Under the pieces are notes generated by a model. It made no database searches, was not told where the DNA came from, and was given only the letters and a program-made list of their open reading frames with translations. Of a DNA stretch of 64,000 bases, positions 1-64,000 are shown one piece after another. The stretch is from an uncultured Aquimarina sp. (GTDB lineage: Bacteria > Bacteroidota > Bacteroidia > Flavobacteriales > Flavobacteriaceae): contig CANMLG010000024.1 of NCBI GenBank assembly GCA_947498765.1, positions 124,001-188,000 on the forward strand, written 5' to 3'. The translations under genes and the position numbers were made by a program. Within the stretch, counting starts at the first letter, position 1. Every line of letters starts with the position of its first letter.

Positions 1-725
1 TCTCTCATGAAATTAATCAATATTTATATAGTAGCAGAAGTCCTAATAATGAATACTTATTAGAAATTAAAGATCAATTCATGTTGGAGAAAGAGCGACT
101 AGATAAACTTGCTGCTAACCAAAAGCTAGAACAGTTATTGCATACCGAATCCTTATGGAGATTACGTTACATTATTATACTAATCAGTGCAATTTTATTA
201 GTTGGTCTTGGTATATGGATTTATAGATATACTACCACTAAACTTAGAAACGAAAAGAAAATGCTACTTCAAAAAAAAGAATTAGAAACTAAAAAATCAG
301 CAGAAATTTTAGAAATTAAAAATAAAGAGCTTACCGAATCCACATTACGTTTAATGGCCAAAGATGAATTATTAAATGATGTAAAAGCCAATTTAAAAAA
401 GATAAGTGATACCCCTAGTCCTAGTAACATAAAAAAGTTGATAAAAACCATTACCATAAATTCAAAAGAAAATTGGGAAGAGTTTGAGAGTAGGTTTACT
501 ATGGTTAATGAAGGCTTTTACAGTCGAATAAAAGAAAAATTCCCTCATTTAAGTCAATATGATTTAAAAGTTTGTGCCCTAATAAAACTAGGCTTTACTG
601 GTAAAGAAATGGCAAAAGTTATGGGGATTTCATATGAAAGTGCTAATACCTCTCGTTACAGACTTAGAAAAAAAATCAACCTTGATAAAAATGTAAATCT
701 AGTTGAATTTATTAATGATATATAA
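1..725 (+). CDS. Membrane-anchored transcriptional regulator with LuxR-type HTH (5' partial)
   Basis: The reading frame is open from base 3 at the left edge, so the gene starts outside the window. Visible in order are the end of a helical region, a single membrane segment (about bases 162-230), a lysine/glutamate-rich coiled coil (about 235-420) and a C-terminal helix-turn-helix (about 538-690) with the LSQYDLKVCALIKLG and GKEMAKVMGIS elements. This layout is that of the flavobacterial TPR-TM-HTH one-component regulators, whose N-terminal half carries tetratricopeptide repeats; that part is not visible. The inducer and targets are unknown. An imperfect hairpin follows the stop and separates it from the convergent permease gene. 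Confidence 0.75.
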   Translation, partial: SHEINQYLYSSRSPNNEYLLEIKDQFMLEKERLDKLAANQKLEQLLHTESLWRLRYIIILISAILLVGLGIWIYRYTTTKLRNEKKMLLQKKELETKKSAEILEIKNKELTESTLRLMAKDELLNDVKANLKKISDTPSPSNIKKLIKTITINSKENWEEFESRFTMVNEGFYSRIKEKFPHLSQYDLKVCALIKLGFTGKEMAKVMGISYESANTSRYRLRKKINLDKNVNLVEFINDI

Positions 726-745
726 AGCCACTTGTCTAAAAAAAT

Positions 746-780
746 AGTACCCATTATTTCTATTTCAAAAAATGGATACT
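746..780. terminator. Imperfect hairpin between convergent genes
   Basis: AGTACCCATT and AATGGATACT form ten-base arms with one mismatch around a 15-nt loop. The hairpin lies between the stop of the HTH regulator and the stop of the convergent ABC permease, where a bidirectional terminator would be expected. Confidence 0.4.
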
Positions 781-789
781 ACTTTAAAA

Positions 790-3207
790 TTACTCTTCTC
801 GTAATGATTTCAAAGGGGCTACACTAGCCGCTTTATAGCTTTGAAAGCTTACTGTTAACAAAGTGATCATCAAAATTATTATACCCGCAATTATAAATAT
901 ATACCACGGTAAATCTATATGAAAAGCAAAATTTTGTAACCATTTAGCGATTAAATACCAAGCTATAGGAGTAACTATAAAAAAGGCTATTAAAACAAGA
1001 TTTAAGAAATCTTTAGAAAGTAATATAACTAACTCAGTAGTTTTTGCTCCTAAGGCTTTCCTTACTCCAACTTCTTTTGTTCGTTTATTTGCTACCAAAG
1101 CAGCTAAAGCATATAATCCCATACAGGTAACTAACAAGGCTAACAACGTGAAAAAAGTAAGTATTTTTCCATCATTTTTATCCCGATTGTATTGCTCATT
1201 GTAAAAACTATCCCCAAAAAAATAATCAAAACTAGTTTTTTTAAAATGACTACTCCATACTTTTTTTGTTTCCAATACAAAATTGTCAATTCTATTTGTT
1301 GACAAGCTAATCGTAATATAATTAGTAGGTATCCATCCAATAGTTCCATTTAAAAGAAATATTACAGGCGTATAACCATTATTCAAACCTTGCTGATGCC
1401 AATTTTCAGTTACTCCTACAATAATGTGAGGAGTTGGTTGTTCTTCTAATAATACTTCTTTTCCTATAGCGTCTTTTGCATTATTAATTTCAAGTGATTT
1501 TAATGCGGCTTTATTAATAACTATTTTATGCTTTTCATCGCCAAAATTTTTATCAAAAAACCGACCTTCGATTAAATTTATTTTATAAGTATCTAAAAAG
1601 TAATAATCTACAGGTAACATTTTAAATAACCGATTTTTATCATCAGTTGCAGACTTTAATTTGTTTGCAGCAGCAATAGGGATATCCATACCTGGTATAG
1701 CACCTGATAAACTTACATTTTTAACATCATTTCTACTCTTTAATTCATTTGAAAAACTTTCCAATTTATGATTCATATTATCAGCCCCTACGGGGAATTT
1801 TAAAATCATTTTTTGATTAATATTCACCCCTAAGGGTTGTGTTTGCATAAATTTTATTTGTTTGTATATAGTTAAAGTTCCCATAATTAAAAATAAAGAC
1901 AAACCTAATTGAAGAACAACTAAAAAGCTTAAAGGTGATATCTTAGAAGTTCCAACCCTTAACTTTCCTTTGAGTAATAATACCGGTTTTAAAGATGATA
2001 AAACAAAAGCAGGGTAAAATCCTGAAAGAAAAACACATATCCCAAAAATTAATAGAGCCATAATCCAAAATTGAAGCTGACCTAAAGGCCTAAAAAAAAG
2101 CTTTAAATCCACTAAATTATGTATACCTGACAATGCTATTATAATTAATATAACTGCTAAAATTAAAGCCAACAAGTTCATTAATAAAGATTCAAACATA
2201 AATTGATAAAATAGCTCCTTCTTTTTAACACCTTGTACCTTTTTTATTGCAATTTCTGTTATTCGTTCGTAGGATTGTGCAATTGAAATATTCACATAAT
2301 TACTCCAAGCTATTATTAATATAATTACAGCTACAAATAACAAAGCATACAAAGTTATTTTGTTCCCTTTAGTCTCTCTTTCAGATTCCTTCCATTTACT
2401 TAAATGAATATCTTTCAAAGGAACTAATGACACTCCCCATATTTTTGATTTTAAAGCTTCTTTTGTTTTGTATTTTTCTGCTACAGCAGGAAAAGCATTT
2501 TCAACTGTTTCTGGCGCTATATATTTATCTAATTGTACATAAGTATACACCGTATGCCAATACCAAAAATCTTGTTTCCAAGCAAGCATGCTACTGTACG
2601 AAATAAAATAGTCAAATTGTATATGTGAATTTTTAGGAAAATCTTCAATTATTCCAGTTACCTCACATTGTTTAATTTCATCTTTAGTTGCAAAAGACAT
2701 TATCTTACCAATAGCATTTTCTCCTTTAAAAAATTTTGAAGCTACTTTTTGAGTAATAACAACCGTATTAGGTTTATCTAACATCGTAAACCGATCACCC
2801 TCTAATACTTTAAAATCAAATAATTCAAAAAAAGTGGTATCGGCATAAGTCACTGTATTTTCGCGAATAAATTCATCTTCATAACCAACTATCTGTTCGG
2901 TTTGACCAATATCTAGTCTTGTAAAATTTTTTATTCCAGCAATATGTTCTTTCATAGCTGAACCATATCCAAAAGAAGCGCTTGGCCAAGCATCTGTTAA
3001 TACATCTCCTTCGTAAAAATCACTTTCCACTCTATAAATGTCTTCTGCTTTGGTATGAAATGTATCATAAGTAAATTCGACATTAACATATAATACAATT
3101 AATACTGCGGCAGCAATACCTACAGCTAAGCCTAAAATATTTATTAAGGCTAATTTTTTATTTTGCAATAATGTCCTAAATGCTATTTTTAAATAATTGT
3201 AAATCAT
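790..3207 (-). CDS. MacB/FtsX-family ABC transporter permease
   Basis: This 805-aa inner-membrane protein has a first membrane helix at about residues 19-41, a large periplasmic MacB_PCD-like domain (about 45-275), three helices of a first FtsX module (about 285-400), a second periplasmic region, and a C-terminal FtsX module (about 680-805) ending in the typical APLKSLREE tail. The double-FtsX form of about 800 aa is common in Bacteroidetes. Family members move lipids, peptides or lipoprotein-type cargo, or use mechanotransmission; the substrate here is unknown. The ATPase partner is encoded upstream on the same strand (3487-4170), but an interspersed repeat lies between them. A divergent two-component pair probably regulates the unit. 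Confidence 0.85.
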   Translation of the reverse strand: MIYNYLKIAFRTLLQNKKLALINILGLAVGIAAAVLIVLYVNVEFTYDTFHTKAEDIYRVESDFYEGDVLTDAWPSASFGYGSAMKEHIAGIKNFTRLDIGQTEQIVGYEDEFIRENTVTYADTTFFELFDFKVLEGDRFTMLDKPNTVVITQKVASKFFKGENAIGKIMSFATKDEIKQCEVTGIIEDFPKNSHIQFDYFISYSSMLAWKQDFWYWHTVYTYVQLDKYIAPETVENAFPAVAEKYKTKEALKSKIWGVSLVPLKDIHLSKWKESERETKGNKITLYALLFVAVIILIIAWSNYVNISIAQSYERITEIAIKKVQGVKKKELFYQFMFESLLMNLLALILAVILIIIALSGIHNLVDLKLFFRPLGQLQFWIMALLIFGICVFLSGFYPAFVLSSLKPVLLLKGKLRVGTSKISPLSFLVVLQLGLSLFLIMGTLTIYKQIKFMQTQPLGVNINQKMILKFPVGADNMNHKLESFSNELKSRNDVKNVSLSGAIPGMDIPIAAANKLKSATDDKNRLFKMLPVDYYFLDTYKINLIEGRFFDKNFGDEKHKIVINKAALKSLEINNAKDAIGKEVLLEEQPTPHIIVGVTENWHQQGLNNGYTPVIFLLNGTIGWIPTNYITISLSTNRIDNFVLETKKVWSSHFKKTSFDYFFGDSFYNEQYNRDKNDGKILTFFTLLALLVTCMGLYALAALVANKRTKEVGVRKALGAKTTELVILLSKDFLNLVLIAFFIVTPIAWYLIAKWLQNFAFHIDLPWYIFIIAGIIILMITLLTVSFQSYKAASVAPLKSLREE

Positions 3208-3220
3208 TTTTGTATGTTTT

Positions 3221-3448
3221 AATCCAAATTATGCATTAGAAAATTTATTACGTTATGAAATCACTTCAAAAACAAACACTTTGTTGCACTTTTCAATTTA
3301 ACCATAGCGGTGCTATGTTGAAATTGAGAAAGTACTTCACCACAACAGCTGGCTCTTTCATAACAAGCCAAACCTTTGGCTTGACATTTCTGCCCTATTG
3401 TGCTTTAATACCTCATTGCAAAGTTCTAGTGCATAATCCGGGTTTAAG
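3221..3448 (+). repeat. Interspersed repeat, copy A (MITE-like, 228 bp)
   Basis: The ends are imperfect inverted repeats: TTATGCATTAGAA at 3229-3241 and TTCTAGTGCATAA at 3424-3436 match in 12 of 13 positions when one is reversed. The interior has an imperfect palindrome around ACCATAGCGGTGCTATGTT and a perfect AAGCCAAA/TTTGGCTT hairpin. A second copy in opposite orientation lies at 11556-11728 and lacks about 55 bp that include the second hairpin. Copy A contains a 71-codon open frame beginning MKSLQKQTLCC, which I treat as part of the repeat and not as a gene. It sits between the two genes of an ABC transporter. No target-site duplication is obvious. Confidence 0.75.
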
Positions 3449-3486
3449 TTATTTTAAGTACGGTAATTAACTTGCTATTTTTACTT

Positions 3487-4170
3487 TTACTGAGTAAACA
3501 ACCTATCTTCAAAAACTTTTTTACCATCAAGCATTCGAATAATTTTATGAGCATATTTTGCATCATTCTCACTATGAGTTACCATAATTATCGTAACACC
3601 TTGACTATTTAATTCCATTAAAAGCTCCATTACCTCACTCCCATTGCTACTATCAAGATTACCTGTAGGTTCATCTGCTAATATTAATTGGGGGTTATTA
3701 ATTACAGCTCTTGCAATAGCTACCCGCTGTTGTTGTCCACCTGACAACTGCTTAGGAAAATGTTTTCGACGATGCATTATTTGCAGCTTTTCCAATATTT
3801 TATGAACTCTTTCTTTTCGCTCTCCTTTTTTAATTCCTAAATAAATTAATGGCAATTCTACATTTTCAAAAACAGTAAGCTGATCTATTAAGTTAAAACT
3901 TTGAAATATAAAACCTAAAGTATCTTTACGAATATCAGCTCGCTGATTTTCATTGTAATTCGTCACCTCTTTTCCTTTGAAAATGTAATTTCCTTTATCA
4001 GGAGTATCAATCATTCCCAATACATTTAACAACGTTGATTTACCGCAACCTGAGGGTCCCATAATAGCTACAAAATCTCCTTCATAAACTTCAAAAGATA
4101 AATTGTCCAAAGCTTTTGTTTTAACTTCTTCGGTTACATAAAATTTCTCTAAATTTTTTAATTCAATCAT
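3487..4170 (-). CDS. ABC transporter ATP-binding protein (MacB/LolD type)
   Basis: The 227-aa nucleotide-binding subunit shows Walker [10 protein letters not shown] (residues 38-46), Q-loop Gln90, signature LSGGQQQR (142-149), Walker B LILADEP (162-168) and H-loop His199. I start it at the ATG at 4170 because the product then begins [11 protein letters not shown], as in the family; the frame stays open 15 codons further upstream, which would only add a non-conserved tail. It should pair with the permease at 790-3207. Upstream are a perfect sigma-54 -24 element and, further on, a palindrome, which fits control by the divergent NtrC-type regulator. Confidence 0.88.
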
Positions 4171-4194
4171 ATTTATCCATTTTTGAACATATAT

Positions 4195-4210
4195 AATAAC
4201 TACCGTGCCA
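4195..4210 (-). promoter_or_regulatory. Candidate sigma-54 promoter of the ABC transporter
   Basis: On the minus strand TGGCACG (4210-4204) is a full match to the sigma-54 -24 element. After the correct four-base spacer comes TTATT where TTGCA is the consensus, so the -12 element is weak. The site ends about 25 bp before the ATPase start codon and faces away from a gene for a GAFTDA-type sigma-54 activator. Confidence 0.45.
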
Positions 4211-4282
4211 AACACGTAAACAACTGCAAAACAATACTATATAAAAAAACTACTCATTTAAGCTGTTCGAAAATGATTCATT

Positions 4283-4303
4283 AGTGTACGTTAATGATAC
4301 ACT
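4283..4303. promoter_or_regulatory. Candidate activator-binding palindrome
   Basis: AGTGTA and TACACT form six-base inverted arms around nine bases. The centre lies about 86 bp upstream of the -24 element of the ABC transporter, a usual distance for the upstream activating site of an NtrC-type protein. The motif also lies in the leader of the regulator's own gene, so autoregulation is possible. Binding is inferred only. Confidence 0.3.
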
Positions 4304-4371
4304 TTTTTTATTACTATATATTTACCAATTTATAATTTTGATAGGCTTAATATTATTGTAATATTGTATTT

Positions 4372-5718
4372 ATGCTATTAAAAAACGCGAACATATTAGT
4401 AGTAGATGATGATTCTGATGTTTTAACTGCCATAAGGCTTTTGCTAAAAGCAAAGGTTAAATTGGTTATTACCGAAAAAAATCCGAATAATATCGAATCA
4501 TTAATTAGACGTAATAAATTTGATATTGTAATACTTGATATGAATTTTAATGGTCTTATAAATACAGGAAATGAAGGGATTTTTTGGCTTAATAAAATTA
4601 AAAATAACAACAACGAATTACTCATCATTCTTATTACCGCATACAGTGATATAGAACTAGCTATTAAAGCCTTAAAAGAAGGCGCTACTGATTTTTTAGT
4701 AAAACCATGGAAAAATGACAAATTAATTGCGTCTATTGAAGAAACACTACATAAAAAAAAATCAAATACGCTCAATAAACCTAATTTATTATTAACTAAA
4801 ACACCAATAATAGGAAAAAGCTCAATTATGAAAAATGTTTTTTCCAAAATAAATAAAGTTGCTCCCACTGATGCCAATATTTTAATTTTAGGCGAAAATG
4901 GTACTGGAAAAGATCTTATTGCTAAAGCCATCCATGATAATTCTTTACGAAAAAACAAGCCATTTATTAAAGTAGATGTAGGCGCTTTAACTCATACTTT
5001 ATTTGAAAGTGAATTATTCGGGTATACCAAAGGAGCATTTACAGATGCTAAAACTAATAGAAAAGGCAGGTTTGAAGCAGCACACGAAGGCACACTTTTT
5101 TTAGATGAAATAGGAAATATTAGCTTGCAACAGCAAGCAAAACTGCTAACAGTATTACAAAATAGACAAATTACTCCATTAGGGACAAATACCCCTATTT
5201 CTATAAATATTAGACTTATTTGTGCCACCAATTTAGAGATATCATTACTTGCTAATGAAACAAAATTTAGAAAAGATCTTATTTATAGAATTAATACTGT
5301 TGAATTAATTATTCCTCCGCTGAGGGAACGTGGTAAAGATCTCTCTCTATTAGCTCAACACTATATTAAAGTATATTCAAAAAAATACTCAAAAAATAAA
5401 CTTCAATTAGGGAACGATTTTATTGACAAATTAAAAAATTATCCTTTTCCAGGTAATGTTCGCGAACTTCAATATACCATTGAACGTGCCGTAATTATGT
5501 CTGAAAACAATATATTACATAAAGAAGACTTAGCATTTTCACCCATCGAAAAAAATGCTGAAACAATACCACTGAATGAGCTAAGACTTGATATTATTGA
5601 AAAGAAAACTATTTTAAAAGCTATTGAAAAACATAATGGCAATATTTCAAAATCGGCAAAAGAATTAGGAATTACCCGCACAGCATTGTACAGAAGATTA
5701 CATAAATATGATTTATAA
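4372..5718 (+). CDS. NtrC-family sigma-54-dependent response regulator
   Basis: The 448-aa protein has an N-terminal receiver (acidic pocket DDD 12-14, phospho-acceptor Asp56, Thr89, Lys111), a central AAA+ domain (Walker A GENGTGKD at 174-181, sigma-54 contact loop GAFTDA at 221-226) and a C-terminal Fis-type HTH (about 405-445, ISKSAKELGITRTALYRRL). Such proteins hydrolyse ATP to open sigma-54 promoters after phosphorylation. The next gene, overlapping by 11 bp, is its likely histidine kinase. The divergent ABC transporter, with a sigma-54-like promoter, is the obvious candidate target. Confidence 0.9.
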   Translation: MLLKNANILVVDDDSDVLTAIRLLLKAKVKLVITEKNPNNIESLIRRNKFDIVILDMNFNGLINTGNEGIFWLNKIKNNNNELLIILITAYSDIELAIKALKEGATDFLVKPWKNDKLIASIEETLHKKKSNTLNKPNLLLTKTPIIGKSSIMKNVFSKINKVAPTDANILILGENGTGKDLIAKAIHDNSLRKNKPFIKVDVGALTHTLFESELFGYTKGAFTDAKTNRKGRFEAAHEGTLFLDEIGNISLQQQAKLLTVLQNRQITPLGTNTPISINIRLICATNLEISLLANETKFRKDLIYRINTVELIIPPLRERGKDLSLLAQHYIKVYSKKYSKNKLQLGNDFIDKLKNYPFPGNVRELQYTIERAVIMSENNILHKEDLAFSPIEKNAETIPLNELRLDIIEKKTILKAIEKHNGNISKSAKELGITRTALYRRLHKYDL

Positions 5719-7072
5719 AAAGTACAAATTAGCACTAGCAATAAGAGTTTTGGTTTTATTTTTTATGCTTACAATATTAGCATACCTCCTAAGTATATTT
5801 AACTTCAAAACAACACTACACCTAACATGGGTTTTAGTAATTTTGATTATTCTTTCTCTCTATTGTTTTTATAGTACATATCAATTTATTTTTAAGAGAT
5901 TTAATGAAATTGATGATTTTTTTGAAGCTATCACTTTTCGAGATTTTTCACGACATTTTAATGAAATATCAGGCCCTAAAGATATTAGAGAGTTACACAA
6001 ACAATTCAATACCGTAACTAAAACCATTAAAGAATTACAAAAAGAAAAAGAAATCCAACATTTACACCTTAAAAAAATAGTTAACTTAATTGACACAGGT
6101 ATTATTGCATATGATTTGACATCTAATGATGTTCTTTTGATTAATGATTCTTTTAAACATCAATTAGCTATTCCTGCAATAAAAAACATTCAATTTATAA
6201 ATAAAAGAAACCCTAAACTTTATCAAACTATTTTTATAAAAAATTACGCTAACAATACCAATATTAATGTTAGTATTGAAAATAAAAAAAACTCTTTTTT
6301 GGTTTCAAACTCTATTTTTAAAGCCAATAATAAGTCGTTTAAATTAATTGTAATCAAAAATATAGATGAGACTTTAAATCAAAATGAATCTGAAGCTTGG
6401 AAAAAATTATTAAGCGTAATGACTCATGAAATAATGAATTCTATTACACCTATTTCATCCTTAGCCGAAACACTACAATCACATATAAAAGCACATATTA
6501 ATGCCCCTAATAAAAGTGTATTAAATACTAATGATTTACATATTGGCATTAATAGTATCAAAAAAAGAAGTTTAGGCTTACTCAAATTTGCACAAACATA
6601 TCGCAGTCTAAGCAAAATAACAGAAATAAATTTAGACAACGTATTAGTCAAAGATATTTTGAATACCATTGAATCGCTAATGCTCCCTATACTAAAAAGT
6701 AAATCGATAAAATTAGTATTCAATATTGAAAACAAATCACTTCAAATTAAAATGGATGTTTATTTAATTGAACAAGTACTCATAAATTTAATTTTAAATG
6801 CTGCAGAATCCTTTAAAAATTTTGAAAATGCAACAATTACTGTTATTTCTAAAATAAACAAAAGTGGACGCCCTATAATTTCAGTAATTGATAATGGAAT
6901 GGGAATTCCAGATGTAATTGTAGATCAAATTTTTATTCCTTTTTTTACAACAAAAAAATCTGGAAATGGTATCGGTTTAAGTTTATGTAATCAGATTATG
7001 CTACTTCATAAAGGAGAAATTACAATTAATAGTATTGAAAATAAAGGAACTGCGGCAAATATTATCTTTTAG
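5708..7072 (+). CDS. Two-component sensor histidine kinase
   Basis: The 454-aa membrane kinase has two N-terminal helices (about 9-31 and 38-60) with almost no periplasmic loop between them, a HAMP/coiled linker, a PAS-like middle, an H-box with His240 in the context VMTHEIMNSITPIS, and a C-terminal HATPase with N-box NLILNAAESF, DNGMGIPD and the GNGIGLSLC G-box. The start ATG overlaps the end of the response-regulator gene, so the two are translationally coupled partners. The lack of a real sensor domain outside the membrane suggests sensing of membrane or cytoplasmic signals, which would suit control of an envelope ABC transporter. The signal is unknown. Confidence 0.88.
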   Translation: MIYKKYKLALAIRVLVLFFMLTILAYLLSIFNFKTTLHLTWVLVILIILSLYCFYSTYQFIFKRFNEIDDFFEAITFRDFSRHFNEISGPKDIRELHKQFNTVTKTIKELQKEKEIQHLHLKKIVNLIDTGIIAYDLTSNDVLLINDSFKHQLAIPAIKNIQFINKRNPKLYQTIFIKNYANNTNINVSIENKKNSFLVSNSIFKANNKSFKLIVIKNIDETLNQNESEAWKKLLSVMTHEIMNSITPISSLAETLQSHIKAHINAPNKSVLNTNDLHIGINSIKKRSLGLLKFAQTYRSLSKITEINLDNVLVKDILNTIESLMLPILKSKSIKLVFNIENKSLQIKMDVYLIEQVLINLILNAAESFKNFENATITVISKINKSGRPIISVIDNGMGIPDVIVDQIFIPFFTTKKSGNGIGLSLCNQIMLLHKGEITINSIENKGTAANIIF

Positions 7073-7113
7073 CATTCATAAAAAACAATAACCTTAAAAT
7101 GGTTTTCATGTTA

Positions 7114-7539
7114 CTATGGAATAATTCTTTTTCCAAAATTTATAAGAATTTGAGGTCTTTTAAAACCAACAACACTAGTTCGCATATTTCCATAATAATC
7201 AATAATCATAAGTGTAGGATATGATCGAACACCATATTTTTTTATAAGTGCTTTACCCTCTTTTGTTTCTCCATCTACAGCAATGCTCACATAATTTTCA
7301 TTATAATAACTACCTACAGCTTCATTTTTAAAACTAATCCGCTTCAATTTTTTACATGGTGGACACCAATCCGCGTAAATATCTAAAAAAATAAATTTCC
7401 TCTCCTCCTTTGCTTTTTCTATAGCTTCAATCCAAGTTCCTTTAAAAAAGACAATTCCTTTCTTATTACCGAGTCGTTTATAACTAGAAAATAAAAACAA
7501 AACAACTAGCAAGCTTATTACATAAAAATTCTTTTTCAT
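7114..7539 (-). CDS. Exported thioredoxin-like protein
   Basis: This 141-aa protein has an N-terminal hydrophobic signal or anchor (residues 4-19) and a thioredoxin fold with the active site CPPC at residues 59-62 in the context DIYADWCPPCKKL. The cis-Pro region is visible as SYPTLMIIDYYG. It resembles the Thioredoxin_7/DUF255-like small periplasmic thiol-disulfide proteins of Bacteroidetes. CPPC rather than CGPC leaves the redox direction open. It stands alone between convergent genes and its partner is unknown. Confidence 0.8.
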   Translation of the reverse strand: MKKNFYVISLLVVLFLFSSYKRLGNKKGIVFFKGTWIEAIEKAKEERKFIFLDIYADWCPPCKKLKRISFKNEAVGSYYNENYVSIAVDGETKEGKALIKKYGVRSYPTLMIIDYYGNMRTSVVGFKRPQILINFGKRIIP

Positions 7540-7744
7540 TATAAACTATTTAAATTCAGTATTTACAATTTACATAAACTAACATATATGTTGTAATAAA
7601 AATGTTTATAACCACTATAAATACTTTTTAAAATTTCATTATCAATAAAGGTCATCTCATTTATATTAATAAAATATCCATTATTATTTTAAAATTATGA
7701 TTGAATTACTATAACTTTACCCACAACAAAATTGCAATTTAACT

Positions 7745-8074
7745 TTGAAATTAAAACAGTTATTTATAAAAAGATATTTTAAATTTATAAGTAATAAATA
7801 CTTATTTATTACTTTATTCTTTGCTATCTGGATGCTGTTTTTAGACACAAACTCATGGCTAATTCATCGTACTTTAAACAACGAACTTAAGGTACTCGAA
7901 GAAAACAAACAATACTATCAAACTGAAATTACCAAGGACGAAAAACTTATACAAATTTTAAAGGATAGTACTGGTTTAGAAAAATATGCCCGCGAAAAAT
8001 ACTTCATGAAAAAAGAAAATGAAGATATTTACATCATTGAATACGAAAAAAACAGTATTGATGAAAATGAATGA
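7745..8074 (+). CDS. ftsB: FtsB/DivIC-type septum formation protein
   Basis: The 109-aa bitopic protein has a short cytoplasmic N-terminus, one membrane helix (about 19-39) and a periplasmic coiled coil (about 41-75), followed by the FtsB-typical segment LEKYAREKYFMKKENEDIYII. FtsB links FtsL and FtsQ in the division complex. The start is a TTG at 7745; no ATG is available in a sensible place. In Flavobacteriaceae this gene commonly precedes the methylmalonyl-CoA mutase small subunit gene, as here, and the stop overlaps the next start. Confidence 0.82.
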   Translation: MKLKQLFIKRYFKFISNKYLFITLFFAIWMLFLDTNSWLIHRTLNNELKVLEENKQYYQTEITKDEKLIQILKDSTGLEKYAREKYFMKKENEDIYIIEYEKNSIDENE

Positions 8075-9362
8075 TATCATTTTTGAACGCTTCCCTTCTG
8101 TTTCAACTAAACAATGGAAGCAAAAAATTCAATATGAACTTAAAGGCTCAGATTATCAAAATACACTTGTTATAAATAGTAATGATGGTATACCACAATT
8201 GCCTTTTTATTCGAAATCTGATCTTAAACATCGAAGTGTTGCTCAATTACCTGAAAAAACAAATGCATGTATGCATATTATTGTAACTAATGAAGTTGAG
8301 GCTAACACAAAAGCAATTGACTCAATTCAAGCTGGTTTTACATGTGTCTTTTTTTCTGTTTTTAATTCAAAAGTAAATATTGATGCTTTATTAAAGGATA
8401 TAACAATCCCTATTTATATAGAACCACATTTTTTAAACATTAATTTTTTTAAAAAAATACATTCAAAATATAATCATACTACTATTTTGTATGATCCTAT
8501 TGGCAAAATTACTCAAACTGGTAATTGGTACCGTAATTTTAATTATGACTTTGATCAATTAAACAACATACTTGGGTACTCTCCTTTAAGCCTATCTATC
8601 AACCAAAGTTTATTCCATAATGCGGGTGCTACTCCAGTACAACAATTGGCATACTCCTTAGCTCAATTGAAACAATACAACCAACAAAACTCTTTAAAAA
8701 AATGTAATTCTATTACTTTTCATGTAGCTACTGGAATTGATTTTTTTATGGAAATAGCAAAACTAAAAGCCCTACGTGTACTTACCGAAAATTATGTCAA
8801 ATCGCAAAATATAGTTATGGATTGTGTAATAATCCAACACAAAAGTTATCGTAATATACAGCTATTTGATATGGATTTAAATTATGAGATTTCATCTATA
8901 GAACAACAAATTGGTCAATACGGAGGTGTTAATTTTATAACTACATATCCTGAAAATTATATTCATTTTAAAGAAGATATTGATATTTTTAATTTAAACA
9001 ATAAGCAATTAATTCAAAAATTAAAAAGCAATAAATATAGCATTAATGATTCCTTTTTTGTTGAAAAACTAACACAACAACTCATTGATAAAACACTCCT
9101 TTTACTTGATAGCATTGAACAAGGAGGTGGATATACAAATCAATTACGTAAAGGAATAATTCAAAAAAAAATAAAAGAAAAAGAGAGTATTGAACAAAAG
9201 TTATTCAATAAACAGTTCACAGTAAAAACACCAACAATAAAAAATACACCAATACAATATCCGTTTCTAAAAACAAAGGAACAGCATACTTTTTGGCAAC
9301 CTATTAATAAAAAGCGCTTAACAGGACCTCAAGAAAAATCTATTTGGGATAAACTATATTAA
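8067..9362 (+). CDS. Methylmalonyl-CoA mutase small (beta) subunit, diverged
   Basis: The protein of about 431 aa matches the non-catalytic subunit of the two-gene mutase: it begins NDIIFERFPSVSTKQWKQKI, has a barrel region with GIDFFMEIAKLKALRVL, and ends with SIEQGGGYTNQLRKGIIQKKI, as in the family. I start it at ATG 8067; ATG 8061 is also possible, and both overlap ftsB. Several normally conserved stretches, such as the region matching the large subunit's NNIVRT..AVLGGTQSL and DPWGGSYY, are degraded (NYEISSIEQQIGQYGG, NDSFFVEKLTQ). The expected large catalytic subunit does not follow; a 198-aa protein does. The locus may be decaying or rewired. Confidence 0.75.
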   Translation: MNDIIFERFPSVSTKQWKQKIQYELKGSDYQNTLVINSNDGIPQLPFYSKSDLKHRSVAQLPEKTNACMHIIVTNEVEANTKAIDSIQAGFTCVFFSVFNSKVNIDALLKDITIPIYIEPHFLNINFFKKIHSKYNHTTILYDPIGKITQTGNWYRNFNYDFDQLNNILGYSPLSLSINQSLFHNAGATPVQQLAYSLAQLKQYNQQNSLKKCNSITFHVATGIDFFMEIAKLKALRVLTENYVKSQNIVMDCVIIQHKSYRNIQLFDMDLNYEISSIEQQIGQYGGVNFITTYPENYIHFKEDIDIFNLNNKQLIQKLKSNKYSINDSFFVEKLTQQLIDKTLLLLDSIEQGGGYTNQLRKGIIQKKIKEKESIEQKLFNKQFTVKTPTIKNTPIQYPFLKTKEQHTFWQPINKKRLTGPQEKSIWDKLY

Positions 9363-9365
9363 AAA

Positions 9366-9962
9366 ATGGATAAGTTTTCAATAAATTATACTCAAATTAA
9401 CATGCAAAACACTGAAAACCAACAAGCAGCTGGATTCCCTCCGTTTACACGCGGATATCATACTCATAACTTTACAACTCAAATAATCCCAATTAATTTA
9501 TTTACCGATCAAATACATTATCATATTTCAGAATTATCTGTAATACCAATAATCCAACTTTTTGATCAAATTATTTTACAAAAAGAAACTTCACCAAATA
9601 CAACGGCTATCATTAATTTAAAAATACCATTTACAAATACAATAAATGATATCATTTCAATTAGAGTATTAAGAACTGTATTGGCCTGTATTTGTAATGA
9701 CCTTTACAAAAACCCCAATACTTTAAAATTCAATTTTATTGCTTTCGCAGAAGATACTAATACTATTTCCGAAATTTATAATTTTGCAAACATAGCTCAA
9801 ATTGACACCTTAGTAAGTAACGAAAGCTTGTATAATATATTTATAAAGATTCAACCTTTACTACCTAAATTTCCTATTGACTGTTTATCAGGAGGTAAAA
9901 AAATAGAAGAAAAAACCGCTCTATTGTTTACAAAAGTTTATTCAAAAATACCTTCATTATAA
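9366..9962 (+). CDS. Short protein with methylmalonyl-CoA mutase-like N-terminal motif; possible large-subunit remnant
   Basis: This 198-aa protein starts 4 bp after the mutase small subunit, at the position usually held by the gene of about 700 aa for the cobalamin-binding large subunit. Its AAGFPPFTRGYHTHNF segment (about residues 20-36) resembles the substrate-channel motif PFTRGPY of mutases. NDIISIRVLRTVLACI (about 95-110) recalls the FFMEIAKLRALRxL barrel strand. The rest is not recognisable: there is no AFDLATHRGYDSD region and no C-terminal cobalamin domain (no DxHxxG). The assignment as a shrunken large subunit is inference. It could also be an unrelated small partner of the preceding protein. 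Confidence 0.45.
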   Translation: MDKFSINYTQINMQNTENQQAAGFPPFTRGYHTHNFTTQIIPINLFTDQIHYHISELSVIPIIQLFDQIILQKETSPNTTAIINLKIPFTNTINDIISIRVLRTVLACICNDLYKNPNTLKFNFIAFAEDTNTISEIYNFANIAQIDTLVSNESLYNIFIKIQPLLPKFPIDCLSGGKKIEEKTALLFTKVYSKIPSL

Positions 9963-10014
9963 AATAAATTGTGCCGCTATACATTTATATTGTAAATTCA
10001 GCAAAAAAATAGAA

Positions 10015-10896
10015 ATGAATTATACCGCTAAAATGCTGCGTAACGACGCTTTAAAAGGAAAAACCATAGTAGTAACAGGCGGTGGTAGTGGTTTGGGGAA
10101 ATCAATGACTACCTACTTCATGGAATTAGGGGCTAACGTAATTATAACTTCGCGTAATATTGAAAAACTTGAACGTGTAAAAACAGAATTAGAAACAAAA
10201 ACAGGAAGTAAATGCCTTGCTTTAGCTTGTGATGTTAGAAATATTGAAGAAGTAGAAGCAATGCATGAAAAAGCTATAAAAACTTTTGGTAAAGTTGATG
10301 TTTTACTCAACAACGCTGCTGGAAATTTTATTTCGCCAACTGAACGCCTTTCCGCAAATGCTTTTGATACCATTATTGATATTGTTTTGAAAGGAACAAA
10401 AAATTGCACTTTAACCTTTGGTAAACACTGGATTGACACAAAACAAACCAACACAAGTGTATTAAATATAGTTACTACTTATGCTTGGACTGGATCCGCT
10501 TATGTTGTTCCAAGCGCCACCGCTAAAGCAGGAGTATTAGCCATGACAAGGTCATTAGCCGTTGAATGGGCTAAATACGGAATGCGCTTTAATGCTATTG
10601 CTCCAGGTCCTTTCCCTACTAAAGGAGCTTGGGATAGATTATTACCAGAAGATATTAGAGATAAATTCGATTTAGCAAAAAAAGTACCTTTAAAGCGTGT
10701 TGGAGAACACCAAGAGCTTTCTAATCTTGCAGCTTATTTAGTATCTGATTTTTCTGCTTATATGAATGGCGAAGTAATTACTATAGATGGAGGCGAATGG
10801 CTTAAAGGAGCTGGTCAAATGAACTTATTAGAACAAATCCCTGAAACCTTATGGGATCAATTAGAAGCCGCCATAAGATCAAAAAAACGCAATTAG
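10015..10896 (+). CDS. 2,4-dienoyl-CoA reductase-like short-chain dehydrogenase
   Basis: The 293-aa Rossmann oxidoreductase has TGGGSGLG (21-28) for NADPH binding, NNAAGNF (99-105) and Lys171 in SATAKAGVLAMTRSLAVEWAKYG. The downstream GMRFNAIAPGPFPTKGAWDRL is typical of mitochondrial/peroxisomal-type dienoyl-CoA reductases rather than of general SDRs. The usual YxxxK tyrosine is replaced (SATAK), as in this subfamily. It would reduce 2,4-dienoyl-CoA during beta-oxidation of unsaturated fatty acids. It follows the mutase genes by about 50 bp, so a fatty-acyl-CoA metabolism cluster is plausible. Confidence 0.82.
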   Translation: MNYTAKMLRNDALKGKTIVVTGGGSGLGKSMTTYFMELGANVIITSRNIEKLERVKTELETKTGSKCLALACDVRNIEEVEAMHEKAIKTFGKVDVLLNNAAGNFISPTERLSANAFDTIIDIVLKGTKNCTLTFGKHWIDTKQTNTSVLNIVTTYAWTGSAYVVPSATAKAGVLAMTRSLAVEWAKYGMRFNAIAPGPFPTKGAWDRLLPEDIRDKFDLAKKVPLKRVGEHQELSNLAAYLVSDFSAYMNGEVITIDGGEWLKGAGQMNLLEQIPETLWDQLEAAIRSKKRN

Positions 10897-11095
10897 TTTT
10901 ATAAAGAGTAAATTTAAAAATATGAATCTAATTGGATTTATAAATTGTTTGCATTTTAATTCATTTTATTATTAAATAAAACTATGTATAAATCATCATA
11001 ATGACTTAATTTTTACTAAAACCTTATAGTGCTATTATTTTTGAATTAAATAATGTATTATTGCAGAAAATAACCCTCAATTTAAATTAATAATT

Positions 11096-11536
11096 ATGAA
11101 AAAGACTTTTAAATTTTTACTATTAACCATTAGTTTTTTATTTTCGGGAGCCATTTTTGCCCAAAGTATCGAGTTTGCAACACCTCCCAAAAAAAACATC
11201 CCTAAAGCGCAAAGTATTCCTGGTTATAAAATAAAATATACTGCTACTAAACCTAGTACTATTTATTTAGGTATACAAAAAGATGGAAAAGCCATTGGTA
11301 ATGCTATCCATAAAGTATCAGGTGCAGGTACAAAAACTATTGATTTAAGCCTTTGGATTTGGGAAGGAGCATCTCAATTAAGTAAAAATTCAAATTATAC
11401 ATATACACTTTCAATGTGGGCCGATCCTGAAAATGTATTTAAACATATGGCTGCTGAAGCTAAATCAATAGATGGTGTTACTGTAGGTAAACCAAAAAAG
11501 AAAAAAAAGAAGAAAAAGAAGAAAAAAAAGAACTAG
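11096..11536 (+). CDS. Exported protein with C-terminal run of 12 lysines
   Basis: The 146-aa product has a clear signal peptide (cut probably after FAQ, residue 23), a beta-rich middle of about 105 residues resembling small carbohydrate-binding or Ig-like modules (GYKIKYTATKPSTIYLGIQKDGK; LSLWIWEGASQLSKNSNYTY), and a tail GKPKKKK... with 12 consecutive Lys followed by Asn. The lysine codons are a mixture of AAA and AAG, so the run is not a pure homopolymer tract. Such a tail could bind polyanions (LPS, sulfated glycans, DNA). No family can be named with certainty. Confidence 0.6.
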   Translation: MKKTFKFLLLTISFLFSGAIFAQSIEFATPPKKNIPKAQSIPGYKIKYTATKPSTIYLGIQKDGKAIGNAIHKVSGAGTKTIDLSLWIWEGASQLSKNSNYTYTLSMWADPENVFKHMAAEAKSIDGVTVGKPKKKKKKKKKKKKN

Positions 11537-11555
11537 TTTAGATTTAGTTTTTTTT

Positions 11556-11728
11556 AAACTCGGATTATGCACTAGAACTTTGCAATGAGGTATTAAAGCA
11601 CAATAAAAACAAGTACTTTCTCAATTTCAGCAAAGCACCGCTATGGTTAAATTGAAAAGTGCAACAAAGTGTTTGTTTTTGAAGTGATTTCATAACGTAA
11701 TAAATTTTATAATGCATAATTTGGGTTA
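11556..11728 (-). repeat. Interspersed repeat, copy B (173 bp, internally deleted)
   Basis: This is copy A in opposite orientation: ends AAACTCGGATTATGCACTAG (11557 onward) and TATAATGCATAATTTGGGTT (to 11728), with the central ACCATAGCGGTGC region retained. Compared with copy A about 55 bp are missing, including the AAGCCAAA/TTTGGCTT hairpin. The first 90 bp of the shared internal frame differ from copy A at only a few bases. It lies just downstream of the poly-lysine gene and just before the terminator of nnr. Confidence 0.75.
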
Positions 11729-11735
11729 AAATAAC

Positions 11736-11773
11736 AACACCCCCCACTTACATTTATGTAAATGGGGGGTGTT
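11736..11773. terminator. Strong GC-rich hairpin terminator
   Basis: AACACCCCCCA (11736-11746) pairs perfectly with TGGGGGGTGTT (11763-11773), and the inner TTACAT/ATGTAA extends the stem after one mismatch. It lies about 20 bp downstream of the nnr stop on the minus strand and can also stop transcription from the plus-strand gene. GC content is far above the surroundings. Confidence 0.8.
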
Positions 11774-11792
11774 TAGTTTTAAATACTTTCTC

Positions 11793-13322
11793 TTATTGCT
11801 TATTTTGATCGGGTTGCTTAAATAATTCTAAATAAGCTTTACCAATATTATTTACAATATCAGAAGCCAAAAGCGCTTGATAGCCTAAACTTTCAACAGC
11901 AATGTCACCTGCACTACCATGTAAATAGACTCCAAAAATACTTGCTTGTAATGCCTTATATCCCTGACTAATAAGCCCTGTTATTATACCTGCTAACACA
12001 TCACCTGTACCTGCTGTAGCCATACCTGGGTTTCCTGTAGTATTAACATAAATTTCATCATTATGCACAGTAATAGTATTAGCTCCTTTTATTACAACAA
12101 TACAACTATATTTTTTTGAAAATATTTTGACTTTTTCAAGTTTATCAAAATCATCGCTCCAAACACCAATTAAGCGTTCTAACTCTTTAACATGTGGTGT
12201 TAATACTGTCTGCTTTGGAATAAATTTCAACAACACTTTATCTTTTGATAGCATATTTAATCCATCTGCATCAATCACTAAAGGCTTATCATTTTTTTTC
12301 AAAAAATCCACAAAAGCTTCAAAAGTTTTTTCATGCATACCTAAGCCCACTCCAATACATATTACACTTGGCTCTATATCAAATTCAAAATCTTCTAAAT
12401 AATTATCATTATCATGATCCACAACCATAGCTTCTGGTAAGCCTGTTTGCATTATATCATAACCGCACTCTGGCACTAATGCTGAAACTAAACCCGCTCC
12501 AACCCTTAAACATGATTTTGAAGCCAATAACATACTCCCTATTTTACCTTTACTTCCACCTATTAATAATGCATGTCCATAACTCCCTTTATGACTATAT
12601 TTTTCGCGAGGTTGATAAAATTTTAAAACTTCATTTTTTAGGATAAGCTCCATTTTAGTATCAACTTCATTTAAATATTGTGCATCTAAGCCAATATTAA
12701 TATAATCAACATCTTGTGCATATTTAGCCGTTTCTGGTAAAAAGAAAATTAACTTAGGTGCCTGAAAAGTTAAGCATACATTAGCATAAATCACTGATTT
12801 TTCATCTTCAACAGGTTTTTCTGCATATAAACCTGATGGAACGTCAATTGATAAAATAAATGCATTAGTATCATTTAAATGTACTATTAGCTTTTTTACC
12901 CAGGGCTCCATAGATCTATTCAAGCCAATTCCAAAAATAGCATCAACAACCATATCGTTAGGAGATATTACAGGGAATTCTTCTTCATTTTTCAATTGAA
13001 CAGGCCATTCATTATCAATTTCTTTTAAACGGTCATAATTAACTAAAAAAGCCTTACTTCTATTAGTGCTAAAATTAACAATATATGTAGTTACATTATA
13101 TCCATGCTCAACTAACAGGCGAGCTATAACTAATCCATCTCCTCCATTATTACCTAATCCACAAAAAACATGAATGGGTACTTGGGCTCCTTGTAAACGT
13201 TCATGAATGGTATTAAAAATAACCGTTCCAGCGCGTTCTACTAACTCTAGAAAAGTAATACTTTGATTTTTAACCGTTAAATAATCTACTTCTTTAATAT
13301 GTGATAGTCCTAGTAATTTCAT
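11793..13322 (-). CDS. nnr: Bifunctional NAD(P)H-hydrate epimerase / ADP-dependent dehydratase
   Basis: The 509-aa enzyme is the usual fusion of YjeF_N (epimerase, about 1-220) with the C-terminal carbohydrate-kinase-like dehydratase (about 230-505). Visible motifs are GNNGGDG (57-63) in the epimerase and GHALLIGGSKGKIGSMLLAS, KGANT and AGTGDVLAGII in the dehydratase. It repairs hydrated NADH and NADPH. It is monocistronic on the minus strand and ends at a strong hairpin terminator. Full family length; no anomaly. Confidence 0.93.
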   Translation of the reverse strand: MKLLGLSHIKEVDYLTVKNQSITFLELVERAGTVIFNTIHERLQGAQVPIHVFCGLGNNGGDGLVIARLLVEHGYNVTTYIVNFSTNRSKAFLVNYDRLKEIDNEWPVQLKNEEEFPVISPNDMVVDAIFGIGLNRSMEPWVKKLIVHLNDTNAFILSIDVPSGLYAEKPVEDEKSVIYANVCLTFQAPKLIFFLPETAKYAQDVDYINIGLDAQYLNEVDTKMELILKNEVLKFYQPREKYSHKGSYGHALLIGGSKGKIGSMLLASKSCLRVGAGLVSALVPECGYDIMQTGLPEAMVVDHDNDNYLEDFEFDIEPSVICIGVGLGMHEKTFEAFVDFLKKNDKPLVIDADGLNMLSKDKVLLKFIPKQTVLTPHVKELERLIGVWSDDFDKLEKVKIFSKKYSCIVVIKGANTITVHNDEIYVNTTGNPGMATAGTGDVLAGIITGLISQGYKALQASIFGVYLHGSAGDIAVESLGYQALLASDIVNNIGKAYLELFKQPDQNKQ

Positions 13323-13618
13323 AACTATAAATATAGTAATGATTACACACTTAAATTGTATTTAATCTGCCGTATGTGTTTTTTGACGAAAAAATAAGTG
13401 GGTTTTTTCATATAATAAAAAAAAACATATAATCACAAATAACCAACATGAAAAACACACAATCAATTAATTATCAGTTAATTAAATTAAATAAAACAAA
13501 ATTAACGAGCACAAATAAAAGATTAAAAGCAAATAATTCAGTTAAAGTGTGCTAAATATTTTGTATATATGTTATATTTTCCTACTTTTATAAAACAAAC
13601 AATAATATCATACCCCAT

Positions 13619-13801
13619 ATGAAAAATAGATCCCCTATAAAAATAGCATTCGTTTTTTTATTTACATTTATTGTTCAAATGATTATTATGTTGGATACTA
13701 ACAATGAAAAATCTAATAATATTAGAGAAGAATTAACTAAAGTTATTAAGCTAGATAATAACTCTTCTATTTCCGCATTAATTTTTAGAAAATCAAAATA
13801 A
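13619..13801 (+). CDS. Small membrane protein, hypothetical
   Basis: This 60-codon frame encodes a basic N-terminus, one hydrophobic helix (about residues 8-25, AFVFLFTFIVQMIIML) and a charged C-terminal half. It stands alone in an AT-rich gap and is followed about 80 bp later by a strong perfect terminator hairpin, which favours a transcribed gene. I do not recognise a family. A spurious frame in AT-rich DNA cannot be excluded. Confidence 0.35.
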   Translation: MKNRSPIKIAFVFLFTFIVQMIIMLDTNNEKSNNIREELTKVIKLDNNSSISALIFRKSK

Positions 13802-13883
13802 ATTTATACAAAAATTATTAGGTTTAAGTATAAATTCTATAGCATTAAAATAGTAAACCAGATATCAAATAATTATTGATACT

Positions 13884-13914
13884 AAAAGCCGTTTGCCAAA
13901 TGCAAACGGCTTTT
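13884..13914. terminator. Bidirectional intrinsic terminator
   Basis: AAAAGCCGTTTGC (13884-13896) and GCAAACGGCTTTT (13902-13914) form a perfect 13-bp stem with a 5-nt loop, A-rich on one side and U-rich on the other. It lies between the small membrane protein gene and the 3' end of the FAD-dependent protein gene. Confidence 0.85.
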
Positions 13915-13950
13915 ACTTTTTCTAAAATATCATATACATAACAAGACAAT

Positions 13951-15516
13951 CTAGTATTGCTTCTTCAGTATACTTGCAATAGCTTCGGCACATTTTTCGC
14001 CATCTATAGCCGCAGAAATAATTCCGCCAGCATAGCCTGCTCCTTCTCCGCAAGGATATAAGCCTTTTATTTGTGGATGCTCTAGTGTTAATCTATCTCT
14101 GGGTATACGAACTGGTGATGATGTTCGGGATTCTGGTGCATGAGCTACCGCATCCTCGGTCAAATAACCACGCATACTCTTATTAAAATCCTGAAAACCT
14201 TGCTTTAAAATGGAATGAATGAACTTAGGAAACACTAAGCCCATATCAACAGAAGTCAAGCCTGGTTTATAAGATGTTTCTGGTAGCGATTGCGATTCCT
14301 TTCCCGCTACTAAATCTGTTAATCTTTGTGCTGGAACACGTTGTGTTTCTCCTCCTAATTGCCATGCCTTTTTTTCTATGTCAGCCTGGAAATACATTCC
14401 TGCCAAAGGACCAAATTGCGCATAGGATTTAAAATCTTCCAAACGGAGCTCTACAACGATTCCACTATTTGATGTTGGCTGATCTCTTTTGGATGGTGAC
14501 CAACCATTAGTAACTACTTCTCCTGCTTGAGTAGCACAAGGAGCAATTACTCCTCCAGGACACATACAAAACGAATACATTCCACGTCCATTTACCTGCT
14601 TTACTATACTATAAGGCGAAGGTGGTAAATATGGACTCCTTTCTTTTGTTTTGTATTGGATTTGATCAATAAACTGCTGAGAATGTTCAACTCTAACACC
14701 TAAAGCAAAAGGTTTAGCCTCTATATATATATGTTTTTCATGTAGTAATTTAAAAATATCACGTGCCGAATGCCCTGTTGCTAAAATTACTTTTCGAGCA
14801 TTTATTTTACTCCCATCCTGTAAAATGACACCATCAATCTCACTATTTTTTAGTACAAAATCTATTACTCTTTTATTAAAACAAACTTCACCTCCTTGTG
14901 CAATTATTTTTTCACGCATGGACGCAATAATAGCGGGTAGTTTATTTGTTCCGATATGTGGGTGCGCATTTATTTTAATTTCGGGCGTGGCGCCAAAACC
15001 AACCAACAAGTCTAAAATTCGGTTCACATCTCCCCTTTTTTTTGATCTGGTATACAGTTTTCCATCGCTGTAAGTTCCTGCTCCTCCTTCTCCAAAACAA
15101 TAGTTAGAATCCTCATTAACAGTATGATCTCTGGTAATAGCCTTTAAATCCCTTCTACGACTTCTTACATCTTTACCTCGCTCAATTACAATGGGTTTCA
15201 ATCCGAACTCAATACATCTCAGAGCTGCAAAAAGCCCAGCTGGTCCTGCTCCTACTATAATTACCTGCTCGGCATTGTTTACCTGTGGATAAATGGGCAA
15301 TTGAGATTCATTAGGCACAAAATCTTCATTAATATACAGTGCTAAAGTTAAATTTATTTTAATATTTTTTTGACGAGCATCAATGGATCGTTTAACTATT
15401 TCAATATGGTTAATCTCTGACTCAGAAATACTATTTAATTGAGCTACTTTTCTCTTTAAAACGTGCATTAAGGTCGCTTCCTTTGGGGAAACTTGAATAC
15501 GAATAGTAATGGGCAT
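13951..15516 (-). CDS. Uncharacterised FAD-dependent dehydrogenase (COG2509-like)
   Basis: The 521-aa flavoprotein has an N-terminal extension of about 80 residues (MPITIRIQVSPKEA...), then the dinucleotide-binding GAGPAG (89-94) in VIIVGAGPAGLFAALRC. A second cluster, CFGEGGAGTYSDGKLYTR, is diagnostic of this family, and the protein ends with GLYPCGEGAGYAGGIISAAIDG, which contacts FAD. The family is widespread in Bacteroidetes but its reaction is unknown. It is monocistronic on the minus strand and ends at a bidirectional terminator. The assignment to the family is firm; the function is not known. Confidence 0.85.
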   Translation of the reverse strand: MPITIRIQVSPKEATLMHVLKRKVAQLNSISESEINHIEIVKRSIDARQKNIKINLTLALYINEDFVPNESQLPIYPQVNNAEQVIIVGAGPAGLFAALRCIEFGLKPIVIERGKDVRSRRRDLKAITRDHTVNEDSNYCFGEGGAGTYSDGKLYTRSKKRGDVNRILDLLVGFGATPEIKINAHPHIGTNKLPAIIASMREKIIAQGGEVCFNKRVIDFVLKNSEIDGVILQDGSKINARKVILATGHSARDIFKLLHEKHIYIEAKPFALGVRVEHSQQFIDQIQYKTKERSPYLPPSPYSIVKQVNGRGMYSFCMCPGGVIAPCATQAGEVVTNGWSPSKRDQPTSNSGIVVELRLEDFKSYAQFGPLAGMYFQADIEKKAWQLGGETQRVPAQRLTDLVAGKESQSLPETSYKPGLTSVDMGLVFPKFIHSILKQGFQDFNKSMRGYLTEDAVAHAPESRTSSPVRIPRDRLTLEHPQIKGLYPCGEGAGYAGGIISAAIDGEKCAEAIASILKKQY

Positions 15517-15634
15517 AAATTTTTTACGACTTTATAGTATACAAAAGTAGCCAAAGTCTTTTCTTAAAACTGAATAAATTCTTAAAATCATTATTATTTG
15601 ATTTTTATAACTTAAATTGTTAAAAAAAAAGCAG

Positions 15635-17122
15635 ATGAAAAAATATATCCTTATACCGTTTATAGTTACAGCATTTTGCCTATTTTCATGTAATAATGAT
15701 GATGACAATAATACTACTTCAAACCGTATTCCTACTCCACAAATTGGACTTGAAGCTGAAGCTAACAATGTCACCAAAAATCAAATCAATTCATTTATAT
15801 ACAGGTCTTTAAATTCTTTTTATCTATACAAAGATGAACAACCTCTTTTAGAAGATTTTAAATTTAGTAATGATGCAGAATTTACCGAATTTATAGAATC
15901 TCAAGGGGAACCTAGAACCTTTTTTGACTTACTTAAAACTGTGCCTTCAAATGATCGATTTAGTTTTATAACAAATGACTTCGTTCGCTTGGAAAACTTT
16001 TTCCAAGGAGTTCGTTTATCTACAGGTATGGATTTTATAAGTATGAATATTCCTGGCGGAAATTCAAATTATATTGCAGTAACGCAGGTAATTAAAGATA
16101 GTCCTGCAGATATAGCTGGTGTAAAAAGAGGTATGATTTTCAATAAAATTGATGGAGAAGATATTACAGACACTACTGACAATAAGCTTTTTGGAAGTAG
16201 CCCAATTAATTTCACCCTAGGTCTTGCTAATGTAACCGATGGTGTTTTAAGTGATACCGACCAAACATTTGATTTAGAAAAAGTTGAATTTACTGAAAAC
16301 CCTATTGCTATCGCCAAAACACTTGAAGTAGAAGGTACTAAAATTGGATACTTATTATACAATGGTTTTATCCGCAATTCAGAAGAAGCCCTTAATATTG
16401 AATTTGGAAAATTTAAGTCTGAAGGGATTAATAATTTGATTGTTGACTTAAGATATAATGGTGGTGGTAGTGTAGCTACAGCTATAGCTTTAGCAAGTTT
16501 AATAACTGGCCAATTTACTGATCAAGTAATTTTAAAAGAAAAATGGAATAGCGGCGTACAAGAATTTTTTACTAGAAACAATCCTGATCGTTTAGTAGAT
16601 AAATTTATTGATAAAACTCCCGCAAACGTAGCTTTAAACTCTTTAAATCTTAACAAAGTATATTTTATAACTACTAAAGAACAAACAGCTTCATCAAGCG
16701 AGCTTGTTCCAAATAGTTTAAGTGCTTACATTGATGTTATTATAGTTGGTGATGAAAGAGGAACTGTTGGAAAATCACAAGCATCTACAACATTTTATGA
16801 CTCCCCTACTTTGTTCAGTAAAGAAAATGTGAATCCAAATCATAAATATGCTTTGCAACCTTTAATTTTTAAAAGTGTAAATAATAATGATGTCCAAGTC
16901 CCTAATAGCGGACTAGCTCCAACTATTGTTGCTAAGGAAGACTTATTTAATTTAGGTATACTTGGAGATACTAAGGAAACATTACTCCAAGCTGCAATTA
17001 ATGATATTATTGGCAGTATCAACTTAGCCGCAAAACAACTTAAGTCAAAATCGTATGGTACTTACTCTGGGTCAAGTAGAATGCATGATCCTAATTATCA
17101 ACGTATGTATGTAAATCCTTAA
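15635..17122 (+). CDS. S41-family (C-terminal processing type) peptidase, lipoprotein
   Basis: I start at ATG 15635, giving a lipoprotein signal with lipobox Cys19 (LFSC) followed by an acidic/Asn-rich linker; a TTG six codons upstream is less likely. The order is: N-terminal cap (RSLNSFYLYKDEQPLL), PDZ-like region (about 130-185, DSPADIAGVKRGMIFNKIDG), then the S41 domain with GYLLYNGF, LIVDLRYNGGG, the nucleophile Ser in QTASSSELV (about base 16690) and the Lys of TVGKSQ. Flavobacteria carry several such cell-surface or periplasmic S41 peptidases; substrates are not known. A hairpin terminator follows. Confidence 0.88.
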   Translation: MKKYILIPFIVTAFCLFSCNNDDDNNTTSNRIPTPQIGLEAEANNVTKNQINSFIYRSLNSFYLYKDEQPLLEDFKFSNDAEFTEFIESQGEPRTFFDLLKTVPSNDRFSFITNDFVRLENFFQGVRLSTGMDFISMNIPGGNSNYIAVTQVIKDSPADIAGVKRGMIFNKIDGEDITDTTDNKLFGSSPINFTLGLANVTDGVLSDTDQTFDLEKVEFTENPIAIAKTLEVEGTKIGYLLYNGFIRNSEEALNIEFGKFKSEGINNLIVDLRYNGGGSVATAIALASLITGQFTDQVILKEKWNSGVQEFFTRNNPDRLVDKFIDKTPANVALNSLNLNKVYFITTKEQTASSSELVPNSLSAYIDVIIVGDERGTVGKSQASTTFYDSPTLFSKENVNPNHKYALQPLIFKSVNNNDVQVPNSGLAPTIVAKEDLFNLGILGDTKETLLQAAINDIIGSINLAAKQLKSKSYGTYSGSSRMHDPNYQRMYVNP

Positions 17123-17177
17123 TTAATAGATTTATATATATAGTTTTAAATTATAAGGGTACAATATTTTTAATAAA

Positions 17178-17215
17178 AAACCATTTCTCAAAATATAAAT
17201 TTTAAGAAATGGTTT
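17178..17215. terminator. Hairpin between convergent genes
   Basis: AAACCATTTCT (17178-17188) pairs perfectly with AGAAATGGTTT (17205-17215). It lies directly between the stop of the S41 peptidase and the stop of the convergent gene at 17220. Confidence 0.65.
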
Positions 17216-17219
17216 AAAA

Positions 17220-17672
17220 TTATGCTATTAGCATAAGTTCTTTTTTAACTTTTCTCTCTTTAGATAAAAAAGTTAGACGTAATAAATTCAATTGCTTATT
17301 GCATATTATATCCAGACGTGAAAAAATTGATTTAAATTCAGCACTAGCTGTTAAATTTTGTTTAATTAGTTCTAATTGATTGCTGATAAGTATCAATAAT
17401 TTATAATGTTTTAATAAAATACTTTCATTTGGAATTAAATCTATTTGTATACTAGATCTCTTTTCTTCATTAAAAAGCTCTAACCCGCAATACCATGGAA
17501 ATCGATTTCCTAATTCCATCCTTAAAAAATTAATTTCCTTCTGCAATTTTTTAAATTTTTTTGTATCACAAGCTACCTTTAATTTATTGCTTACATTCAA
17601 ATAACTTTCATTAGTAAAAACTAACATTTTACTTAATTTAACAATACCCAGAATAATACTATTTTGCCCCAT
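17220..17672 (-). CDS. Hypothetical helical protein
   Basis: This 150-aa product has no signal peptide and appears all-helical, rich in Lys, Leu, Ile and Asn, with repeated heptad-like stretches (KLQKEINFLRMELGNRF; HYKLLILISNQLELIKQNL). I do not recognise a family. It is flanked by a convergent terminator on one side and by a 500-bp AT-rich gap on the other, so it has its own promoter region. Length and codon use look like a real gene. Confidence 0.5.
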   Translation of the reverse strand: MGQNSIILGIVKLSKMLVFTNESYLNVSNKLKVACDTKKFKKLQKEINFLRMELGNRFPWYCGLELFNEEKRSSIQIDLIPNESILLKHYKLLILISNQLELIKQNLTASAEFKSIFSRLDIICNKQLNLLRLTFLSKERKVKKELMLIA

Positions 17673-18171
17673 TACTTAAAATTATTAATTGTTGATTGAT
17701 ATGTGTGTATTGATTTATTCTAATTTTTGTTTTTATTATTTTTTTTATGTTCAACTATAATCATAGTAAACATTTCTTAATTATTTATTTTCTATTTTAA
17801 GTAGCCACTTTTTCATAGACTTATGATTAGCTTAACATTATTACTAAACAATAGTTAAATTACTTTAATTTAAAACCAAAAACAAATTAAATAATTGATT
17901 TACAGTATTTTAACTAAAATTAAACATTTCTTAAATTTTTTATTAACATATTAATTACGATGTATTAATAATTCTTTATAAATTATGTATTTGAAGTATT
18001 TTATTTATCTGTTGTTTTTAACAATTAACTTGTATTTTAATTTTGGAATCTTTAAAATAAAAGTATTTCATATTAAAACAGATTTTCGGATTCTAAATAA
18101 ATAATTATAAAGTTTATTAATTTGATTAAATATTATTGTAATTTTATTGAATAACTTAAATTTTTTATGAA
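17673..18171. other. 500-bp AT-rich intergenic region
   Basis: I found no gene, repeat or strong hairpin here. It separates two divergent genes. The one element I can point to is TAATTTTG at 18038-18045, which fits the Bacteroidetes -7 consensus TAnnTTTG and points towards the DUF937 gene, leaving a leader of about 120 nt. No good -33 element accompanies it. Confidence 0.4.
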
Positions 18172-18807
18172 ATGTCAGGTATTTTAGATTTATTACAAGG
18201 ACCTATAGGTCAACAAATTATAAGTGGTGTTGCTGGTCAAACTGGTCAATCCGCTGATAAAACTAGTGGTTTACTAAGTATGGCTTTACCTGTATTAATG
18301 GGTGCCATGAAAAAAAACGCTTCTACACCTGAAGGTGCACAAGGTTTATTAGGTGCTCTCAACAATCACCAAGGAGGCATTTTAGAAAACCTTGGCGGTT
18401 TATTTGACGGTGGTGTTGATGATAATGTACAACAAGATGGTGCGGGAATTTTGGGTCATCTATTAGGATCAAAACAACCTGCAGTGGAAAATGCTCTAAG
18501 TAAAGAGTCTGGTATGGATATAGGTGCTGTTGGAAATATTCTTAAAGTAGCAGCTCCATTATTAATGGGTATGGTTGGTAAACAAACACAATCGGCTGGT
18601 ATTTCTGATGCTAATGGATTGGGAAGTCTTTTAGGAGGACTTATGGGTAATTCGGCTAGTTCAAATAGTGGTTCTTCATCAATTCTTACTTCGATTTTAG
18701 ATGCCGATGGTGATGGTAGTATCATTGACGATATAGCTGGAATGGCTATGGGAAGTAAAAAGAAAGGTGGTCTTGGTGGATTATTAGGTGGTCTATTTGG
18801 AAAATAA
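18172..18807 (+). CDS. DUF937 (YidB-like) protein
   Basis: The 211-aa Gly/Leu-rich protein begins SGILDLLQGPIGQQIISGVAGQ and contains two DUF937-like units (about 1-75 and 85-165; PVLMGAMKKNA and PLLMGMVGKQT). A low-complexity Ser/Asn linker follows. The C-terminal DADGDGSIIDDIAGMAMG (about 183-200) has the spacing of an EF-hand calcium loop. No signal peptide is present. The function of the family is unknown. A terminator hairpin follows at 18857. Calcium binding is inferred from the motif only. Confidence 0.8.
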   Translation: MSGILDLLQGPIGQQIISGVAGQTGQSADKTSGLLSMALPVLMGAMKKNASTPEGAQGLLGALNNHQGGILENLGGLFDGGVDDNVQQDGAGILGHLLGSKQPAVENALSKESGMDIGAVGNILKVAAPLLMGMVGKQTQSAGISDANGLGSLLGGLMGNSASSNSGSSSILTSILDADGDGSIIDDIAGMAMGSKKKGGLGGLLGGLFGK

Positions 18808-18856
18808 TTACTAATAAATAAAAAGCCCATATTTTATATATGTGCTTAATAAACAT

Positions 18857-18892
18857 ATGCCGAATTCACTTATGATTTTCGGCATTTTTTTT
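18857..18892 (+). terminator. Intrinsic terminator after the DUF937 gene
   Basis: ATGCCGAA (18857-18864) and TTCGGCAT (18878-18885) form an 8-bp stem followed by a run of T. The hairpin ends immediately before the start codon of the next lipoprotein gene at 18893, so it occupies that gene's leader. Confidence 0.7.
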
Positions 18893-19288
18893 ATGAAATC
18901 AATGCTATACTACATAAGCTTATTTCTTTTTTTGTCGGCATGTGCCACAAAAAAAGAGCATAGCTTTTCTAACGATCAAAAAGAAAAGCCTGTACGTATT
19001 GCAAATGATAGCTTGGAATATGAACTAATTGTTTTTGATATTGGTTTTAATCAATTTTTAAATAGTCAGGCACGACCAAGAGGTTATTACGGAATTAATT
19101 ATTTAGAAAATAGAAATATTTTTTTTGTAACTGAATACAATTTTAGAGCCAGTAATCCAGTGCAATTTAGCGCTATCTATGGCCCTCGGATTGATTATCA
19201 AAACCACATACATTATGGCTATGAAGTAAATTATCTACTATACAATTATTTCTTATTCTTTCAAAAAAAATACCGGCAACGTTTATAA
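18893..19288 (+). CDS. DUF6146-type lipoprotein
   Basis: Starting at ATG 18893 gives a 131-aa lipoprotein with lipobox LSAC; the frame is open 17 codons further upstream but would then read through the terminator. The mature part contains NDSLEYELIVFDIGFNQFL, RPRGYYGINYLENRN and the C-terminal IDYQNHIHYGYEVNYLLYNYFLFFQKKY, conserved features of a Bacteroidetes-only family (DUF6146) without known function. The next gene (DUF6787 type) is a frequent neighbour in related genomes, as I recall. Confidence 0.75.
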   Translation: MKSMLYYISLFLFLSACATKKEHSFSNDQKEKPVRIANDSLEYELIVFDIGFNQFLNSQARPRGYYGINYLENRNIFFVTEYNFRASNPVQFSAIYGPRIDYQNHIHYGYEVNYLLYNYFLFFQKKYRQRL

Positions 19289-19370
19289 AACAATAAAAGT
19301 AACCAATATCCAGTATTATTTAACTTTTACATCCTTTTATAGAGAAAAATTAAATTGTAAATTTGCCGCC

Positions 19371-19676
19371 ATGGAAAAATTGAAAGAACGTTGGGGTATA
19401 AAACACAATTGGGAAGTAATAGTAATTTTTATTGTATTTGCCATTACAGGTACAACAGCCTCCAAATTAGCTGCTCCACTTACTGAATTTATTGGCTTAA
19501 ATAAAGAAACAACCTCAGGCTATATTTTTTGGCCTATCCGAATTTTATTAATTTTCCCTATTTACCAAGTGTTATTAGTTTTCTTTGGTTGGCTATTTGG
19601 TCAATTTAACTTCTTTTGGAATATGGAAAAAAAAATGCTAACACGTTTAGGTTTAGGTCGCTTTTTAAAAGGTTAA
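19371..19676 (+). CDS. Small membrane protein, DUF6787 type
   Basis: The 101-aa protein has an amphipathic basic N-terminus (MEKLKERWGIKHNWE), two membrane helices (about 16-34 and 53-80) joined by a loop, and a basic C-terminus (MEKKMLTRLGLGRFLKG). The pattern matches a small conserved flavobacterial family that I know as DUF6787. The role is unknown. It follows the DUF6146-type lipoprotein by about 80 bp in the same direction. Confidence 0.7.
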   Translation: MEKLKERWGIKHNWEVIVIFIVFAITGTTASKLAAPLTEFIGLNKETTSGYIFWPIRILLIFPIYQVLLVFFGWLFGQFNFFWNMEKKMLTRLGLGRFLKG

Positions 19677-19682
19677 ACTTTT

Positions 19683-19943
19683 TTACTTCCTTGTAATAAC
19701 ATAAGTATAAATCCACATAAGTGTAAATGTTGGTATAATATCTATACCTGGTATTGCTTCTTCTATAAAAGTGATTACTCCTGCTATTTTCCCTTCTCTA
19801 CCTTTATATAACTTAGTCATTAACCAACCCGAAATTGGTGCCCAAATGGCATCACTAGCTTCTCCAATTCCTGGAAACAAATACGATAGCATTCCAACAC
19901 CATCCAATAAAAGACCAATAAGTAGTACTGTATATTTATTCAT
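19683..19943 (-). CDS. Small membrane protein, hypothetical
   Basis: The 86-aa protein has two internally similar halves, each built of a hydrophobic helix and a Pro-Gly-Ile turn (SYLFPGIGEASDAIWAPISG and EEAIPGIDIIPTFTLMW). The duplicated P-G-I/L motif resembles the re-entrant or paired-helix segments of DUF4112-like membrane proteins. It is on the opposite strand from its left neighbour, with the two stops 6 bp apart. No function can be assigned. Confidence 0.55.
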   Translation of the reverse strand: MNKYTVLLIGLLLDGVGMLSYLFPGIGEASDAIWAPISGWLMTKLYKGREGKIAGVITFIEEAIPGIDIIPTFTLMWIYTYVITRK

Positions 19944-19988
19944 AAAGTTTTTATTTAATGAATTACAAAGGTTGTTCCAAAATTCATT

Positions 19989-20519
19989 TTATTTTAAAAA
20001 CTCTTTAAAATAAGTAGCTAGCTTGGTCACTTTAGGATTAATTACTGCTTGACAAAATGCCTGTTCACTATTTAAATTAAAATAGTTAGTATGATACTTT
20101 TCTGCTGGATAAAAATTTTCAAATTTATTTACTTCAGTAACTATAGGCGAAGTAAAAACTTTTTGATCTGTCAACACCTTAATAAAATTTTCTGCTAATT
20201 CTTTTTGTGTTTCAGAAGTATAAAAAATAGCACTACGATAATGTGTTCCCTTATCCGCTCCTTGTCTATTTAATGTTGTAGGGTCATGAGTAGCAAAAAA
20301 AACTTCTAATAAATTTTGATATGCAATTATATTGGAATCAAAAATTACTTCAACAGTTTCGGCATGCCCAGTACGTTCTGTAATAACTTCTTTATAAGCA
20401 GGATTTTTAATTGCTCCTCCCGAAAAACCTGAGTGCACTGAAATGACTCCCTTTATACGCTGAAAAACAGCTTCTGTACACCAAAAACAACCTCCTGCAA
20501 AAAGCGCTTTTTCATTCAT
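19989..20519 (-). CDS. msrA: Peptide methionine (S)-S-oxide reductase
   Basis: The 176-aa enzyme carries the MsrA signature GGCFWCTEAVFQ, with catalytic Cys11, near the N-terminus, followed by GVISVHSGFSGG, TGHAETVEV, FFATHDPTTLNRQGADKGTHYRSAIFY and the C-terminal EKYHTNYF. It reduces methionine-S-sulfoxide with thioredoxin. There is no signal peptide, so it acts in the cytoplasm, and no fused MsrB domain. It appears to be monocistronic. Confidence 0.95.
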   Translation of the reverse strand: MNEKALFAGGCFWCTEAVFQRIKGVISVHSGFSGGAIKNPAYKEVITERTGHAETVEVIFDSNIIAYQNLLEVFFATHDPTTLNRQGADKGTHYRSAIFYTSETQKELAENFIKVLTDQKVFTSPIVTEVNKFENFYPAEKYHTNYFNLNSEQAFCQAVINPKVTKLATYFKEFLK

Positions 20520-20619
20520 AAGTTATAATTATTAAAATTAAGTCTAAAGTTAGTAGTATTCTTTCCAAAAGAGATCATTTACATTATATAAATATTACAT
20601 AAAATTGTATTTTCACAAC

Positions 20620-21279
20620 ATGATTAAAGCTAAAAACATACGCAAGCATTATGGAAAGTTAGAAGTGCTAAAAGGAGTTGATTTACATATCAAACAAGGT
20701 GAGATTATTTCAATTGTTGGAGCTTCAGGAGCAGGAAAAACTACTCTTTTACAAATTTTAGGCTCGTTAGATAATATGGATAAAAATCCAACCAGTAAAT
20801 TGACTATAAATGATGTTGAAATAAACCAACTAAAAGATAAAGCACTTGCCAAGTTTAGAAATGAACAGCTAGGCTTTATTTTTCAATTTCATCAACTACT
20901 ACCTGAGTTTACTGCTTTAGAAAATGTATGTATCCCTGCTTTTATTAAAGGAACATCAAAAAAAGAAGTCGAAACAAAAGCTAAAAAGTTATTAGATTTT
21001 TTAGGTTTATCACACCGATATGACCATAAACCTGATGCTCTTTCTGGTGGTGAGCAACAACGTGTTGCTGTTGCTAGGGCACTCATTAATGATCCAAAAG
21101 TAATCTACGCCGATGAACCTTCCGGTAATTTAGATAGTGAATCCGCAGAAAATTTGCATCAACTATTCTTTACACTAAGAGACACCTTTGGTCAAACCTT
21201 TGTTATTGTTACTCATAATAATGAATTTGCCAATATGGCCGATAGAAAATTAGTAATGAGAGATGGGAACTTGATTTAG
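20620..21279 (+). CDS. lolD: LolD-like ABC transporter ATP-binding protein
   Basis: The 219-aa ATPase (start at ATG 20620, beginning [17 protein letters not shown]; a start five codons earlier is open but unlikely) shows Walker [10 protein letters not shown] (34-42), [18 protein letters not shown] (a LolD/MacB Q-loop signature), [15 protein letters not shown] and Walker [13 protein letters not shown]. It would drive release of lipoproteins from the inner membrane with LolC/E-type FtsX permeases, which are not adjacent here; a stand-alone lolD is common in Flavobacteriaceae. Confidence 0.85.
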
Positions 21280-21343
21280 TTTTTTTAGTTTCTTCAAAAA
21301 TAAGAGTATAAAAAAACAACTAACTTATAACAAATAAATCCCC

Positions 21344-22120
21344 TTGAAAAAACTATCCTCAAAAGCACTTAAAGAGTTTTTAGACGAAAAAGCCGCTTTA
21401 TATGAAACTCCAACATTTTTGGATACTGATCCTATTCAAGTGCCTGCTCAATTTTCTGTGAAAGAAGATGCCGAAATTGCAGGTTTTTTAACCGCTACAA
21501 TTGCTTGGGGAAATAGAAAAAGTATACTGACCAATTCTCATAAACTTATGAATATCATGGGACAAAGTCCTTACGATTTTGTCATGAATTATAACGCTGA
21601 TAAACACCTTGAATTATTTGAAGGTTTTGTACATAGAACATTTAACAGTACTGATTTAGCTTATTTTATTAAAGGGTTACAGCATTTATATACGCAGCAT
21701 AAGACTATGGAAAATTATTTTACTCAATTTTCAGATTTTCCTAGAATTAACGATTCAATTACTCATTTTAAACAAGATTTTTTTAATTTACCTCATCCTA
21801 AACGTACAACAAAACACATTAGTGATCCATCAAAAAATTCAGCAGCAAAACGTATAAACATGTTTTTTAGGTGGATGGTTAGATCAAATAAAAATGGAGT
21901 TGACCTTGGACTATGGACAAAAATTAGCTCCAATCAACTCTCATGTCCTTTAGATGTTCATTCTGGTAACGTTGCCAGAAAGCTAGGAATACTTCTACGA
22001 AAGCAAAATGATGCAAAAGCCTTATTAGAATTAGATACAGCTTTAAGAAAACTAGATGCCACAGACCCTGCTAAATATGATTACGCACTATTTGGATTAG
22101 GGGTTTTTGAAAAATTTTAA
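21344..22120 (+). CDS. TIGR02757 family protein
   Basis: The 258-aa protein starts at a TTG (21344) and has the hallmarks of TIGR02757: LKEFLDEKAALYETPTFLDTDPIQVPAQF, ATIAWGNRKSIL, and the C-terminal FFRWMVRSNKNGVDLGLWTKISSNQLSCPLDVHSGNVARKLGIL. The last motif suggests a helix-hairpin-helix DNA-glycosylase-like fold, but no activity is established. It is a conserved Bacteroidetes gene and appears intact. Confidence 0.85.
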   Translation: MKKLSSKALKEFLDEKAALYETPTFLDTDPIQVPAQFSVKEDAEIAGFLTATIAWGNRKSILTNSHKLMNIMGQSPYDFVMNYNADKHLELFEGFVHRTFNSTDLAYFIKGLQHLYTQHKTMENYFTQFSDFPRINDSITHFKQDFFNLPHPKRTTKHISDPSKNSAAKRINMFFRWMVRSNKNGVDLGLWTKISSNQLSCPLDVHSGNVARKLGILLRKQNDAKALLELDTALRKLDATDPAKYDYALFGLGVFEKF

Positions 22121-22142
22121 ATCCTATAAACTATACTAAAAA

Positions 22143-22541
22143 TTAAATCACATTTACATCCAAATAGTTAGTGTGTGTTTTAATTTTATCAATACTTAGT
22201 GGTTTGCTTTCATAAGCAGAAATTATACTGGCATATTTTTCTTTTGTTTCTTCTGCTACATTTAAAGCTGTAGATAACATTACTATTTTTATTATTTCAT
22301 GGTTATTCATCTTTTTTAATTGATCTAAAAATTGCCACCCATTTACTAGAGGCATATTAATATCTAAAAAAATAAGATCTGGAAAATTTTCACTATCAGT
22401 AATTGAACTTAAATAAACTAATGCCTCACTACTACTTTTATAAAATTGTATATCATCAAAACAATTAGAGCGCACTGCTAAACGTTTATTTACAATATTT
22501 GTAGGTAAATCATCATCTATAAAAATAACACTTTGTAACAT
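22143..22541 (-). CDS. Single-domain response regulator
   Basis: The 132-aa protein is a bare receiver: acidic pocket DDD (9-11), phospho-acceptor Asp60 in LIFLDINMPLVNGWQFL, Ser/Thr in MLSTALN and Lys in ESKPLS. There is no output domain, so it probably acts through protein contacts or as a phosphorelay intermediate. The LDINMP..NGWQFLD variant is typical of flavobacterial CheY-like proteins encoded away from chemotaxis genes. No kinase is adjacent. Confidence 0.85.
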   Translation of the reverse strand: MLQSVIFIDDDLPTNIVNKRLAVRSNCFDDIQFYKSSSEALVYLSSITDSENFPDLIFLDINMPLVNGWQFLDQLKKMNNHEIIKIVMLSTALNVAEETKEKYASIISAYESKPLSIDKIKTHTNYLDVNVI

Positions 22542-22686
22542 GCAATAAATTATTACGTATACTATACTAACTCAAAACTAATATACACACCTTTTCCTAC
22601 AAAATACATAAACTACTTAGATTTGTTTATTTTTTTAGTTTTTTACGGCACAAAAATTGATTATTTTTATCTCCTAAGGATCATTT

Positions 22687-23397
22687 ATGACTTTTAAACA
22701 TTGCATATTTTATTTAACATTAATTTTCCCTTTCTGGAAAATTAATGCACAGGAACCTCAACAACAAAAAACATATTCTATTGATTTTAGTGGTCTTGAA
22801 AACAAACCTGATCCTAAAAATGAGCCCAAACCAGAATCTATTATAAATACCAATATAGAAAACCTTGGTTTTTTAAAACAAAAAGCTAATTTATCGCAAA
22901 ATGCAGTAAGCGCCTTTGATATCAAATCAATTATAGATGTTAATAATTTTGGAAAAGAAGAAAAAGATAATCTAAAATTTGGTAAACCCAGTGATACAAA
23001 AACTTATCTTGATATTGCTTATGAGCCTTTACCCTTAAAAACTGACAGTATCGATTTTTTTTACGGAGATATTGATCTAGGAAATTTTAATACTAAATCC
23101 AAATTTTTATACATAATTTTAAAAGACTCCGATGCTGTAGATAGAGATGAAGTAAAAGTAATACTTAATGACAAAACAATTTTTAGGAGAATTACTTTAA
23201 CAGGGCAATTTATAGATTATAAAGTTGCTCTAAATGAAGGAATCAATAAAGTCGAAGTAGAAGCTATAAGTAGTGGTTTTAGCGAACCCGTGACTTGTCA
23301 TATAATTATAGTTGATGATCTAGATCAAAAATTATTAGATAAAAATTTCAATGTTGCTGTTGGTTTTAAAGCTAAATTAGTTGTTATAAAAAAATAA
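22687..23397 (+). CDS. Exported protein of unknown function
   Basis: The 236-aa protein has a signal peptide (cut probably after INAQ, residue 21). The mature part is predicted beta-rich, with a central conserved-looking core KTYLDIAYEPLPLKTDSIDFFYGDIDLGNFNTKSKFLYIILKDSDAVDRDEVKVILND and a C-terminal stretch (GINKVEVEAISSGFSEPVTCHIIIVDD) that resembles an Ig-like or bacterial surface module. No family name is offered. A strong hairpin follows the stop. Confidence 0.6.
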   Translation: MTFKHCIFYLTLIFPFWKINAQEPQQQKTYSIDFSGLENKPDPKNEPKPESIINTNIENLGFLKQKANLSQNAVSAFDIKSIIDVNNFGKEEKDNLKFGKPSDTKTYLDIAYEPLPLKTDSIDFFYGDIDLGNFNTKSKFLYIILKDSDAVDRDEVKVILNDKTIFRRITLTGQFIDYKVALNEGINKVEVEAISSGFSEPVTCHIIIVDDLDQKLLDKNFNVAVGFKAKLVVIKK

Positions 23398-23413
23398 TCT
23401 ATAATTGTTACAA

Positions 23414-23446
23414 AGAGGGTTTAGCCTTATAAACACTAAACCCTCT
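23414..23446 (+). terminator. Hairpin after exported protein gene
   Basis: AGAGGGTTTAG (23414-23424) and CTAAACCCTCT (23436-23446) form a perfect 11-bp stem with an 11-nt loop, 17 bp after the stop codon. There is no long U-tract, so termination efficiency is uncertain. Confidence 0.6.
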
Positions 23447-23502
23447 ACATATTCAAGTTGGTCTCAATTTAATAACATTAACGTAACTTGCTTATATCGT
23501 AT

Positions 23503-23703
23503 TCATAATTTTTCCTTAAAATAATAGTGAGATTTGTCTAGGAAAATTGACAAATAACACCTCCCATTAAATCTAGATATACTGTCCAGTATCTTACATT
23601 TATTAAAATATACTTTATCCCTTTTTTTCAAACAATGTATTAGTCCATAATACAGGTAAAACAAAAAAACTAATAATAAAGGAATAAATGCTCCAATAAC
23701 AAA
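23503..23703 (-). pseudogene. ATG-less small membrane-protein frame (possible remnant)
   Basis: On the minus strand a 66-residue frame runs from a TAA at 23704-23706 to TGA at 23503. It reads like a protein: a hydrophobic helix (FVIGAFIPLLLVFLFYLYYG) and then a basic soluble part ending DKSHYYFKEKL. No ATG is available; an upstream ATG (about 23713) is in another frame and would need a frameshift, while TTG at about residue 13 would cut into the helix. It may be a frameshifted remnant, a gene with a rare start, or chance. It lies downstream of the LysE-family gene on the same strand. Confidence 0.3.
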
Positions 23704-23759
23704 TTAAATTTCATTCTAGTTTATGAATTGTTTAACCAAATATACTAAAAATTAAGCAC

Positions 23760-24365
23760 TTACACAGTATATACATACCATAATACACGTAATGAAAATA
23801 AAATTAAAATGATACCTGTCCCTTTAAACACAAAAAGCAAGCGCTTTTTGGAAAGATACTTTTTAAGTTTTTTTGATAAAATCACTTTACATACATCAGT
23901 AGCAAAAATGCCTATTAATACAGCTGTAAGAAATAATGTTAATTGAAAATTTAGTGAAAATTTACTTTCTCCATAATTATAAACTCCTATCCAAACAACA
24001 AACACAAAAGGGTTAAAAAAATTAATGCTAAAACCTTTAATAAAAAAACTACTTAAATTTTTATCATGTTTTAAATGAGTTGTAGATAAGTCTACTCGCT
24101 TAAACAAATAAAAAAAACCTAAAGCTAAAAGAAGTACTGAACTTATAATTCCTAACCAAAATTGATTTTCAGAAACTGTAATAAAAGTAGAAAAACCATA
24201 TAAACATAAAAGCACACAAATAATATCGCTAACAATTATACCTAATGCGACCATTATACCTGCTTTTATTCCGCTATACAAACTACTATTTAATAGTAAA
24301 AAAAATACAGGACCGATAAAAATGATCATACCCACTCCAATTATAAAACCTTCAATAAATGCCAT
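23760..24365 (-). CDS. LysE-family membrane exporter
   Basis: The 201-aa protein has about six hydrophobic helices and the LysE features: N-terminal GFIIGVGMIIFIGPVFFLLLNSSLYSGIKAGIMVALGIIVSDI, and a central NFFNPFVFVVWIGV with the conserved NP motif. The family exports amino acids or related small molecules. The substrate cannot be deduced. An ATG-less frame lies just downstream and a decayed repeat end just upstream. Confidence 0.8.
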   Translation of the reverse strand: MAFIEGFIIGVGMIIFIGPVFFLLLNSSLYSGIKAGIMVALGIIVSDIICVLLCLYGFSTFITVSENQFWLGIISSVLLLALGFFYLFKRVDLSTTHLKHDKNLSSFFIKGFSINFFNPFVFVVWIGVYNYGESKFSLNFQLTLFLTAVLIGIFATDVCKVILSKKLKKYLSKKRLLFVFKGTGIILILFSLRVLWYVYTV

Positions 24366-24389
24366 TTACTATTTTTTGTATTTATTTTC

Positions 24390-24430
24390 AACCTAGATTA
24401 TGCATTAAAAAATCTATTTCGTCTATGATA
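24390..24430 (+). repeat. Decayed single end of the interspersed repeat (copy C)
   Basis: AACCTAGATTATGCATTAAA and the following 20 bases align with the left end of copies A and B (ATTATGCATTA core, then a diverged version of AATTTATTACGTTATGAA). Only about 41 bp can be matched; the remainder of the 312-bp gap 24366-24677 is AT-rich and holds nothing else I can identify. Confidence 0.4.
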
Positions 24431-24677
24431 TACTATTCTTTACGTTAAAAATGTAATCATAACTAAGGCTGTGTTTTTACTTACAAACATCAACTGGTTC
24501 ATCATTATCGTTCTATCCTACCTTAACTAGCAAAAAAATCAACCTAATCACACTAAATTCTCACCAGTTAGTCGTATAACTCATGTATATTTTCTAAATT
24601 TAAAATAAACTTATACAATATTTACGCTAAACTAATAGTTTAACTAGCCTTTAGTTTTAATAAACCTAAATTTCAAA

Positions 24678-25487
24678 ATGCATCATTTTAGTACTTATTT
24701 ATTTTCACTTCTATTTTTATTTATATCCTGTAGTGCTAGTAAAATAAATATAGTGTCTTCTTTACCCAAAAATTTAAAAGAGATTTCAGCTATTGAAATC
24801 ACTGATTCATCTAATACCTTATGGATGATTGAGGATTCGAATAATAAAAATATCTTATATGGCTTAAATTTAAAGGGTGAAATTATTAAGCAAATAACTT
24901 TAAGTGATATTAAAAACAATGATTGGGAAGATTTAACTAGTGACCCCCAAGGAAATATATATATTGGTGATTTTGGAAACAATAGCGGTAAACGAAAAAA
25001 GTTCTTTATTCATAAAATAATTTCCCCACAGGTATCACCTTTAAAAACAACTCCAATTACTACAAGTTTCAAATTTTCAAAAAAATATATTAAAAAGGAT
25101 TTTGAAGCCTTCTTTGTATGGAATAATAATTTTTACCTTTTTAGTAAAGAAAATAAAACAACCACTATTTTTAAAGTTCCTAACTTACCAGGAAATCAAA
25201 AAGCTCAATTTATTGGAAGATTAAATTTAAAAGGAAAAAGGAATCCAATTACTTCAGCTGATATTAGTGACGATAAAAAAACTATTATACTCCTTAATCA
25301 TAATAAATTTTGGTCACTCACTAATTTTAATGAGGGAGATTTTTCAAACAGTTTTATTCAAGAAATTGATTTAGGGCATTCTTCACAAAAAGAAGGTATC
25401 TGTTTTAAAAATAAAAATACGGTTTATATTACTGATGAAAAAACGAATACAAGTACTGGTAACATATATGAATTTAAAATTTTTTAA
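24678..25487 (+). CDS. Lipoprotein with predicted beta-propeller (SdiA-regulated/NHL-like)
   Basis: The 269-aa protein has a lipoprotein signal (LLFLFISC, Cys18). The mature part has the rhythm of propeller blades: LKEISAIEITDSSNTLWMIED, NDWEDLTSDPQGNIYIGDFGNN, KDFEAFFVWNNNFYLFSKE, ITSADISDDKKTIILLNHNK and KEGICFKNKNTVYITDEKTN. The DWEDLT..GNIYIGDFGNN and KEGICF motifs recall the SdiA-regulated/esterase-like phytase families. It is probably tethered to the envelope; enzymatic activity is unproven. There is no operon partner. Confidence 0.65.
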   Translation: MHHFSTYLFSLLFLFISCSASKINIVSSLPKNLKEISAIEITDSSNTLWMIEDSNNKNILYGLNLKGEIIKQITLSDIKNNDWEDLTSDPQGNIYIGDFGNNSGKRKKFFIHKIISPQVSPLKTTPITTSFKFSKKYIKKDFEAFFVWNNNFYLFSKENKTTTIFKVPNLPGNQKAQFIGRLNLKGKRNPITSADISDDKKTIILLNHNKFWSLTNFNEGDFSNSFIQEIDLGHSSQKEGICFKNKNTVYITDEKTNTSTGNIYEFKIF

Positions 25488-25512
25488 TAGGCTTATAAAA
25501 AACTATAATGAC

Positions 25513-26073
25513 CTATAATCTTATAATCTTATAATCAAACAAGCAATCTTCTAACACCTGTCCATTTCCTATATTATGAACTATTAGATTTCTTTTATTA
25601 TCTTTTGATTTTTTGTTTACCACAATACCAATATGGGTTAAAGCCCCACCCAAATCCCAACAAACAATATCCCCTGGTAAATAATCTTTTGAGTTATTAG
25701 TAATTTGCTTTTCTATTCCTTTTCTTTTAAAAAATGCCATTAAATTAGGCACTCTTCTATGGTCAATATTTTTATCGGTATGTTTTAATCCCCAGATTTT
25801 AGGATACACATTAAAATTCGTTTTCATATCATTATGAACAAATTGTTGCAAATCAACACCAACTTTTCGGTAAGCTCTAATAATAACATCTGTACAAACT
25901 CCTTTTCCACTAGGTATATCTCCGTTAGGGTAGTCTATAGAAAAATAGCTCGGATCATAAACCACTACTTGTTTTGTTAATTCTAATGCGCAATTTGAAA
26001 GTTTTAAAGGATCAATCATTGTTTGCGAAAAACAATAATTAGTTATCAGTAATAAAAATAGTAATGGCTTCAT
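25513..26073 (-). CDS. DUF1287 exported protein
   Basis: The 186-aa protein has a short signal peptide (cut near CFSQ) and DUF1287 motifs: YFSIDYPNGDIPSGKGVCTDVIIRAYRKVGVDLQ, HDMK-like HNDMKTNF, HRRVPNLMAFFKRKG and PGDIVCWDLGGALTHIGIVV. The Cys/His arrangement (GVCTDV, LTHIGIV) is that of an NlpC/P60-like cysteine peptidase, so a cell-wall role is plausible but unproven. The start overlaps the previous gene's stop by 4 bp. The last codons contain a three-fold octamer repeat. Confidence 0.82.
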   Translation of the reverse strand: MKPLLFLLLITNYCFSQTMIDPLKLSNCALELTKQVVVYDPSYFSIDYPNGDIPSGKGVCTDVIIRAYRKVGVDLQQFVHNDMKTNFNVYPKIWGLKHTDKNIDHRRVPNLMAFFKRKGIEKQITNNSKDYLPGDIVCWDLGGALTHIGIVVNKKSKDNKRNLIVHNIGNGQVLEDCLFDYKIIRL

Positions 26074-26378
26074 TTTATGTCATCAATTAATGTTTCATAA
26101 TGCTCTACTATTGGAAATGGTTCATAATAATGATGTAGTAACTTTTTCCATTTTGAATAAACTTCTGATTCTCGAAAACTCTTAGTATGATCTTCAATGG
26201 TTTCCCATTTTACAAGTAAAAGGTATTTATCTGGTATTTCAATACATTTTTTTAAAGTATGTGAAATATATCCATCAATAGAACTAATATATTTTTCAGC
26301 ACTGCAAAAATCTATTTCAAATTGTTTACTCAGGCCATTTTTAATATTCAAAGTAGCTACTTCTAAAATCATATCCAT
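26070..26378 (-). CDS. Antibiotic biosynthesis monooxygenase-domain protein
   Basis: The 102-aa protein is a small ferredoxin-like ABM-fold domain: ILEVATLNIKNGLSKQFEIDF, ISSIDGYISHTLKKCIEIPDKYLLLVKWETIEDHTKSFRESEVYSKWKKLLHHYY. The Gly-Tyr and WE..EDH..FR motifs are typical. Members are dimeric oxygenases of quinol-like or unknown substrates, and many are uncharacterised. It is translationally coupled to the DUF1287 gene through an ATGA overlap. Confidence 0.75.
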   Translation of the reverse strand: MDMILEVATLNIKNGLSKQFEIDFCSAEKYISSIDGYISHTLKKCIEIPDKYLLLVKWETIEDHTKSFRESEVYSKWKKLLHHYYEPFPIVEHYETLIDDIK

Positions 26379-26418
26379 TTATTTAAAACAAGTCAATACT
26401 TTACAAAAAGAGCTAGAC

Positions 26419-29400
26419 TTAAAACCCAAAACCTAATTTAAAAGCAAATCGAGATCCATCATCGGCAGTAAATAATGAGACATTTCCTACTATCATATCT
26501 GCTGCATTAACAAATACACCTCCGCCCAAAGAATTATTCCATCTTTTTGTTGTATCATTTGCTACCCAAACTTTACCATAGTCTACACCAGAATATACTC
26601 CTATTTTAAAAGGGATTAATCTTGTTTTTATTCTAGTTAAATCCCAACGAATATCTGTACTTTGATAAAAAGATCTTTTTCCTGTAAATCGTTGATTTCT
26701 GTACCCTCTTAAACTATTATTAGCGCCAATGTTTGCTGCTTGATAAAATTCAAAATCATTCCCAAAATTAACATGAGCACCTATATTTGTTGCCATAACT
26801 AACTTTCCATTAGACATCAATTTATAAGTAAATCCTAAATTAGGTTTTATGTAGGTAAACCCTCTTGAAATTTCTATATTTTGCTTATAACCCAGTTTAA
26901 TATTAGCATGCATTCCCATTGTAGGAAATACTTTATCATTTTTGTTTTCAAAATGATAATCTCCTTCAATACCTACAAAACTATCTCTATTTTCAACTTT
27001 ACTATTTAAATAAAAGTCATTTATAAATCGATCTTGTGTTTGTTCTACTTCTATTGTTTCAAAACTAACCAAAGTAGTAAACTCTGCTCCTAAATCATTT
27101 TTCCAAACTAATGACGGAGCAAATTTAAATTTACTAAGTTTAACCCTATTGTAATCTAAATCAAATTGATCTTCATTCTCTACATTTGGGTTTATAGTTT
27201 CATTTCCAAAACCGAAAAAGTTAATACTGTAATTAGGACTAGTAAATTTTGAAATTATACCAAAATTCCAATGTCCAACAATATTTGCAAGTTCACCTCT
27301 ATAATTTAAATCAAAACCTCCAGTAGCAAAATAAAAATCAGCTGAAATATTATGTTTAGATGTATAGGGATTTTGTTCAAATCCATAAAAAGTAAATGTG
27401 TTTGAAATCCCCATTCGCACACCATCATCTGGATTATAACCTATAATTGGTAAAAACTGGTTTAAACTATTTTTTAATTTTTTATAATTATATACATTGA
27501 TGTCATAATTATCTGTCAATTTCTTTTTTCCTTTATTTGTTATGAATTCATTTTTTTTAGATCTATAATCATACATATGTACTTTTTTACCGTTTTTTAT
27601 ATTGAAAGTATCTTTATTTTGCCCTCCAACTAATCTTACAGGAATATAATATTCTCCTTTACCCACTACTTCAAAGTAATCCGTATCATCTAAACCATAA
27701 ATCCAAATTTCTTTTGTTTCCTTTTTACTGTAACTACGATTATGAAAAATTGCTCCCTTTTTCCCTCCTATATTACGATAACCAATTACTATCGTTTCTC
27801 CTTGAGGTAACCTTTTAATAGTAAACCAATCATCTTTATTGGTCCCTTTAATCACTGCAAACTTATTTACAAAGGCATAATATTCATCTGAAATTTGCTG
27901 TAAATTATTTATGCGCCCTAACAGTTTCTTTTTTATTTCTTGTATAGTCGCTTTATTTATTTCTTCTGGAAAGCTCTCAAATGCTTTTTCAATGTTAGCT
28001 TTGGTCAAATTAGTTTGAATCCATGCTACTTGTTCATCCCAATCTTTTTTATTTGATCTATTTATTAACGCTACATCTAATGGATAAGGCTCAACATTAA
28101 ACCATTTTGTACTTTTTAATTCTTCATCATAACTACGAAGCAAGCGGATAGTTGGAATAATATTGGTTAACCCCTCTAATAAAAAACCATCATCCATTAT
28201 TGAAAAAGCTTGATCTCTATCTCTTGGAACTGGTCTATAAATTATTTTTTCTTCCTGCTTAAATTTTGCCCAACGCCATTGGTCTTCATGCCGGTCCCAA
28301 TCTCCTATTACCATATCAAATAAACGTGCCTTTATATAAGCTGATTCATCTACTTGATGTTTTTGGTTTTTTAGTAAATTTTGAAGTAAATCATGCGTAC
28401 TAATTAATTCATTTGAGAATCCAAAACTAGCATTATCTCCATGTCCCGAAGCTGCTCTCTCTTCAATCATATATAGCGCATCTCCATAGTCATTATTATA
28501 TACTCCTAAAGCACTTTGTTTAGGCACAAAATACAATATCGGGTTAGTGTGATAAACTCCAATAGCATCTGCTAATACACCTATGGTAAATGGAGCATAA
28601 GGATGTGAACCTGCAAACACATCATTAAGTAAACGCTCAGGGTAAGTATTATTAAATTGGCCTTCAATATATTTATCCTTAAAAGCTACTGCTTGTAAAT
28701 ATTGTAATGCTTTTTTATGTAAAGCACGCATTACATATTCTTTGCCTTCTTTGTTTTTTAATCGCAATGATTTTGATTGGTGTCCACCTCCCTTTCTAAC
28801 AGGTCTTAATCCTCCAAATAACGTATCTAAATTTACTGTAGGGGCACTAACTTCAATACCGTAATCATCTCTATAACGCTTTCCCCAAACTGCTTTATGA
28901 AATTTACTTTTTGTAATTTCATTTTCTGTGTAAATAGAAGCTTTAATTTTTGAAGGAAATTTAGAATTATAAGCCACTCCTACAAGAGTATCATTAGCTA
29001 ACAATACTTCCGTTTGATAGACTAATTCTTTATTACTAGTTGTATAAAAACGTACAAAAGATGATCCATCTGTAAAAACATCCAATCGAGCATATCCCTG
29101 TTTACCAAATGAAAACAGTCCATTACCCCGTAAACGTGTAGGGCTTTCATTAGCTCCAGCTCCACTTATTATTTGATGTAAATTATCCTGAATGGTATAC
29201 TCTAAACTATGTTCATGCCCTGATAAAAAAATGACTTTCTTATTTTCTTGCGCAAGCGTAACCATACGCTTTTTTAATTCGGTATAACGTGCTCCAATTT
29301 GATCTACATTTGCTATACCACTAGTACTACGCAATATATTTTTTAAACTTCCTAAAATAGGGAAAGGCTTTAAATGACTTTTAAATGAAAACTTACCTCC

Positions 29401-30093
29401 ATGAGGACCATTAGTAAACATTGGATGGTGCATGGCTATTAAAGTGGTTTTCCCTCTGGCTTTTTTAACTAAACTTTCAAATTCATTAAAAAATTGCTCT
29501 CTTGTTTTTATATCACAGTCATCATTAATAGTTGGATGTTTATTCCAATTAGTTATATACCAATGAGAATCTACTACAATCAATTCGATGTCCTTACCTA
29601 TTTTAACTCTTTTTAATGGGCATGCATTTTCAGGTAAAAAAGAATGTTTCCCTAATATATTTTCTATGTATTTTTCTTGCCTTTTTAAGCCTTTTATTCC
29701 TGAATACCAATCGTGATTTCCTGGAATAAAAATAGTTTGTCCTTTAAAACCTTCGACTGCTTTGGTTTGTACTTTTAATTGATGTATGGCAAAATTTACA
29801 GCGTCACTTTCCTTTTCAGGAAATCCCTTAGGGTAGATATTGTCTCCTAAAAAAATAGCCGTACTATTTTTACTTGCTACATTAACATGTTTCTTAAATA
29901 GATTTAATGCTGCAGTTTGTTTCCCTAATTCTGAATTTCCAGCATCTCCAATTAAATAGAAAGAATGTGAAATTTTTTTTTCGGATGGAAAGGCATCTTC
30001 TCTACTTTTATCTTTTAATTGTAGCTCATGAGATGCACAAGCATTTAAAAAAAAGGATACTAAACTAAAGATGAGTACTTGTCTACATCCCAT
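26419..30093 (-). CDS. Giant lipoprotein: metallophosphoesterase + kinase-like region + outer-membrane barrel
   Basis: The 1224-aa protein has a lipobox (LNAC, Cys19). A calcineurin-like phosphoesterase follows, with Asp50 in GDAGNSE, GDNIYP (83-88), GNHDWY (125-130), HH 222-223 and GHEH (292-295). A middle region (about 420-720) has DMVIGDWDRHEDQWRWA (near 598) and PVPRDRDQAFS (near 626), a pattern like the catalytic and metal sites of atypical HipA/FAM20/CotH-like kinases. The last 330 residues or so are a beta-barrel resembling the surface-antigen (BamA/TamA) family, with GYNPDDGVRMGIS, GANNSLRGYRNQRF and a terminal FKLGFGF. The N-terminal part probably faces the outside or periplasm, anchored to its own barrel. 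Substrates are unknown; the kinase-like call is inference. Confidence 0.75.
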   Translation of the reverse strand: MGCRQVLIFSLVSFFLNACASHELQLKDKSREDAFPSEKKISHSFYLIGDAGNSELGKQTAALNLFKKHVNVASKNSTAIFLGDNIYPKGFPEKESDAVNFAIHQLKVQTKAVEGFKGQTIFIPGNHDWYSGIKGLKRQEKYIENILGKHSFLPENACPLKRVKIGKDIELIVVDSHWYITNWNKHPTINDDCDIKTREQFFNEFESLVKKARGKTTLIAMHHPMFTNGPHGGKFSFKSHLKPFPILGSLKNILRSTSGIANVDQIGARYTELKKRMVTLAQENKKVIFLSGHEHSLEYTIQDNLHQIISGAGANESPTRLRGNGLFSFGKQGYARLDVFTDGSSFVRFYTTSNKELVYQTEVLLANDTLVGVAYNSKFPSKIKASIYTENEITKSKFHKAVWGKRYRDDYGIEVSAPTVNLDTLFGGLRPVRKGGGHQSKSLRLKNKEGKEYVMRALHKKALQYLQAVAFKDKYIEGQFNNTYPERLLNDVFAGSHPYAPFTIGVLADAIGVYHTNPILYFVPKQSALGVYNNDYGDALYMIEERAASGHGDNASFGFSNELISTHDLLQNLLKNQKHQVDESAYIKARLFDMVIGDWDRHEDQWRWAKFKQEEKIIYRPVPRDRDQAFSIMDDGFLLEGLTNIIPTIRLLRSYDEELKSTKWFNVEPYPLDVALINRSNKKDWDEQVAWIQTNLTKANIEKAFESFPEEINKATIQEIKKKLLGRINNLQQISDEYYAFVNKFAVIKGTNKDDWFTIKRLPQGETIVIGYRNIGGKKGAIFHNRSYSKKETKEIWIYGLDDTDYFEVVGKGEYYIPVRLVGGQNKDTFNIKNGKKVHMYDYRSKKNEFITNKGKKKLTDNYDINVYNYKKLKNSLNQFLPIIGYNPDDGVRMGISNTFTFYGFEQNPYTSKHNISADFYFATGGFDLNYRGELANIVGHWNFGIISKFTSPNYSINFFGFGNETINPNVENEDQFDLDYNRVKLSKFKFAPSLVWKNDLGAEFTTLVSFETIEVEQTQDRFINDFYLNSKVENRDSFVGIEGDYHFENKNDKVFPTMGMHANIKLGYKQNIEISRGFTYIKPNLGFTYKLMSNGKLVMATNIGAHVNFGNDFEFYQAANIGANNSLRGYRNQRFTGKRSFYQSTDIRWDLTRIKTRLIPFKIGVYSGVDYGKVWVANDTTKRWNNSLGGGVFVNAADMIVGNVSLFTADDGSRFAFKLGFGF

Positions 30094-30137
30094 AATGAAA
30101 TATTAATTAACTATTTTCGTAAAAATAATTCTTTTAG

Positions 30138-31334
30138 ATGAAAAGCTTAATCTTTGAAACCGAAAAATACGTTTCTGAATTATTACAAACTAGTTTACCT
30201 CAAACTTTTTTGTATCATAGTTTTAGTCACACTAAAAATGTTGTTAATAGTGTAATTGAAATTTGTGAAGGTGAACAACTAAACGAAACCGATACACAAT
30301 TAATTATCTTAGCCGCTTGGTTACATGATGTTGGGTACATTAAAGACAAGCAAAACCATGAAAAAGCTAGCGTAATTATTGCCGAAAATCACCTTGAAAA
30401 TTCTATTTTAAGCGCAGAACAAATCGCTACTATTCTACAGCTTATCCGAGCTACAGAAATGATGCATATTCCCCAAAATAATTTAGAAAAAATTATACGT
30501 GATGCAGATTGTGCTCACTTTGGGTCTAAAGATTTTTTTGATCAAAGTGATTTACTAAGAGCAGAATGGGAATTAACCTTAGATAAAAAATTTACAGATA
30601 TTGAATGGGCAAAAGAAAATATTTATTTCTCAACCAAAACCCACCAATTTTATACTAATTATGCTATTGAAAATTGGTTAAAAAGAAAGCATAAAAATAT
30701 AATTAAATTAACCCGAGACTTAAAAAAACTAGAAAACGAAGCTCAAAAAAAAGCACTTAAAAAAACTGAAATTTCTCTAAAAAAAGATAGAGCGGTTTTA
30801 CCCGAACGAGGTATTGAAACTATGTTTCGTGTTACCTTAAGAAACCACATATCACTGAGTGATATAGCAGATACTAAAGCAAATATATTGCTCTCTGTAA
30901 ATGCAATTATTGTTTCCCTGGTATTGGCTAATTTACTTCCTAAATTAGATAACCCTTCGAATACTCATTTAATTTATCCGACTGTTATTTTTGTTATTTT
31001 TACTATAATTACTATGATACTTTCGGTTTTAGCTACAAGACCTAATGTTACCAGTGGAGAATTTAATAAAGAGGATGTAAAAAATAAAAAAGTAAACCTA
31101 CTCTTTTTTGGTAATTTTCATAAAATGAAACTTGACGAGTTTGAATGGGCTATGAATGAATTAATGCATGATAAGGATTATTTGTATGGATCAATGACGA
31201 AAGATTTATATTTTTTAGGAAAAGTACTTAATAGGAAATATAAAATTTTAAGAATTACTTATACTTTTTTTATTATTGGTATTATAGCTAGTGCTAGTGC
31301 TTTTTCACTTGCCTTTCATTATTATGCCAATTAA
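30138..31334 (+). CDS. HD-domain phosphohydrolase fused to PycTM-type membrane domain
   Basis: The 398-aa protein has an N-terminal HD domain (His31 region, LHDVGYI with His63-Asp64, DADCAHFG), a Lys-rich linker (about 190-225) and a C-terminal membrane domain: LSDIADTKANILLSVNAIIVSLVLANLLP, a second helix, ATRPNVTSGEF, and a final helix (about 372-393). That C-terminal layout is the one seen in Pycsar effectors (PycTM), which oligomerise in the membrane when cyclic UMP/CMP is sensed. No nucleotide cyclase is encoded nearby, and HD-PycTM proteins are also common as solitary genes in Bacteroidetes, so a defence role is unproven. Confidence 0.72.
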   Translation: MKSLIFETEKYVSELLQTSLPQTFLYHSFSHTKNVVNSVIEICEGEQLNETDTQLIILAAWLHDVGYIKDKQNHEKASVIIAENHLENSILSAEQIATILQLIRATEMMHIPQNNLEKIIRDADCAHFGSKDFFDQSDLLRAEWELTLDKKFTDIEWAKENIYFSTKTHQFYTNYAIENWLKRKHKNIIKLTRDLKKLENEAQKKALKKTEISLKKDRAVLPERGIETMFRVTLRNHISLSDIADTKANILLSVNAIIVSLVLANLLPKLDNPSNTHLIYPTVIFVIFTIITMILSVLATRPNVTSGEFNKEDVKNKKVNLLFFGNFHKMKLDEFEWAMNELMHDKDYLYGSMTKDLYFLGKVLNRKYKILRITYTFFIIGIIASASAFSLAFHYYAN

Positions 31335-31364
31335 TTTTATTGGGACAACAGTGGAATCTAACAA

Positions 31365-33740
31365 TTATTCATGAATCACCTTCATTAAATCATCATAAGT
31401 ACAAAATGATTTATCTGTTTCATTTTTTGTGTACAACACACTTACCCGTATAGCCTTTAATCCGGTTACAGCCTGTAAATCTTCTAGTTCAACAATTTCT
31501 ACATCCGTATCAAGGTAATGCTTAGATTGCAAGAATTTTATATATTTTAAATATTCTCTTTCATCTTCTTTATGGGAGTACACAATAGTTATTTTTCCTT
31601 TTTGAGTGAGTCGTTCATTGGTTCCTTTTACATAAGCCTTATCTACTCGCTTTTTTACCACCTCATAACGTGCATTATAAGTACCATCAACATCAAACTG
31701 TTTTTCGTCCATCCTAAAACTAATAGTTAAAGGCGTATTAAATACCAAAACCATTGATGCTACATCTAATTTTACCGAAAAATTAGGCTGCATTTGGTAA
31801 AAAGCATTTTCCATTTCACACATTATCTGCAATTGCCACAATCTTAAATTATACAAATACAAAGGATTAAAACTTTCTTCTTTAGTAATGGACTCTCCAA
31901 TATACATACTGTGCTCTACTCCATCAGTTTTATAACGCTCAAAAAAATGAGGATACATTTTTTGAGCATCTATTTGCTTACTATCCAATAAAGCAGCCAT
32001 TTTTTTATTTACTAAAGTAATGGTATCGTCATAATTTTTTCTGTGGTTATAATGCAAATGTAATTCATCATTAATACTTTCAAAGTACCTCTTTATTTGA
32101 GTAGCTAAAGCAGGTGATTTCTTCATATGTTTGAAAAGCTTATTAATACTTTTCTTTAAAAAAGAAGTTACTTTTCGTTCACTATCTACTTGAAAATTAT
32201 TTTCAAGATCACTTAAAAAAGTATCTATTTGAAATAAATATTGCTCATACATTGGAAGAGCCTCTAAGTTAAAAGCACTCATTAATATTGACTTAGCATC
32301 TTGTAACTGCAATGATAAATCTTGTTGTGTAGCCCAATTACGTGCCTCCGAAGAACCTTTGATATCTATTTGTCCATATAGCGGATAAACATCTTTAAAA
32401 ATTAACTTATTAAACGAAACTTGATTTCCATTTAGTTGCTGCTTAATATAACGCTTAGCCTCATTTTTAAATTTCCAATGGACACTTGGGTGTATTGAAG
32501 TACATTCTTTTTGAATTATTGCTTCAATTAAATTTTCTTCCTCTTCCTTTGAATGTTCAACAGCCGCAACTATATGTGGCATAACATCAATTAATTTGTT
32601 TGCATTGATACTATTTAACACCTTAGGTTTACTTGATACTAATTCTAATACTCCAAATAATCCATCTTCATTAGCAACAGGTGCTAAAATGGCACTCTTT
32701 ATTTGTTGTTTATGAAATAACTCTATTTGAGGTATTGTTCCTTTGTATTTAGCATTTACTTTATCTACATCGGAAACCGCAACATATTTATTTTCTTTTA
32801 ATAAACGTTTATAACTCCAGTTACATAAACAAGTTTTACATTTTTTTACATCTGCATTATACAGTAAAAAACTATTCATTTTTGTACCATAAACACGCTC
32901 AAATGTTTGATCTTCTTGATTATAAATTGAAAAACCAACTTTTAAATCTTTAATGTTAAGTAATGATTGAAAAATTGATTCAAATTGAACAATAAAATTC
33001 CCATCCTTTTTTTTATCACTTCCTATTAAATTTGATTTAATATTTGATATGGATTGATCATCTGTTACATCAAAAATATTAGATATTACAAAACCTTTAA
33101 ATAAGTAGCTATTTTCAGGAAACATTTTTTTCCACAATGCTATATTATCAAAGTTATCTAGCAATTCATCAAAATCATCTTGTGTAATAGGTATAGCTTT
33201 TTCTGTGGGAATAATTTCCATGAAATCTGCGTTATAAAGTATTTTGTAATAACGCATGATGCCATTGGCATCTGGTATTTTGTAAAAAAAAGGTCTTTTA
33301 ATATTAATGTTAAAACCGTAACAAAAATTTAAAATAATTGTACATGCAATAATGTACCTATCATTATCAGGTATATTTTCAATACTCAATTCAAAATCGT
33401 CACCTGCTTCTGCTAATATATTTTTAAAACGTTGCGAACTATTAAAAATATAATTATGAAAAGGAACAGATACCGTTTTTATTTCATTTAATGTCAAAAC
33501 GCTACTAAAAGCATCTTGCAAAATAAATTTAATCTCCTTTTCATATTTATCTAATAATGAAATATCACTAAAACCATCTCTTAAAATTGGATATGGAGCT
33601 TGAGCTTCTAAAATTTGTTTTGCTTTCTCTGCTGTATAGGCATCACTTCCCTCCGCTAATTCTTCATAGCGCCTCAAATAATTATCAAAGCTGACTTTTA
33701 ATATAAAAGGAGATTCTATATTATCATTTAAATATTTCAT
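31365..33740 (-). CDS. GAF-domain protein with cysteine cluster
   Basis: The 791-aa cytoplasmic protein has a helical N-terminal part, a central GAF-like domain (about 240-395: VGFSIYNQEDQTFERVYG..., IKSAILAPVANEDGLFGVLELVS) and a long helical C-terminal half without a recognised output domain. Within the GAF region KKCKTCLCNW (about residues 299-306) gives a CxxCxC cluster that could bind a metal or Fe-S cluster or sense redox state. It is a flavobacterial family I have seen only as GAF domain-containing protein. It is transcribed divergently from cydA across a gap of about 210 bp. Function is unknown. Confidence 0.6.
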   Translation of the reverse strand: MKYLNDNIESPFILKVSFDNYLRRYEELAEGSDAYTAEKAKQILEAQAPYPILRDGFSDISLLDKYEKEIKFILQDAFSSVLTLNEIKTVSVPFHNYIFNSSQRFKNILAEAGDDFELSIENIPDNDRYIIACTIILNFCYGFNINIKRPFFYKIPDANGIMRYYKILYNADFMEIIPTEKAIPITQDDFDELLDNFDNIALWKKMFPENSYLFKGFVISNIFDVTDDQSISNIKSNLIGSDKKKDGNFIVQFESIFQSLLNIKDLKVGFSIYNQEDQTFERVYGTKMNSFLLYNADVKKCKTCLCNWSYKRLLKENKYVAVSDVDKVNAKYKGTIPQIELFHKQQIKSAILAPVANEDGLFGVLELVSSKPKVLNSINANKLIDVMPHIVAAVEHSKEEEENLIEAIIQKECTSIHPSVHWKFKNEAKRYIKQQLNGNQVSFNKLIFKDVYPLYGQIDIKGSSEARNWATQQDLSLQLQDAKSILMSAFNLEALPMYEQYLFQIDTFLSDLENNFQVDSERKVTSFLKKSINKLFKHMKKSPALATQIKRYFESINDELHLHYNHRKNYDDTITLVNKKMAALLDSKQIDAQKMYPHFFERYKTDGVEHSMYIGESITKEESFNPLYLYNLRLWQLQIMCEMENAFYQMQPNFSVKLDVASMVLVFNTPLTISFRMDEKQFDVDGTYNARYEVVKKRVDKAYVKGTNERLTQKGKITIVYSHKEDEREYLKYIKFLQSKHYLDTDVEIVELEDLQAVTGLKAIRVSVLYTKNETDKSFCTYDDLMKVIHE

Positions 33741-33918
33741 AACGCTATTTTTTTTGATCTAATAGCCAGTAATAAACACAGTTAAACATTTACTAATTTA
33801 CTAATAATATACTTTAGTTAAAAAAGTAAGTATCAACTTACATTTATTTTAACGTTTATTTATCAATTTTTAGCTCTAAAATTTGTGCAAAAATACAATA
33901 AAAAATTGAGCGCCGATG

Positions 33919-33926
33919 TATCTTTG
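33919..33926 (+). promoter_or_regulatory. -7 promoter element upstream of cydA
   Basis: TATCTTTG fits the Bacteroidetes -7 consensus TAnnTTTG exactly and lies 28 bp before the cydA start. No clear -33 TTTG partner is seen at the usual distance, which may point to an activator-dependent promoter. Confidence 0.4.
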
Positions 33927-33953
33927 TTACTTCAATAAAAAAGTAATTGTACT

Positions 33954-35264
33954 ATGGAAAATATTGATGCAGCAAGACTTCAAATGGCATTTACATTAAT
34001 CTTTCATATTGTATTTGCTTGCATTGGAATGGTAATGCCTTTTTTTATGGTTGCTTCTCATAAAAAATGGCTTAAAACTCGCAACCCTATCTATCTAAAG
34101 CTTACTAAATCATGGCAAAAAGGAGTGGCTATTTTTTTTGTTACAGGTGCTGTTTCAGGTACAGCACTTTCGTTTGAATTAGGATTGCTTTGGCCCGAAT
34201 TTATGAAGCATGCAGGTCCAATTATTGGAATGCCGTTTTCATTAGAAGGTGCAGCGTTTTTTGTTGAAGCCATAGCTTTGGGATTTTATTTATATGGATG
34301 GGAAAAAATTAATGAAAAATTCCATTGGTTTACAGGTGTTATTGTCGGTATTTCTGGTGTTGCATCGGGAATTTTAGTTGTATCGGCTAATGGTTGGATG
34401 AATGCCCCATCTGGTTTCGATTATATCAATGGGGAATTTTTAAATATTGATCCTATAAAAGCATTGTTAAATCCTGCTTGGTTTACACAAGCACTACATA
34501 TGACATTAGCGGCATTTACTGCTACTGGATTTGCCGTTGCTGGTATACATGCCTATCAAATTCTTAAAAAAAGAAATACCGAACTACATAAAAAAGCTTT
34601 TAAAATAGCTATCAGTTTTGGAGCCGTTGCCGCTATTTTACAACCCATTAGTGGTGATCTTTCTGCCAAAGATATTGCAAAAAGACAGCCTGCTAAATTA
34701 GCTGCAATGGAAGCTCATTACCATACAGAAAAAGGAGCTCCTCTATACATAGGTGGTATAGTTGACAATAAAAAACAAGAAGTTACCTATAAAATTGCCA
34801 TTCCTAAAGCATTATCATTTTTAGCATTTGGCGATTTTGATGCCGAAGTAAAAGGATTAAATGATTTTCCAAAAAATGAACATCCCAATGTAGCTATTGT
34901 TCACTATGCTTTCCAAATTATGGTGGGACTTGGGTCTTTATTATTGCTTGCTGGCATTTTATTTTTCACAGCATATTTTCTAAAAAAAGAATGGTTTACA
35001 AAATCTTATTTTTGGGTGCTTTTCAGCCTACTAGCTCCTATGGGATTTATTGCCTTAGAAGCAGGATGGATTGTTACCGAAGTAGGAAGACAACCCTGGA
35101 TTATTCATGGAATAATGAAAACTAAAGATGCTGTAACACCTGTACCTGGTATAATTTATAGCTTTTACATCTATGTTTTTGTATACACTTCACTGAGTAT
35201 TGCCGTTACTTGGCTTATGAGTAGACAAATAAAAGCTTTAAATACTAACGATTATTCAATTTAA
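33954..35264 (+). CDS. cydA: Cytochrome bd-type quinol oxidase subunit I
   Basis: The 436-aa membrane protein has about nine helices, the heme-ligand His18 in FTLIFHIVFACIGM, the quinol-site region DLSAKDIAKRQPAKLAAMEAHY, and the signature EVGRQPWIIHG near residue 379. The length and short Q-loop match the short (CIO-like) cytochrome bd class. It reduces O2 to water with quinol at high affinity. It forms an operon with cydB, 11 bp downstream. Confidence 0.95.
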   Translation: MENIDAARLQMAFTLIFHIVFACIGMVMPFFMVASHKKWLKTRNPIYLKLTKSWQKGVAIFFVTGAVSGTALSFELGLLWPEFMKHAGPIIGMPFSLEGAAFFVEAIALGFYLYGWEKINEKFHWFTGVIVGISGVASGILVVSANGWMNAPSGFDYINGEFLNIDPIKALLNPAWFTQALHMTLAAFTATGFAVAGIHAYQILKKRNTELHKKAFKIAISFGAVAAILQPISGDLSAKDIAKRQPAKLAAMEAHYHTEKGAPLYIGGIVDNKKQEVTYKIAIPKALSFLAFGDFDAEVKGLNDFPKNEHPNVAIVHYAFQIMVGLGSLLLLAGILFFTAYFLKKEWFTKSYFWVLFSLLAPMGFIALEAGWIVTEVGRQPWIIHGIMKTKDAVTPVPGIIYSFYIYVFVYTSLSIAVTWLMSRQIKALNTNDYSI

Positions 35265-35275
35265 CACAAACTTTT

Positions 35276-36295
35276 ATGATATATGTAGTTATATTCTTTT
35301 TGGGTTTTTCTTTATTACTTTATGTATTACTAGCAGGTGCTGATTTTGGAGCTGGTATTGTCGAATTATTTTCATCTAAAGAAAATCAAGCCATTACCAA
35401 AAAAACAGTGTATCGTGTAATGGGTCCTGTCTGGGAAGCTAATCATATATGGATTATTATTATGATCGTTATTCTTTGGGTAGGGTTTCCTTCCTTTTAT
35501 AATATTCTAATGATATCACTGCATATTCCCTTAACATTAATGCTTTTAGGAATTACATTAAGAGGTATTGCTTTTGTTTTTAGACATTATGATGCCTATA
35601 AGGACAATTCTCAATTAATATATGATTGGATGTTTAGAATTTCTAGTTTAGTTACTCCCATTTTTTTAGGAATGACCTTTGGCGCATTATTAAGTGGAAA
35701 AATAAATATTGCTAACGCCACCATTCAATATTCATTTAAAGAACTGTATTTAGACGCTTGGCTAAATGGATTCTCTATACTAACAGGGCTTTTTTTTACT
35801 GCGCTTTGCGCCTTTTTGTCTGCTATACTTTTAATTGGAGAGGCAGAAATTGAAAGTCGAAAAATTTATGTCAAAAAAGCTTTTATTGCTACCATTGTTG
35901 TTGTTTTTATAGGTTTTGTAACTATATGCTATGGTTTTTTTACCAATATTCCCTTTATAAACATTTTTTTAAATAATTCTATTGCTATTTCTGCTATAAT
36001 TATATCGGGAATTTTACTTTATCCACTTTGGCTAAGCATAAAAAATGAACGTCGTATATACAGCCGATTTTTTGCAGGTATACAGGTTATATTAATACTT
36101 TTTGCTGCCTTAATTCCAATTTTCCCTAATCTAATTTTCACCTCAACAGGAACAATAAATTTTATTAATGAAGTTGCTCCAAAAAGTGTAATTAATGTAT
36201 TAGGCATATCACTTATTATTGGAGGTTCAGTTATTTTACCTGGATTATTTCATTTATTAAAATCATTTAAAATGATTAAAATTTTAGAACGTTAA
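35276..36295 (+). CDS. cydB: Cytochrome bd-type quinol oxidase subunit II
   Basis: The 339-aa membrane partner of CydA begins MIYVVIFFLGFSLLLYVLLAGADFGAGIVELF, with the conserved DFGxG, followed by MGPVWEANHIWIIIMIVILWVGFPSFY. About eight helices are visible. It is co-transcribed with cydA and ends at a perfect terminator. Length is normal for the short bd class. No CydX-like small subunit is recognisable in the gap between the stop and the terminator. Confidence 0.95.
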   Translation: MIYVVIFFLGFSLLLYVLLAGADFGAGIVELFSSKENQAITKKTVYRVMGPVWEANHIWIIIMIVILWVGFPSFYNILMISLHIPLTLMLLGITLRGIAFVFRHYDAYKDNSQLIYDWMFRISSLVTPIFLGMTFGALLSGKINIANATIQYSFKELYLDAWLNGFSILTGLFFTALCAFLSAILLIGEAEIESRKIYVKKAFIATIVVVFIGFVTICYGFFTNIPFINIFLNNSIAISAIIISGILLYPLWLSIKNERRIYSRFFAGIQVILILFAALIPIFPNLIFTSTGTINFINEVAPKSVINVLGISLIIGGSVILPGLFHLLKSFKMIKILER

Positions 36296-36301
36296 CTTAA
36301 C

Positions 36302-36337
36302 AAAAAAACAGGAAAATATATTTTCCTGTTTTTTTTG
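36302..36337. terminator. Terminator after cydAB
   Basis: AACAGGAAAATATATTTTCCTGTT is a perfect palindrome (36307-36330), flanked by A-tract on the left and T-tract on the right, so it can act in both directions. It sits between cydB and the convergent ricin-type protein gene. Confidence 0.85.
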
Positions 36338-36359
36338 TTAGGTTTTATTTTTTTGATAA

Positions 36360-37226
36360 TTACCTAATAACAACCAGACTGCGAACATATCGTCTTCTAC
36401 CCTGTATAAAAATGTCTATTCTGTTAATTCGAGCGTTGATACCACTTACATCAACTGGTATTTCATTTAACCCTCTCTTTAAGTTTATAGAAACTCTACC
36501 TCTACTAGCACCTGCAACTAATATTTCGTAATAAGCATTTGGATCATCAACATTACTTGATATGAATAATGTAGTTGATGTTGACGCTGGATTAGGTGCA
36601 ATAATTAAACTTTCTTGAATATCTGTTGGATCACCAACAGGTGATGGCTCTACAGTTCTAATAGTCCAAAGTTGTCTTCTATTTCCATTTCTTACTTCCC
36701 TTTGTACTAAAATACCATTTCTATTAAACGAAATTGCTTTTCCTGATAATACGCTAACAAAACGTGCTTGGTTATTAGGTAAAAATATAACTCTCCATTG
36801 TTGACCAACATCCGATCTATTTGGCTGTTGTTGCAATGGCAACGCATTATTATTCTGCACATCAACAGCTCTTCCCGATCTTACGTTGATAATTTGATAA
36901 ATGTTATTTCCTAAAGATACAAATTTCCATTTCTGAAAATCTTCTAAAGTTGGCGCGCTAAAACGATTTCGTGTAGCAGTCTCAGCTTCTAAACGCCCCC
37001 CATCTTCTATTATAGGTGTAAAAATTGTTCGTACTCCACAGCATCCAAATGAACTTTCTCTTGAACTAAATTCTAATGAAGCAAACTGATTATTGGCTGC
37101 ATTTATTAAATTATATTGTAAGTTAGCTTGTAGCTGACTATACATATTAAAACTAAATACAGCTGTCAGTACAAAAGATACTAATAAACTAAGTTTTACT
37201 TTTTTTGAGTTAAATTTCGTTTTCAT
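36360..37226 (-). CDS. Secreted ricin-type lectin-domain protein with T9SS-like sorting tail
   Basis: The 288-aa protein has a signal peptide (about 1-30), then a single RICIN/beta-trefoil module (about 88-200) with the repeated Q-x-W signatures QQWRVIF and RQLWTIR and the segment GRAVDVQNN. The C-terminal 75 residues start with ESLIIAPNPASTSTTLFISS, where the PNP motif resembles the start of type IX secretion sorting domains, and end in RRRYVRSLVVIR. It probably binds polysaccharide after secretion to the surface. The sorting domain is somewhat atypical. Confidence 0.7.
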   Translation of the reverse strand: MKTKFNSKKVKLSLLVSFVLTAVFSFNMYSQLQANLQYNLINAANNQFASLEFSSRESSFGCCGVRTIFTPIIEDGGRLEAETATRNRFSAPTLEDFQKWKFVSLGNNIYQIINVRSGRAVDVQNNNALPLQQQPNRSDVGQQWRVIFLPNNQARFVSVLSGKAISFNRNGILVQREVRNGNRRQLWTIRTVEPSPVGDPTDIQESLIIAPNPASTSTTLFISSNVDDPNAYYEILVAGASRGRVSINLKRGLNEIPVDVSGINARINRIDIFIQGRRRYVRSLVVIR

Positions 37227-37420
37227 AATAATGATTTTAAATAAAAATGAGTTAATAAAATTGTGTTTAAATTGATATTTAACAATGTCCTATATCAAAA
37301 TGTTATTAAATTTACAAAATCAATAACCTAAAACTATTAATAAAACCGTGAGATTACACTTACAGTCGTTTAATAATCAGCTAATTATTACAAATAAACA
37401 AACCTGTATAATTTCATTTT

Positions 37421-38263
37421 ATGATTTATAAATTTGTAGAACCACACACTAAAGCACAACTATTCATAGGTGATAATCAATTACTAGAACTATACTCCTC
37501 TGAAAAAAGGCTAGATACTTATACTTTTATTCGAACTAAAAAAAATTATGTCAAGCTAATTATAGACGGTGTTACTGTGCTACTAAGTCCTAATAAAATT
37601 ATTTCGCTTACTCCAAATCAACATCTTTTATGTAATGAAATTGTTGATGATATAATTATATATCAATTTAACCGCGAATTTTACTGTATTAAAGACCACG
37701 ACATAGAAGTAAATTGTATGGGAGTACTCTTTTTTTCGAATACTGTAAATCCTATTATAAGTCTTAATGCAAAAGAAAATTCTAAATTTGATTCATTACA
37801 CAATGACATAATAGAAGAAATTAGTATTTCTGATTCCATTCAAGCTGAAATGCTTCGCATACTTATTAAAAACTTTATTATTCGCTCAACTCGTTTAGTA
37901 AAGTCTCAACAAACAAATTCAAACGAAGGTGTACCTAAACAAGACTTATTGCGTCAATTTAATATCCTTGTAGAAGAGCACTTCAAAACAGAACATCAAG
38001 TTTCTTTTTATGCTGATAAACTTTTTAAATCACCAAAAACTCTTTCCAATAATTTTAACCTATTAAATACCAGTCCATTACAAATTATTCAACAACGAAT
38101 CATTTTAGAAACCAAACGATTAATTAACTATTCTGATCATTCTTTTAAAGAAATTGCATTTCATTTGGGTTATAATGATGCTGCCCAACTTAGTAAACTA
38201 TTTAAAAAATATGTCGGTATTTCTCCCAGAGACTTCAAAAAAGAAACAATCGGGAAAAATTGA
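37421..38263 (+). CDS. AraC-family transcriptional regulator
   Basis: The 280-aa protein has an N-terminal cupin-like domain (about 15-150) and a C-terminal AraC HTH pair (about 180-275): VSFYADKLFKSPKTLSNNFNLLN and IILETKRLINYSDHSFKEIAFHLGYNDAAQLSKLFKKYVGISPRDFKK. The effector is unknown. The gene is 93 bp upstream of a small cupredoxin-like gene in the same direction, which is a plausible target. Confidence 0.88.
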   Translation: MIYKFVEPHTKAQLFIGDNQLLELYSSEKRLDTYTFIRTKKNYVKLIIDGVTVLLSPNKIISLTPNQHLLCNEIVDDIIIYQFNREFYCIKDHDIEVNCMGVLFFSNTVNPIISLNAKENSKFDSLHNDIIEEISISDSIQAEMLRILIKNFIIRSTRLVKSQQTNSNEGVPKQDLLRQFNILVEEHFKTEHQVSFYADKLFKSPKTLSNNFNLLNTSPLQIIQQRIILETKRLINYSDHSFKEIAFHLGYNDAAQLSKLFKKYVGISPRDFKKETIGKN

Positions 38264-38356
38264 CATGTTTGCAGGAAAAACATGCTGTTAGTATACTGAT
38301 AAAGTTTCGACTTTTGTAGTGTACAAATTAATCTAAAATCATTTAAAATTTAAAAC

Positions 38357-38725
38357 ATGAAAAAATTAGTAAGTTTAGTAACATTATTTTTTGCTTTCAC
38401 ATTAGCAGCATTTGCGCAAGACGTTAAAACAGTAACATTAGAGCAAACAAAAGGTGACTTTACTGTAAAGGAGTTAAAATTATCTGAAGGTACATACGTA
38501 TTTGATATTGTAAATAAAGGTGTTGATCACGAAGTTGGTTTTGTTTTAATTGAAGCTGGTAAAGATGCTTCAAATGCAGAAAACCACATCAAAAATGCTT
38601 ACGTGCAGAAAACTGTTAAAGAAGGTGAAACTCAATCTTCAAAAGAAGTTGCATTGAAAAAAGGAAAGTATACTTACTTTTGTCCTTTAAATCCTACTCC
38701 ACAATACACAATTATTGTTGAGTAA
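38357..38725 (+). CDS. Exported cupredoxin-like protein
   Basis: The 122-aa protein has a signal peptide (cut after FAQ, residue 21) and a cupredoxin-like beta-sandwich: LSEGTYVFDIVNKGVDHEVGFVLIEAGK and KKGKYTYFCPLNPTPQYTIIVE. His58 and Cys109 sit where two type-1 copper ligands would be. The second His and the Met that normally follow the Cys (CxxHxxM) are replaced by CPLNPTPQY, so copper binding is doubtful or of a different kind. It follows an AraC-family regulator and has its own terminator. Confidence 0.72.
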   Translation: MKKLVSLVTLFFAFTLAAFAQDVKTVTLEQTKGDFTVKELKLSEGTYVFDIVNKGVDHEVGFVLIEAGKDASNAENHIKNAYVQKTVKEGETQSSKEVALKKGKYTYFCPLNPTPQYTIIVE

Positions 38726-38751
38726 TTATAGCAGCTAATTAAGCTCAAAAT

Positions 38752-38788
38752 GGTTCGATGTAATTTATATATACATCGAACCTTTTTT
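38752..38788 (+). terminator. Terminator after cupredoxin-like gene
   Basis: GGTTCGATGTA (38752-38762) and TACATCGAACC (38772-38782) form a perfect 11-bp stem followed by six T, 26 bp after the stop. Confidence 0.85.
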
Positions 38789-38904
38789 ATTTTAGTCCAA
38801 ATTTTTATTAAAATCATTTGTACTGATTTATAAGTCATTTGTTGTTCCGTTTCATTGTATTTGATAGTATATTCACTTTACAATAAAACAAACATTTACT
38901 TTAA

Positions 38905-40422
38905 ATGACTCAATTCATAAAGCTCTTTATAGTATCACTATTTTTTTTAGCTAGCTGTACCCAAAAAAAAGAAATCGTTAGCCATCAAAAAAAGCCGAAC
39001 ATACTTTTTATATTTACTGACGACCAAACCTATTCTTCCATTAATGCGTTAGGTAACAAAGAAATTATAACACCTAATTTAGACAAATTAGTAGCCAAAG
39101 GGACCACTTTTACACATGCTTACAATATGGGATCATGGAGTGGCGCTGTATGTGCTGCATCAAGAGCTATGATGATTTCGGGCCGCTCGGTTTGGCATGC
39201 TAATCAATTTAGACAACACTGGAAAAAAGGAGATTCCATAAGTAAAACCTGGGGAAAGTTAATGCAATCTGCCGGCTACAACACCTATTTAACAGGAAAA
39301 TGGCATGTAGATGCTCCTGCATCAAAAGTATTTCAGAAAGTAATACATGAACGTCCTGGAATGCCTAAAGATACTTGGAATCACTCTAAAATGCTTGCTA
39401 AATTTGATTCTATTTCTAAAATACCTAATGCTAAAAGTGCCACAATTATGCCTATTGGCTACAACAGGCCATTAAGTAAAAATGACACTATTTGGACACC
39501 TACCAATACCTCTTTTGGTGGCTTTTGGGAAGGAGGCAAACATTGGAGCGAAGTACTTTCTGATGATGCTACTACGTTTTTAGACATAGCGTCAAAAAAA
39601 GAACAACCCTTTTTTATGTATCTAGCCTTTAATGCACCACATGATCCACGTCAAGCACCTAAAAAATATCAAGACATGTATAGTTTGGACAACATTAGTT
39701 TACCTAAAAGTTGGCTTCCAGAATATCCCGATAGGCATCAAATAGCTAATAGTGATAATTTACGTGATGAAGCGCTTGCTCCTTTTCCCAGAACCGAATA
39801 TGCTTCCAAAATACATATTAAAGAATACTATGCAAGTATTACTCATTTAGATGCACAAATTGGTAAAATTCTAGAAGCATTAAAAGCCACAGGAAAAGAC
39901 AAAAACACTTACATCATTTTTACCGCCGACCATGGTTTAGCTATGGGTAGACATGGCTTATTGGGTAAGCAAAACCTTTATGACCATAGTATACGTCCAC
40001 CATTAATTATTGCGGGACCCGATATTCCTATAAATAAAAAAGTTAATGCCGATGTATACCTTCAAGATGTAATGGCCACTAGTTTAGAATTAGCAGGCAT
40101 TCAAAAACCTGAGTATGTATTTTTTAATAGCTTTAAAAAAATAGCTCAAGGCAATCAGCAACAAAGCAATTACAAAAGTATTTACGGCGCATACCTTAGC
40201 GTACAACGTATGATTCGGAAAAATGGTTTTAAACTATTGGTATACCCCAAAGCAAAAAAAATAAAACTTTTTGACTTAAATAATGATCCCGAAGAAATGA
40301 ATAATCTATCACTAAACATTGATTATATCCCTAAAATTTCTTCCTTATTCAAGGATCTAAAAGAACTACAATTACAAATGAACGATACTTTAGATATTCA
40401 TCAACTAAATTATTACCAATAA
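38905..40422 (+). CDS. Type I sulfatase, lipoprotein
   Basis: The 505-aa protein has a lipoprotein signal (LASC, Cys18) and the S1 sulfatase core: metal-binding FTDDQ (38-42), the formylglycine site CAASR with Cys83, YLTGKWH, APHDPR and FTADHGLAMGRHGLLGKQNLYDHSIRPPLI. It hydrolyses sulfate esters after conversion of Cys83 to formylglycine by an external FGE, which is not in this window. The next gene is a GH2 glycosidase, so the pair probably works on a sulfated algal glycan at the cell surface or in the periplasm. The substrate is inferred only as a class. Confidence 0.9.
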   Translation: MTQFIKLFIVSLFFLASCTQKKEIVSHQKKPNILFIFTDDQTYSSINALGNKEIITPNLDKLVAKGTTFTHAYNMGSWSGAVCAASRAMMISGRSVWHANQFRQHWKKGDSISKTWGKLMQSAGYNTYLTGKWHVDAPASKVFQKVIHERPGMPKDTWNHSKMLAKFDSISKIPNAKSATIMPIGYNRPLSKNDTIWTPTNTSFGGFWEGGKHWSEVLSDDATTFLDIASKKEQPFFMYLAFNAPHDPRQAPKKYQDMYSLDNISLPKSWLPEYPDRHQIANSDNLRDEALAPFPRTEYASKIHIKEYYASITHLDAQIGKILEALKATGKDKNTYIIFTADHGLAMGRHGLLGKQNLYDHSIRPPLIIAGPDIPINKKVNADVYLQDVMATSLELAGIQKPEYVFFNSFKKIAQGNQQQSNYKSIYGAYLSVQRMIRKNGFKLLVYPKAKKIKLFDLNNDPEEMNNLSLNIDYIPKISSLFKDLKELQLQMNDTLDIHQLNYYQ

Positions 40423-40464
40423 AATTTTACTCAAAACTTTAATTAACTCAGACAAAAATATACC

Positions 40465-42897
40465 ATGGGCCTAAAAAACACCCTACTCTATTTATTATTA
40501 AGTATTTTTTGTTTTGCCTGTGGGCAGAAGATTAAAACGACAAAAAGTTATCATAAAGTAATAAATAACGACTGGAAATTTATTGAAGCCGATATAACTG
40601 CTGCTCAAAAAACGGAATATGATGATTCAGAATGGAAAACTGTAAATTTACCACATGATTGGAGTATTTCTGGAGCTTTTTCAAAAAACAATCCATCATT
40701 TTCGCGAGGGGCTTGGTTGCCTGCTGGAATAGCTTATTATCGTAAAAAAATTGATCTTTCACACATTAAAAAAAGCCAAAAGGTTTTTATACATTTTGAA
40801 GGAGCATACCGAAATGCTGAAGTATGGATTAATGGAAATCATTTAGGTAAACGCCCTTTTGGTTATATTCCTTTTGAATATGAACTTACTCCATTTATTA
40901 ACTTTGATCAAAAAAATATAATAACCGTTAAACTTGATAATTCCGAACAGCCAGGTTCTCGTTGGTATTCCGGTAATGGGATTTATAGAAATGTACATTT
41001 AATTGTTAAAAATGAAACTTACATTCCAACATGGGGTGTTCAAGTAACTACTCCCAAAGTAACTACAAAAACTGCGGATGTTTTAGTCCAAACTACTTTT
41101 AAAAACGAGGCTAAAAAAGCCATAAATGCTACATGTAAAGTAGCCCTTATAAACGCTAAAAACGAAGTCATTATTACTCGGCAAAAAGACGTTACAATAA
41201 CTGCCAACGCTCAAAAAAAGGAAGAATTACTCTTAAATATTCAAAATCCTAAATTATGGGACATTGATACTCCATATTTATATACCGTTAACATTGAACT
41301 GCTTGTTGATCATAAAATTATTGACACAAAAAAAATAAACACTGGAATTAGAAATATGGAATATTCTTCCGAAAAAGGATTTATTCTAAACGGAAAACCC
41401 ATAAAACTCAAAGGAGTCTGCTTGCATCATGGTGGAGGCCCTTTAGGTGCTGCCACTAGAAAAACTACCTACGAACGTCAATTACGGATTTTAAAAGACA
41501 TGGGGACTAATGCCGTACGTACGGCTCATAATCCATTTGCTCCAGAATTTTTAGATGCTTGCGATAAAATGGGAATGCTTGTAATGAACGAGGCTTTTGA
41601 TGAATGGGAAGTGGTTAAAGAACCGGCTACTTTTAGAAAAAATGGCGAAAAAATTCGTATTCCTGTAACTTATTATGCACATTTATTTAAAAAATGGAGT
41701 GACAAAGACTTAAGTGATTTTGTGCTACGAGATCGTAATCATCCAAGTATTTTTATGTGGAGTATTGGTAATGAAATTCATCAAATGAAAGACGAATCGG
41801 GTATCCAAATTGCAAAACGTTTAGTAAATGTTGTACACAAGTACGACTCCAGACCTGTTACTTGTGGTGTAAATGGCTACGGATGGGATGCATGGCCTAT
41901 TAATGAAACGGTTAGTGAAATGGATGTTCCTGGTTATAATTATGCTGATCCCGAAGATTATGATTTGGAACACAAAAATTATCCTAATCGTAAAATGATT
42001 GTTACCGAGCATACCTCCGCGCAAATGATTGCTAACCGCGGTGAATACTATCCTTTTTTAAACAGGGAACAAGCCTTTCAAGCTAATTTACCCATTGAAC
42101 ATAAGGACACTCACAAATTTTTAAAAAACAGAGACTTTTACAGTGTAGGAATGAAAGCTTGGTTAGCGGTAAAAGAGCGCCCATATATTATGGGGGAATT
42201 TATATGGACTGGTTGGGATTATTTAGGAGAAACCATTCCCTATCCTTGGCCAGCAAGGTCCTCTACTTTTGGAGTTATTGATTTAGCAGGTTTCCCTAAG
42301 GATGGATTTTATTATTACCAATCGCAATGGAGTGCTAAACCAATACTACATCTTTTTCCACATTGGAATTGGGAAGGTCATGAAGGCGAAAAAATAATTA
42401 TTAACGCCTTTTCCAATGCGCAAGAAGTAGAATTATTTGTAAATGGCATCTCTTTAGGAAAGAAAAAAAATAATATGAATTCCAATGAATTATTAGCTTG
42501 GGAAGCTATATACCAACCTGGTGAACTAAAAGCCATTGGCTATATTAATGGTAAAATTAGTAACACCGAAATTATCAACACCTCATTAAAACCAAACAAA
42601 GCTGATTTAAATGTTACCGATTCTAATGATATCACTTACGTAGAAGTGACTCTAAAAGACAAGAACAATCATTTTGTGCCAACCGCTCAAAGCTTACTCA
42701 ATTTCGAAACCAAAAATGCAAAAATTATTGGGGTTGGAAATGGGAATAATAAAAGTCACGAACCTTTTGTTGCCAATTACAGAAAAGCTTACAATGGAAA
42801 ATGTATTGTAATTTTAGAAAAATTAGATAGAAATAAAAAAGCTTTATTAAAAGTTACTTCTAAAGAGTTTAACGGAGCTAATGAAGTTTCTTTTTAA
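40465..42897 (+). CDS. Glycoside hydrolase family 2 lipoprotein (beta-galactosidase/glucuronidase type)
   Basis: The 810-aa enzyme has a lipoprotein signal (Cys19), an N-terminal sugar-binding jelly roll (about 30-190: WKTVNLPHDWSISG, WYSGNGIYRNVHL), an immunoglobulin-like linker and a TIM barrel (about 300-600) with acid/base Glu437 in SIGNEIHQ and nucleophile Glu578 in MGEFIWTGWDYLGE. After the barrel come a DUF4982-like module (LLAWEAIYQPGELKAIGYING) and a final Ig-like domain. This architecture is frequent in polysaccharide utilisation loci. It lies 42 bp after a sulfatase gene, suggesting sequential desulfation and cleavage. No SusC/SusD pair is nearby. Confidence 0.9.
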   Translation: MGLKNTLLYLLLSIFCFACGQKIKTTKSYHKVINNDWKFIEADITAAQKTEYDDSEWKTVNLPHDWSISGAFSKNNPSFSRGAWLPAGIAYYRKKIDLSHIKKSQKVFIHFEGAYRNAEVWINGNHLGKRPFGYIPFEYELTPFINFDQKNIITVKLDNSEQPGSRWYSGNGIYRNVHLIVKNETYIPTWGVQVTTPKVTTKTADVLVQTTFKNEAKKAINATCKVALINAKNEVIITRQKDVTITANAQKKEELLLNIQNPKLWDIDTPYLYTVNIELLVDHKIIDTKKINTGIRNMEYSSEKGFILNGKPIKLKGVCLHHGGGPLGAATRKTTYERQLRILKDMGTNAVRTAHNPFAPEFLDACDKMGMLVMNEAFDEWEVVKEPATFRKNGEKIRIPVTYYAHLFKKWSDKDLSDFVLRDRNHPSIFMWSIGNEIHQMKDESGIQIAKRLVNVVHKYDSRPVTCGVNGYGWDAWPINETVSEMDVPGYNYADPEDYDLEHKNYPNRKMIVTEHTSAQMIANRGEYYPFLNREQAFQANLPIEHKDTHKFLKNRDFYSVGMKAWLAVKERPYIMGEFIWTGWDYLGETIPYPWPARSSTFGVIDLAGFPKDGFYYYQSQWSAKPILHLFPHWNWEGHEGEKIIINAFSNAQEVELFVNGISLGKKKNNMNSNELLAWEAIYQPGELKAIGYINGKISNTEIINTSLKPNKADLNVTDSNDITYVEVTLKDKNNHFVPTAQSLLNFETKNAKIIGVGNGNNKSHEPFVANYRKAYNGKCIVILEKLDRNKKALLKVTSKEFNGANEVSF

Positions 42898-42925
42898 AAA
42901 CCTTTAGAATCACTTCTCACAATTA

Positions 42926-44221
42926 TTATTTTTCAGGTTGCTTTCTGAATGAAACCACTTCAGAAAGTAGCTTTCCTTTTTCTAAATCAAAAATTGGGTG
43001 TTTTGAACTTCCTATAATTTGTGAACTATAAATACCACTATGACCCGAAAATAAATAAGCCACAAAGCATGCTACAGCTACATATTGGCCTGTTTCCATA
43101 CCAAATAATTCTATACCCATTAATGTACACGCAATAGGCGTATTTGTAGCTCCTGCAAAAACAGCCACAAAGCCCATAGCCGCTAATAAATCCATAGGTA
43201 AAGGTAAAAACCAAACCAAAGCATTCCCTAAAGCTGCTCCAACAAAAAATAGTGGAGTTACTTCACCTCCTTTAAAACCTGCTCCTAAAGTAAATGTGGT
43301 AAATAGTAATTTTAATAAAAAGTCATAGGGTGGAATTGCTTGTGTAAAAGATTCCACAATAACTGGAACACCTAAACCAATGTACCTGGTTGTACCCATT
43401 AAAAAAACCACAATAGCAATAACTATTCCTCCGATTACTGGACGCAATGGCGGATAATTAAACTTTTTAAATTGTGTACTCCAAAAATGTGTACTCTTTG
43501 AAAATAGACGTGCTACAATACCAAAACAGACACCCGCTACACAGGCCATAGTGATATTTAATAACGACATACTAGGAACACTATTTACAAAATATTCTGT
43601 ATGTGTTCCTCCAAAATAACGACAAGCTTGATCCGCAATAATGGCTACTAAAATACTAGGCACTAAACTTTCAAAGCGTACTCGTCCGATTAATAACACT
43701 TCCAAGGCAAAAATAGCCCCTGCTAATGGAGTTCCAAAAACAGCAGCAAAACCTGCGCTGATTCCCATAATTAATAAGATCTTCCTATCTAATGAATTTA
43801 TAGATATAAACCTTGACAATTGATCGGCAATAGCTCCTCCCATTTGTACAGCTGTACCTTCACGCCCTGCAGAACCTCCAAATAAATGAGTTCCTAAAGT
43901 TCCTAATAATACTAAAGGTGCCATTTTAAATGGGATTATTTTATCAGGTTTATGATATTCATCTAATAACTGATTATTTCCACGGACTACACTTTTTCCC
44001 CAATAATAGTATGAAGCACCAATTAAAAAACCCGCAACAGGTAATAACCATATTATTTGAGTATGTGTTTCTCTGTAAGCAGTACACCAATCTAAACTAA
44101 TTAAAAAAAATGCTGAAGCTCCACCAACAGCAACACCCACAATTAATGAGATAAGCAACCATTTTAATAAATACGCTAAAATAGCAGGGTATTGTAATCC
44201 TTTAATAGTTTTTAATAGCAT
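42926..44221 (-). CDS. ClC-family chloride channel/antiporter
   Basis: The 431-aa protein has about ten hydrophobic segments and the ClC selectivity motifs: GSAGREGTAVQMGGAIADQL (the GxxGREGP loop, with Thr in place of Pro), GISAGFAAVFGTPLAGAIFALEVLL, and FKGGEVTPLFFVGAALGNAL near the C-terminus. No CBS domains follow. It may be a channel or an H+/Cl- or F- exchanger; the gating glutamate GREG is present. It is transcribed convergently with the GH2 gene. Confidence 0.9.
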   Translation of the reverse strand: MLLKTIKGLQYPAILAYLLKWLLISLIVGVAVGGASAFFLISLDWCTAYRETHTQIIWLLPVAGFLIGASYYYWGKSVVRGNNQLLDEYHKPDKIIPFKMAPLVLLGTLGTHLFGGSAGREGTAVQMGGAIADQLSRFISINSLDRKILLIMGISAGFAAVFGTPLAGAIFALEVLLIGRVRFESLVPSILVAIIADQACRYFGGTHTEYFVNSVPSMSLLNITMACVAGVCFGIVARLFSKSTHFWSTQFKKFNYPPLRPVIGGIVIAIVVFLMGTTRYIGLGVPVIVESFTQAIPPYDFLLKLLFTTFTLGAGFKGGEVTPLFFVGAALGNALVWFLPLPMDLLAAMGFVAVFAGATNTPIACTLMGIELFGMETGQYVAVACFVAYLFSGHSGIYSSQIIGSSKHPIFDLEKGKLLSEVVSFRKQPEK

Positions 44222-44288
44222 AGTTCATTTTGTATCGGCACAAATATAATTGTTTCCTTTTACTTAAATTCAAAACATCATAAACCAA

Positions 44289-44356
44289 AAACTGCCTAAA
44301 CAAACTAAGCTGTTTAGACAGTTTATGTCATTTGATCATTAAAATAATCAAATGAC
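44289..44356 (-). terminator. Tandem hairpins downstream of btuG-like gene
   Basis: Two hairpins lie side by side: AAACTGCCTAAACA with TGTTTAGACAGTTT (one mismatch, 44289-44324), and GTCATTTGAT with ATCAAATGAC (perfect, 44327-44356). They follow the cobalamin-import operon on the minus strand and precede the ClC gene. Confidence 0.6.
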
Positions 44357-44419
44357 GCCCCAAAATGTTTTTTTTAAAGTTGAAATCAACAATATTTAAT
44401 TTATTTTCAGAAATAAGTA

Positions 44420-45463
44420 TTATTGAAAATAAATTTTAGCTGGTGCAACTCCTACTGTAACAGGTGTTCCCCATTTTTCTTCATTTAAGTCATACGTATT
44501 TAGTGTTCCCCCACTAGCAAAATCTTTTGCATCAACCACATAAATAATTCCATCTCTAATAGCCATTCCATTAATAGCCCCTTCAGTAACTGCCGTTGTT
44601 GGTAATGTTGTTTCTGTTATAGCAAATTCAAAAATTTCATTACTTACCGTATAATAAATATTTCCATTTTCAAATACCATTTGACTTGTATGCTGCCCTA
44701 AAGGAAATTCTATACTTGATGTTATTTCATCTGTTGTAGTGTCAATTTTAATTAACCCTCCTATACTCTCCCCTTCAGGTCTCCAAACTGGTGTACCTTC
44801 ACAAGAAACCCATAAATCATCACCTACTAAAACCATTTCATCTGGCAAAAATAAAGTCTCTATTTCTTTTACGTTACTAGTACTTAAATCGATAACAGAA
44901 ACTCTATTATTGATTCCAAAACCACCTTTATGAGAAACATACAATTTATTACCCTTAATAACCGATTGTTCAGGTCCTTCGGCAACAGCAATAGTACTTT
45001 CAACTGTATTAGAAGCCAAATCAATTACTGCGATAAAATCATCAGTTGCTAATGACGTATCTCCCCAATTTGTTACATAACCTTTTCCATTTGCAAAAGC
45101 AATGTATCGAGGAGTTTTTAACTTTTCCGTAATTGATGCTTGTTTTTTAAAACTTACTTTATCTACAACTGTAATCGTATTCTGGTTATCAACAACTATA
45201 TATGCCTTATCATCGTTAAATCCGATTGATTGTTGAAAAACACCTAATTCTTCTTCATTTACTGTATCATAAAATTTATTGTTAACCGTTTTTAAATCTA
45301 AAGAAATTATAGATGTAGACCCTGAAACTGATGCTCCTTCATGAGATACAATAATTCTTTCTTCTGAAACTGGTTCAATTAGTGAATTATCATCATCAGA
45401 CTGACAAGAAACAAATAAACTTGTTACTGTAATCAGACTTAATAAAATTCTGGTAATTTTCAT
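44420..45463 (-). CDS. btuG: BtuG-like surface beta-propeller lipoprotein
   Basis: The 347-aa lipoprotein (FVSC, Cys20, then acidic QSDDDNS, typical of surface export signals) has YncE-like propeller blades: DKAYIVVDNQNTITVVDKVSF, TPRYIAFANGKGYVTNWGD, FIAVIDLASNTVESTIAVAEGPEQ, NKLYVSHKGGFG. In Bacteroides the seven-bladed BtuG captures vitamin B12 with extreme affinity and sits on BtuB. This gene lies 4 bp downstream of a TonB receptor under a cobalamin riboswitch, so the BtuG role is well supported by context. Sequence identity to BtuG was not tested. Confidence 0.8.
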   Translation of the reverse strand: MKITRILLSLITVTSLFVSCQSDDDNSLIEPVSEERIIVSHEGASVSGSTSIISLDLKTVNNKFYDTVNEEELGVFQQSIGFNDDKAYIVVDNQNTITVVDKVSFKKQASITEKLKTPRYIAFANGKGYVTNWGDTSLATDDFIAVIDLASNTVESTIAVAEGPEQSVIKGNKLYVSHKGGFGINNRVSVIDLSTSNVKEIETLFLPDEMVLVGDDLWVSCEGTPVWRPEGESIGGLIKIDTTTDEITSSIEFPLGQHTSQMVFENGNIYYTVSNEIFEFAITETTLPTTAVTEGAINGMAIRDGIIYVVDAKDFASGGTLNTYDLNEEKWGTPVTVGVAPAKIYFQ

Positions 45464-45467
45464 TATA

Positions 45468-47414
45468 TTAAAATTTAAGTATTAAACGTATTTGATAATT
45501 TCTATTAGGAGCTGGTCTTCCTACAGTTAATTGATATATTTCGTTATAAATATTATTTGCTAAAAGACCTAGATTATAAGTAGTCTTTTTATAATTGTAT
45601 AAATCATAGTTGATACCTATGTTAGAAACATCATATCCTTTTAGTTTTTGTGAATGATCTCTTGTAACAAAAAGATCATCATTCCACCTAAATTGATAAA
45701 AAACATTCATTTTTTTGTGCCTAAAAACTAGATTAGAAGTTATCGTTTGTAAAGGCACAAAAATGAGCTGCTTTTTTGTTTCTTGATTTTCAGAAACTGT
45801 GTAACTATAATTAGAAGTTAAATTAATAGCATTTTTCTTCCACTTGTATATATAATCTAAATTAGCCTCAAAACCATAGTTATATACTTTTGTAACATTA
45901 ATTGGTGACCATATAGTTGAAGAAATTGGCTCCCATACTATTAAATCTTTTGATTTTATAAAGTATCCTGTAATTCCAAAATCTATTCCTTTATAATTAA
46001 ATCTATTTGAAATTTCGGCCTGGATTGATTTTTCCGATTGAAGTAAACTATTTCCTATTCCTCCAGGTCCATTCCAATATAAATCATTAAAAGTTGGAGT
46101 TCTAAAATTTTTAGAGGCGTTAAATTTCAAACTATAAAAGTTTGTAAAAGCATAATTCACATCTACTGAAAATAAAAAAGGATTATTATTTGTTAATTCC
46201 GTAGTTGCATTAAAGTTTATTACATCCTTATACGTTTCTTCAACACTATTTTTAAATTCTTTAAAAGAAAAATTTTCACTATCATTTATTTCTTGCCTAA
46301 CATTTAAACCATAATGTAAGCGCTTATTTATTTGATGAGAAAATAATAGTGCAACAGAAGCTCTTTTAAACCTTTCCGCATTTATATCACTCCCTTTCCC
46401 TCTAACATCTTCGTACTGGAATATTGATTTTAATTGAATATCATTAGAAAACTTGTAGTTTACATCATATTTAAAAATCAAATTTGAAGACTTACCAAAA
46501 CTAAAATTATCCAGTTCTTCTTTGTTAGGGAAAAATCGATATTTTTCATATAAATAAGCTAAACTTAAAATGGAGGTGAAATTATTTCTGAAATAATTCC
46601 ATTGGATCATACTTCTTGTGTTATTATCCCTGTAAGAATCATCAGATGGAGATAACAAACTTCCTGAAAAATTTCGTTTTCCTATATATGTATTTTGAAA
46701 GAATTTTAATGCATTTGAAGTATTTATAAGGTAACCTAGATTTAAATTTAAATTATAATTTAAAAATTCTCCATTTTCATTTTTCTTTCCTTTTGCTCTT
46801 CTTCCTAAATACTTATGATTATTCTTACTATCAATATAATCAACTCCTAATGATGCATACAATTTATTAGTGCCATAACTTATTTTATAATTTGTAGTAG
46901 TTGTTCTAAAACTTCCAATTGAGGTAATCAAACGTTGTTCTAAATGCTTTTTAAACTTGAACTCCGAATTTAAATGAATACTACCTCCTATTGCTCCACT
47001 ACCATAAGCTACACCACCGCCACCACTTCGGATAGCAATATTGTCGTAATTTCTAACACTTATAGTATTAAAATCAGTTTGTCCATTTAATTGAGAGTTA
47101 ATATTTAACCCATTCCATACTACAGCTGTATGAGAGGCATTTGTCCCTCTAAATGATGCTGTAGAAGTTCCTCCTATTCCATTTTCTTTTAAGAAAATTG
47201 TTGAGTTTAATCGTAATAACTCAGTTAATGAAGGCTGATTTGCTTTTAGTATTGAATCTGATAATATAGTAACCAAATTTCCTTTCGAATAATCACGTAA
47301 TTTTACATCACTTAACCTAACTTCATTTAAATAATGAATAGAATCGCTTTGAGCATTTGACTTTAAGCCATATAAAAACACCCCAACTAAAATGGTTATT
47401 ATAATTTTTCTCAT
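45468..47414 (-). CDS. btuB: TonB-dependent vitamin B12 receptor
   Basis: The 648-aa outer-membrane receptor has a signal peptide (about 1-21), a plug domain (about 30-150: NQPSLTELLRLNSTIFLKENG, STASFRGTNASHTAVVWNGLNINS, RSGGGGVAYGSGAIGGSIHL) and a 22-strand-type barrel ending in NYQIRLILKF. A TonB box-like segment lies after the signal (LNEVRLSDV). The cobalamin riboswitch directly upstream assigns the ligand. It forms an operon with the btuG-like gene. Confidence 0.9.
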   Translation of the reverse strand: MRKIIITILVGVFLYGLKSNAQSDSIHYLNEVRLSDVKLRDYSKGNLVTILSDSILKANQPSLTELLRLNSTIFLKENGIGGTSTASFRGTNASHTAVVWNGLNINSQLNGQTDFNTISVRNYDNIAIRSGGGGVAYGSGAIGGSIHLNSEFKFKKHLEQRLITSIGSFRTTTTNYKISYGTNKLYASLGVDYIDSKNNHKYLGRRAKGKKNENGEFLNYNLNLNLGYLINTSNALKFFQNTYIGKRNFSGSLLSPSDDSYRDNNTRSMIQWNYFRNNFTSILSLAYLYEKYRFFPNKEELDNFSFGKSSNLIFKYDVNYKFSNDIQLKSIFQYEDVRGKGSDINAERFKRASVALLFSHQINKRLHYGLNVRQEINDSENFSFKEFKNSVEETYKDVINFNATTELTNNNPFLFSVDVNYAFTNFYSLKFNASKNFRTPTFNDLYWNGPGGIGNSLLQSEKSIQAEISNRFNYKGIDFGITGYFIKSKDLIVWEPISSTIWSPINVTKVYNYGFEANLDYIYKWKKNAINLTSNYSYTVSENQETKKQLIFVPLQTITSNLVFRHKKMNVFYQFRWNDDLFVTRDHSQKLKGYDVSNIGINYDLYNYKKTTYNLGLLANNIYNEIYQLTVGRPAPNRNYQIRLILKF

Positions 47415-47422
47415 ATTCCTTA

Positions 47423-47441
47423 GACTTTTTACCCGAAAGTC
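47423..47441 (-). promoter_or_regulatory. Hairpin between riboswitch and btuB start
   Basis: On the minus strand GACTTTCGGGTAAAAAGTC folds into a short hairpin that ends 9 nt before the btuB ATG. Its loop could pair with the riboswitch core or control ribosome access, so it is the likely expression platform. Confidence 0.5.
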
Positions 47442-47458
47442 ATCGTTTTATAAACAAA

Positions 47459-47620
47459 AGGCAGGTCTCCTGGCTTATGTATTGTAATTTGTCTTCCCAC
47501 ATAAAAATGCAGTGACTTACTGTAGTAGTAATTACAACCATCCAAAAAATGGACTAAACTTACAGTTGCGGGAACAGCTCAGGCATTTAATAGTATCTAT
47601 TAGCACCTGCTTCCCTTTTA
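47459..47620 (-). ncRNA. Cobalamin riboswitch
   Basis: Read on the minus strand, the element has the full set of conserved blocks in order: AAAAGGGAAGCAGGTG, ATGCCTGAGCTGTTCCCGC followed by AACTGTAAG, GTCACTG, GGGAAGAC, and the B12 box AAGCCAGGAGACCTGCC. It lies about 45 bp upstream of btuB and should reduce expression when adenosylcobalamin or related corrinoids bind. The remaining parts of the 406-bp gap hold its promoter and an AT-rich leader of the divergent hydroxylase gene. Confidence 0.95.
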
Positions 47621-47663
47621 ATTATTAAAACTTGAATAGCTTTAACAAACCTTAAATTCGCTG

Positions 47664-47671
47664 CAAAAGTA
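47664..47671 (-). promoter_or_regulatory. -7 promoter element of the riboswitch-btuB transcript
   Basis: On the minus strand TACTTTTG matches TAnnTTTG exactly and lies about 45 bp upstream of the first conserved riboswitch block, a suitable place for the start of the transcript. Confidence 0.45.
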
Positions 47672-47820
47672 CTCCCAATAATTAGATATAAAAAGATATA
47701 ATCTAAAAACTTTCATTTTGGAAATACTCCACTCAACTCTGATTTTTTAAAGTATGCAACTGATGTTGCCTCAACTATGATTGTAATTCACTAATTTTAT
47801 GTAAAATCAATTAAAAAACA

Positions 47821-48696
47821 ATGCTAAAATTTTTTGATATTATTAGTTCTACAAGTTTAAATACCCTTAACTGGGTTTGGAATTGTATTAGTTTTAATGT
47901 TGCTTGGTATACCAATTACTTTTGGGGATTAATCTTTATTTCATTACTAGTTTGGGGAATTGAAATTTTATTTCCTTGGCGGAAAAACCAATCTATTTTT
48001 AGAAAAGATTTTTGGTTAGATACCTTTTATATGTTTTTTAATTTTTTTGTTTTTTCAATTATAATCAATGGTATTTACAAACTAATTGAAACTGGATTTG
48101 TGAATATGGGAATTCAGATAAACTCATTATCAATTCTTAACATAACTCAATGGCCCATGTGGTCTCAACTACTTGTATTTTTTATTGTACTTGATTTTTT
48201 ACAATGGTTTACACATACACTTTTACATCGCTATCATTTTTTATGGAAATTCCATAAAGTGCATCATAGTGTTAAAGAAATGGGATTTGCCGCGCATTTA
48301 CGTTATCATTGGATGGAAAATATATTATACAAACCTTTAAAAACCTTTGGCGTAATGCTTTTAGGTGGTTTTGAACCAGAGCAAGCTTACATCGTCCATT
48401 TTATAGCTATTGCCATTGGTCATTTTAATCACGCAAACATAAAAATCACATGGGGTCCTTTAAAATACATTCTGAACAATCCAGTAATGCATTTATATCA
48501 TCACGCGTATGAATTACCCAAAGGAACATACGGTGTCAACTTTGGAATTAGCCTTAGTTTATGGGATTTTATTTTTAAAACAAATTACATTCCAGAAGAT
48601 AGTGGCACCATTCAAATAGGCTTTAAAGGAGATGAAAAGTTTCCCAAAAACTTTATCCAACAATCAGTATACGGTTTTTTTAAACTGCGTAAATAA
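47821..48696 (+). CDS. Sterol desaturase/fatty acid hydroxylase family protein
   Basis: The 291-aa membrane enzyme has about five hydrophobic segments and the eight-histidine di-iron pattern: HTLLHRYHFLWKFHKVHHS, GHFNHANI and HLYHHAYELPKGTYGVNFG. It would hydroxylate or desaturate a lipid or carotenoid-like substrate with O2. It is monocistronic and diverges from the btuB operon. The exact substrate cannot be told from the sequence. Confidence 0.88.
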   Translation: MLKFFDIISSTSLNTLNWVWNCISFNVAWYTNYFWGLIFISLLVWGIEILFPWRKNQSIFRKDFWLDTFYMFFNFFVFSIIINGIYKLIETGFVNMGIQINSLSILNITQWPMWSQLLVFFIVLDFLQWFTHTLLHRYHFLWKFHKVHHSVKEMGFAAHLRYHWMENILYKPLKTFGVMLLGGFEPEQAYIVHFIAIAIGHFNHANIKITWGPLKYILNNPVMHLYHHAYELPKGTYGVNFGISLSLWDFIFKTNYIPEDSGTIQIGFKGDEKFPKNFIQQSVYGFFKLRK

Positions 48697-48712
48697 TTTT
48701 TAAAACTGTAAT

Positions 48713-49492
48713 TTATTTAAATAATGCTATCGTATAATCAAACAATTCAGCGCCACCCCATTTTCCATGTCCGGGAATAACAATTTTTACTTTGGGATAT
48801 TCTTGCTTAATTTTCTGAACCGTCGCTGACCATTCATTCGTATTTGCATCACCTAAATAGCCTTTGCCTGCGTCAACACTTTTTAACAAACAGCCCCCAA
48901 AAATGGCATTATCTTCAGGAAAATATCCAATACTATTATCTATAGTATGGCCTTCTCCAAAATACTTAGCATACACTTTTTTATCCCCTATATTTAACAT
49001 CAGGTGATTCTCAAATTCTTTAATTTGTTTTTTTGGTTTTACGTTATTTTCTTTTAACAACGCTACAGTTTTACGTAATGCATACACAGGAATGGTATTC
49101 TTTTCAAACACTTCTATTCCTCCAATACAGTCTTCATGAAAATGAGTTGGTATAACAGCAATCACTTTACTTTTTAACTTTTTTGTAATAAAATTGATTA
49201 ATTCTAATGCACTTTCATTATCCGTTGGTGTGTCAAATAATACGCCCACATTTTCATTAACTACAAACATTCCATTGCAAGCAACTTTCCCATAATTATC
49301 CGTATTTAAAAAAGATACATGTTCATAAATATGATTTGATAGTTTTATAACCTGTAAATTTTCTGTTTCATATACAACAGCTGCTGTTATAGATGCTTCT
49401 TTTGTTACTTCAGAATTTTTATTAGGTATTCGTTTGCATGATACAAGTACTAATTCTGTAAAAAGAGAAACTGTTAGTATTAACTTTAACAT
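48713..49492 (-). CDS. Subclass B1 metallo-beta-lactamase-like lipoprotein
   Basis: The 259-aa protein has a lipobox (LVSC, Cys19) and all B1 zinc ligands in order: His117, His119 and Asp121 in THFHEDCIGG, His182 in GEGHTIDNS, Cys201 in GGCLLKS, and His242 in PGHGKWGG. This is the pattern of chromosomal carbapenemases of Flavobacteriaceae. Odd features are a Glu inside the hydrophobic signal (LFTELVLV) and its position as third gene behind alkB and a flavin reductase, with gaps of under 45 bp. Beta-lactam hydrolysis is likely from the motifs but untested. Confidence 0.85.
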   Translation of the reverse strand: MLKLILTVSLFTELVLVSCKRIPNKNSEVTKEASITAAVVYETENLQVIKLSNHIYEHVSFLNTDNYGKVACNGMFVVNENVGVLFDTPTDNESALELINFITKKLKSKVIAVIPTHFHEDCIGGIEVFEKNTIPVYALRKTVALLKENNVKPKKQIKEFENHLMLNIGDKKVYAKYFGEGHTIDNSIGYFPEDNAIFGGCLLKSVDAGKGYLGDANTNEWSATVQKIKQEYPKVKIVIPGHGKWGGAELFDYTIALFK

Positions 49493-49531
49493 AATATTTT
49501 AAAAAGATTTAAAAACACTAACCATACAAAA

Positions 49532-50065
49532 CTATTTTATATGACTATCAAAAGTACTTATCACATCAACTAATAACGTTTCATATTCGTTATTACTAAT
49601 TCCCTTTTCATTAAAATTAGTATTAAATGATGGTAAGCAAAAATCCTCAACAATAGTTCCACCTAAATGCGGGAAAAACTTTTTGGCAGCTTCTAGCACA
49701 TTAGCACCTCCTCGTTTCCCTGGTGAAGTAGCCATTAAAAGCATAGGTTTATTTTTCCATACTTTTTGATCTATTCGAGAAAGCCAATCTAATATATTTT
49801 TAAATGCAACAGAATAAGAACCATTATGCTCGGCTAATGAAATAATTAATGCATCGGTTTTACTAATTATATGATCAAATTCTAGCGCTTTTTCAGGAAT
49901 ACCATATTCTAATTCATAATCAATTCCATAAATAGGCATTGCAAAATCGTTTAGATCAATTATATCTAATTGAACATTTTCAAGCTTTTTTGCGGCATAA
50001 ATAGCTAGCTTTTTATTAATTGATTTTATGCTATTACTCCCTCCTATTACCAATATTTTTTTCAT
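49532..50065 (-). CDS. NADPH-dependent FMN reductase
   Basis: The 177-aa flavodoxin-like protein begins MKKILVIGGSNSIKSINKKLA, with the phosphate-binding loop GGSNSxxSxN. It also has LIISLAEHNGSYSVAFKNILDWLSRID and the SPGKRGGANVLEAAKKFFPHLGG segment typical of the YieF/azoreductase-like group. It could supply reduced flavin or quinone reduction. It is the middle gene of the alkB cluster (18 bp after alkB), so delivery of electrons in that context is conceivable but inferred. Confidence 0.85.
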   Translation of the reverse strand: MKKILVIGGSNSIKSINKKLAIYAAKKLENVQLDIIDLNDFAMPIYGIDYELEYGIPEKALEFDHIISKTDALIISLAEHNGSYSVAFKNILDWLSRIDQKVWKNKPMLLMATSPGKRGGANVLEAAKKFFPHLGGTIVEDFCLPSFNTNFNEKGISNNEYETLLVDVISTFDSHIK

Positions 50066-50083
50066 ACATCTAATATTAAAAAA

Positions 50084-51118
50084 TTAATTATTCAGCTTTC
50101 TATTCATTACAAAAAACCAAATTGGAGGTACCAAAGCTAATAACATCATACCTGGATAACCTGTTGGCATTTTGGGACTTTCGGGCAATGACTTTAAAAT
50201 TTGATATTTTTTACTTCCATTATAATGATGGTCCGAATGACGAGATAAATTAAATAACAGCGTACGTCCAATAACATGATCCGAATTCCAACTATGACTA
50301 TGTTTTACTTTTTCATAACGTCCACTTTCCATTTTTTTTCGAAGTAAGCCATAATGCTCAATATAGTTAACCGTTTCCAGCAAACCTATGCCAAAAATAG
50401 AAGCCAAAATAAATGCTATTAGCACATGTAATGAAAAAAACAAATAAATAACACCTAATAAAATCAAACTAGTTATGGTGTATATAATCATTCTATTATC
50501 AATAGAAAACCAACTTCTATTTAATCGTTTTAGTCGCAAACACTCTTGTCTCCAAGCTTCTACGTAACTTCTAAAATGAGAGGTAAACCAAAAACTAAAG
50601 ACCCATTGATTTTTTCTGGCCGTGGCTGCATCTTCAGGAGTAGCCACATTTTTATGATGCCCTGCATTATGATAGGGTAAAAAATGAGTATCAAGTGAAC
50701 TTAATAACAATAATTCTCCAATAAATTGTTTTAACCTATTTCTACGATGACCTAGTTCATGCCCCACATTAATACCTAAAACGCCACACATTAATCCCAT
50801 GGCTGTCACTTTACCATAAAAATCTACAGTGCCAAAAGGAACATTTTTAATAATTTCAAAAAAATAAATTAAAAAAGCTATTTGAACAGGTAAGGCTGCA
50901 TATAAAATCAAATCATAAATGAGCTTATTTTTTTCTTTTATTTCTATTTCTTTTACAAGGTTAACTGCATTTGGTTTTAAAAATAACTCAAGTAAAGGTA
51001 CTCCGCCAAAAAACACAAATAAAGGCATAAATGTTTGTATTCCGGAAACGTTAAATGAATAGTATACTGTTACTGGTAACAAATACACTAAAAGATATTT
51101 TAAACTTCTAAAAATCAT
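50084..51118 (-). CDS. alkB: Alkane 1-monooxygenase-like membrane hydroxylase
   Basis: The 344-aa di-iron membrane enzyme has about six helices and the AlkB histidine boxes: HELGHRRN (120-127), HNAGHHKNVATPEDAATA (150 onward), RHSDHHYNG (about 295), plus NYIEHYGLLR. It oxidises the terminal carbon of medium- to long-chain alkanes or related aliphatics using rubredoxin-type electron donors. No rubredoxin gene is adjacent; a flavin reductase and a metallo-beta-lactamase follow on the same strand. Confidence 0.9.
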   Translation of the reverse strand: MIFRSLKYLLVYLLPVTVYYSFNVSGIQTFMPLFVFFGGVPLLELFLKPNAVNLVKEIEIKEKNKLIYDLILYAALPVQIAFLIYFFEIIKNVPFGTVDFYGKVTAMGLMCGVLGINVGHELGHRRNRLKQFIGELLLLSSLDTHFLPYHNAGHHKNVATPEDAATARKNQWVFSFWFTSHFRSYVEAWRQECLRLKRLNRSWFSIDNRMIIYTITSLILLGVIYLFFSLHVLIAFILASIFGIGLLETVNYIEHYGLLRKKMESGRYEKVKHSHSWNSDHVIGRTLLFNLSRHSDHHYNGSKKYQILKSLPESPKMPTGYPGMMLLALVPPIWFFVMNRKLNN

Positions 51119-51194
51119 AGCGCTTTAAATTTACAACTATTTTGTCTTTTTATTCAACAATAAAGTACTTTTGACTCACGCTATAAATTAAGTA

Positions 51195-51797
51195 ATGTCC
51201 TTAAAAATTACCACACAGCACCACCATTTTGTTATTTATAAACCTTATGGGTATTTAAGTCAATTTATAAATAATGGCCCTAAGCAAGGAAAAAAGAAAC
51301 TATTAGGATCTCTTTATAATTTTCCAGATGCGGTAATGGCAGTGGGAAGGTTAGATGAAAAATCTGAAGGTTTACTTTTTATAACCACCGATGGAAAAGT
51401 AAGTAACCTTATAAACAGTAGTCAATTTGAAAAAGAATATTATGCCTTGGTTGATGGTGCTATTAATGAAAATGCGCTGCAAAAAATGAGAAAGGGTGTT
51501 GAAATTGGATTTAATGGTAAAAAGTACCTAACTAAACCATGTAAAGTTACCTTATTGGACACCGAACCAAACTTACCCTTACGAGAAAAAAAAATAAGAG
51601 ATGCCAGGCATGGCCCAGTATCCTGGGTTTCAGTCACGTTAACCGAAGGTAAATTTAGACAAGTAAGAAAAATGACTTCAGCTGTAGGATTCCCTACGCT
51701 AAGATTAGTGCGTGTTCGGGTAGGAAATATTCATATTAATAAAATGAAATCAGGTGATGTAATTCCGTTAAAAACATCTCCTCTTGAAATTATCTAG
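51195..51797 (+). CDS. 23S rRNA pseudouridine synthase (RluE/RsuA class)
   Basis: The 200-aa enzyme lacks an S4 domain and starts with HHFVIYKPYGYLSQF, has the catalytic Asp54 in AVGRLDEKSEGLLFITTDG, then EKEYYALVDG and the C-terminal EGKFRQVRKMTSAVGFPTLRLVRVRVG. The length and motifs fit RluE, which modifies U2457 of 23S rRNA in E. coli; RluF-like specificity cannot be excluded. Confidence 0.85.
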   Translation: MSLKITTQHHHFVIYKPYGYLSQFINNGPKQGKKKLLGSLYNFPDAVMAVGRLDEKSEGLLFITTDGKVSNLINSSQFEKEYYALVDGAINENALQKMRKGVEIGFNGKKYLTKPCKVTLLDTEPNLPLREKKIRDARHGPVSWVSVTLTEGKFRQVRKMTSAVGFPTLRLVRVRVGNIHINKMKSGDVIPLKTSPLEII

Positions 51798-51825
51798 TTT
51801 AAACCCGTATTAGGCACTATAAAAT

Positions 51826-51860
51826 GAATCCACTTAAAAACAAAGTTTCCAAGTGGACTC
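51826..51860. terminator. Hairpin between convergent genes
   Basis: GAATCCACTT (51826-51835) pairs with AAGTGGACTC (51851-51860) with one mismatch. It lies between the pseudouridine synthase and the fasciclin gene, which converge here. Confidence 0.6.
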
Positions 51861-51883
51861 AAACCCCAAAATTATAAAATTAA

Positions 51884-53632
51884 TTAAGGAATTAATACCT
51901 CTGTAATAACATGCACAATACCATTTGACGCTTGAATATTAGCCATTGTAACTTCAACCACACCATTTAGTAATACCTTGCCATCAATCATTTCAATTGT
52001 AATTTCAGCTCCTTGTAATGTTGTTATTGTTCCTCTTTCTAATAAATCAGCAGCAGTAAGTCTACCAGTCACTACATGGTTTAATAACACCTCCCTTAAA
52101 GCATTGACACCAGGCACGGTTTCTAAGGCAGCAAAAGCGTTATTTGTCGGAGCAAATATCGTTAACGGCCCCTGACCTTCTAACTCTTCTAGTAAATTTA
52201 GTGACCGTACTACACTAACAAATGTTGATAAATCAGGGTTAGCAGCAAGACCAATAATTGAAGGTACTAATACCCCTGTAATCACATGAATAATACCATT
52301 TGACGCTTCAACATCAGCAGTTACCACTTCTATAGATCCGTTTAGTAACACCTTGCCATCAACCATTTCAATAGTGACTTCATCACCTTGAACTGTTGTC
52401 ACTATTCCACTTTCTAATAAATCAGCTGCAGCAAATTTACCAGCAGCTACATGATATAATAATACTTCTTTTAAAACATCTCCACTTGGTATAGCATCAA
52501 GTGCTTCAAAAGCATCATTTGTTGGTGCAAATACAGTAAATGGCCCTTCTCCTTGTAATGTTTCGACTAATTCAGCCGCTTGTAAAGCACCAACAAGCGT
52601 GGCAAAACTATCATTAGAAGTAGCTATATCTACAATAGAGGCTAATGGTGTTTCTTGTACTAGTACTTGATCTATAACATGTATAATTCCATTTGAGGCT
52701 ACAATATCAGCCATAATAACTTGAACATTTCCATTTAAAAACACACCATCTTCTCGCTGTTCAATAGTTATTTCTTCTCCTTGTAAAGTTGTTACAGTTC
52801 CTGCCTCAATCAAATCTACCGCAGTTAATTTTCCTTGAGCTACATGATAAGTCAATACTTCAATTAAGGCATCTCCCTCAGGTAAAGCATTCAACTGAGC
52901 AAAAGCGTCATTTGTTGGTGCAAAAACAGTTAAAGGCCCGGGACCATTTAAAGCATCTACCAAACCTGCTTGCGTTACTGCGGCTACCAAAGTAGATAAC
53001 GAAGGCGTTGCTACTGCTAAATCAACAATAGTTGGATCTGGTTCTACTTCATCATTTGGAGTTACTTGCCAAGTACCTTTACTAAATCCTCTTGATGATC
53101 GCAACAAGAATTGTCCTGAGATGGAACCAGATGCTTCGGTTCTACCTACTGCTAATACAATGCCAATACCTTCTATTTTGGTAATTATGTATGTAAAACC
53201 GTCACCCGTAAAGGCTCCCCTTACTCCTGTAGTACTTCCATCGGGTAAAGTAAGTTTTCCTCTAAAAAGACTAAAATTTCTAAATTTTCTTGTTATTCTT
53301 ACATCTACATCACCTGAAAATTCTGTACCTACTAATTCACCTCTTGTAATTTTTGCACTAAAATCCAAACTCAAACTTTCTGGAGTTCCATTTATAACTT
53401 TAGCTTCTTTATCTGAAGTTGAAACACTTTCGCCTTCTAAAAGGTTTTCAGACATTTTTTCAAACTCTTCAATAGTCATAAATTCTGAACTCGGAAGTGT
53501 TTCTGATACTTGTTCTAATTCTTGATTTTGAAGATCCGATTGATTAGCTTCTTTTTCGCAAGAAATAATTCCAATTGCCAAAAAACCAATGAGTAGTGAT
53601 TTTTGAATTCGGGTTAAAATTGATGTTTTCAT
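51884..53632 (-). CDS. Lipoprotein with three fasciclin (FAS1) domains
   Basis: The 582-aa lipoprotein (IISC, Cys25) has an N-terminal module of about 180 residues with beta character (SLDFSAKITRGELVGTEFSGDVDVR, SGSISGQFLLRSSRG), followed by three FAS1 domains (about 205-330, 338-460, 465-582). Each has the signature GPxTVFAPTNDAFxxL and VxASNGIIHVIxxVLVP. FAS1 proteins mediate adhesion to surfaces or glycans. The three domains are similar enough to give obvious DNA-level tandem repeats. A TAnnTTTG-type -7 box lies upstream. Confidence 0.9.
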   Translation of the reverse strand: MKTSILTRIQKSLLIGFLAIGIISCEKEANQSDLQNQELEQVSETLPSSEFMTIEEFEKMSENLLEGESVSTSDKEAKVINGTPESLSLDFSAKITRGELVGTEFSGDVDVRITRKFRNFSLFRGKLTLPDGSTTGVRGAFTGDGFTYIITKIEGIGIVLAVGRTEASGSISGQFLLRSSRGFSKGTWQVTPNDEVEPDPTIVDLAVATPSLSTLVAAVTQAGLVDALNGPGPLTVFAPTNDAFAQLNALPEGDALIEVLTYHVAQGKLTAVDLIEAGTVTTLQGEEITIEQREDGVFLNGNVQVIMADIVASNGIIHVIDQVLVQETPLASIVDIATSNDSFATLVGALQAAELVETLQGEGPFTVFAPTNDAFEALDAIPSGDVLKEVLLYHVAAGKFAAADLLESGIVTTVQGDEVTIEMVDGKVLLNGSIEVVTADVEASNGIIHVITGVLVPSIIGLAANPDLSTFVSVVRSLNLLEELEGQGPLTIFAPTNNAFAALETVPGVNALREVLLNHVVTGRLTAADLLERGTITTLQGAEITIEMIDGKVLLNGVVEVTMANIQASNGIVHVITEVLIP

Positions 53633-53657
53633 AATTTGTGTTTTTTTGATTGCTACA

Positions 53658-53665
53658 CAAATTTA
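53658..53665 (-). promoter_or_regulatory. -7 promoter element of the fasciclin gene
   Basis: TAAATTTG on the minus strand matches TAnnTTTG exactly, 26 bp before the start codon. A -33 partner is not clear. Confidence 0.4.
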
Positions 53666-53797
53666 ACATCTTGTATTATTGTTTAATAAAACTTAACAAA
53701 AATTAAACAAAAGTGCATTTTTCAACTAGTTTCATTCTCAGATTATCGAAATTTTACCATTTATAAATAAAGAAAAAACTTACAAATACAAAAGAGA

Positions 53798-53830
53798 AAA
53801 ACCGCTAAAATATTTAAATTTAGCGGTTTT
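53798..53830. terminator. Terminator of the his operon/BI-1 unit
   Basis: AAAACCGCTAAA (53798-53809) and TTTAGCGGTTTT (53819-53830) make a perfect 12-bp stem. It lies about 70 bp beyond the stop of the BI-1 gene on the minus strand, with U-rich sequence following, and is the first strong terminator after hisF. Confidence 0.8.
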
Positions 53831-53902
53831 GATAAAAAAATAGACTTAAAAGTAATGTTACATCAACAAAATACTTGATATTTTATTAATTTCATAAAAA
53901 AA

Positions 53903-54607
53903 TTAATCATTAGAAAGTATACTTAAAATATACCAAAACAATAACATTAATGAAGCGAACAAACCTAAACTTGCTCCTACATATTGATCTTCGGAATATT
54001 TATGAACCATATTTGAAGTTTGATATAAAATAGAACCTGATGCTAATACCACCATACCTACACTAAACCACAATCCTAAATTAAATCCACCAAAAAACAT
54101 ACCAGCAATAATTAATCCTAGAGCTATAAATCCGCCTATGGTTAATGCTGATCTTAAAAAAGAAAAATCTTTTTTGGTAATAAGTACCACAGCTGATAGC
54201 CCTGTAAAAAGTGACAAAGTCAATACGGCCGCTTGTTGTAAAATATTTTCACCCCCTTCGGCAGCAATCATGGTGGCCATACCTATTAATGGAATAAAAA
54301 TAAAAGCCTCAGCTATTACATACAACAATAAGCCTGCATACTGTTGATTAATATTATGATTGGTATGTACTACTTTTTCTGCATAACTTGTCGCCAACAT
54401 AAAACCACCAAGCATTAGCAGCCATTTCCATCCTTGTGTTAGCGAAAATGCTAAATTTACGATAGCCTCACTCTGAAAAAAAACCCATTCAACAATTACA
54501 AATAATAATACGGCTAAAGCCAAATGAGTATACGTCTTTTTATAAAAAGCTACTTTTCTGTCTTCAGTAAGTGAACTTACTGGTAATGATGATTGAATCT
54601 CTTCCAT
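53903..54607 (-). CDS. Bax inhibitor-1/YccA family membrane protein
   Basis: The 234-aa protein has seven hydrophobic helices and BI-1 features: VAFYKKTYTHLALAVLLFVIVEW, YVIAEAFIFIPLIGM, LTLSLFTGLSAVVLITKKDFSFL, and a conserved Asp pair near the C-terminus. Bacterial members can conduct calcium in a pH-dependent way. It starts 45 bp after hisF without an intervening terminator, so it may be co-transcribed with the his operon. Confidence 0.88.
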   Translation of the reverse strand: MEEIQSSLPVSSLTEDRKVAFYKKTYTHLALAVLLFVIVEWVFFQSEAIVNLAFSLTQGWKWLLMLGGFMLATSYAEKVVHTNHNINQQYAGLLLYVIAEAFIFIPLIGMATMIAAEGGENILQQAAVLTLSLFTGLSAVVLITKKDFSFLRSALTIGGFIALGLIIAGMFFGGFNLGLWFSVGMVVLASGSILYQTSNMVHKYSEDQYVGASLGLFASLMLLFWYILSILSND

Positions 54608-54652
54608 TATTAATTATTTGTTTTTTATAAATATAAACAAAATTCCTACAAA

Positions 54653-55408
54653 TTATAATCTTACTGGAATTCCTTCATTTTTAAGCTTTTCCTTTAGCTC
54701 TGGAATACCTATTTCTTTAAAGTGAAATACACTTGCTGCCAAAGCTGCATCTGCTTTACCTTCTTTAAAAGTATCTACAAAATGTTGCATATTTCCTGCA
54801 CCACCCGAAGCAATAATCGGAATATTAAGTTCGGTACTTAAACGTGCTAAAGCTTTATTAGCAAAACCATCTTTAGTTCCATCATTATCCATAGAGGTAA
54901 ATAAGATTTCACCCGCACCACGTTGTTCCACCTCTTTTGCCCAATCGAACAAGTTAAGTTCGGTAGGGACTTTACCGCCAACCAAATGCACTATCCACTC
55001 CCCATCAATCTGTTTGGCATCAATAGCTACAGTTATACATTGACTACCAAATTTACTTGATAGTTCATTGATTAACTCAGGGCGTTTTACAGCTGAAGAA
55101 TTCACGGAAACTTTATCTGCTCCATTTTGTAATAAAATATCCACATCTTCCACCGATGAAATTCCTCCACCCACAGTAAAAGGTATATTTACTTCTTTGG
55201 CCACATTTCTGACCAAATCAGCTAAGGTTTTTCGACGTTCTTCCGTAGCTGATATATCCAAAAAAACGAGTTCATCTGCTCCAGTTTTTGCATAAATTGC
55301 AGCTAATTCTACAGGATCTCCTGCATCACGTAAATCAACAAAGTTTACTCCCTTTACAGTGCGCCCATTTTTAATATCTAAACAAGGTACAATTCGTTTT
55401 GTAAGCAT
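54653..55408 (-). CDS. hisF: Imidazole glycerol phosphate synthase cyclase subunit
   Basis: The 251-aa TIM barrel begins [23 protein letters not shown], with the catalytic Asp11, and has the second catalytic Asp in [10 protein letters not shown] plus the phosphate loops VGGGISS and IIASGGAGN. With HisH it makes IGP and AICAR from PRFAR. It is the last his gene visible in the operon; hisIE, which usually follows in this family, is not here. Confidence 0.97.
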
Positions 55409-55415
55409 TTTTTTT

Positions 55416-55451
55416 AGTATTAAGTACTAGAGTACAAAGTACAAAGTACTG
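55416..55451. repeat. Heptamer array in the hisA-hisF spacer
   Basis: The spacer reads as AGTATTA, AGTACTAG, AGTACAA, AGTACAA, AGTACTG, five units of seven (one of eight) bases. It belongs with the AGATNNN-type arrays in other his spacers. Confidence 0.6.
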
Positions 55452-55514
55452 TTTTCTTAATCATATTTTTAATGTTGAGTATATAGAATAAAGTCTAATT
55501 CTCAATATGCAATA

Positions 55515-56243
55515 CTAATTATTTTGTACTATATAATCTTCTAACTGTTTTAAACTTATTCTATTTTCGTAAATCGCTTTACCTATTATGGTTCCTTCAC
55601 AACCGATTTCGGCTAATTTTGGAAGTTCATCAAAAGTTGAAATACCTCCTGAGGCTATTAGTTTAATGTTAGGAATTTCATTCAGCATTTTTTTATACAA
55701 ATTAAATGAAGGCCCTTGTAACATTCCATCTTTACTAATATCAGTACAAATTACATAACTTACCCCTTCTTTTTCGTAACCCTTTACAAATGGTATAAGT
55801 TCTTGATCACTTTCCTCTAACCAACCACTAACGGCTATTTTTTCATTATTAGCATCTGCTCCTAAAATAATTTTATTCGCTCCAAATTTAGTTAACCAAC
55901 TACGAAACACATCGGCATTTTTAACAGCTATACTCCCACCAGTAATTTGATTGGCACCACTTTCAAAAGCTATGCGCAGATCTTCATCGGTTTTTAAGCC
56001 TCCTCCAAAGTCAATTTTTAAATTGGTTTGAGTGGCAATGGTTTCCAATACTTTATGATTTACTATATGACTTGCCTTAGCCCCATCTAAATCCACTAAA
56101 TGCAAATGCTGGATTCCATGAGCTTCAAACTGCTTGGCTATTTCTAAAGGATTTTCATTATACACCTTTTTTGTATTGTAATCTCCTTTTGATAATCGAA
56201 CACATTGTCCGTCTATAATATCTATTGCTGGTATTATTCTCAT
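55515..56243 (-). CDS. hisA: ProFAR isomerase
   Basis: The 242-aa TIM barrel begins [22 protein letters not shown], with catalytic Asp8, and has [23 protein letters not shown], the second catalytic region [12 protein letters not shown] and IASGGIST. It isomerises ProFAR to PRFAR. Full family length. It is preceded by a heptamer array and by a gene for a four-helix-bundle protein. Confidence 0.97.
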
Positions 56244-56277
56244 ACTGATTTTAGATTTTTGAAGTTAGAAACTAGAT
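56243..56277. repeat. Heptamer array in the spacer before hisA
   Basis: Units are TACTGAT, TTTAGAT, TTTTGAA, GTTAGAA, ACTAGAT on the plus strand: five consecutive heptamers sharing a TNGA core at fixed positions. Confidence 0.5.
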
Positions 56278-56293
56278 ATTCTATAACTAAATA

Positions 56294-56653
56294 TTATTTT
56301 TTTCTAGCCGTATTAATTGAAGAAACCACAATGGATAAAATTTCATTGGCTTCTTTATAGAGCTTATCTAATTCACTTTTATAATCTTCACTTAAAATTT
56401 CTATTAACAATTCAATAAAATAAATACTTTCGTCCGTTTCTTCTTCGACAATCTTTAATTTATTGATGAAATCTGCCCTTGATTTTGCTCTTTGAGATGC
56501 TCGATAATTTGCTCCTACAGAACTGGAACACCTAATTAATTGTCTTACATAAGCATTAAAACCTCTATTATTTGGCATTTTATTACAAAGAAACCAACAA
56601 TCAATAGCAAATTGCTTCGTCCTACTCTTCATGATATCTGAAAACGATTCCAT
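56294..56653 (-). CDS. Four-helix-bundle protein of the 23S rRNA IVS (S23) family
   Basis: The 119-aa all-helical protein has the family landmarks: KSRTKQFAIDCWFLCNKMP, LIRCSSSVGANYRASQRAKSRADFINKLKIVEEETDESIYFIELL. Such proteins were first seen encoded in intervening sequences of 23S rRNA and are homologous to the accessory Avd protein of diversity-generating retroelements. No retroelement, variable repeat or rRNA is nearby here. It sits between hisH and hisA in the same direction with short spacers, so it is transcribed with the operon. Function is unknown. Confidence 0.88.
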   Translation of the reverse strand: MESFSDIMKSRTKQFAIDCWFLCNKMPNNRGFNAYVRQLIRCSSSVGANYRASQRAKSRADFINKLKIVEEETDESIYFIELLIEILSEDYKSELDKLYKEANEILSIVVSSINTARKK

Positions 56654-56666
56654 TTATTTCGTATTT

Positions 56667-57260
56667 CTAACTTAGTAAATCTAACTTCAGGAAATTCGAT
56701 AGAATTTTTTCTCCAACATCACTACTTTTTTCTGGATGAAATTGGGTTCCGTAAAAATTATTTTTCTGTAATGCGGTACTGTAATTCACTCCGTAATCGG
56801 TAACACAAATAGTTTCATTACAAACAGGCGCATAAAAACTATGCACCAAATAGATGTATGATTCGTTTGTTACTCCTTCAAATAAATGCGATTTAAAATC
56901 TCTGATTTGATTCCATCCAATTTGTGGCACTTTTACCTCATTAGTAAAACGGACTACATCCACATCAAAAATACCCAAACCTTTGGTATCTCCTTCTTCT
57001 GTTGAATTACACATTAACTGCATTCCTAAACAAATTCCCAACACAGGCTGTTTTAGCGTAGGCACTAATTTATCTAATCCGCTTTCACGAAGCTTATTCA
57101 TAGCACTACTCGCCTCACCAACACCTGGGAAAATTACTTTATCTGCATTTTTAATTTCGTCAACATTATCACTCAACACAGCTTGGTATCCCAAACGCTC
57201 AATAGCAAATTTGATACTCTGAATATTTCCTGCTCCGTAGTTTATTATTACTATTTTCAT
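56667..57260 (-). CDS. hisH: Imidazole glycerol phosphate synthase glutaminase subunit
   Basis: The 197-aa class I glutamine amidotransferase has NYGAGNIQSIKFA, the nucleophile Cys77 in GICLGMQ, and the His175/Glu177 pair in FHPEKSSD. It supplies ammonia to HisF. Complete and in the expected order after hisB. Confidence 0.97.
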   Translation of the reverse strand: MKIVIINYGAGNIQSIKFAIERLGYQAVLSDNVDEIKNADKVIFPGVGEASSAMNKLRESGLDKLVPTLKQPVLGICLGMQLMCNSTEEGDTKGLGIFDVDVVRFTNEVKVPQIGWNQIRDFKSHLFEGVTNESYIYLVHSFYAPVCNETICVTDYGVNYSTALQKNNFYGTQFHPEKSSDVGEKILSNFLKLDLLS

Positions 57261-57267
57261 TAAATAT

Positions 57268-57330
57268 AGATATGAGATTTAAGATACAAGAATTGAGAAA
57301 ATCTAACTTCTAAATTCTTACATCTAACTA
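57268..57330. repeat. Two facing heptamer arrays in the hisB-hisH spacer
   Basis: The first block reads AGATATG, AGATTTA, AGATACA, AGAATTG, AGA (57268-57298). The second reads ATCTAAC, TTCTAAA, TTCTTAC, ATCTAAC (57301-57328), which has the same core on the other strand. Together they fill the whole spacer. Confidence 0.65.
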
Positions 57331-58470
57331 CTACAACATTCCCTTTGTACTTGGTAAAAACATTTTATTGGCGTCACGTTTTACGGCCATTTTCATTGCT
57401 TTTGCAAAGGCTTTAAAAATACCTTCTATTTTATGATGCTCATTATCTCCTTCTGCTTTTATATTTAAATTACATTTAGCCCCATCTGTAAATGATTTAA
57501 ATAAATGTAAAAACATTTCGGTAGGCATATCCCCAATTTTTTCGCGTTTAAAATCGGCATCCCAAACTAACCATGGACGTCCTCCAAAATCAACTGCAGC
57601 TTGCGCCAAACAATCGTCCATTGGTAAACAGAAACCATAACGTTCAATACCCAACTTATTTCCTAGTGCTTTATGAAACAACTCCCCTAAAGCAATCATG
57701 GTATCTTCAATCGTATGATGCTCATCAACATGCAAATCACCATCCACTTTTACGGTTAAATCCATAGCACCGTGTCTCCCAATTTGATCTAACATATGAT
57801 CAAAAAAGTCCAAACCTGTAGCAATATCATTTTTACCAGAACCATCTAAATTTAGCTTGATATAAATTTTAGTCTCATTAGTATTACGAGTAATTTCAGC
57901 TACTCGGTCTTCTAATTTCAAAAACTCATAAATTTCCTTCCAGTCTGTTGAAGTCAGCGCAATACAAGCTGTAATTGCTTTTTCATCACTTTCAATTTCA
58001 TCGGCTCCCAATTCAGGATCTTCGGACAAATAGATGCCTTTGGCTCCTAAATTTTTAGCCAATTCCATATCTGTAATACGATCACCCAATACAAATGAGT
58101 TGGCTAAATCATACTTTTCCGTATCAAAATATTGCGTTAACAAGCCTGTCCTTGGCTTACGCGTTTCGGCATTTTCGTGCGGAAATGTTTTATCTATATG
58201 TATTTCCGAAAATACCACTCCTTCTTTTTCAAAAGCGGATACTATTTTATTTTGGGCAGGCCAAAACGTATCTTCAGGAAACGAATCCGTTCCTAGCCCA
58301 TCCTGATTAGTTACCATTACCAATTCATAATCCAACTCATTTGCTATTTTAGCCATGTATTGAAACACCTTTGGGTAAAATTCCAATTTTTCTAAACTAT
58401 CCAATTGGTAATCCACTGGTGGTTCAAGCACCAAAGTACCGTCTCTATCTATAAATAATACTTTTTTCAT
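57331..58470 (-). CDS. hisB: Bifunctional histidinol-phosphatase / imidazoleglycerol-phosphate dehydratase
   Basis: The 379-aa protein joins a HAD phosphatase (Asp8 and Asp10 in [23 protein letters not shown]) to an IGP dehydratase (from about residue 190) with the metal-binding repeats [15 protein letters not shown] and [17 protein letters not shown]. The fused arrangement as in enterobacteria is standard for Bacteroidetes. Confidence 0.97.
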
Positions 58471-58546
58471 ATTTATTTCGCTTTTCGATATGGCTTTAGG
58501 CTAAAAGCTACTGGCCATTAGCTTGTTTCTATTTTTTATTCTTTTT

Positions 58547-58633
58547 GGGCGTATCCCTACGGGTCAGGCTTTCGCTACTACGCCTCGTTCCTCCTTGGGT
58601 CGGACTGCGGGGTAACCGCTCTATCCTTTACGC
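58547..58633 (-). repeat. GC-rich structured intergenic element
   Basis: This block of 87 bp stands out by its GC content. Read on the minus strand it starts GCGTA and ends TACGCCC, so the ends pair. Inside are GCGG/CCGC and CCC-GTA-GGG hairpins and a second copy of the left end (GGCGTA) that could pair with the same right end (TACGCC). It resembles the GCGTTAGGGATT...ACGCCC family of intergenic repeats that I remember from flavobacterial genomes. Next to it (58506-58524) is a short AGCTA/TAGCT palindrome. Identity as a named repeat is from memory. Confidence 0.6.
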
Positions 58634-58664
58634 ATTATTTTACACACTTTAATTCAACACAAAA

Positions 58665-59258
58665 TTAAAGTTTAATTTTGGTATCATTAGTATAATCAAA
58701 CTGCTTTAAAGTTGACAAATAGTTACTTATTTTTTCTTCCCAAACTGTCAGTTGTTCTTTATCACTACCATCTTTGGTTTCTTGCACTAATAAGGCTCTT
58801 TCTTCAGAAAAATCAGCTATCATTTTATTATTTAATTCTTTAACAAAATCTAACCCCTTCAATAACTTCTTTTTATTTAAAAAAAGTTGTTTTCTAAATC
58901 TTCGGGCATATACTTCGCATAAATCAAATTGTAACTGCTGATAGGCAATGGAGGCACCTATGCTCGAAACTCTAGTAGTATCCACCCAAGAAGCTTTTCC
59001 TACAAAAATATTTTCTATCTTCTTATTCAAGTTTTTCTTTATAAAATCAAAACCCATTACTTGATGCGTAATTAAAAACTGACTATAAATTAATTCATTT
59101 GTATTTACACCTATTTCAATTTTATAATCATCCGCATTCAATTTATTTGTAGCGCTCCATCTTTTTTGTCCTAGTGGTAAAGACTGCGCTTGTAAATTTG
59201 AAAAAAATAAACTTACTGTTAAAACAAATAATAAAACACTACTTTTCATTCTTAACAC
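58665..59258 (-). CDS. Exported protein of unknown function within the his operon
   Basis: The 197-aa protein has a signal peptide (cut near LQAQ, residue 25; MKSSVLLF at residue 4 is an alternative start). The mature part is mostly helical: KLNADDYKIEIGVNTNELIYSQFLITHQVMGFDFIKKNL, then YQQLQFDLCEVYARRFRKQLFLNKKKLLKG. I know no function; similar small exported proteins occur in Flavobacteriaceae. It lies 17 bp after hisC and is followed by the GC-rich element and then hisB, so it is embedded in the operon. Confidence 0.6.
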   Translation of the reverse strand: MLRMKSSVLLFVLTVSLFFSNLQAQSLPLGQKRWSATNKLNADDYKIEIGVNTNELIYSQFLITHQVMGFDFIKKNLNKKIENIFVGKASWVDTTRVSSIGASIAYQQLQFDLCEVYARRFRKQLFLNKKKLLKGLDFVKELNNKMIADFSEERALLVQETKDGSDKEQLTVWEEKISNYLSTLKQFDYTNDTKIKL

Positions 59259-59275
59259 TATTTTTAACTTGTTAA

Positions 59276-60319
59276 TTATAATGATTTCAAGGCTGCTATT
59301 AACAACTTATTTTCTTCGGGTGTACCTACAGTAAATCGTAAGGTATTTTCACATAATGCTTGTGTGGTTCTATTTCTTATAACAATACCTTTGGCTAATA
59401 ATTCATTATAGCGTTTAGTGGCATCATCCACCTTTGCTAACACAAAATTAGCCTCAGTTGGATAAATAGTATCAACAAAATCCACATTTTGTAAGGCTTC
59501 TATTAACCGCTTTCTTTCTTCAAGAATCGCTTTGATTTCATTTTCAACCCCTTTTTTATCTATTAAACGCTCCATGGCTGCTTTTTGAGTCAGCTCATTT
59601 ACATTGTATGGGGGTTTTATCTTGTTGAGTACCGCTATTATTTCTGCAGCAGCAAAACATACACCTAAACGAATACCCGCTAAACCATAAGCTTTAGAAA
59701 GGGTCTGTGTTACAATTAAATTAGTATAATTGGACAATTCATTAACCCAAGTTGATTGATCGGCAAAATCGATATAAGCTTCATCAATCACCACTATACC
59801 TTGAAAGGCTTCTAATAATTGCTTTACCTTTTTTATGGCTATTAAATTACCTGTGGGGTTATTAGGCGAACAAATAAATAGTAATTTTGAATTGGTATCT
59901 ACGGCTTTCAAAATAGCATCAACATCTGGCTGAAAATCGGCTTGCAATACTATTTTACGCTCCTCAATTTCATTTAAATTTGACAATACCGTATACATCC
60001 CATAAGTAGGTGGCAACGTAATAATATTATCTTGTTTAGGTTGGCAAAAAGCTCTGAATAGTAAATCAAGTACCTCATCACTCCCATTTCCTAATAAGAT
60101 ATGGGATTCATCAATTCCTTTTTGTGCAGCTATAATTGATTTTAAACTACGCTGTTGTGGGTCTGGATATCTATTTACTCCATTTTCGAAAGGGTTTTCA
60201 TTGGCATCTAAAAACACCATTTCGGATCCATCGGAAACATATTCATCTCTAGCAGAACTGTAAGGTTTCATTGCCTTAACATTCTCTCTAACCAAATTAT
60301 TTAAATTGAATTTTGTCAT
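59276..60319 (-). CDS. hisC: Histidinol-phosphate aminotransferase
   Basis: The 347-aa fold-type I PLP enzyme has LDANENPF, LGNGSDEVLDLLFRAF, CSPNNPTGN, DEAYIDF and the PLP lysine Lys209 in TQTLSKAYGLAGIRLG. It converts imidazole-acetol phosphate to histidinol phosphate. It is placed after a ChaN-like gene in the operon. Confidence 0.97.
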   Translation of the reverse strand: MTKFNLNNLVRENVKAMKPYSSARDEYVSDGSEMVFLDANENPFENGVNRYPDPQQRSLKSIIAAQKGIDESHILLGNGSDEVLDLLFRAFCQPKQDNIITLPPTYGMYTVLSNLNEIEERKIVLQADFQPDVDAILKAVDTNSKLLFICSPNNPTGNLIAIKKVKQLLEAFQGIVVIDEAYIDFADQSTWVNELSNYTNLIVTQTLSKAYGLAGIRLGVCFAAAEIIAVLNKIKPPYNVNELTQKAAMERLIDKKGVENEIKAILEERKRLIEALQNVDFVDTIYPTEANFVLAKVDDATKRYNELLAKGIVIRNRTTQALCENTLRFTVGTPEENKLLIAALKSL

Positions 60320-60362
60320 TTTAAGTAGTAAATAAATCTTGATTATTTATTTTTATATCCCT

Positions 60363-61214
60363 TTAATAGGTTTTAGTCATGGTATCAGGAATACAAATAA
60401 TGTAATCTGCCTTATTCTTATTTTCTTCTAACAATTCTGATACATTTTTTTGTTCTACCGTGGATACGGTTACATAATTTAAATTGCTATTCCGTTGTTT
60501 TAAAAACCAAAGAATACCCTCATAACTATCAGAATGGTATGCTCCATTAATATGAAAAAACAGTTTATTCTGCTCATAATTTTCCAAAATAAAATGTGCC
60601 ATAGTTGCATCTTTTATGGCTTGTGCTTTTACTAATTCTGGTGTGCCATGATCCTCAAACATGGTTAGTATTTTTTTATACGTAGGTAAATCTGGATCAA
60701 ACTTAATAGGCAAAGGTGCTATAAAACGTTTTTCGTCAGGTACTAAATGTTCTAATATCCTAAAACCTTCTTTATGTACCAAGCTAGCATATTGTCTAGG
60801 TACGTTTGTGGCAATAAATGAAATCTTTTTACTTTTAGAATAGTCTACGATAGGTTTGTAATCTGTCTTATAATTTGACCACAATTCTACTTGTGTTTTT
60901 AGAGTCTCTTCATCAATACTATTTGATAAATAATTATTAAGCGCCGCTTGTCCATCACTTTCAAAAAACTCTGCTCCTAAAATTAATGCTCGTTGTTTAC
61001 TTAAATCACGTATTAATTCTAACTCCAACCAATGTGCAATAGGATTATTATGAAGTTCGCCAAAAAGAAGAATATCATTTTTTGATAATCCTCCTAGCAT
61101 TTTTTCATATTTTACTACTTTACCTTTAGCATTATAGATTATATACGCTGCTTTTTGTCCGAATACAGACAATGTTGTTAAAGATAATATGACATACGTA
61201 ACTAATAGCTTCAT
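60363..61214 (-). CDS. ChaN-like exported protein
   Basis: The 283-aa protein has a signal peptide (cut near VFGQ, residue 20) and the ChaN/Tiki-like core: DILLFGELHNNPIAHWLELELIRDLS, LGAEFFE, ATNVPRQYASLVHKEG, KAQAIKDATMAHFILEN and NGAYHSD. ChaN proteins bind heme dimers or act as EreA/ChaN-superfamily hydrolases; the GExHxxxxH motif (GELHNNPIAH) is intact. Its place between hisD and hisC has no obvious metabolic reason. Confidence 0.82.
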   Translation of the reverse strand: MKLLVTYVILSLTTLSVFGQKAAYIIYNAKGKVVKYEKMLGGLSKNDILLFGELHNNPIAHWLELELIRDLSKQRALILGAEFFESDGQAALNNYLSNSIDEETLKTQVELWSNYKTDYKPIVDYSKSKKISFIATNVPRQYASLVHKEGFRILEHLVPDEKRFIAPLPIKFDPDLPTYKKILTMFEDHGTPELVKAQAIKDATMAHFILENYEQNKLFFHINGAYHSDSYEGILWFLKQRNSNLNYVTVSTVEQKNVSELLEENKNKADYIICIPDTMTKTY

Positions 61215-61255
61215 AATAAAGTTGCTTTGAAATGTTTTTAATACTAAAAGAATAC

Positions 61256-62536
61256 CTATTCTTCGTTTAATCGAAGCCTTACTGCATTTTTATGCGCTTG
61301 TAAACCTTCGGCCTCAGCCATAAGTTCTATGGCATTCCCTATAGCATGTATTCCTTTTTTGGTTATCTTTTGAAATGTCATACTTTTCATAAACGTATCC
61401 AAATTGACACCACTATAATTTTTAGCATATCCATTAGTAGGCAAGGTATGATTTGTTCCCGAGGCATAATCTCCTGCACTTTCGGGGGTATAATTACCTA
61501 TAAATACCGAACCTGCATTGGCTATACGATTCACATAAAAATCTTCATTTTTTACACAAATAATAAAGTGCTCCGGACCGTATTCATTAATTAAATCCAA
61601 GGCAATTTGATCATTTTCTACATAAATCAGCTTGGAGTTTTTTATAGCTTTGGTGGCAATTTCAACGCGTGGTAATACGGCTAATTGTTTTTCCACTTCA
61701 ATTTCAACCTCATCCATTAGTTTTTTGGAAGTGGATACCAAAATTACTTGACTATCTTTCCCATGTTCTGCCTGACTTAATAAATCTGAAGCCACATAAG
61801 CAGCATTAGCACTATCATCGGCCACTACCAATAATTCACTAGGTCCAGCGGGCATATCAATAGCTACACCGTGTTTTGTAGCTAATTGTTTTGCTACCGT
61901 TACAAATTGATTTCCGGGACCAAATATTTTATACACTTGTGGTATAGATTGGGTTCCGAAGGTCATCCCCGCGATGGCTTGGATTCCTCCTACTTTACAA
62001 ATTTTAGTAACACCACATAATTGCGCTGTGTACAAAATAGCTGGATGAATTTTACCCTCACTATTAGGGGGTGAACACAATACAATTTCTTCACAACCGG
62101 CTATTTTAGCTGGTAATACTAACATCAAAATAGTTGAAAACAAAGGTGCTGTTCCCCCTGGGATATATAAACCTACTTTTTGAATAGGACGTTTTTCCTG
62201 CCAACAATCCACACCAGTCATGGTTGTTACTTGTACTCGTGTTGTTTTTTGTGCTTCGTGAAAACGAGTTACGTTTCCTTTTGCTAACTGAATAGCTTCT
62301 TTCAGCTCTTTTGTTATCAATCCTTCTGCTTCCGTAATTTCTTCGGCAGTGACTAGCATATTAGTTAACTGAACGCTATCAAATTTTTGAGTATACGTAG
62401 CTACAGCTTTATCACCATTCAAACGTACATTATTAAAAACCTCTGCTACTGTGCCTTCAATATCAGCTACAGTTTGCGTAGGTCTTTTTAAAATTTGTTC
62501 CCAATCTGCTTGAGATGGATTGTATATTTTATTCAT
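61256..62536 (-). CDS. hisD: Histidinol dehydrogenase
   Basis: The 426-aa zinc enzyme has KRPIQKVGLYIPGGTAPLFSTILMLVLPAKIAGC, CKVGGIQAIAGMTFGT, GPGNQFVTVAKQL, DMPAGPSELLVVAD and the metal/catalytic SQAEHGKDSQ and EHFIIC. It carries out the last two oxidations to histidine. It is the second gene of the operon. Confidence 0.97.
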   Translation of the reverse strand: MNKIYNPSQADWEQILKRPTQTVADIEGTVAEVFNNVRLNGDKAVATYTQKFDSVQLTNMLVTAEEITEAEGLITKELKEAIQLAKGNVTRFHEAQKTTRVQVTTMTGVDCWQEKRPIQKVGLYIPGGTAPLFSTILMLVLPAKIAGCEEIVLCSPPNSEGKIHPAILYTAQLCGVTKICKVGGIQAIAGMTFGTQSIPQVYKIFGPGNQFVTVAKQLATKHGVAIDMPAGPSELLVVADDSANAAYVASDLLSQAEHGKDSQVILVSTSKKLMDEVEIEVEKQLAVLPRVEIATKAIKNSKLIYVENDQIALDLINEYGPEHFIICVKNEDFYVNRIANAGSVFIGNYTPESAGDYASGTNHTLPTNGYAKNYSGVNLDTFMKSMTFQKITKKGIHAIGNAIELMAEAEGLQAHKNAVRLRLNEE

Positions 62537-62544
62537 TTTTATTT

Positions 62545-62575
62545 AGATATGAGATATGAGATATCAGATATGAGA
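62545..62575. repeat. Heptamer array in the hisG-hisD spacer
   Basis: Four units AGATATG, AGATATG, AGATATC, AGATATG and a final AGA make 31 bp of nearly perfect 7-nt repeat. The same 31-bp format (four heptamers plus AGA) recurs in degenerate form at 57268-57298. Confidence 0.7.
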
Positions 62576-62626
62576 ATACTATAAAACTCATTTCAAAAAT
62601 CACATACATAAATAATATTATACTAA

Positions 62627-63484
62627 TTAAAGCACCATTTTTTCAATTGGACAAACCAAAATACCTTCGGCTCCAGCTATTTTTAATTCGTCAATAACTT
62701 CCCAAAATTTATTTTTCTGAATTACCGTATGTATACTACTCCAACCTTCTTCCGCCAAGGGCAAAATAGTTGGACTACGCATGCCTGGTAACAGCTTCAG
62801 TATTTCGTCTAGCTTATCATTAGGTGCATTTAGCAATACATATTTTGAATTACGTGCCTTTAAAACAGACTGAATTCGGAACTGTAACTTGCTTAAAAGT
62901 GCTTTAGCTTCTTCAGATATTTTTGGCGATACTGCCAAAACAGCTTCCGAAGTTAACATAACTTCCACCTCCTTCAGATTGTTTTTAAACAAGGTACTTC
63001 CGCTAGAAACGATGTCGCAAATAGCATCGGCCAAACCAATATTTGGTGCAATTTCTACAGATCCCGAAATTTGATGAATTTCATAATTAATCCCCTTGTC
63101 GGCTAAATACTGATCAACGGTATTAGGATATGACGTGGCAATTTTTTTACCATCTAAATCCTTGATAGAAGTGTACTCCGCTCCTTTTGGTACCGCTAAA
63201 GAAACCTTGCATTTAGAAAAATTTAAACGCTCGGCGATCGAAATATCTTGACCTTTTTCAATCAATACATTTTCGCCAATTATAGCAATATCCACAACAC
63301 CATCACGTAAATATTGAGGGATATCCCCATTACGTAAAAACATTACTTCCATTGGGAAATTTCGCGTTGCTGCTTTTAATTGGTCTTTACCATTGTCAAT
63401 AGAAATTCCGCAATCCTTAAGTATTGCTACAGAATCTTCATTAAGTCGACCACTCTTTTGAATAGCTATTCTAATTTTTGTCAT
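62627..63484 (-). CDS. hisG: ATP phosphoribosyltransferase (long form)
   Basis: The 285-aa protein begins MTKIRIAIQKSGRLNEDS and has the catalytic domains with NGDIPQYLRDGVVDIAIIGENV and the PRPP loop IVSSGSTLF. It also has the C-terminal regulatory HisG_C domain (about 210-285, ending AGAEGILVCPIEKMVL), so it should be inhibited by histidine and not need HisZ. It is the first structural gene, 24 nt after the leader terminator. Confidence 0.97.
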   Translation of the reverse strand: MTKIRIAIQKSGRLNEDSVAILKDCGISIDNGKDQLKAATRNFPMEVMFLRNGDIPQYLRDGVVDIAIIGENVLIEKGQDISIAERLNFSKCKVSLAVPKGAEYTSIKDLDGKKIATSYPNTVDQYLADKGINYEIHQISGSVEIAPNIGLADAICDIVSSGSTLFKNNLKEVEVMLTSEAVLAVSPKISEEAKALLSKLQFRIQSVLKARNSKYVLLNAPNDKLDEILKLLPGMRSPTILPLAEEGWSSIHTVIQKNKFWEVIDELKIAGAEGILVCPIEKMVL

Positions 63485-63507
63485 AACAATTGTTATTGTA
63501 TCAATTT

Positions 63508-63548
63508 AAAAAATTAAACCCGTTTGAGGTAAACTCAAACGGGTTTAA
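63508..63548 (-). terminator. Attenuator terminator upstream of hisG
   Basis: TTAAACCCGTTTGAG and CTCAAACGGGTTTAA pair perfectly over 15 bp with a 5-nt loop (63514-63548). On the minus strand six U follow at once (63513-63508). It lies between the leader peptide and hisG, so transcription would stop before the operon unless the hairpin is prevented. Confidence 0.88.
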
Positions 63549-63575
63549 AATATGCTTACATGTTTACATACCAAA

Positions 63576-63632
63576 CTACCCCGCTTGAGCGATTAAGTAG
63601 TAATGATGGGGATGTGCACATGAATAATTCAT
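63576..63632 (-). CDS. hisL: His operon leader peptide
   Basis: ATG at 63632 opens an 18-codon frame, MNYSCAHPHHYYLIAQAG, ending in TAG at 63576. Histidine codons are at positions 7, 9 and 10, far above chance for such a short frame. Codons 15-18 contain CTCAAGCGGG (63589-63580), which can pair over 10 bp (one G-U) with CCCGTTTGAG in the 5' arm of the terminator. The frame is too short for ordinary gene finding. There is no Shine-Dalgarno sequence, but an A-rich stretch precedes the ATG, as in other Bacteroidetes genes. Translation is inferred. Confidence 0.82.
   Translation of the reverse strand: MNYSCAHPHHYYLIAQAG
63580..63589 (-). promoter_or_regulatory. Antiterminator segment of the his leader
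   Basis: CTCAAGCGGG on the minus strand nearly duplicates the terminator 3' arm CTCAAACGGG and is complementary to the 5' arm. It starts 13 nt after the last His codon, so a ribosome waiting at His9 or His10 would leave it free, whereas one at the stop codon would cover it. Confidence 0.75.
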
Positions 63633-63654
63633 TTTCTAATTTTATCTGATTTGG

Positions 63655-63705
63655 ACTTACTTGTAAGTACGCAGCAAAATAAATAAATTATTAAACCATT
63701 TTCAA
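63655..63705 (-). promoter_or_regulatory. Candidate promoter and palindrome of the his operon
   Basis: On the minus strand TTG (63705-63703) and TATTTTG (63681-63675) are 21 bp apart, close to the Bacteroidetes -33/-7 pattern, although the -7 element is one base short of TAnnTTTG. Just downstream, around the expected start point, ACTTAC-AA-GTAAGT (63668-63655) is a perfect short palindrome that could be an operator or a 5' hairpin. Confidence 0.35.
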
Positions 63706-63794
63706 CTTATTGAGTACATTTTTTAAGTATAAATCACCTAATTCTATCTATTTCCAGTTTTTGTGCTATTTTAGTCTTTATTATTTTAAATTTT

Positions 63795-64000
63795 ATGAAG
63801 CGATTAGCGCTTAGTTTTTTTGTTTTTTCCATTTGGGCGGTCTTGGCAAGTACCTATTACATATGCATTATTCAAGGTTTATGTACAACTGACACTATTA
63901 CATCCGTTCCTATTGATAAATCAAAAAATAACAATATCAAAGTCAATACCTCTACTTTATTCAGCAAAACTGATACTATTACAAATAAATTTGCAGCAGC
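63795..64000 (+). CDS. OmpA-family-like envelope protein (3' partial)
   Basis: The frame opens with ATG at 63795 and runs off the right edge. The first 68 residues contain a membrane or signal helix (LALSFFVFSIWAVLAST) followed by YYICIIQGLC, which resembles the WYxCxIKGFC segment found after the signal anchor of flavobacterial OmpA-domain proteins, then a Ser/Thr/Asn-rich linker. The peptidoglycan-binding domain would lie outside the window, so the call is tentative. It diverges from the his operon. Confidence 0.5.
   Translation, partial: MKRLALSFFVFSIWAVLASTYYICIIQGLCTTDTITSVPIDKSKNNNIKVNTSTLFSKTDTITNKFAA

Follow-up and report, generated by a model that had tools for sequence, protein, structure and literature searches.

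Conserved Leader Peptide, Terminator, and Alternative Pairings Point to Ribosome-Mediated Attenuation of the his Operon in Flavobacteriaceae and Other Bacteroidia

Upstream of hisG in an uncultured Aquimarina sp. lies an element that, judging from its sequence and its relatives, very likely controls the his operon through ribosome-mediated transcription attenuation. Ribosome-mediated attenuation is favored because the leader, the terminator, and the two alternative pairings are jointly conserved with nearly fixed spacing. The combination of leader and terminator upstream of hisG is not due to chance. The element is encoded on the minus strand of the window, which is the whole analyzed stretch of 64,000 nucleotides.

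Organization of the his Locus

The features are listed below in the order of transcription of the his genes.

63703..63705, minus strand: candidate -33 element of the promoter, TTG, located 21 nt upstream of the -7 box (by eye)
63674..63681, minus strand: candidate -7 box TATTTTGC of the TAnnTTGY type (by eye)
63576..63632, minus strand: hisL-like leader ORF of 18 codons, MNYSCAHPHHYYLIAQAG, with ATG at 63632 and TAG ending at 63576 (direct sequence reading)
63609..63611, minus strand: leader codon 8, CCC (Pro), which is CAC (His) in L001 (sequence reading and His-position count)
63603..63608, minus strand: putative control His codons 9 and 10, CAT CAT (His-position count over distinct leaders)
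63580..63589, minus strand: region 2, the predicted 5' segment of the antiterminator, CTCAAGCGGG, within codons 15-18 (pairing, codon-choice, and cross-family tests)
63549..63572, minus strand: weak hairpin lying inside the antiterminator, between regions 2 and 3 (weak folding signal)
63534..63543, minus strand: region 3, the shared segment CCCGTTTGAG, part of the terminator 5' arm (covariation tests)
63508..63548, minus strand: intrinsic terminator with a perfect 15-bp stem (63548-63534 / 63528-63514), a loop of 5, and six U (63513-63508)
62627..63484, minus strand: hisG, the first gene of the cluster, with ATG at 63484 (Pfam PF01634 and PF08029)
54653..62536, minus strand: remaining his cluster, with hisD, ChaN-like, hisC (aminotransferase), unknown, hisB, hisH, 23S-IVP-like, hisA, and hisF (Pfam)

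The hisF-like ORF, which closes the cluster after hisA, was called by eye from the appearance of its sequence. Three non-his genes lie inside the cluster on the minus strand: a ChaN-like haem-binding protein gene (60363-61214), a gene with no Pfam match (58665-59258), and a gene for a 23S-IVP-like protein (56294-56653). The PRA-CH domain of hisI/hisIE is encoded on another contig (C40). On the far side of the leader, a plausible divergent ORF runs on the plus strand from 63795 onwards. At the gathering threshold, Rfam matches the window only once, with a cobalamin riboswitch at 47443-47669 on the minus strand (RF00174, 88.3 bits).

The original prediction, made from the letters of the window, had described an 18-codon leader with His codons 7, 9, and 10 and a segment inside codons 15-18, followed by a perfect 15-bp hairpin, six U, and hisG. 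All of these can be read directly from the sequence. The terminator folds with z = -5.97, and none of 200 shuffles folds as well. Only one terminator-like site is present in 63400-63800, where 0.1 is expected from shuffles.

Distribution of the Leader and the Terminator

The contigs of named genomes were searched with HisG, and the loci of the best 80 of 561 confirmed matches were all read. Among 299 genomes of the family, 250 matched HisG, and 130 of these, from the higher-scoring part, were read. They consist of 30 loci from the HisG search, including that of the window's own genome, and 100 added loci; some lie on the same contigs as the named loci. The resulting 210 hisG loci (80 and 130) come from Flavobacteriaceae and near MAGs. 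They contain 202 distinct leader-to-hisG sequences, of which 126 were left below 93% similarity. In the class sample, 72 of 159 genomes matched HisG; 69 loci were read, 67 of them outside Flavobacteriaceae.

By a lenient rule, a His leader and a terminator are present in all 210 family loci read. The strict rule demands a leader ORF with at least three clustered His codons and a strong terminator at the right distance. Mononucleotide shuffles served as controls here as well as for the pairing-partner, protector, spacer-hairpin, and promoter-box tests. An alignment of hisG upstream regions within the family had been proposed with the original prediction, and it bears out the conservation of the His codons: under the strict rule, the leader is found in 123 of the 126 non-redundant regions and leader plus terminator in 122. 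The reverse strand gave a leader in 2/126 and both in 0/126, and the shuffles gave 5/630 and 0/630. Outside Flavobacteriaceae, the leader is found in 60 and both in 45 of the 67 Bacteroidia loci, against 7/67 and 0/67 for reversed sequences and 23/670 and 0/670 for shuffles. At least one locus with both is present in 25 of 34 Bacteroidia families, and at least one leader in 30 of 34. When the strict rule was rerun for ten other amino acids, the maximum was for Leu, with 17/67 and 38/126 versus 45 and 122 for His.

An order-wide search with the model R1 matched 65 of 119 genomes at E <= 0.01, a figure that includes many weak matches and is not taken as a count of presence. In the window's own genome, R1 and one pattern yielded the element upstream of hisG as the only his attenuator. 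A second site matched by R1 (39.7 bits, contig C59) looks like an ordinary terminator located behind another gene; the other two R1 matches are opposite-strand echoes of the hisG element and of the C59 site.

Alternative Pairings and Selection on the RNA

The terminator between the leader and the first gene is kept by compensatory change. In the alignment, 97.7% of cells are paired and 7 of 12 pairs have changes on both sides, and none of 500 shuffles reaches the data on any measure. Region 3 in its 5' arm can alternatively pair with region 2. In the window, CTCAAGCGGG pairs with CCCGTTTGAG over 10 bp with one G-U, as originally described; the core that is general in the family is 8 bp long (CTCAAGCG:CGTTTGAG) and nearly invariant. 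The 9th pair is missing in 120 and the 10th is present in 106 of the 126 non-redundant sequences.

For the antiterminator, 85.9% of cells are paired versus 85.1% in shuffles (0/500), double changes occur in 8 cells (1/500), and the covariation score is likewise reached by 1 of 500 shuffles. The number of pairs with a double change (215/500) and that of further pair types (62/500) are within the range of shuffles. Covariation of both stems had been suggested as a check, and the outcome differs between them: the terminator (3:4) exceeds all shuffles, while the 2:3 pairing stands out on three of five measures but not on the other two. Region 2 varies too little within the family, and strong covariation of the 2:3 pairing is therefore lacking.

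Other analyses point to the same pairing. Alifold on columns 50-128 gave the 2:3 pairing at -3.39 versus about 0, with none of 200 column shuffles as good. In a scan starting 40 nt upstream of the leader, the terminator 5' arm has its best partner in region 2 in 117/126. Arms differ between families; GGCTTACC/GGTAAGCC, for instance, occurs with GGTAAGC or GGTAGGCC as region 2. In a cross-family test on 45 loci (22 of the 67 non-family loci were unusable, having no strong terminator or no leader in place), region 2 pairs better with its own terminator than with those of other families (16.85 versus 14.47; 0/5000 permutations). The own score of Flavobacteriaceae is 18.5, versus foreign scores of 12.9 and 13.5 obtained from a sample of 30. 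At single loci, p <= 0.02 was reached in 15 of 49, two of the 49 being from Flavobacteriaceae. Region 2 is weakened without compensation in L148, L157, and L188.

The codons of region 2 are constrained as well. Of the 119 leaders counted (from the 126 non-redundant ones), 118 use GCG for the Ala of this segment, versus 11.9% of 1443 Ala codons in hisG of the named loci. In four of the 202 distinct sequences (L027, L031, L033, and L210), the Gln codon is changed to a stop inside region 2, which leaves a peptide of 14-15 aa while the RNA segment goes on. The near-fixed GCG and the survival of the RNA segment beyond these stop codons indicate that region 2 is conserved at the RNA level.

These results bear on the simplest alternative, that a constitutive terminator happens to lie beside a meaningless short ORF and regulates nothing. 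Terminators are common, and some are near short ORFs by chance; leader and terminator together, however, are found in 122 of 126 regions versus none in the controls, and region 2 is conserved at the RNA level. The nearest ORF on the far side is plausibly divergent, so that the transcript being ended is likely the leader's own. A constitutive terminator is thus almost certainly the wrong explanation. The two pairings of region 3 are better read as mutually exclusive, with region 2, the 5' segment of the antiterminator, left free by a ribosome predicted to stall at the control codons.

The hairpin at 63549..63572, between regions 2 and 3, has a mean p of 0.14, with p <= 0.05 in 28.6% of the 126 sequences, and no alifold consensus in the alignment used. 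It is possibly a stacking or pause element.

Histidine Codons and Their Distance to Region 2

His positions were counted in the 190 of 202 distinct leaders that have a recognizable C-terminus, going back from the place of the region-2 Gln. His occupies place -7 in 190/190, -6 in 188/190, -8 in 183/190, and -9 in 91/190. In the window, whose His codons are 7, 9, and 10, the Pro is at place -8 (codon 8), and codons 9 and 10 are the near-invariant His places. The earlier remark that the leader has only three His codons split by Pro is true of the window, but this is a local variant: codon 8 is His in the great majority of leaders by the count above, and L001, from Aquimarina agarilytica with a 99% identical HisG, has HHHH. 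A further count took the 18-codon leaders in which three or more of codons 7-10 are His. Among these 92, His is missing at codon 8 in five, at codon 7 in two, and at codons 9 and 10 in none. Codons 7 and 8 thus tolerate the loss of His, and it is the two near-invariant codons closest to region 2 that seem to count.

Extremely short leaders with His directly after the start are seen in L213, L257, and L279 of family f15 (MHHHHFCA, MHHHHYFCA, and MHHHHFCA) and in L273 of family f32 (MHQFHHAS). The His leader of L259 is closely preceded by a tRNA gene (RF00005, 75.6 bits), at 234-306 on the minus strand.

The peptide's N-terminal part differs from lineage to lineage, in contrast to the His run and the RNA segment, which are retained. 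This speaks against an action in trans of the peptide or of the short terminated RNA, beside or instead of attenuation in cis, for which trpL of S. meliloti, in the accessible part of its description, offers a precedent (PMC7298713). Such action in trans is quite improbable here, and attenuation in cis is the reading followed below.

Between the last His codon of the run and the CA of region 2 lie 15 nt in 184 of 210 loci; the distance was unmeasurable by the pattern in 16, and 10 have other values, some due to an extra His or an unusual run. The pairing segment itself begins about 13 nt past the last His codon. In other families, 31 of 45 loci pair well, and in 22 of these 31 the segment begins 12-17 nt beyond the last His. 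A ribosome with a codon in its A site covers about 10 nt beyond that codon.

A switch that senses a ligand or a protein (T-box, riboswitch, or RNA-binding protein) could use the same terminator, with the His peptide being secondary, and the alternative pairing alone would fit such a ligand-controlled antiterminator too. However, no Rfam model matches the locus at the gathering threshold, and neither a T-box nor a riboswitch appears there or in 20 other loci even below threshold. The near-fixed distance between the His codons and region 2 is expected with a ribosome and not otherwise. A sensing switch is therefore very hard to credit, and the ribosome remains the preferred sensor.

Folding and Proposed Mechanism

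With folding of the window RNA constrained as in the stalled case, with RNA up to region 3, the antiterminator forms (-22.1); in the stop-codon case, the terminator forms (-20.8). Taken alone, the two structures are close to balanced, at -20.1 for the antiterminator and -20.7 for the terminator. Mean energies over 123 of the 126 sequences are -17.1 and -17.0 kcal/mol, respectively. When no constraint is set, folding of the full-length window RNA gives the terminator (-39.5), and the antiterminator must therefore win by forming first.

The following mechanism is proposed. Transcription would start just upstream of the leader, and a ribosome would load on the leader ATG. When His-tRNA is ample, the ribosome would reach the stop codon and cover region 2; region 3 would then pair with region 4, and the terminator formed in this way would halt RNA polymerase before hisG. 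When charged His-tRNA is scarce, the ribosome would stall on the last His codons, leaving region 2, which begins 13 nt beyond, just free. Region 2 could then pair with the emerging region 3 and block the terminator. The translation of the leader, the ribosome positions, the kinetics, the response to histidine, and the default read-through are what we infer from the conserved features. In the original prediction, the position of the ribosome at the His codons decides which of the two structures forms. Conservation, covariation, codon choice, and spacing give this idea strong support.

Promoter and Start of the Leader

Transcription in the window is predicted to start at about 63669, giving a 5' UTR of about 37 nt, which is a longer form. 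A scan for exact TAnnTTTG detected no box at the window locus; TATTTTGC was assigned by eye. The TTG at 63703..63705 is a candidate chosen by the -33 consensus. At 63668-63655 (minus strand), where the leader RNA is predicted to have its 5' end, there is a small inverted repeat, ACTTA-CAAG-TAAGT, whose counterpart in L001 is ACTTA-TAAA-TAAGT.

In the family, the distance from the end of a TAnnTTT(G/A) box to the leader ATG is 5-12 nt in 66 of 126 non-redundant loci and 13-24 nt in 22; 5 have the box elsewhere within 60 nt, and 33 have none. The box is exactly 7 nt before the ATG in 34 and 8 nt in 20, versus 0.6 expected per position. According to the accessible part of PMC9723704, the promoter box is placed at -12 to -5, the median UTR is 24 nt, and leaderless mRNAs make up 5.5% of mapped cases. 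With the box placed in this way, a distance of 7-8 nt corresponds to a predicted 5' UTR of 3-4 nt. The leader mRNA is thus predicted to be nearly leaderless in 66 of 126 family loci.

Outside the family, 57 loci have 19 boxes at 4-12 nt and 19 at 13-26 nt, with 0.14 expected per position. These distances are rough, as the shortest ATG leader was taken and in L231 and L236, for example, this is plainly not the His leader. A scan for sigma-70 promoters found 4 versus 2.4 expected, which is near chance.

Search for a Protector Stem

The enterobacterial his attenuator has a protector stem (1:2), which gives termination without a ribosome. A classical attenuator of this four-segment type would follow the same stalling logic as the three segments described above. 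Duplex scoring in 116 of the 126 sequences found no upstream partner of region 2 above chance (mean p 0.587; 4.3% at p <= 0.05), although a lineage-specific or gapped stem could be missed in this way, and a good upstream partner is present in L138 and L140. Alifold on columns 1-70 shows no fold, but the shuffled control shows none either (0), which gives this comparison no weight. The probability of the four-segment type is low. The original prediction had called the attenuator complete and classical, which overstates the case: the protector segment was not found in the sequences scored. Since it was not found, a leader without a ribosome should read through by default.

On this basis, a three-segment his attenuator without a protector may be class-wide in Bacteroidia. 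It would read through by default, and in many species the nearly leaderless start would bring the ribosome onto the RNA at its 5' end or close to it, which would keep the first ribosome in step with RNA polymerase despite the absence of Shine-Dalgarno signals. This wider proposal is tentative, its chance of being right falling slightly short of even. If true, the three-segment, nearly leaderless element would be a natural readout of transcription-translation coupling in Bacteroidota.

Rfam His_leader (RF00514) gave no match at the window at the gathering threshold, and none is listed up to E 5. Among 20 other loci, it has sense-strand matches in L211 (33.9 bits) and L245 (32.2 bits), below the gathering value of 49. 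Sub-threshold sense-strand matches to Thr_leader are found in L216, L217, L242, L243, L144, and L266, and the Phe, Trp, and Leu models also have such matches in these 20 related loci. Sub-threshold matches to amino-acid leaders fit the kind of element proposed, not membership in those families.

Other Leaders in the Same Genome

The leader upstream of trpE (L280, contig C16), MKNLNFNIWWWISLVN, contains WWW and is accompanied by a strong GGCTTGTC/GACAAGCC terminator. A promoter box assigned by eye ends 4 nt before the ATG of this leader, so that transcription is predicted to start at the A of the ATG, which would make it leaderless. Upstream of pheA (L282, contig C28), there is a leader MNNLFFYNRFYFFFFFR with FFFFF, plus a terminator. 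By eye, a segment like the terminator 3' arm overlaps the end of this leader. The stretch TTTTGGTATGTAAA at pheA resembles TTTGGTATGTAAA behind the stop codon of the his leader, and it is possibly a shared pause or structural element. In the upstream regions of ilvD and thrA of the same genome, no clear leader was seen by eye. The Trp and Phe leaders suggest a wider strategy.

Discussion

The proposed attenuator would show concretely how a biosynthetic pathway is regulated in a large bacterial group that has been studied less. It would imply that, at least in the his leader, the ribosome of Bacteroidota moves in step with RNA polymerase, and it offers a simple native reporter for transcription-translation coupling and for the charging of His-tRNA.

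A prediction of attenuators by Vitreschak et al. (2004, FEMS) reportedly includes Bacteroidetes/Chlorobi. Because of this prediction and the earlier attenuation clues from Flavobacterium, the existence of such a His leader was half expected beforehand. What the present analysis appears to add is its occurrence across the class, the apparent lack of a protector stem, the fixed geometry of the codons, and the predicted, nearly leaderless start. No description of a His leader of Bacteroidota was found in the open literature, where most subscription papers are missing.

In its accessible part, PMC9723704 reports "strong clues" for attenuation by leader peptides before amino-acid operons of Flavobacterium, and in Flavobacterium psychrophilum a 5' element of hisG, common to other genera of Flavobacteriaceae and without an Rfam hit. 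This is very probably the same element as that described here. The original prediction did not know the leader as a described one in Bacteroidetes; the hisG element and the attenuation clues had in fact been reported, but the His leader is not described in the accessible text. As far as the other sources are accessible, short ORFs reminiscent of leader peptides are mentioned in Bacteroides (PMC7366714), hisG leaders are named in gamma-proteobacteria (PMC4833913), and his RNA attenuators are placed in Proteobacteria (PMC9413887, 2022). In the accessible text of a 2021 paper on his genes in the group (PMC8305728), "leader" does not occur and "attenuat" occurs once, on enterobacteria.

Four known systems can be compared. 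The Bacteroid-trp motif (RF01692; PMC2864571), by its name and accessible description, is likewise a cis-regulatory candidate for an amino-acid operon of Bacteroidetes, but it has no match at the hisG leader locus. The enterobacterial hisL (RF00514), whose anatomy in E. coli is given in the accessible part of PMC3896937, shares a short His-rich leader of 18 residues before the his genes, a terminator, and an alternative pairing. It has seven His in a row, whereas the Bacteroidia element has 3-4 His codons as a rule, places the putative antiterminator segment inside the last codons of the ORF, and has a Bacteroidota promoter and no Shine-Dalgarno signal; it also differs in that no protector stem and no Rfam match at threshold were found. 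The hisG element of F. psychrophilum agrees in gene, family, conservation in Flavobacteriaceae, and attenuation clues, while the His leader, the pairings, and the spread beyond the family do not appear in the accessible description (PMC9723704). The trpL of S. meliloti, according to the accessible part of PMC7298713, also has an amino-acid leader ORF at the 5' end of its RNA (leaderless) and ribosome-dependent attenuation. It concerns Trp and Alphaproteobacteria, whereas in the His element described here a predicted 5' UTR of 3-4 nt is the commonest class and one of about 37 nt is predicted for the strain of the window.
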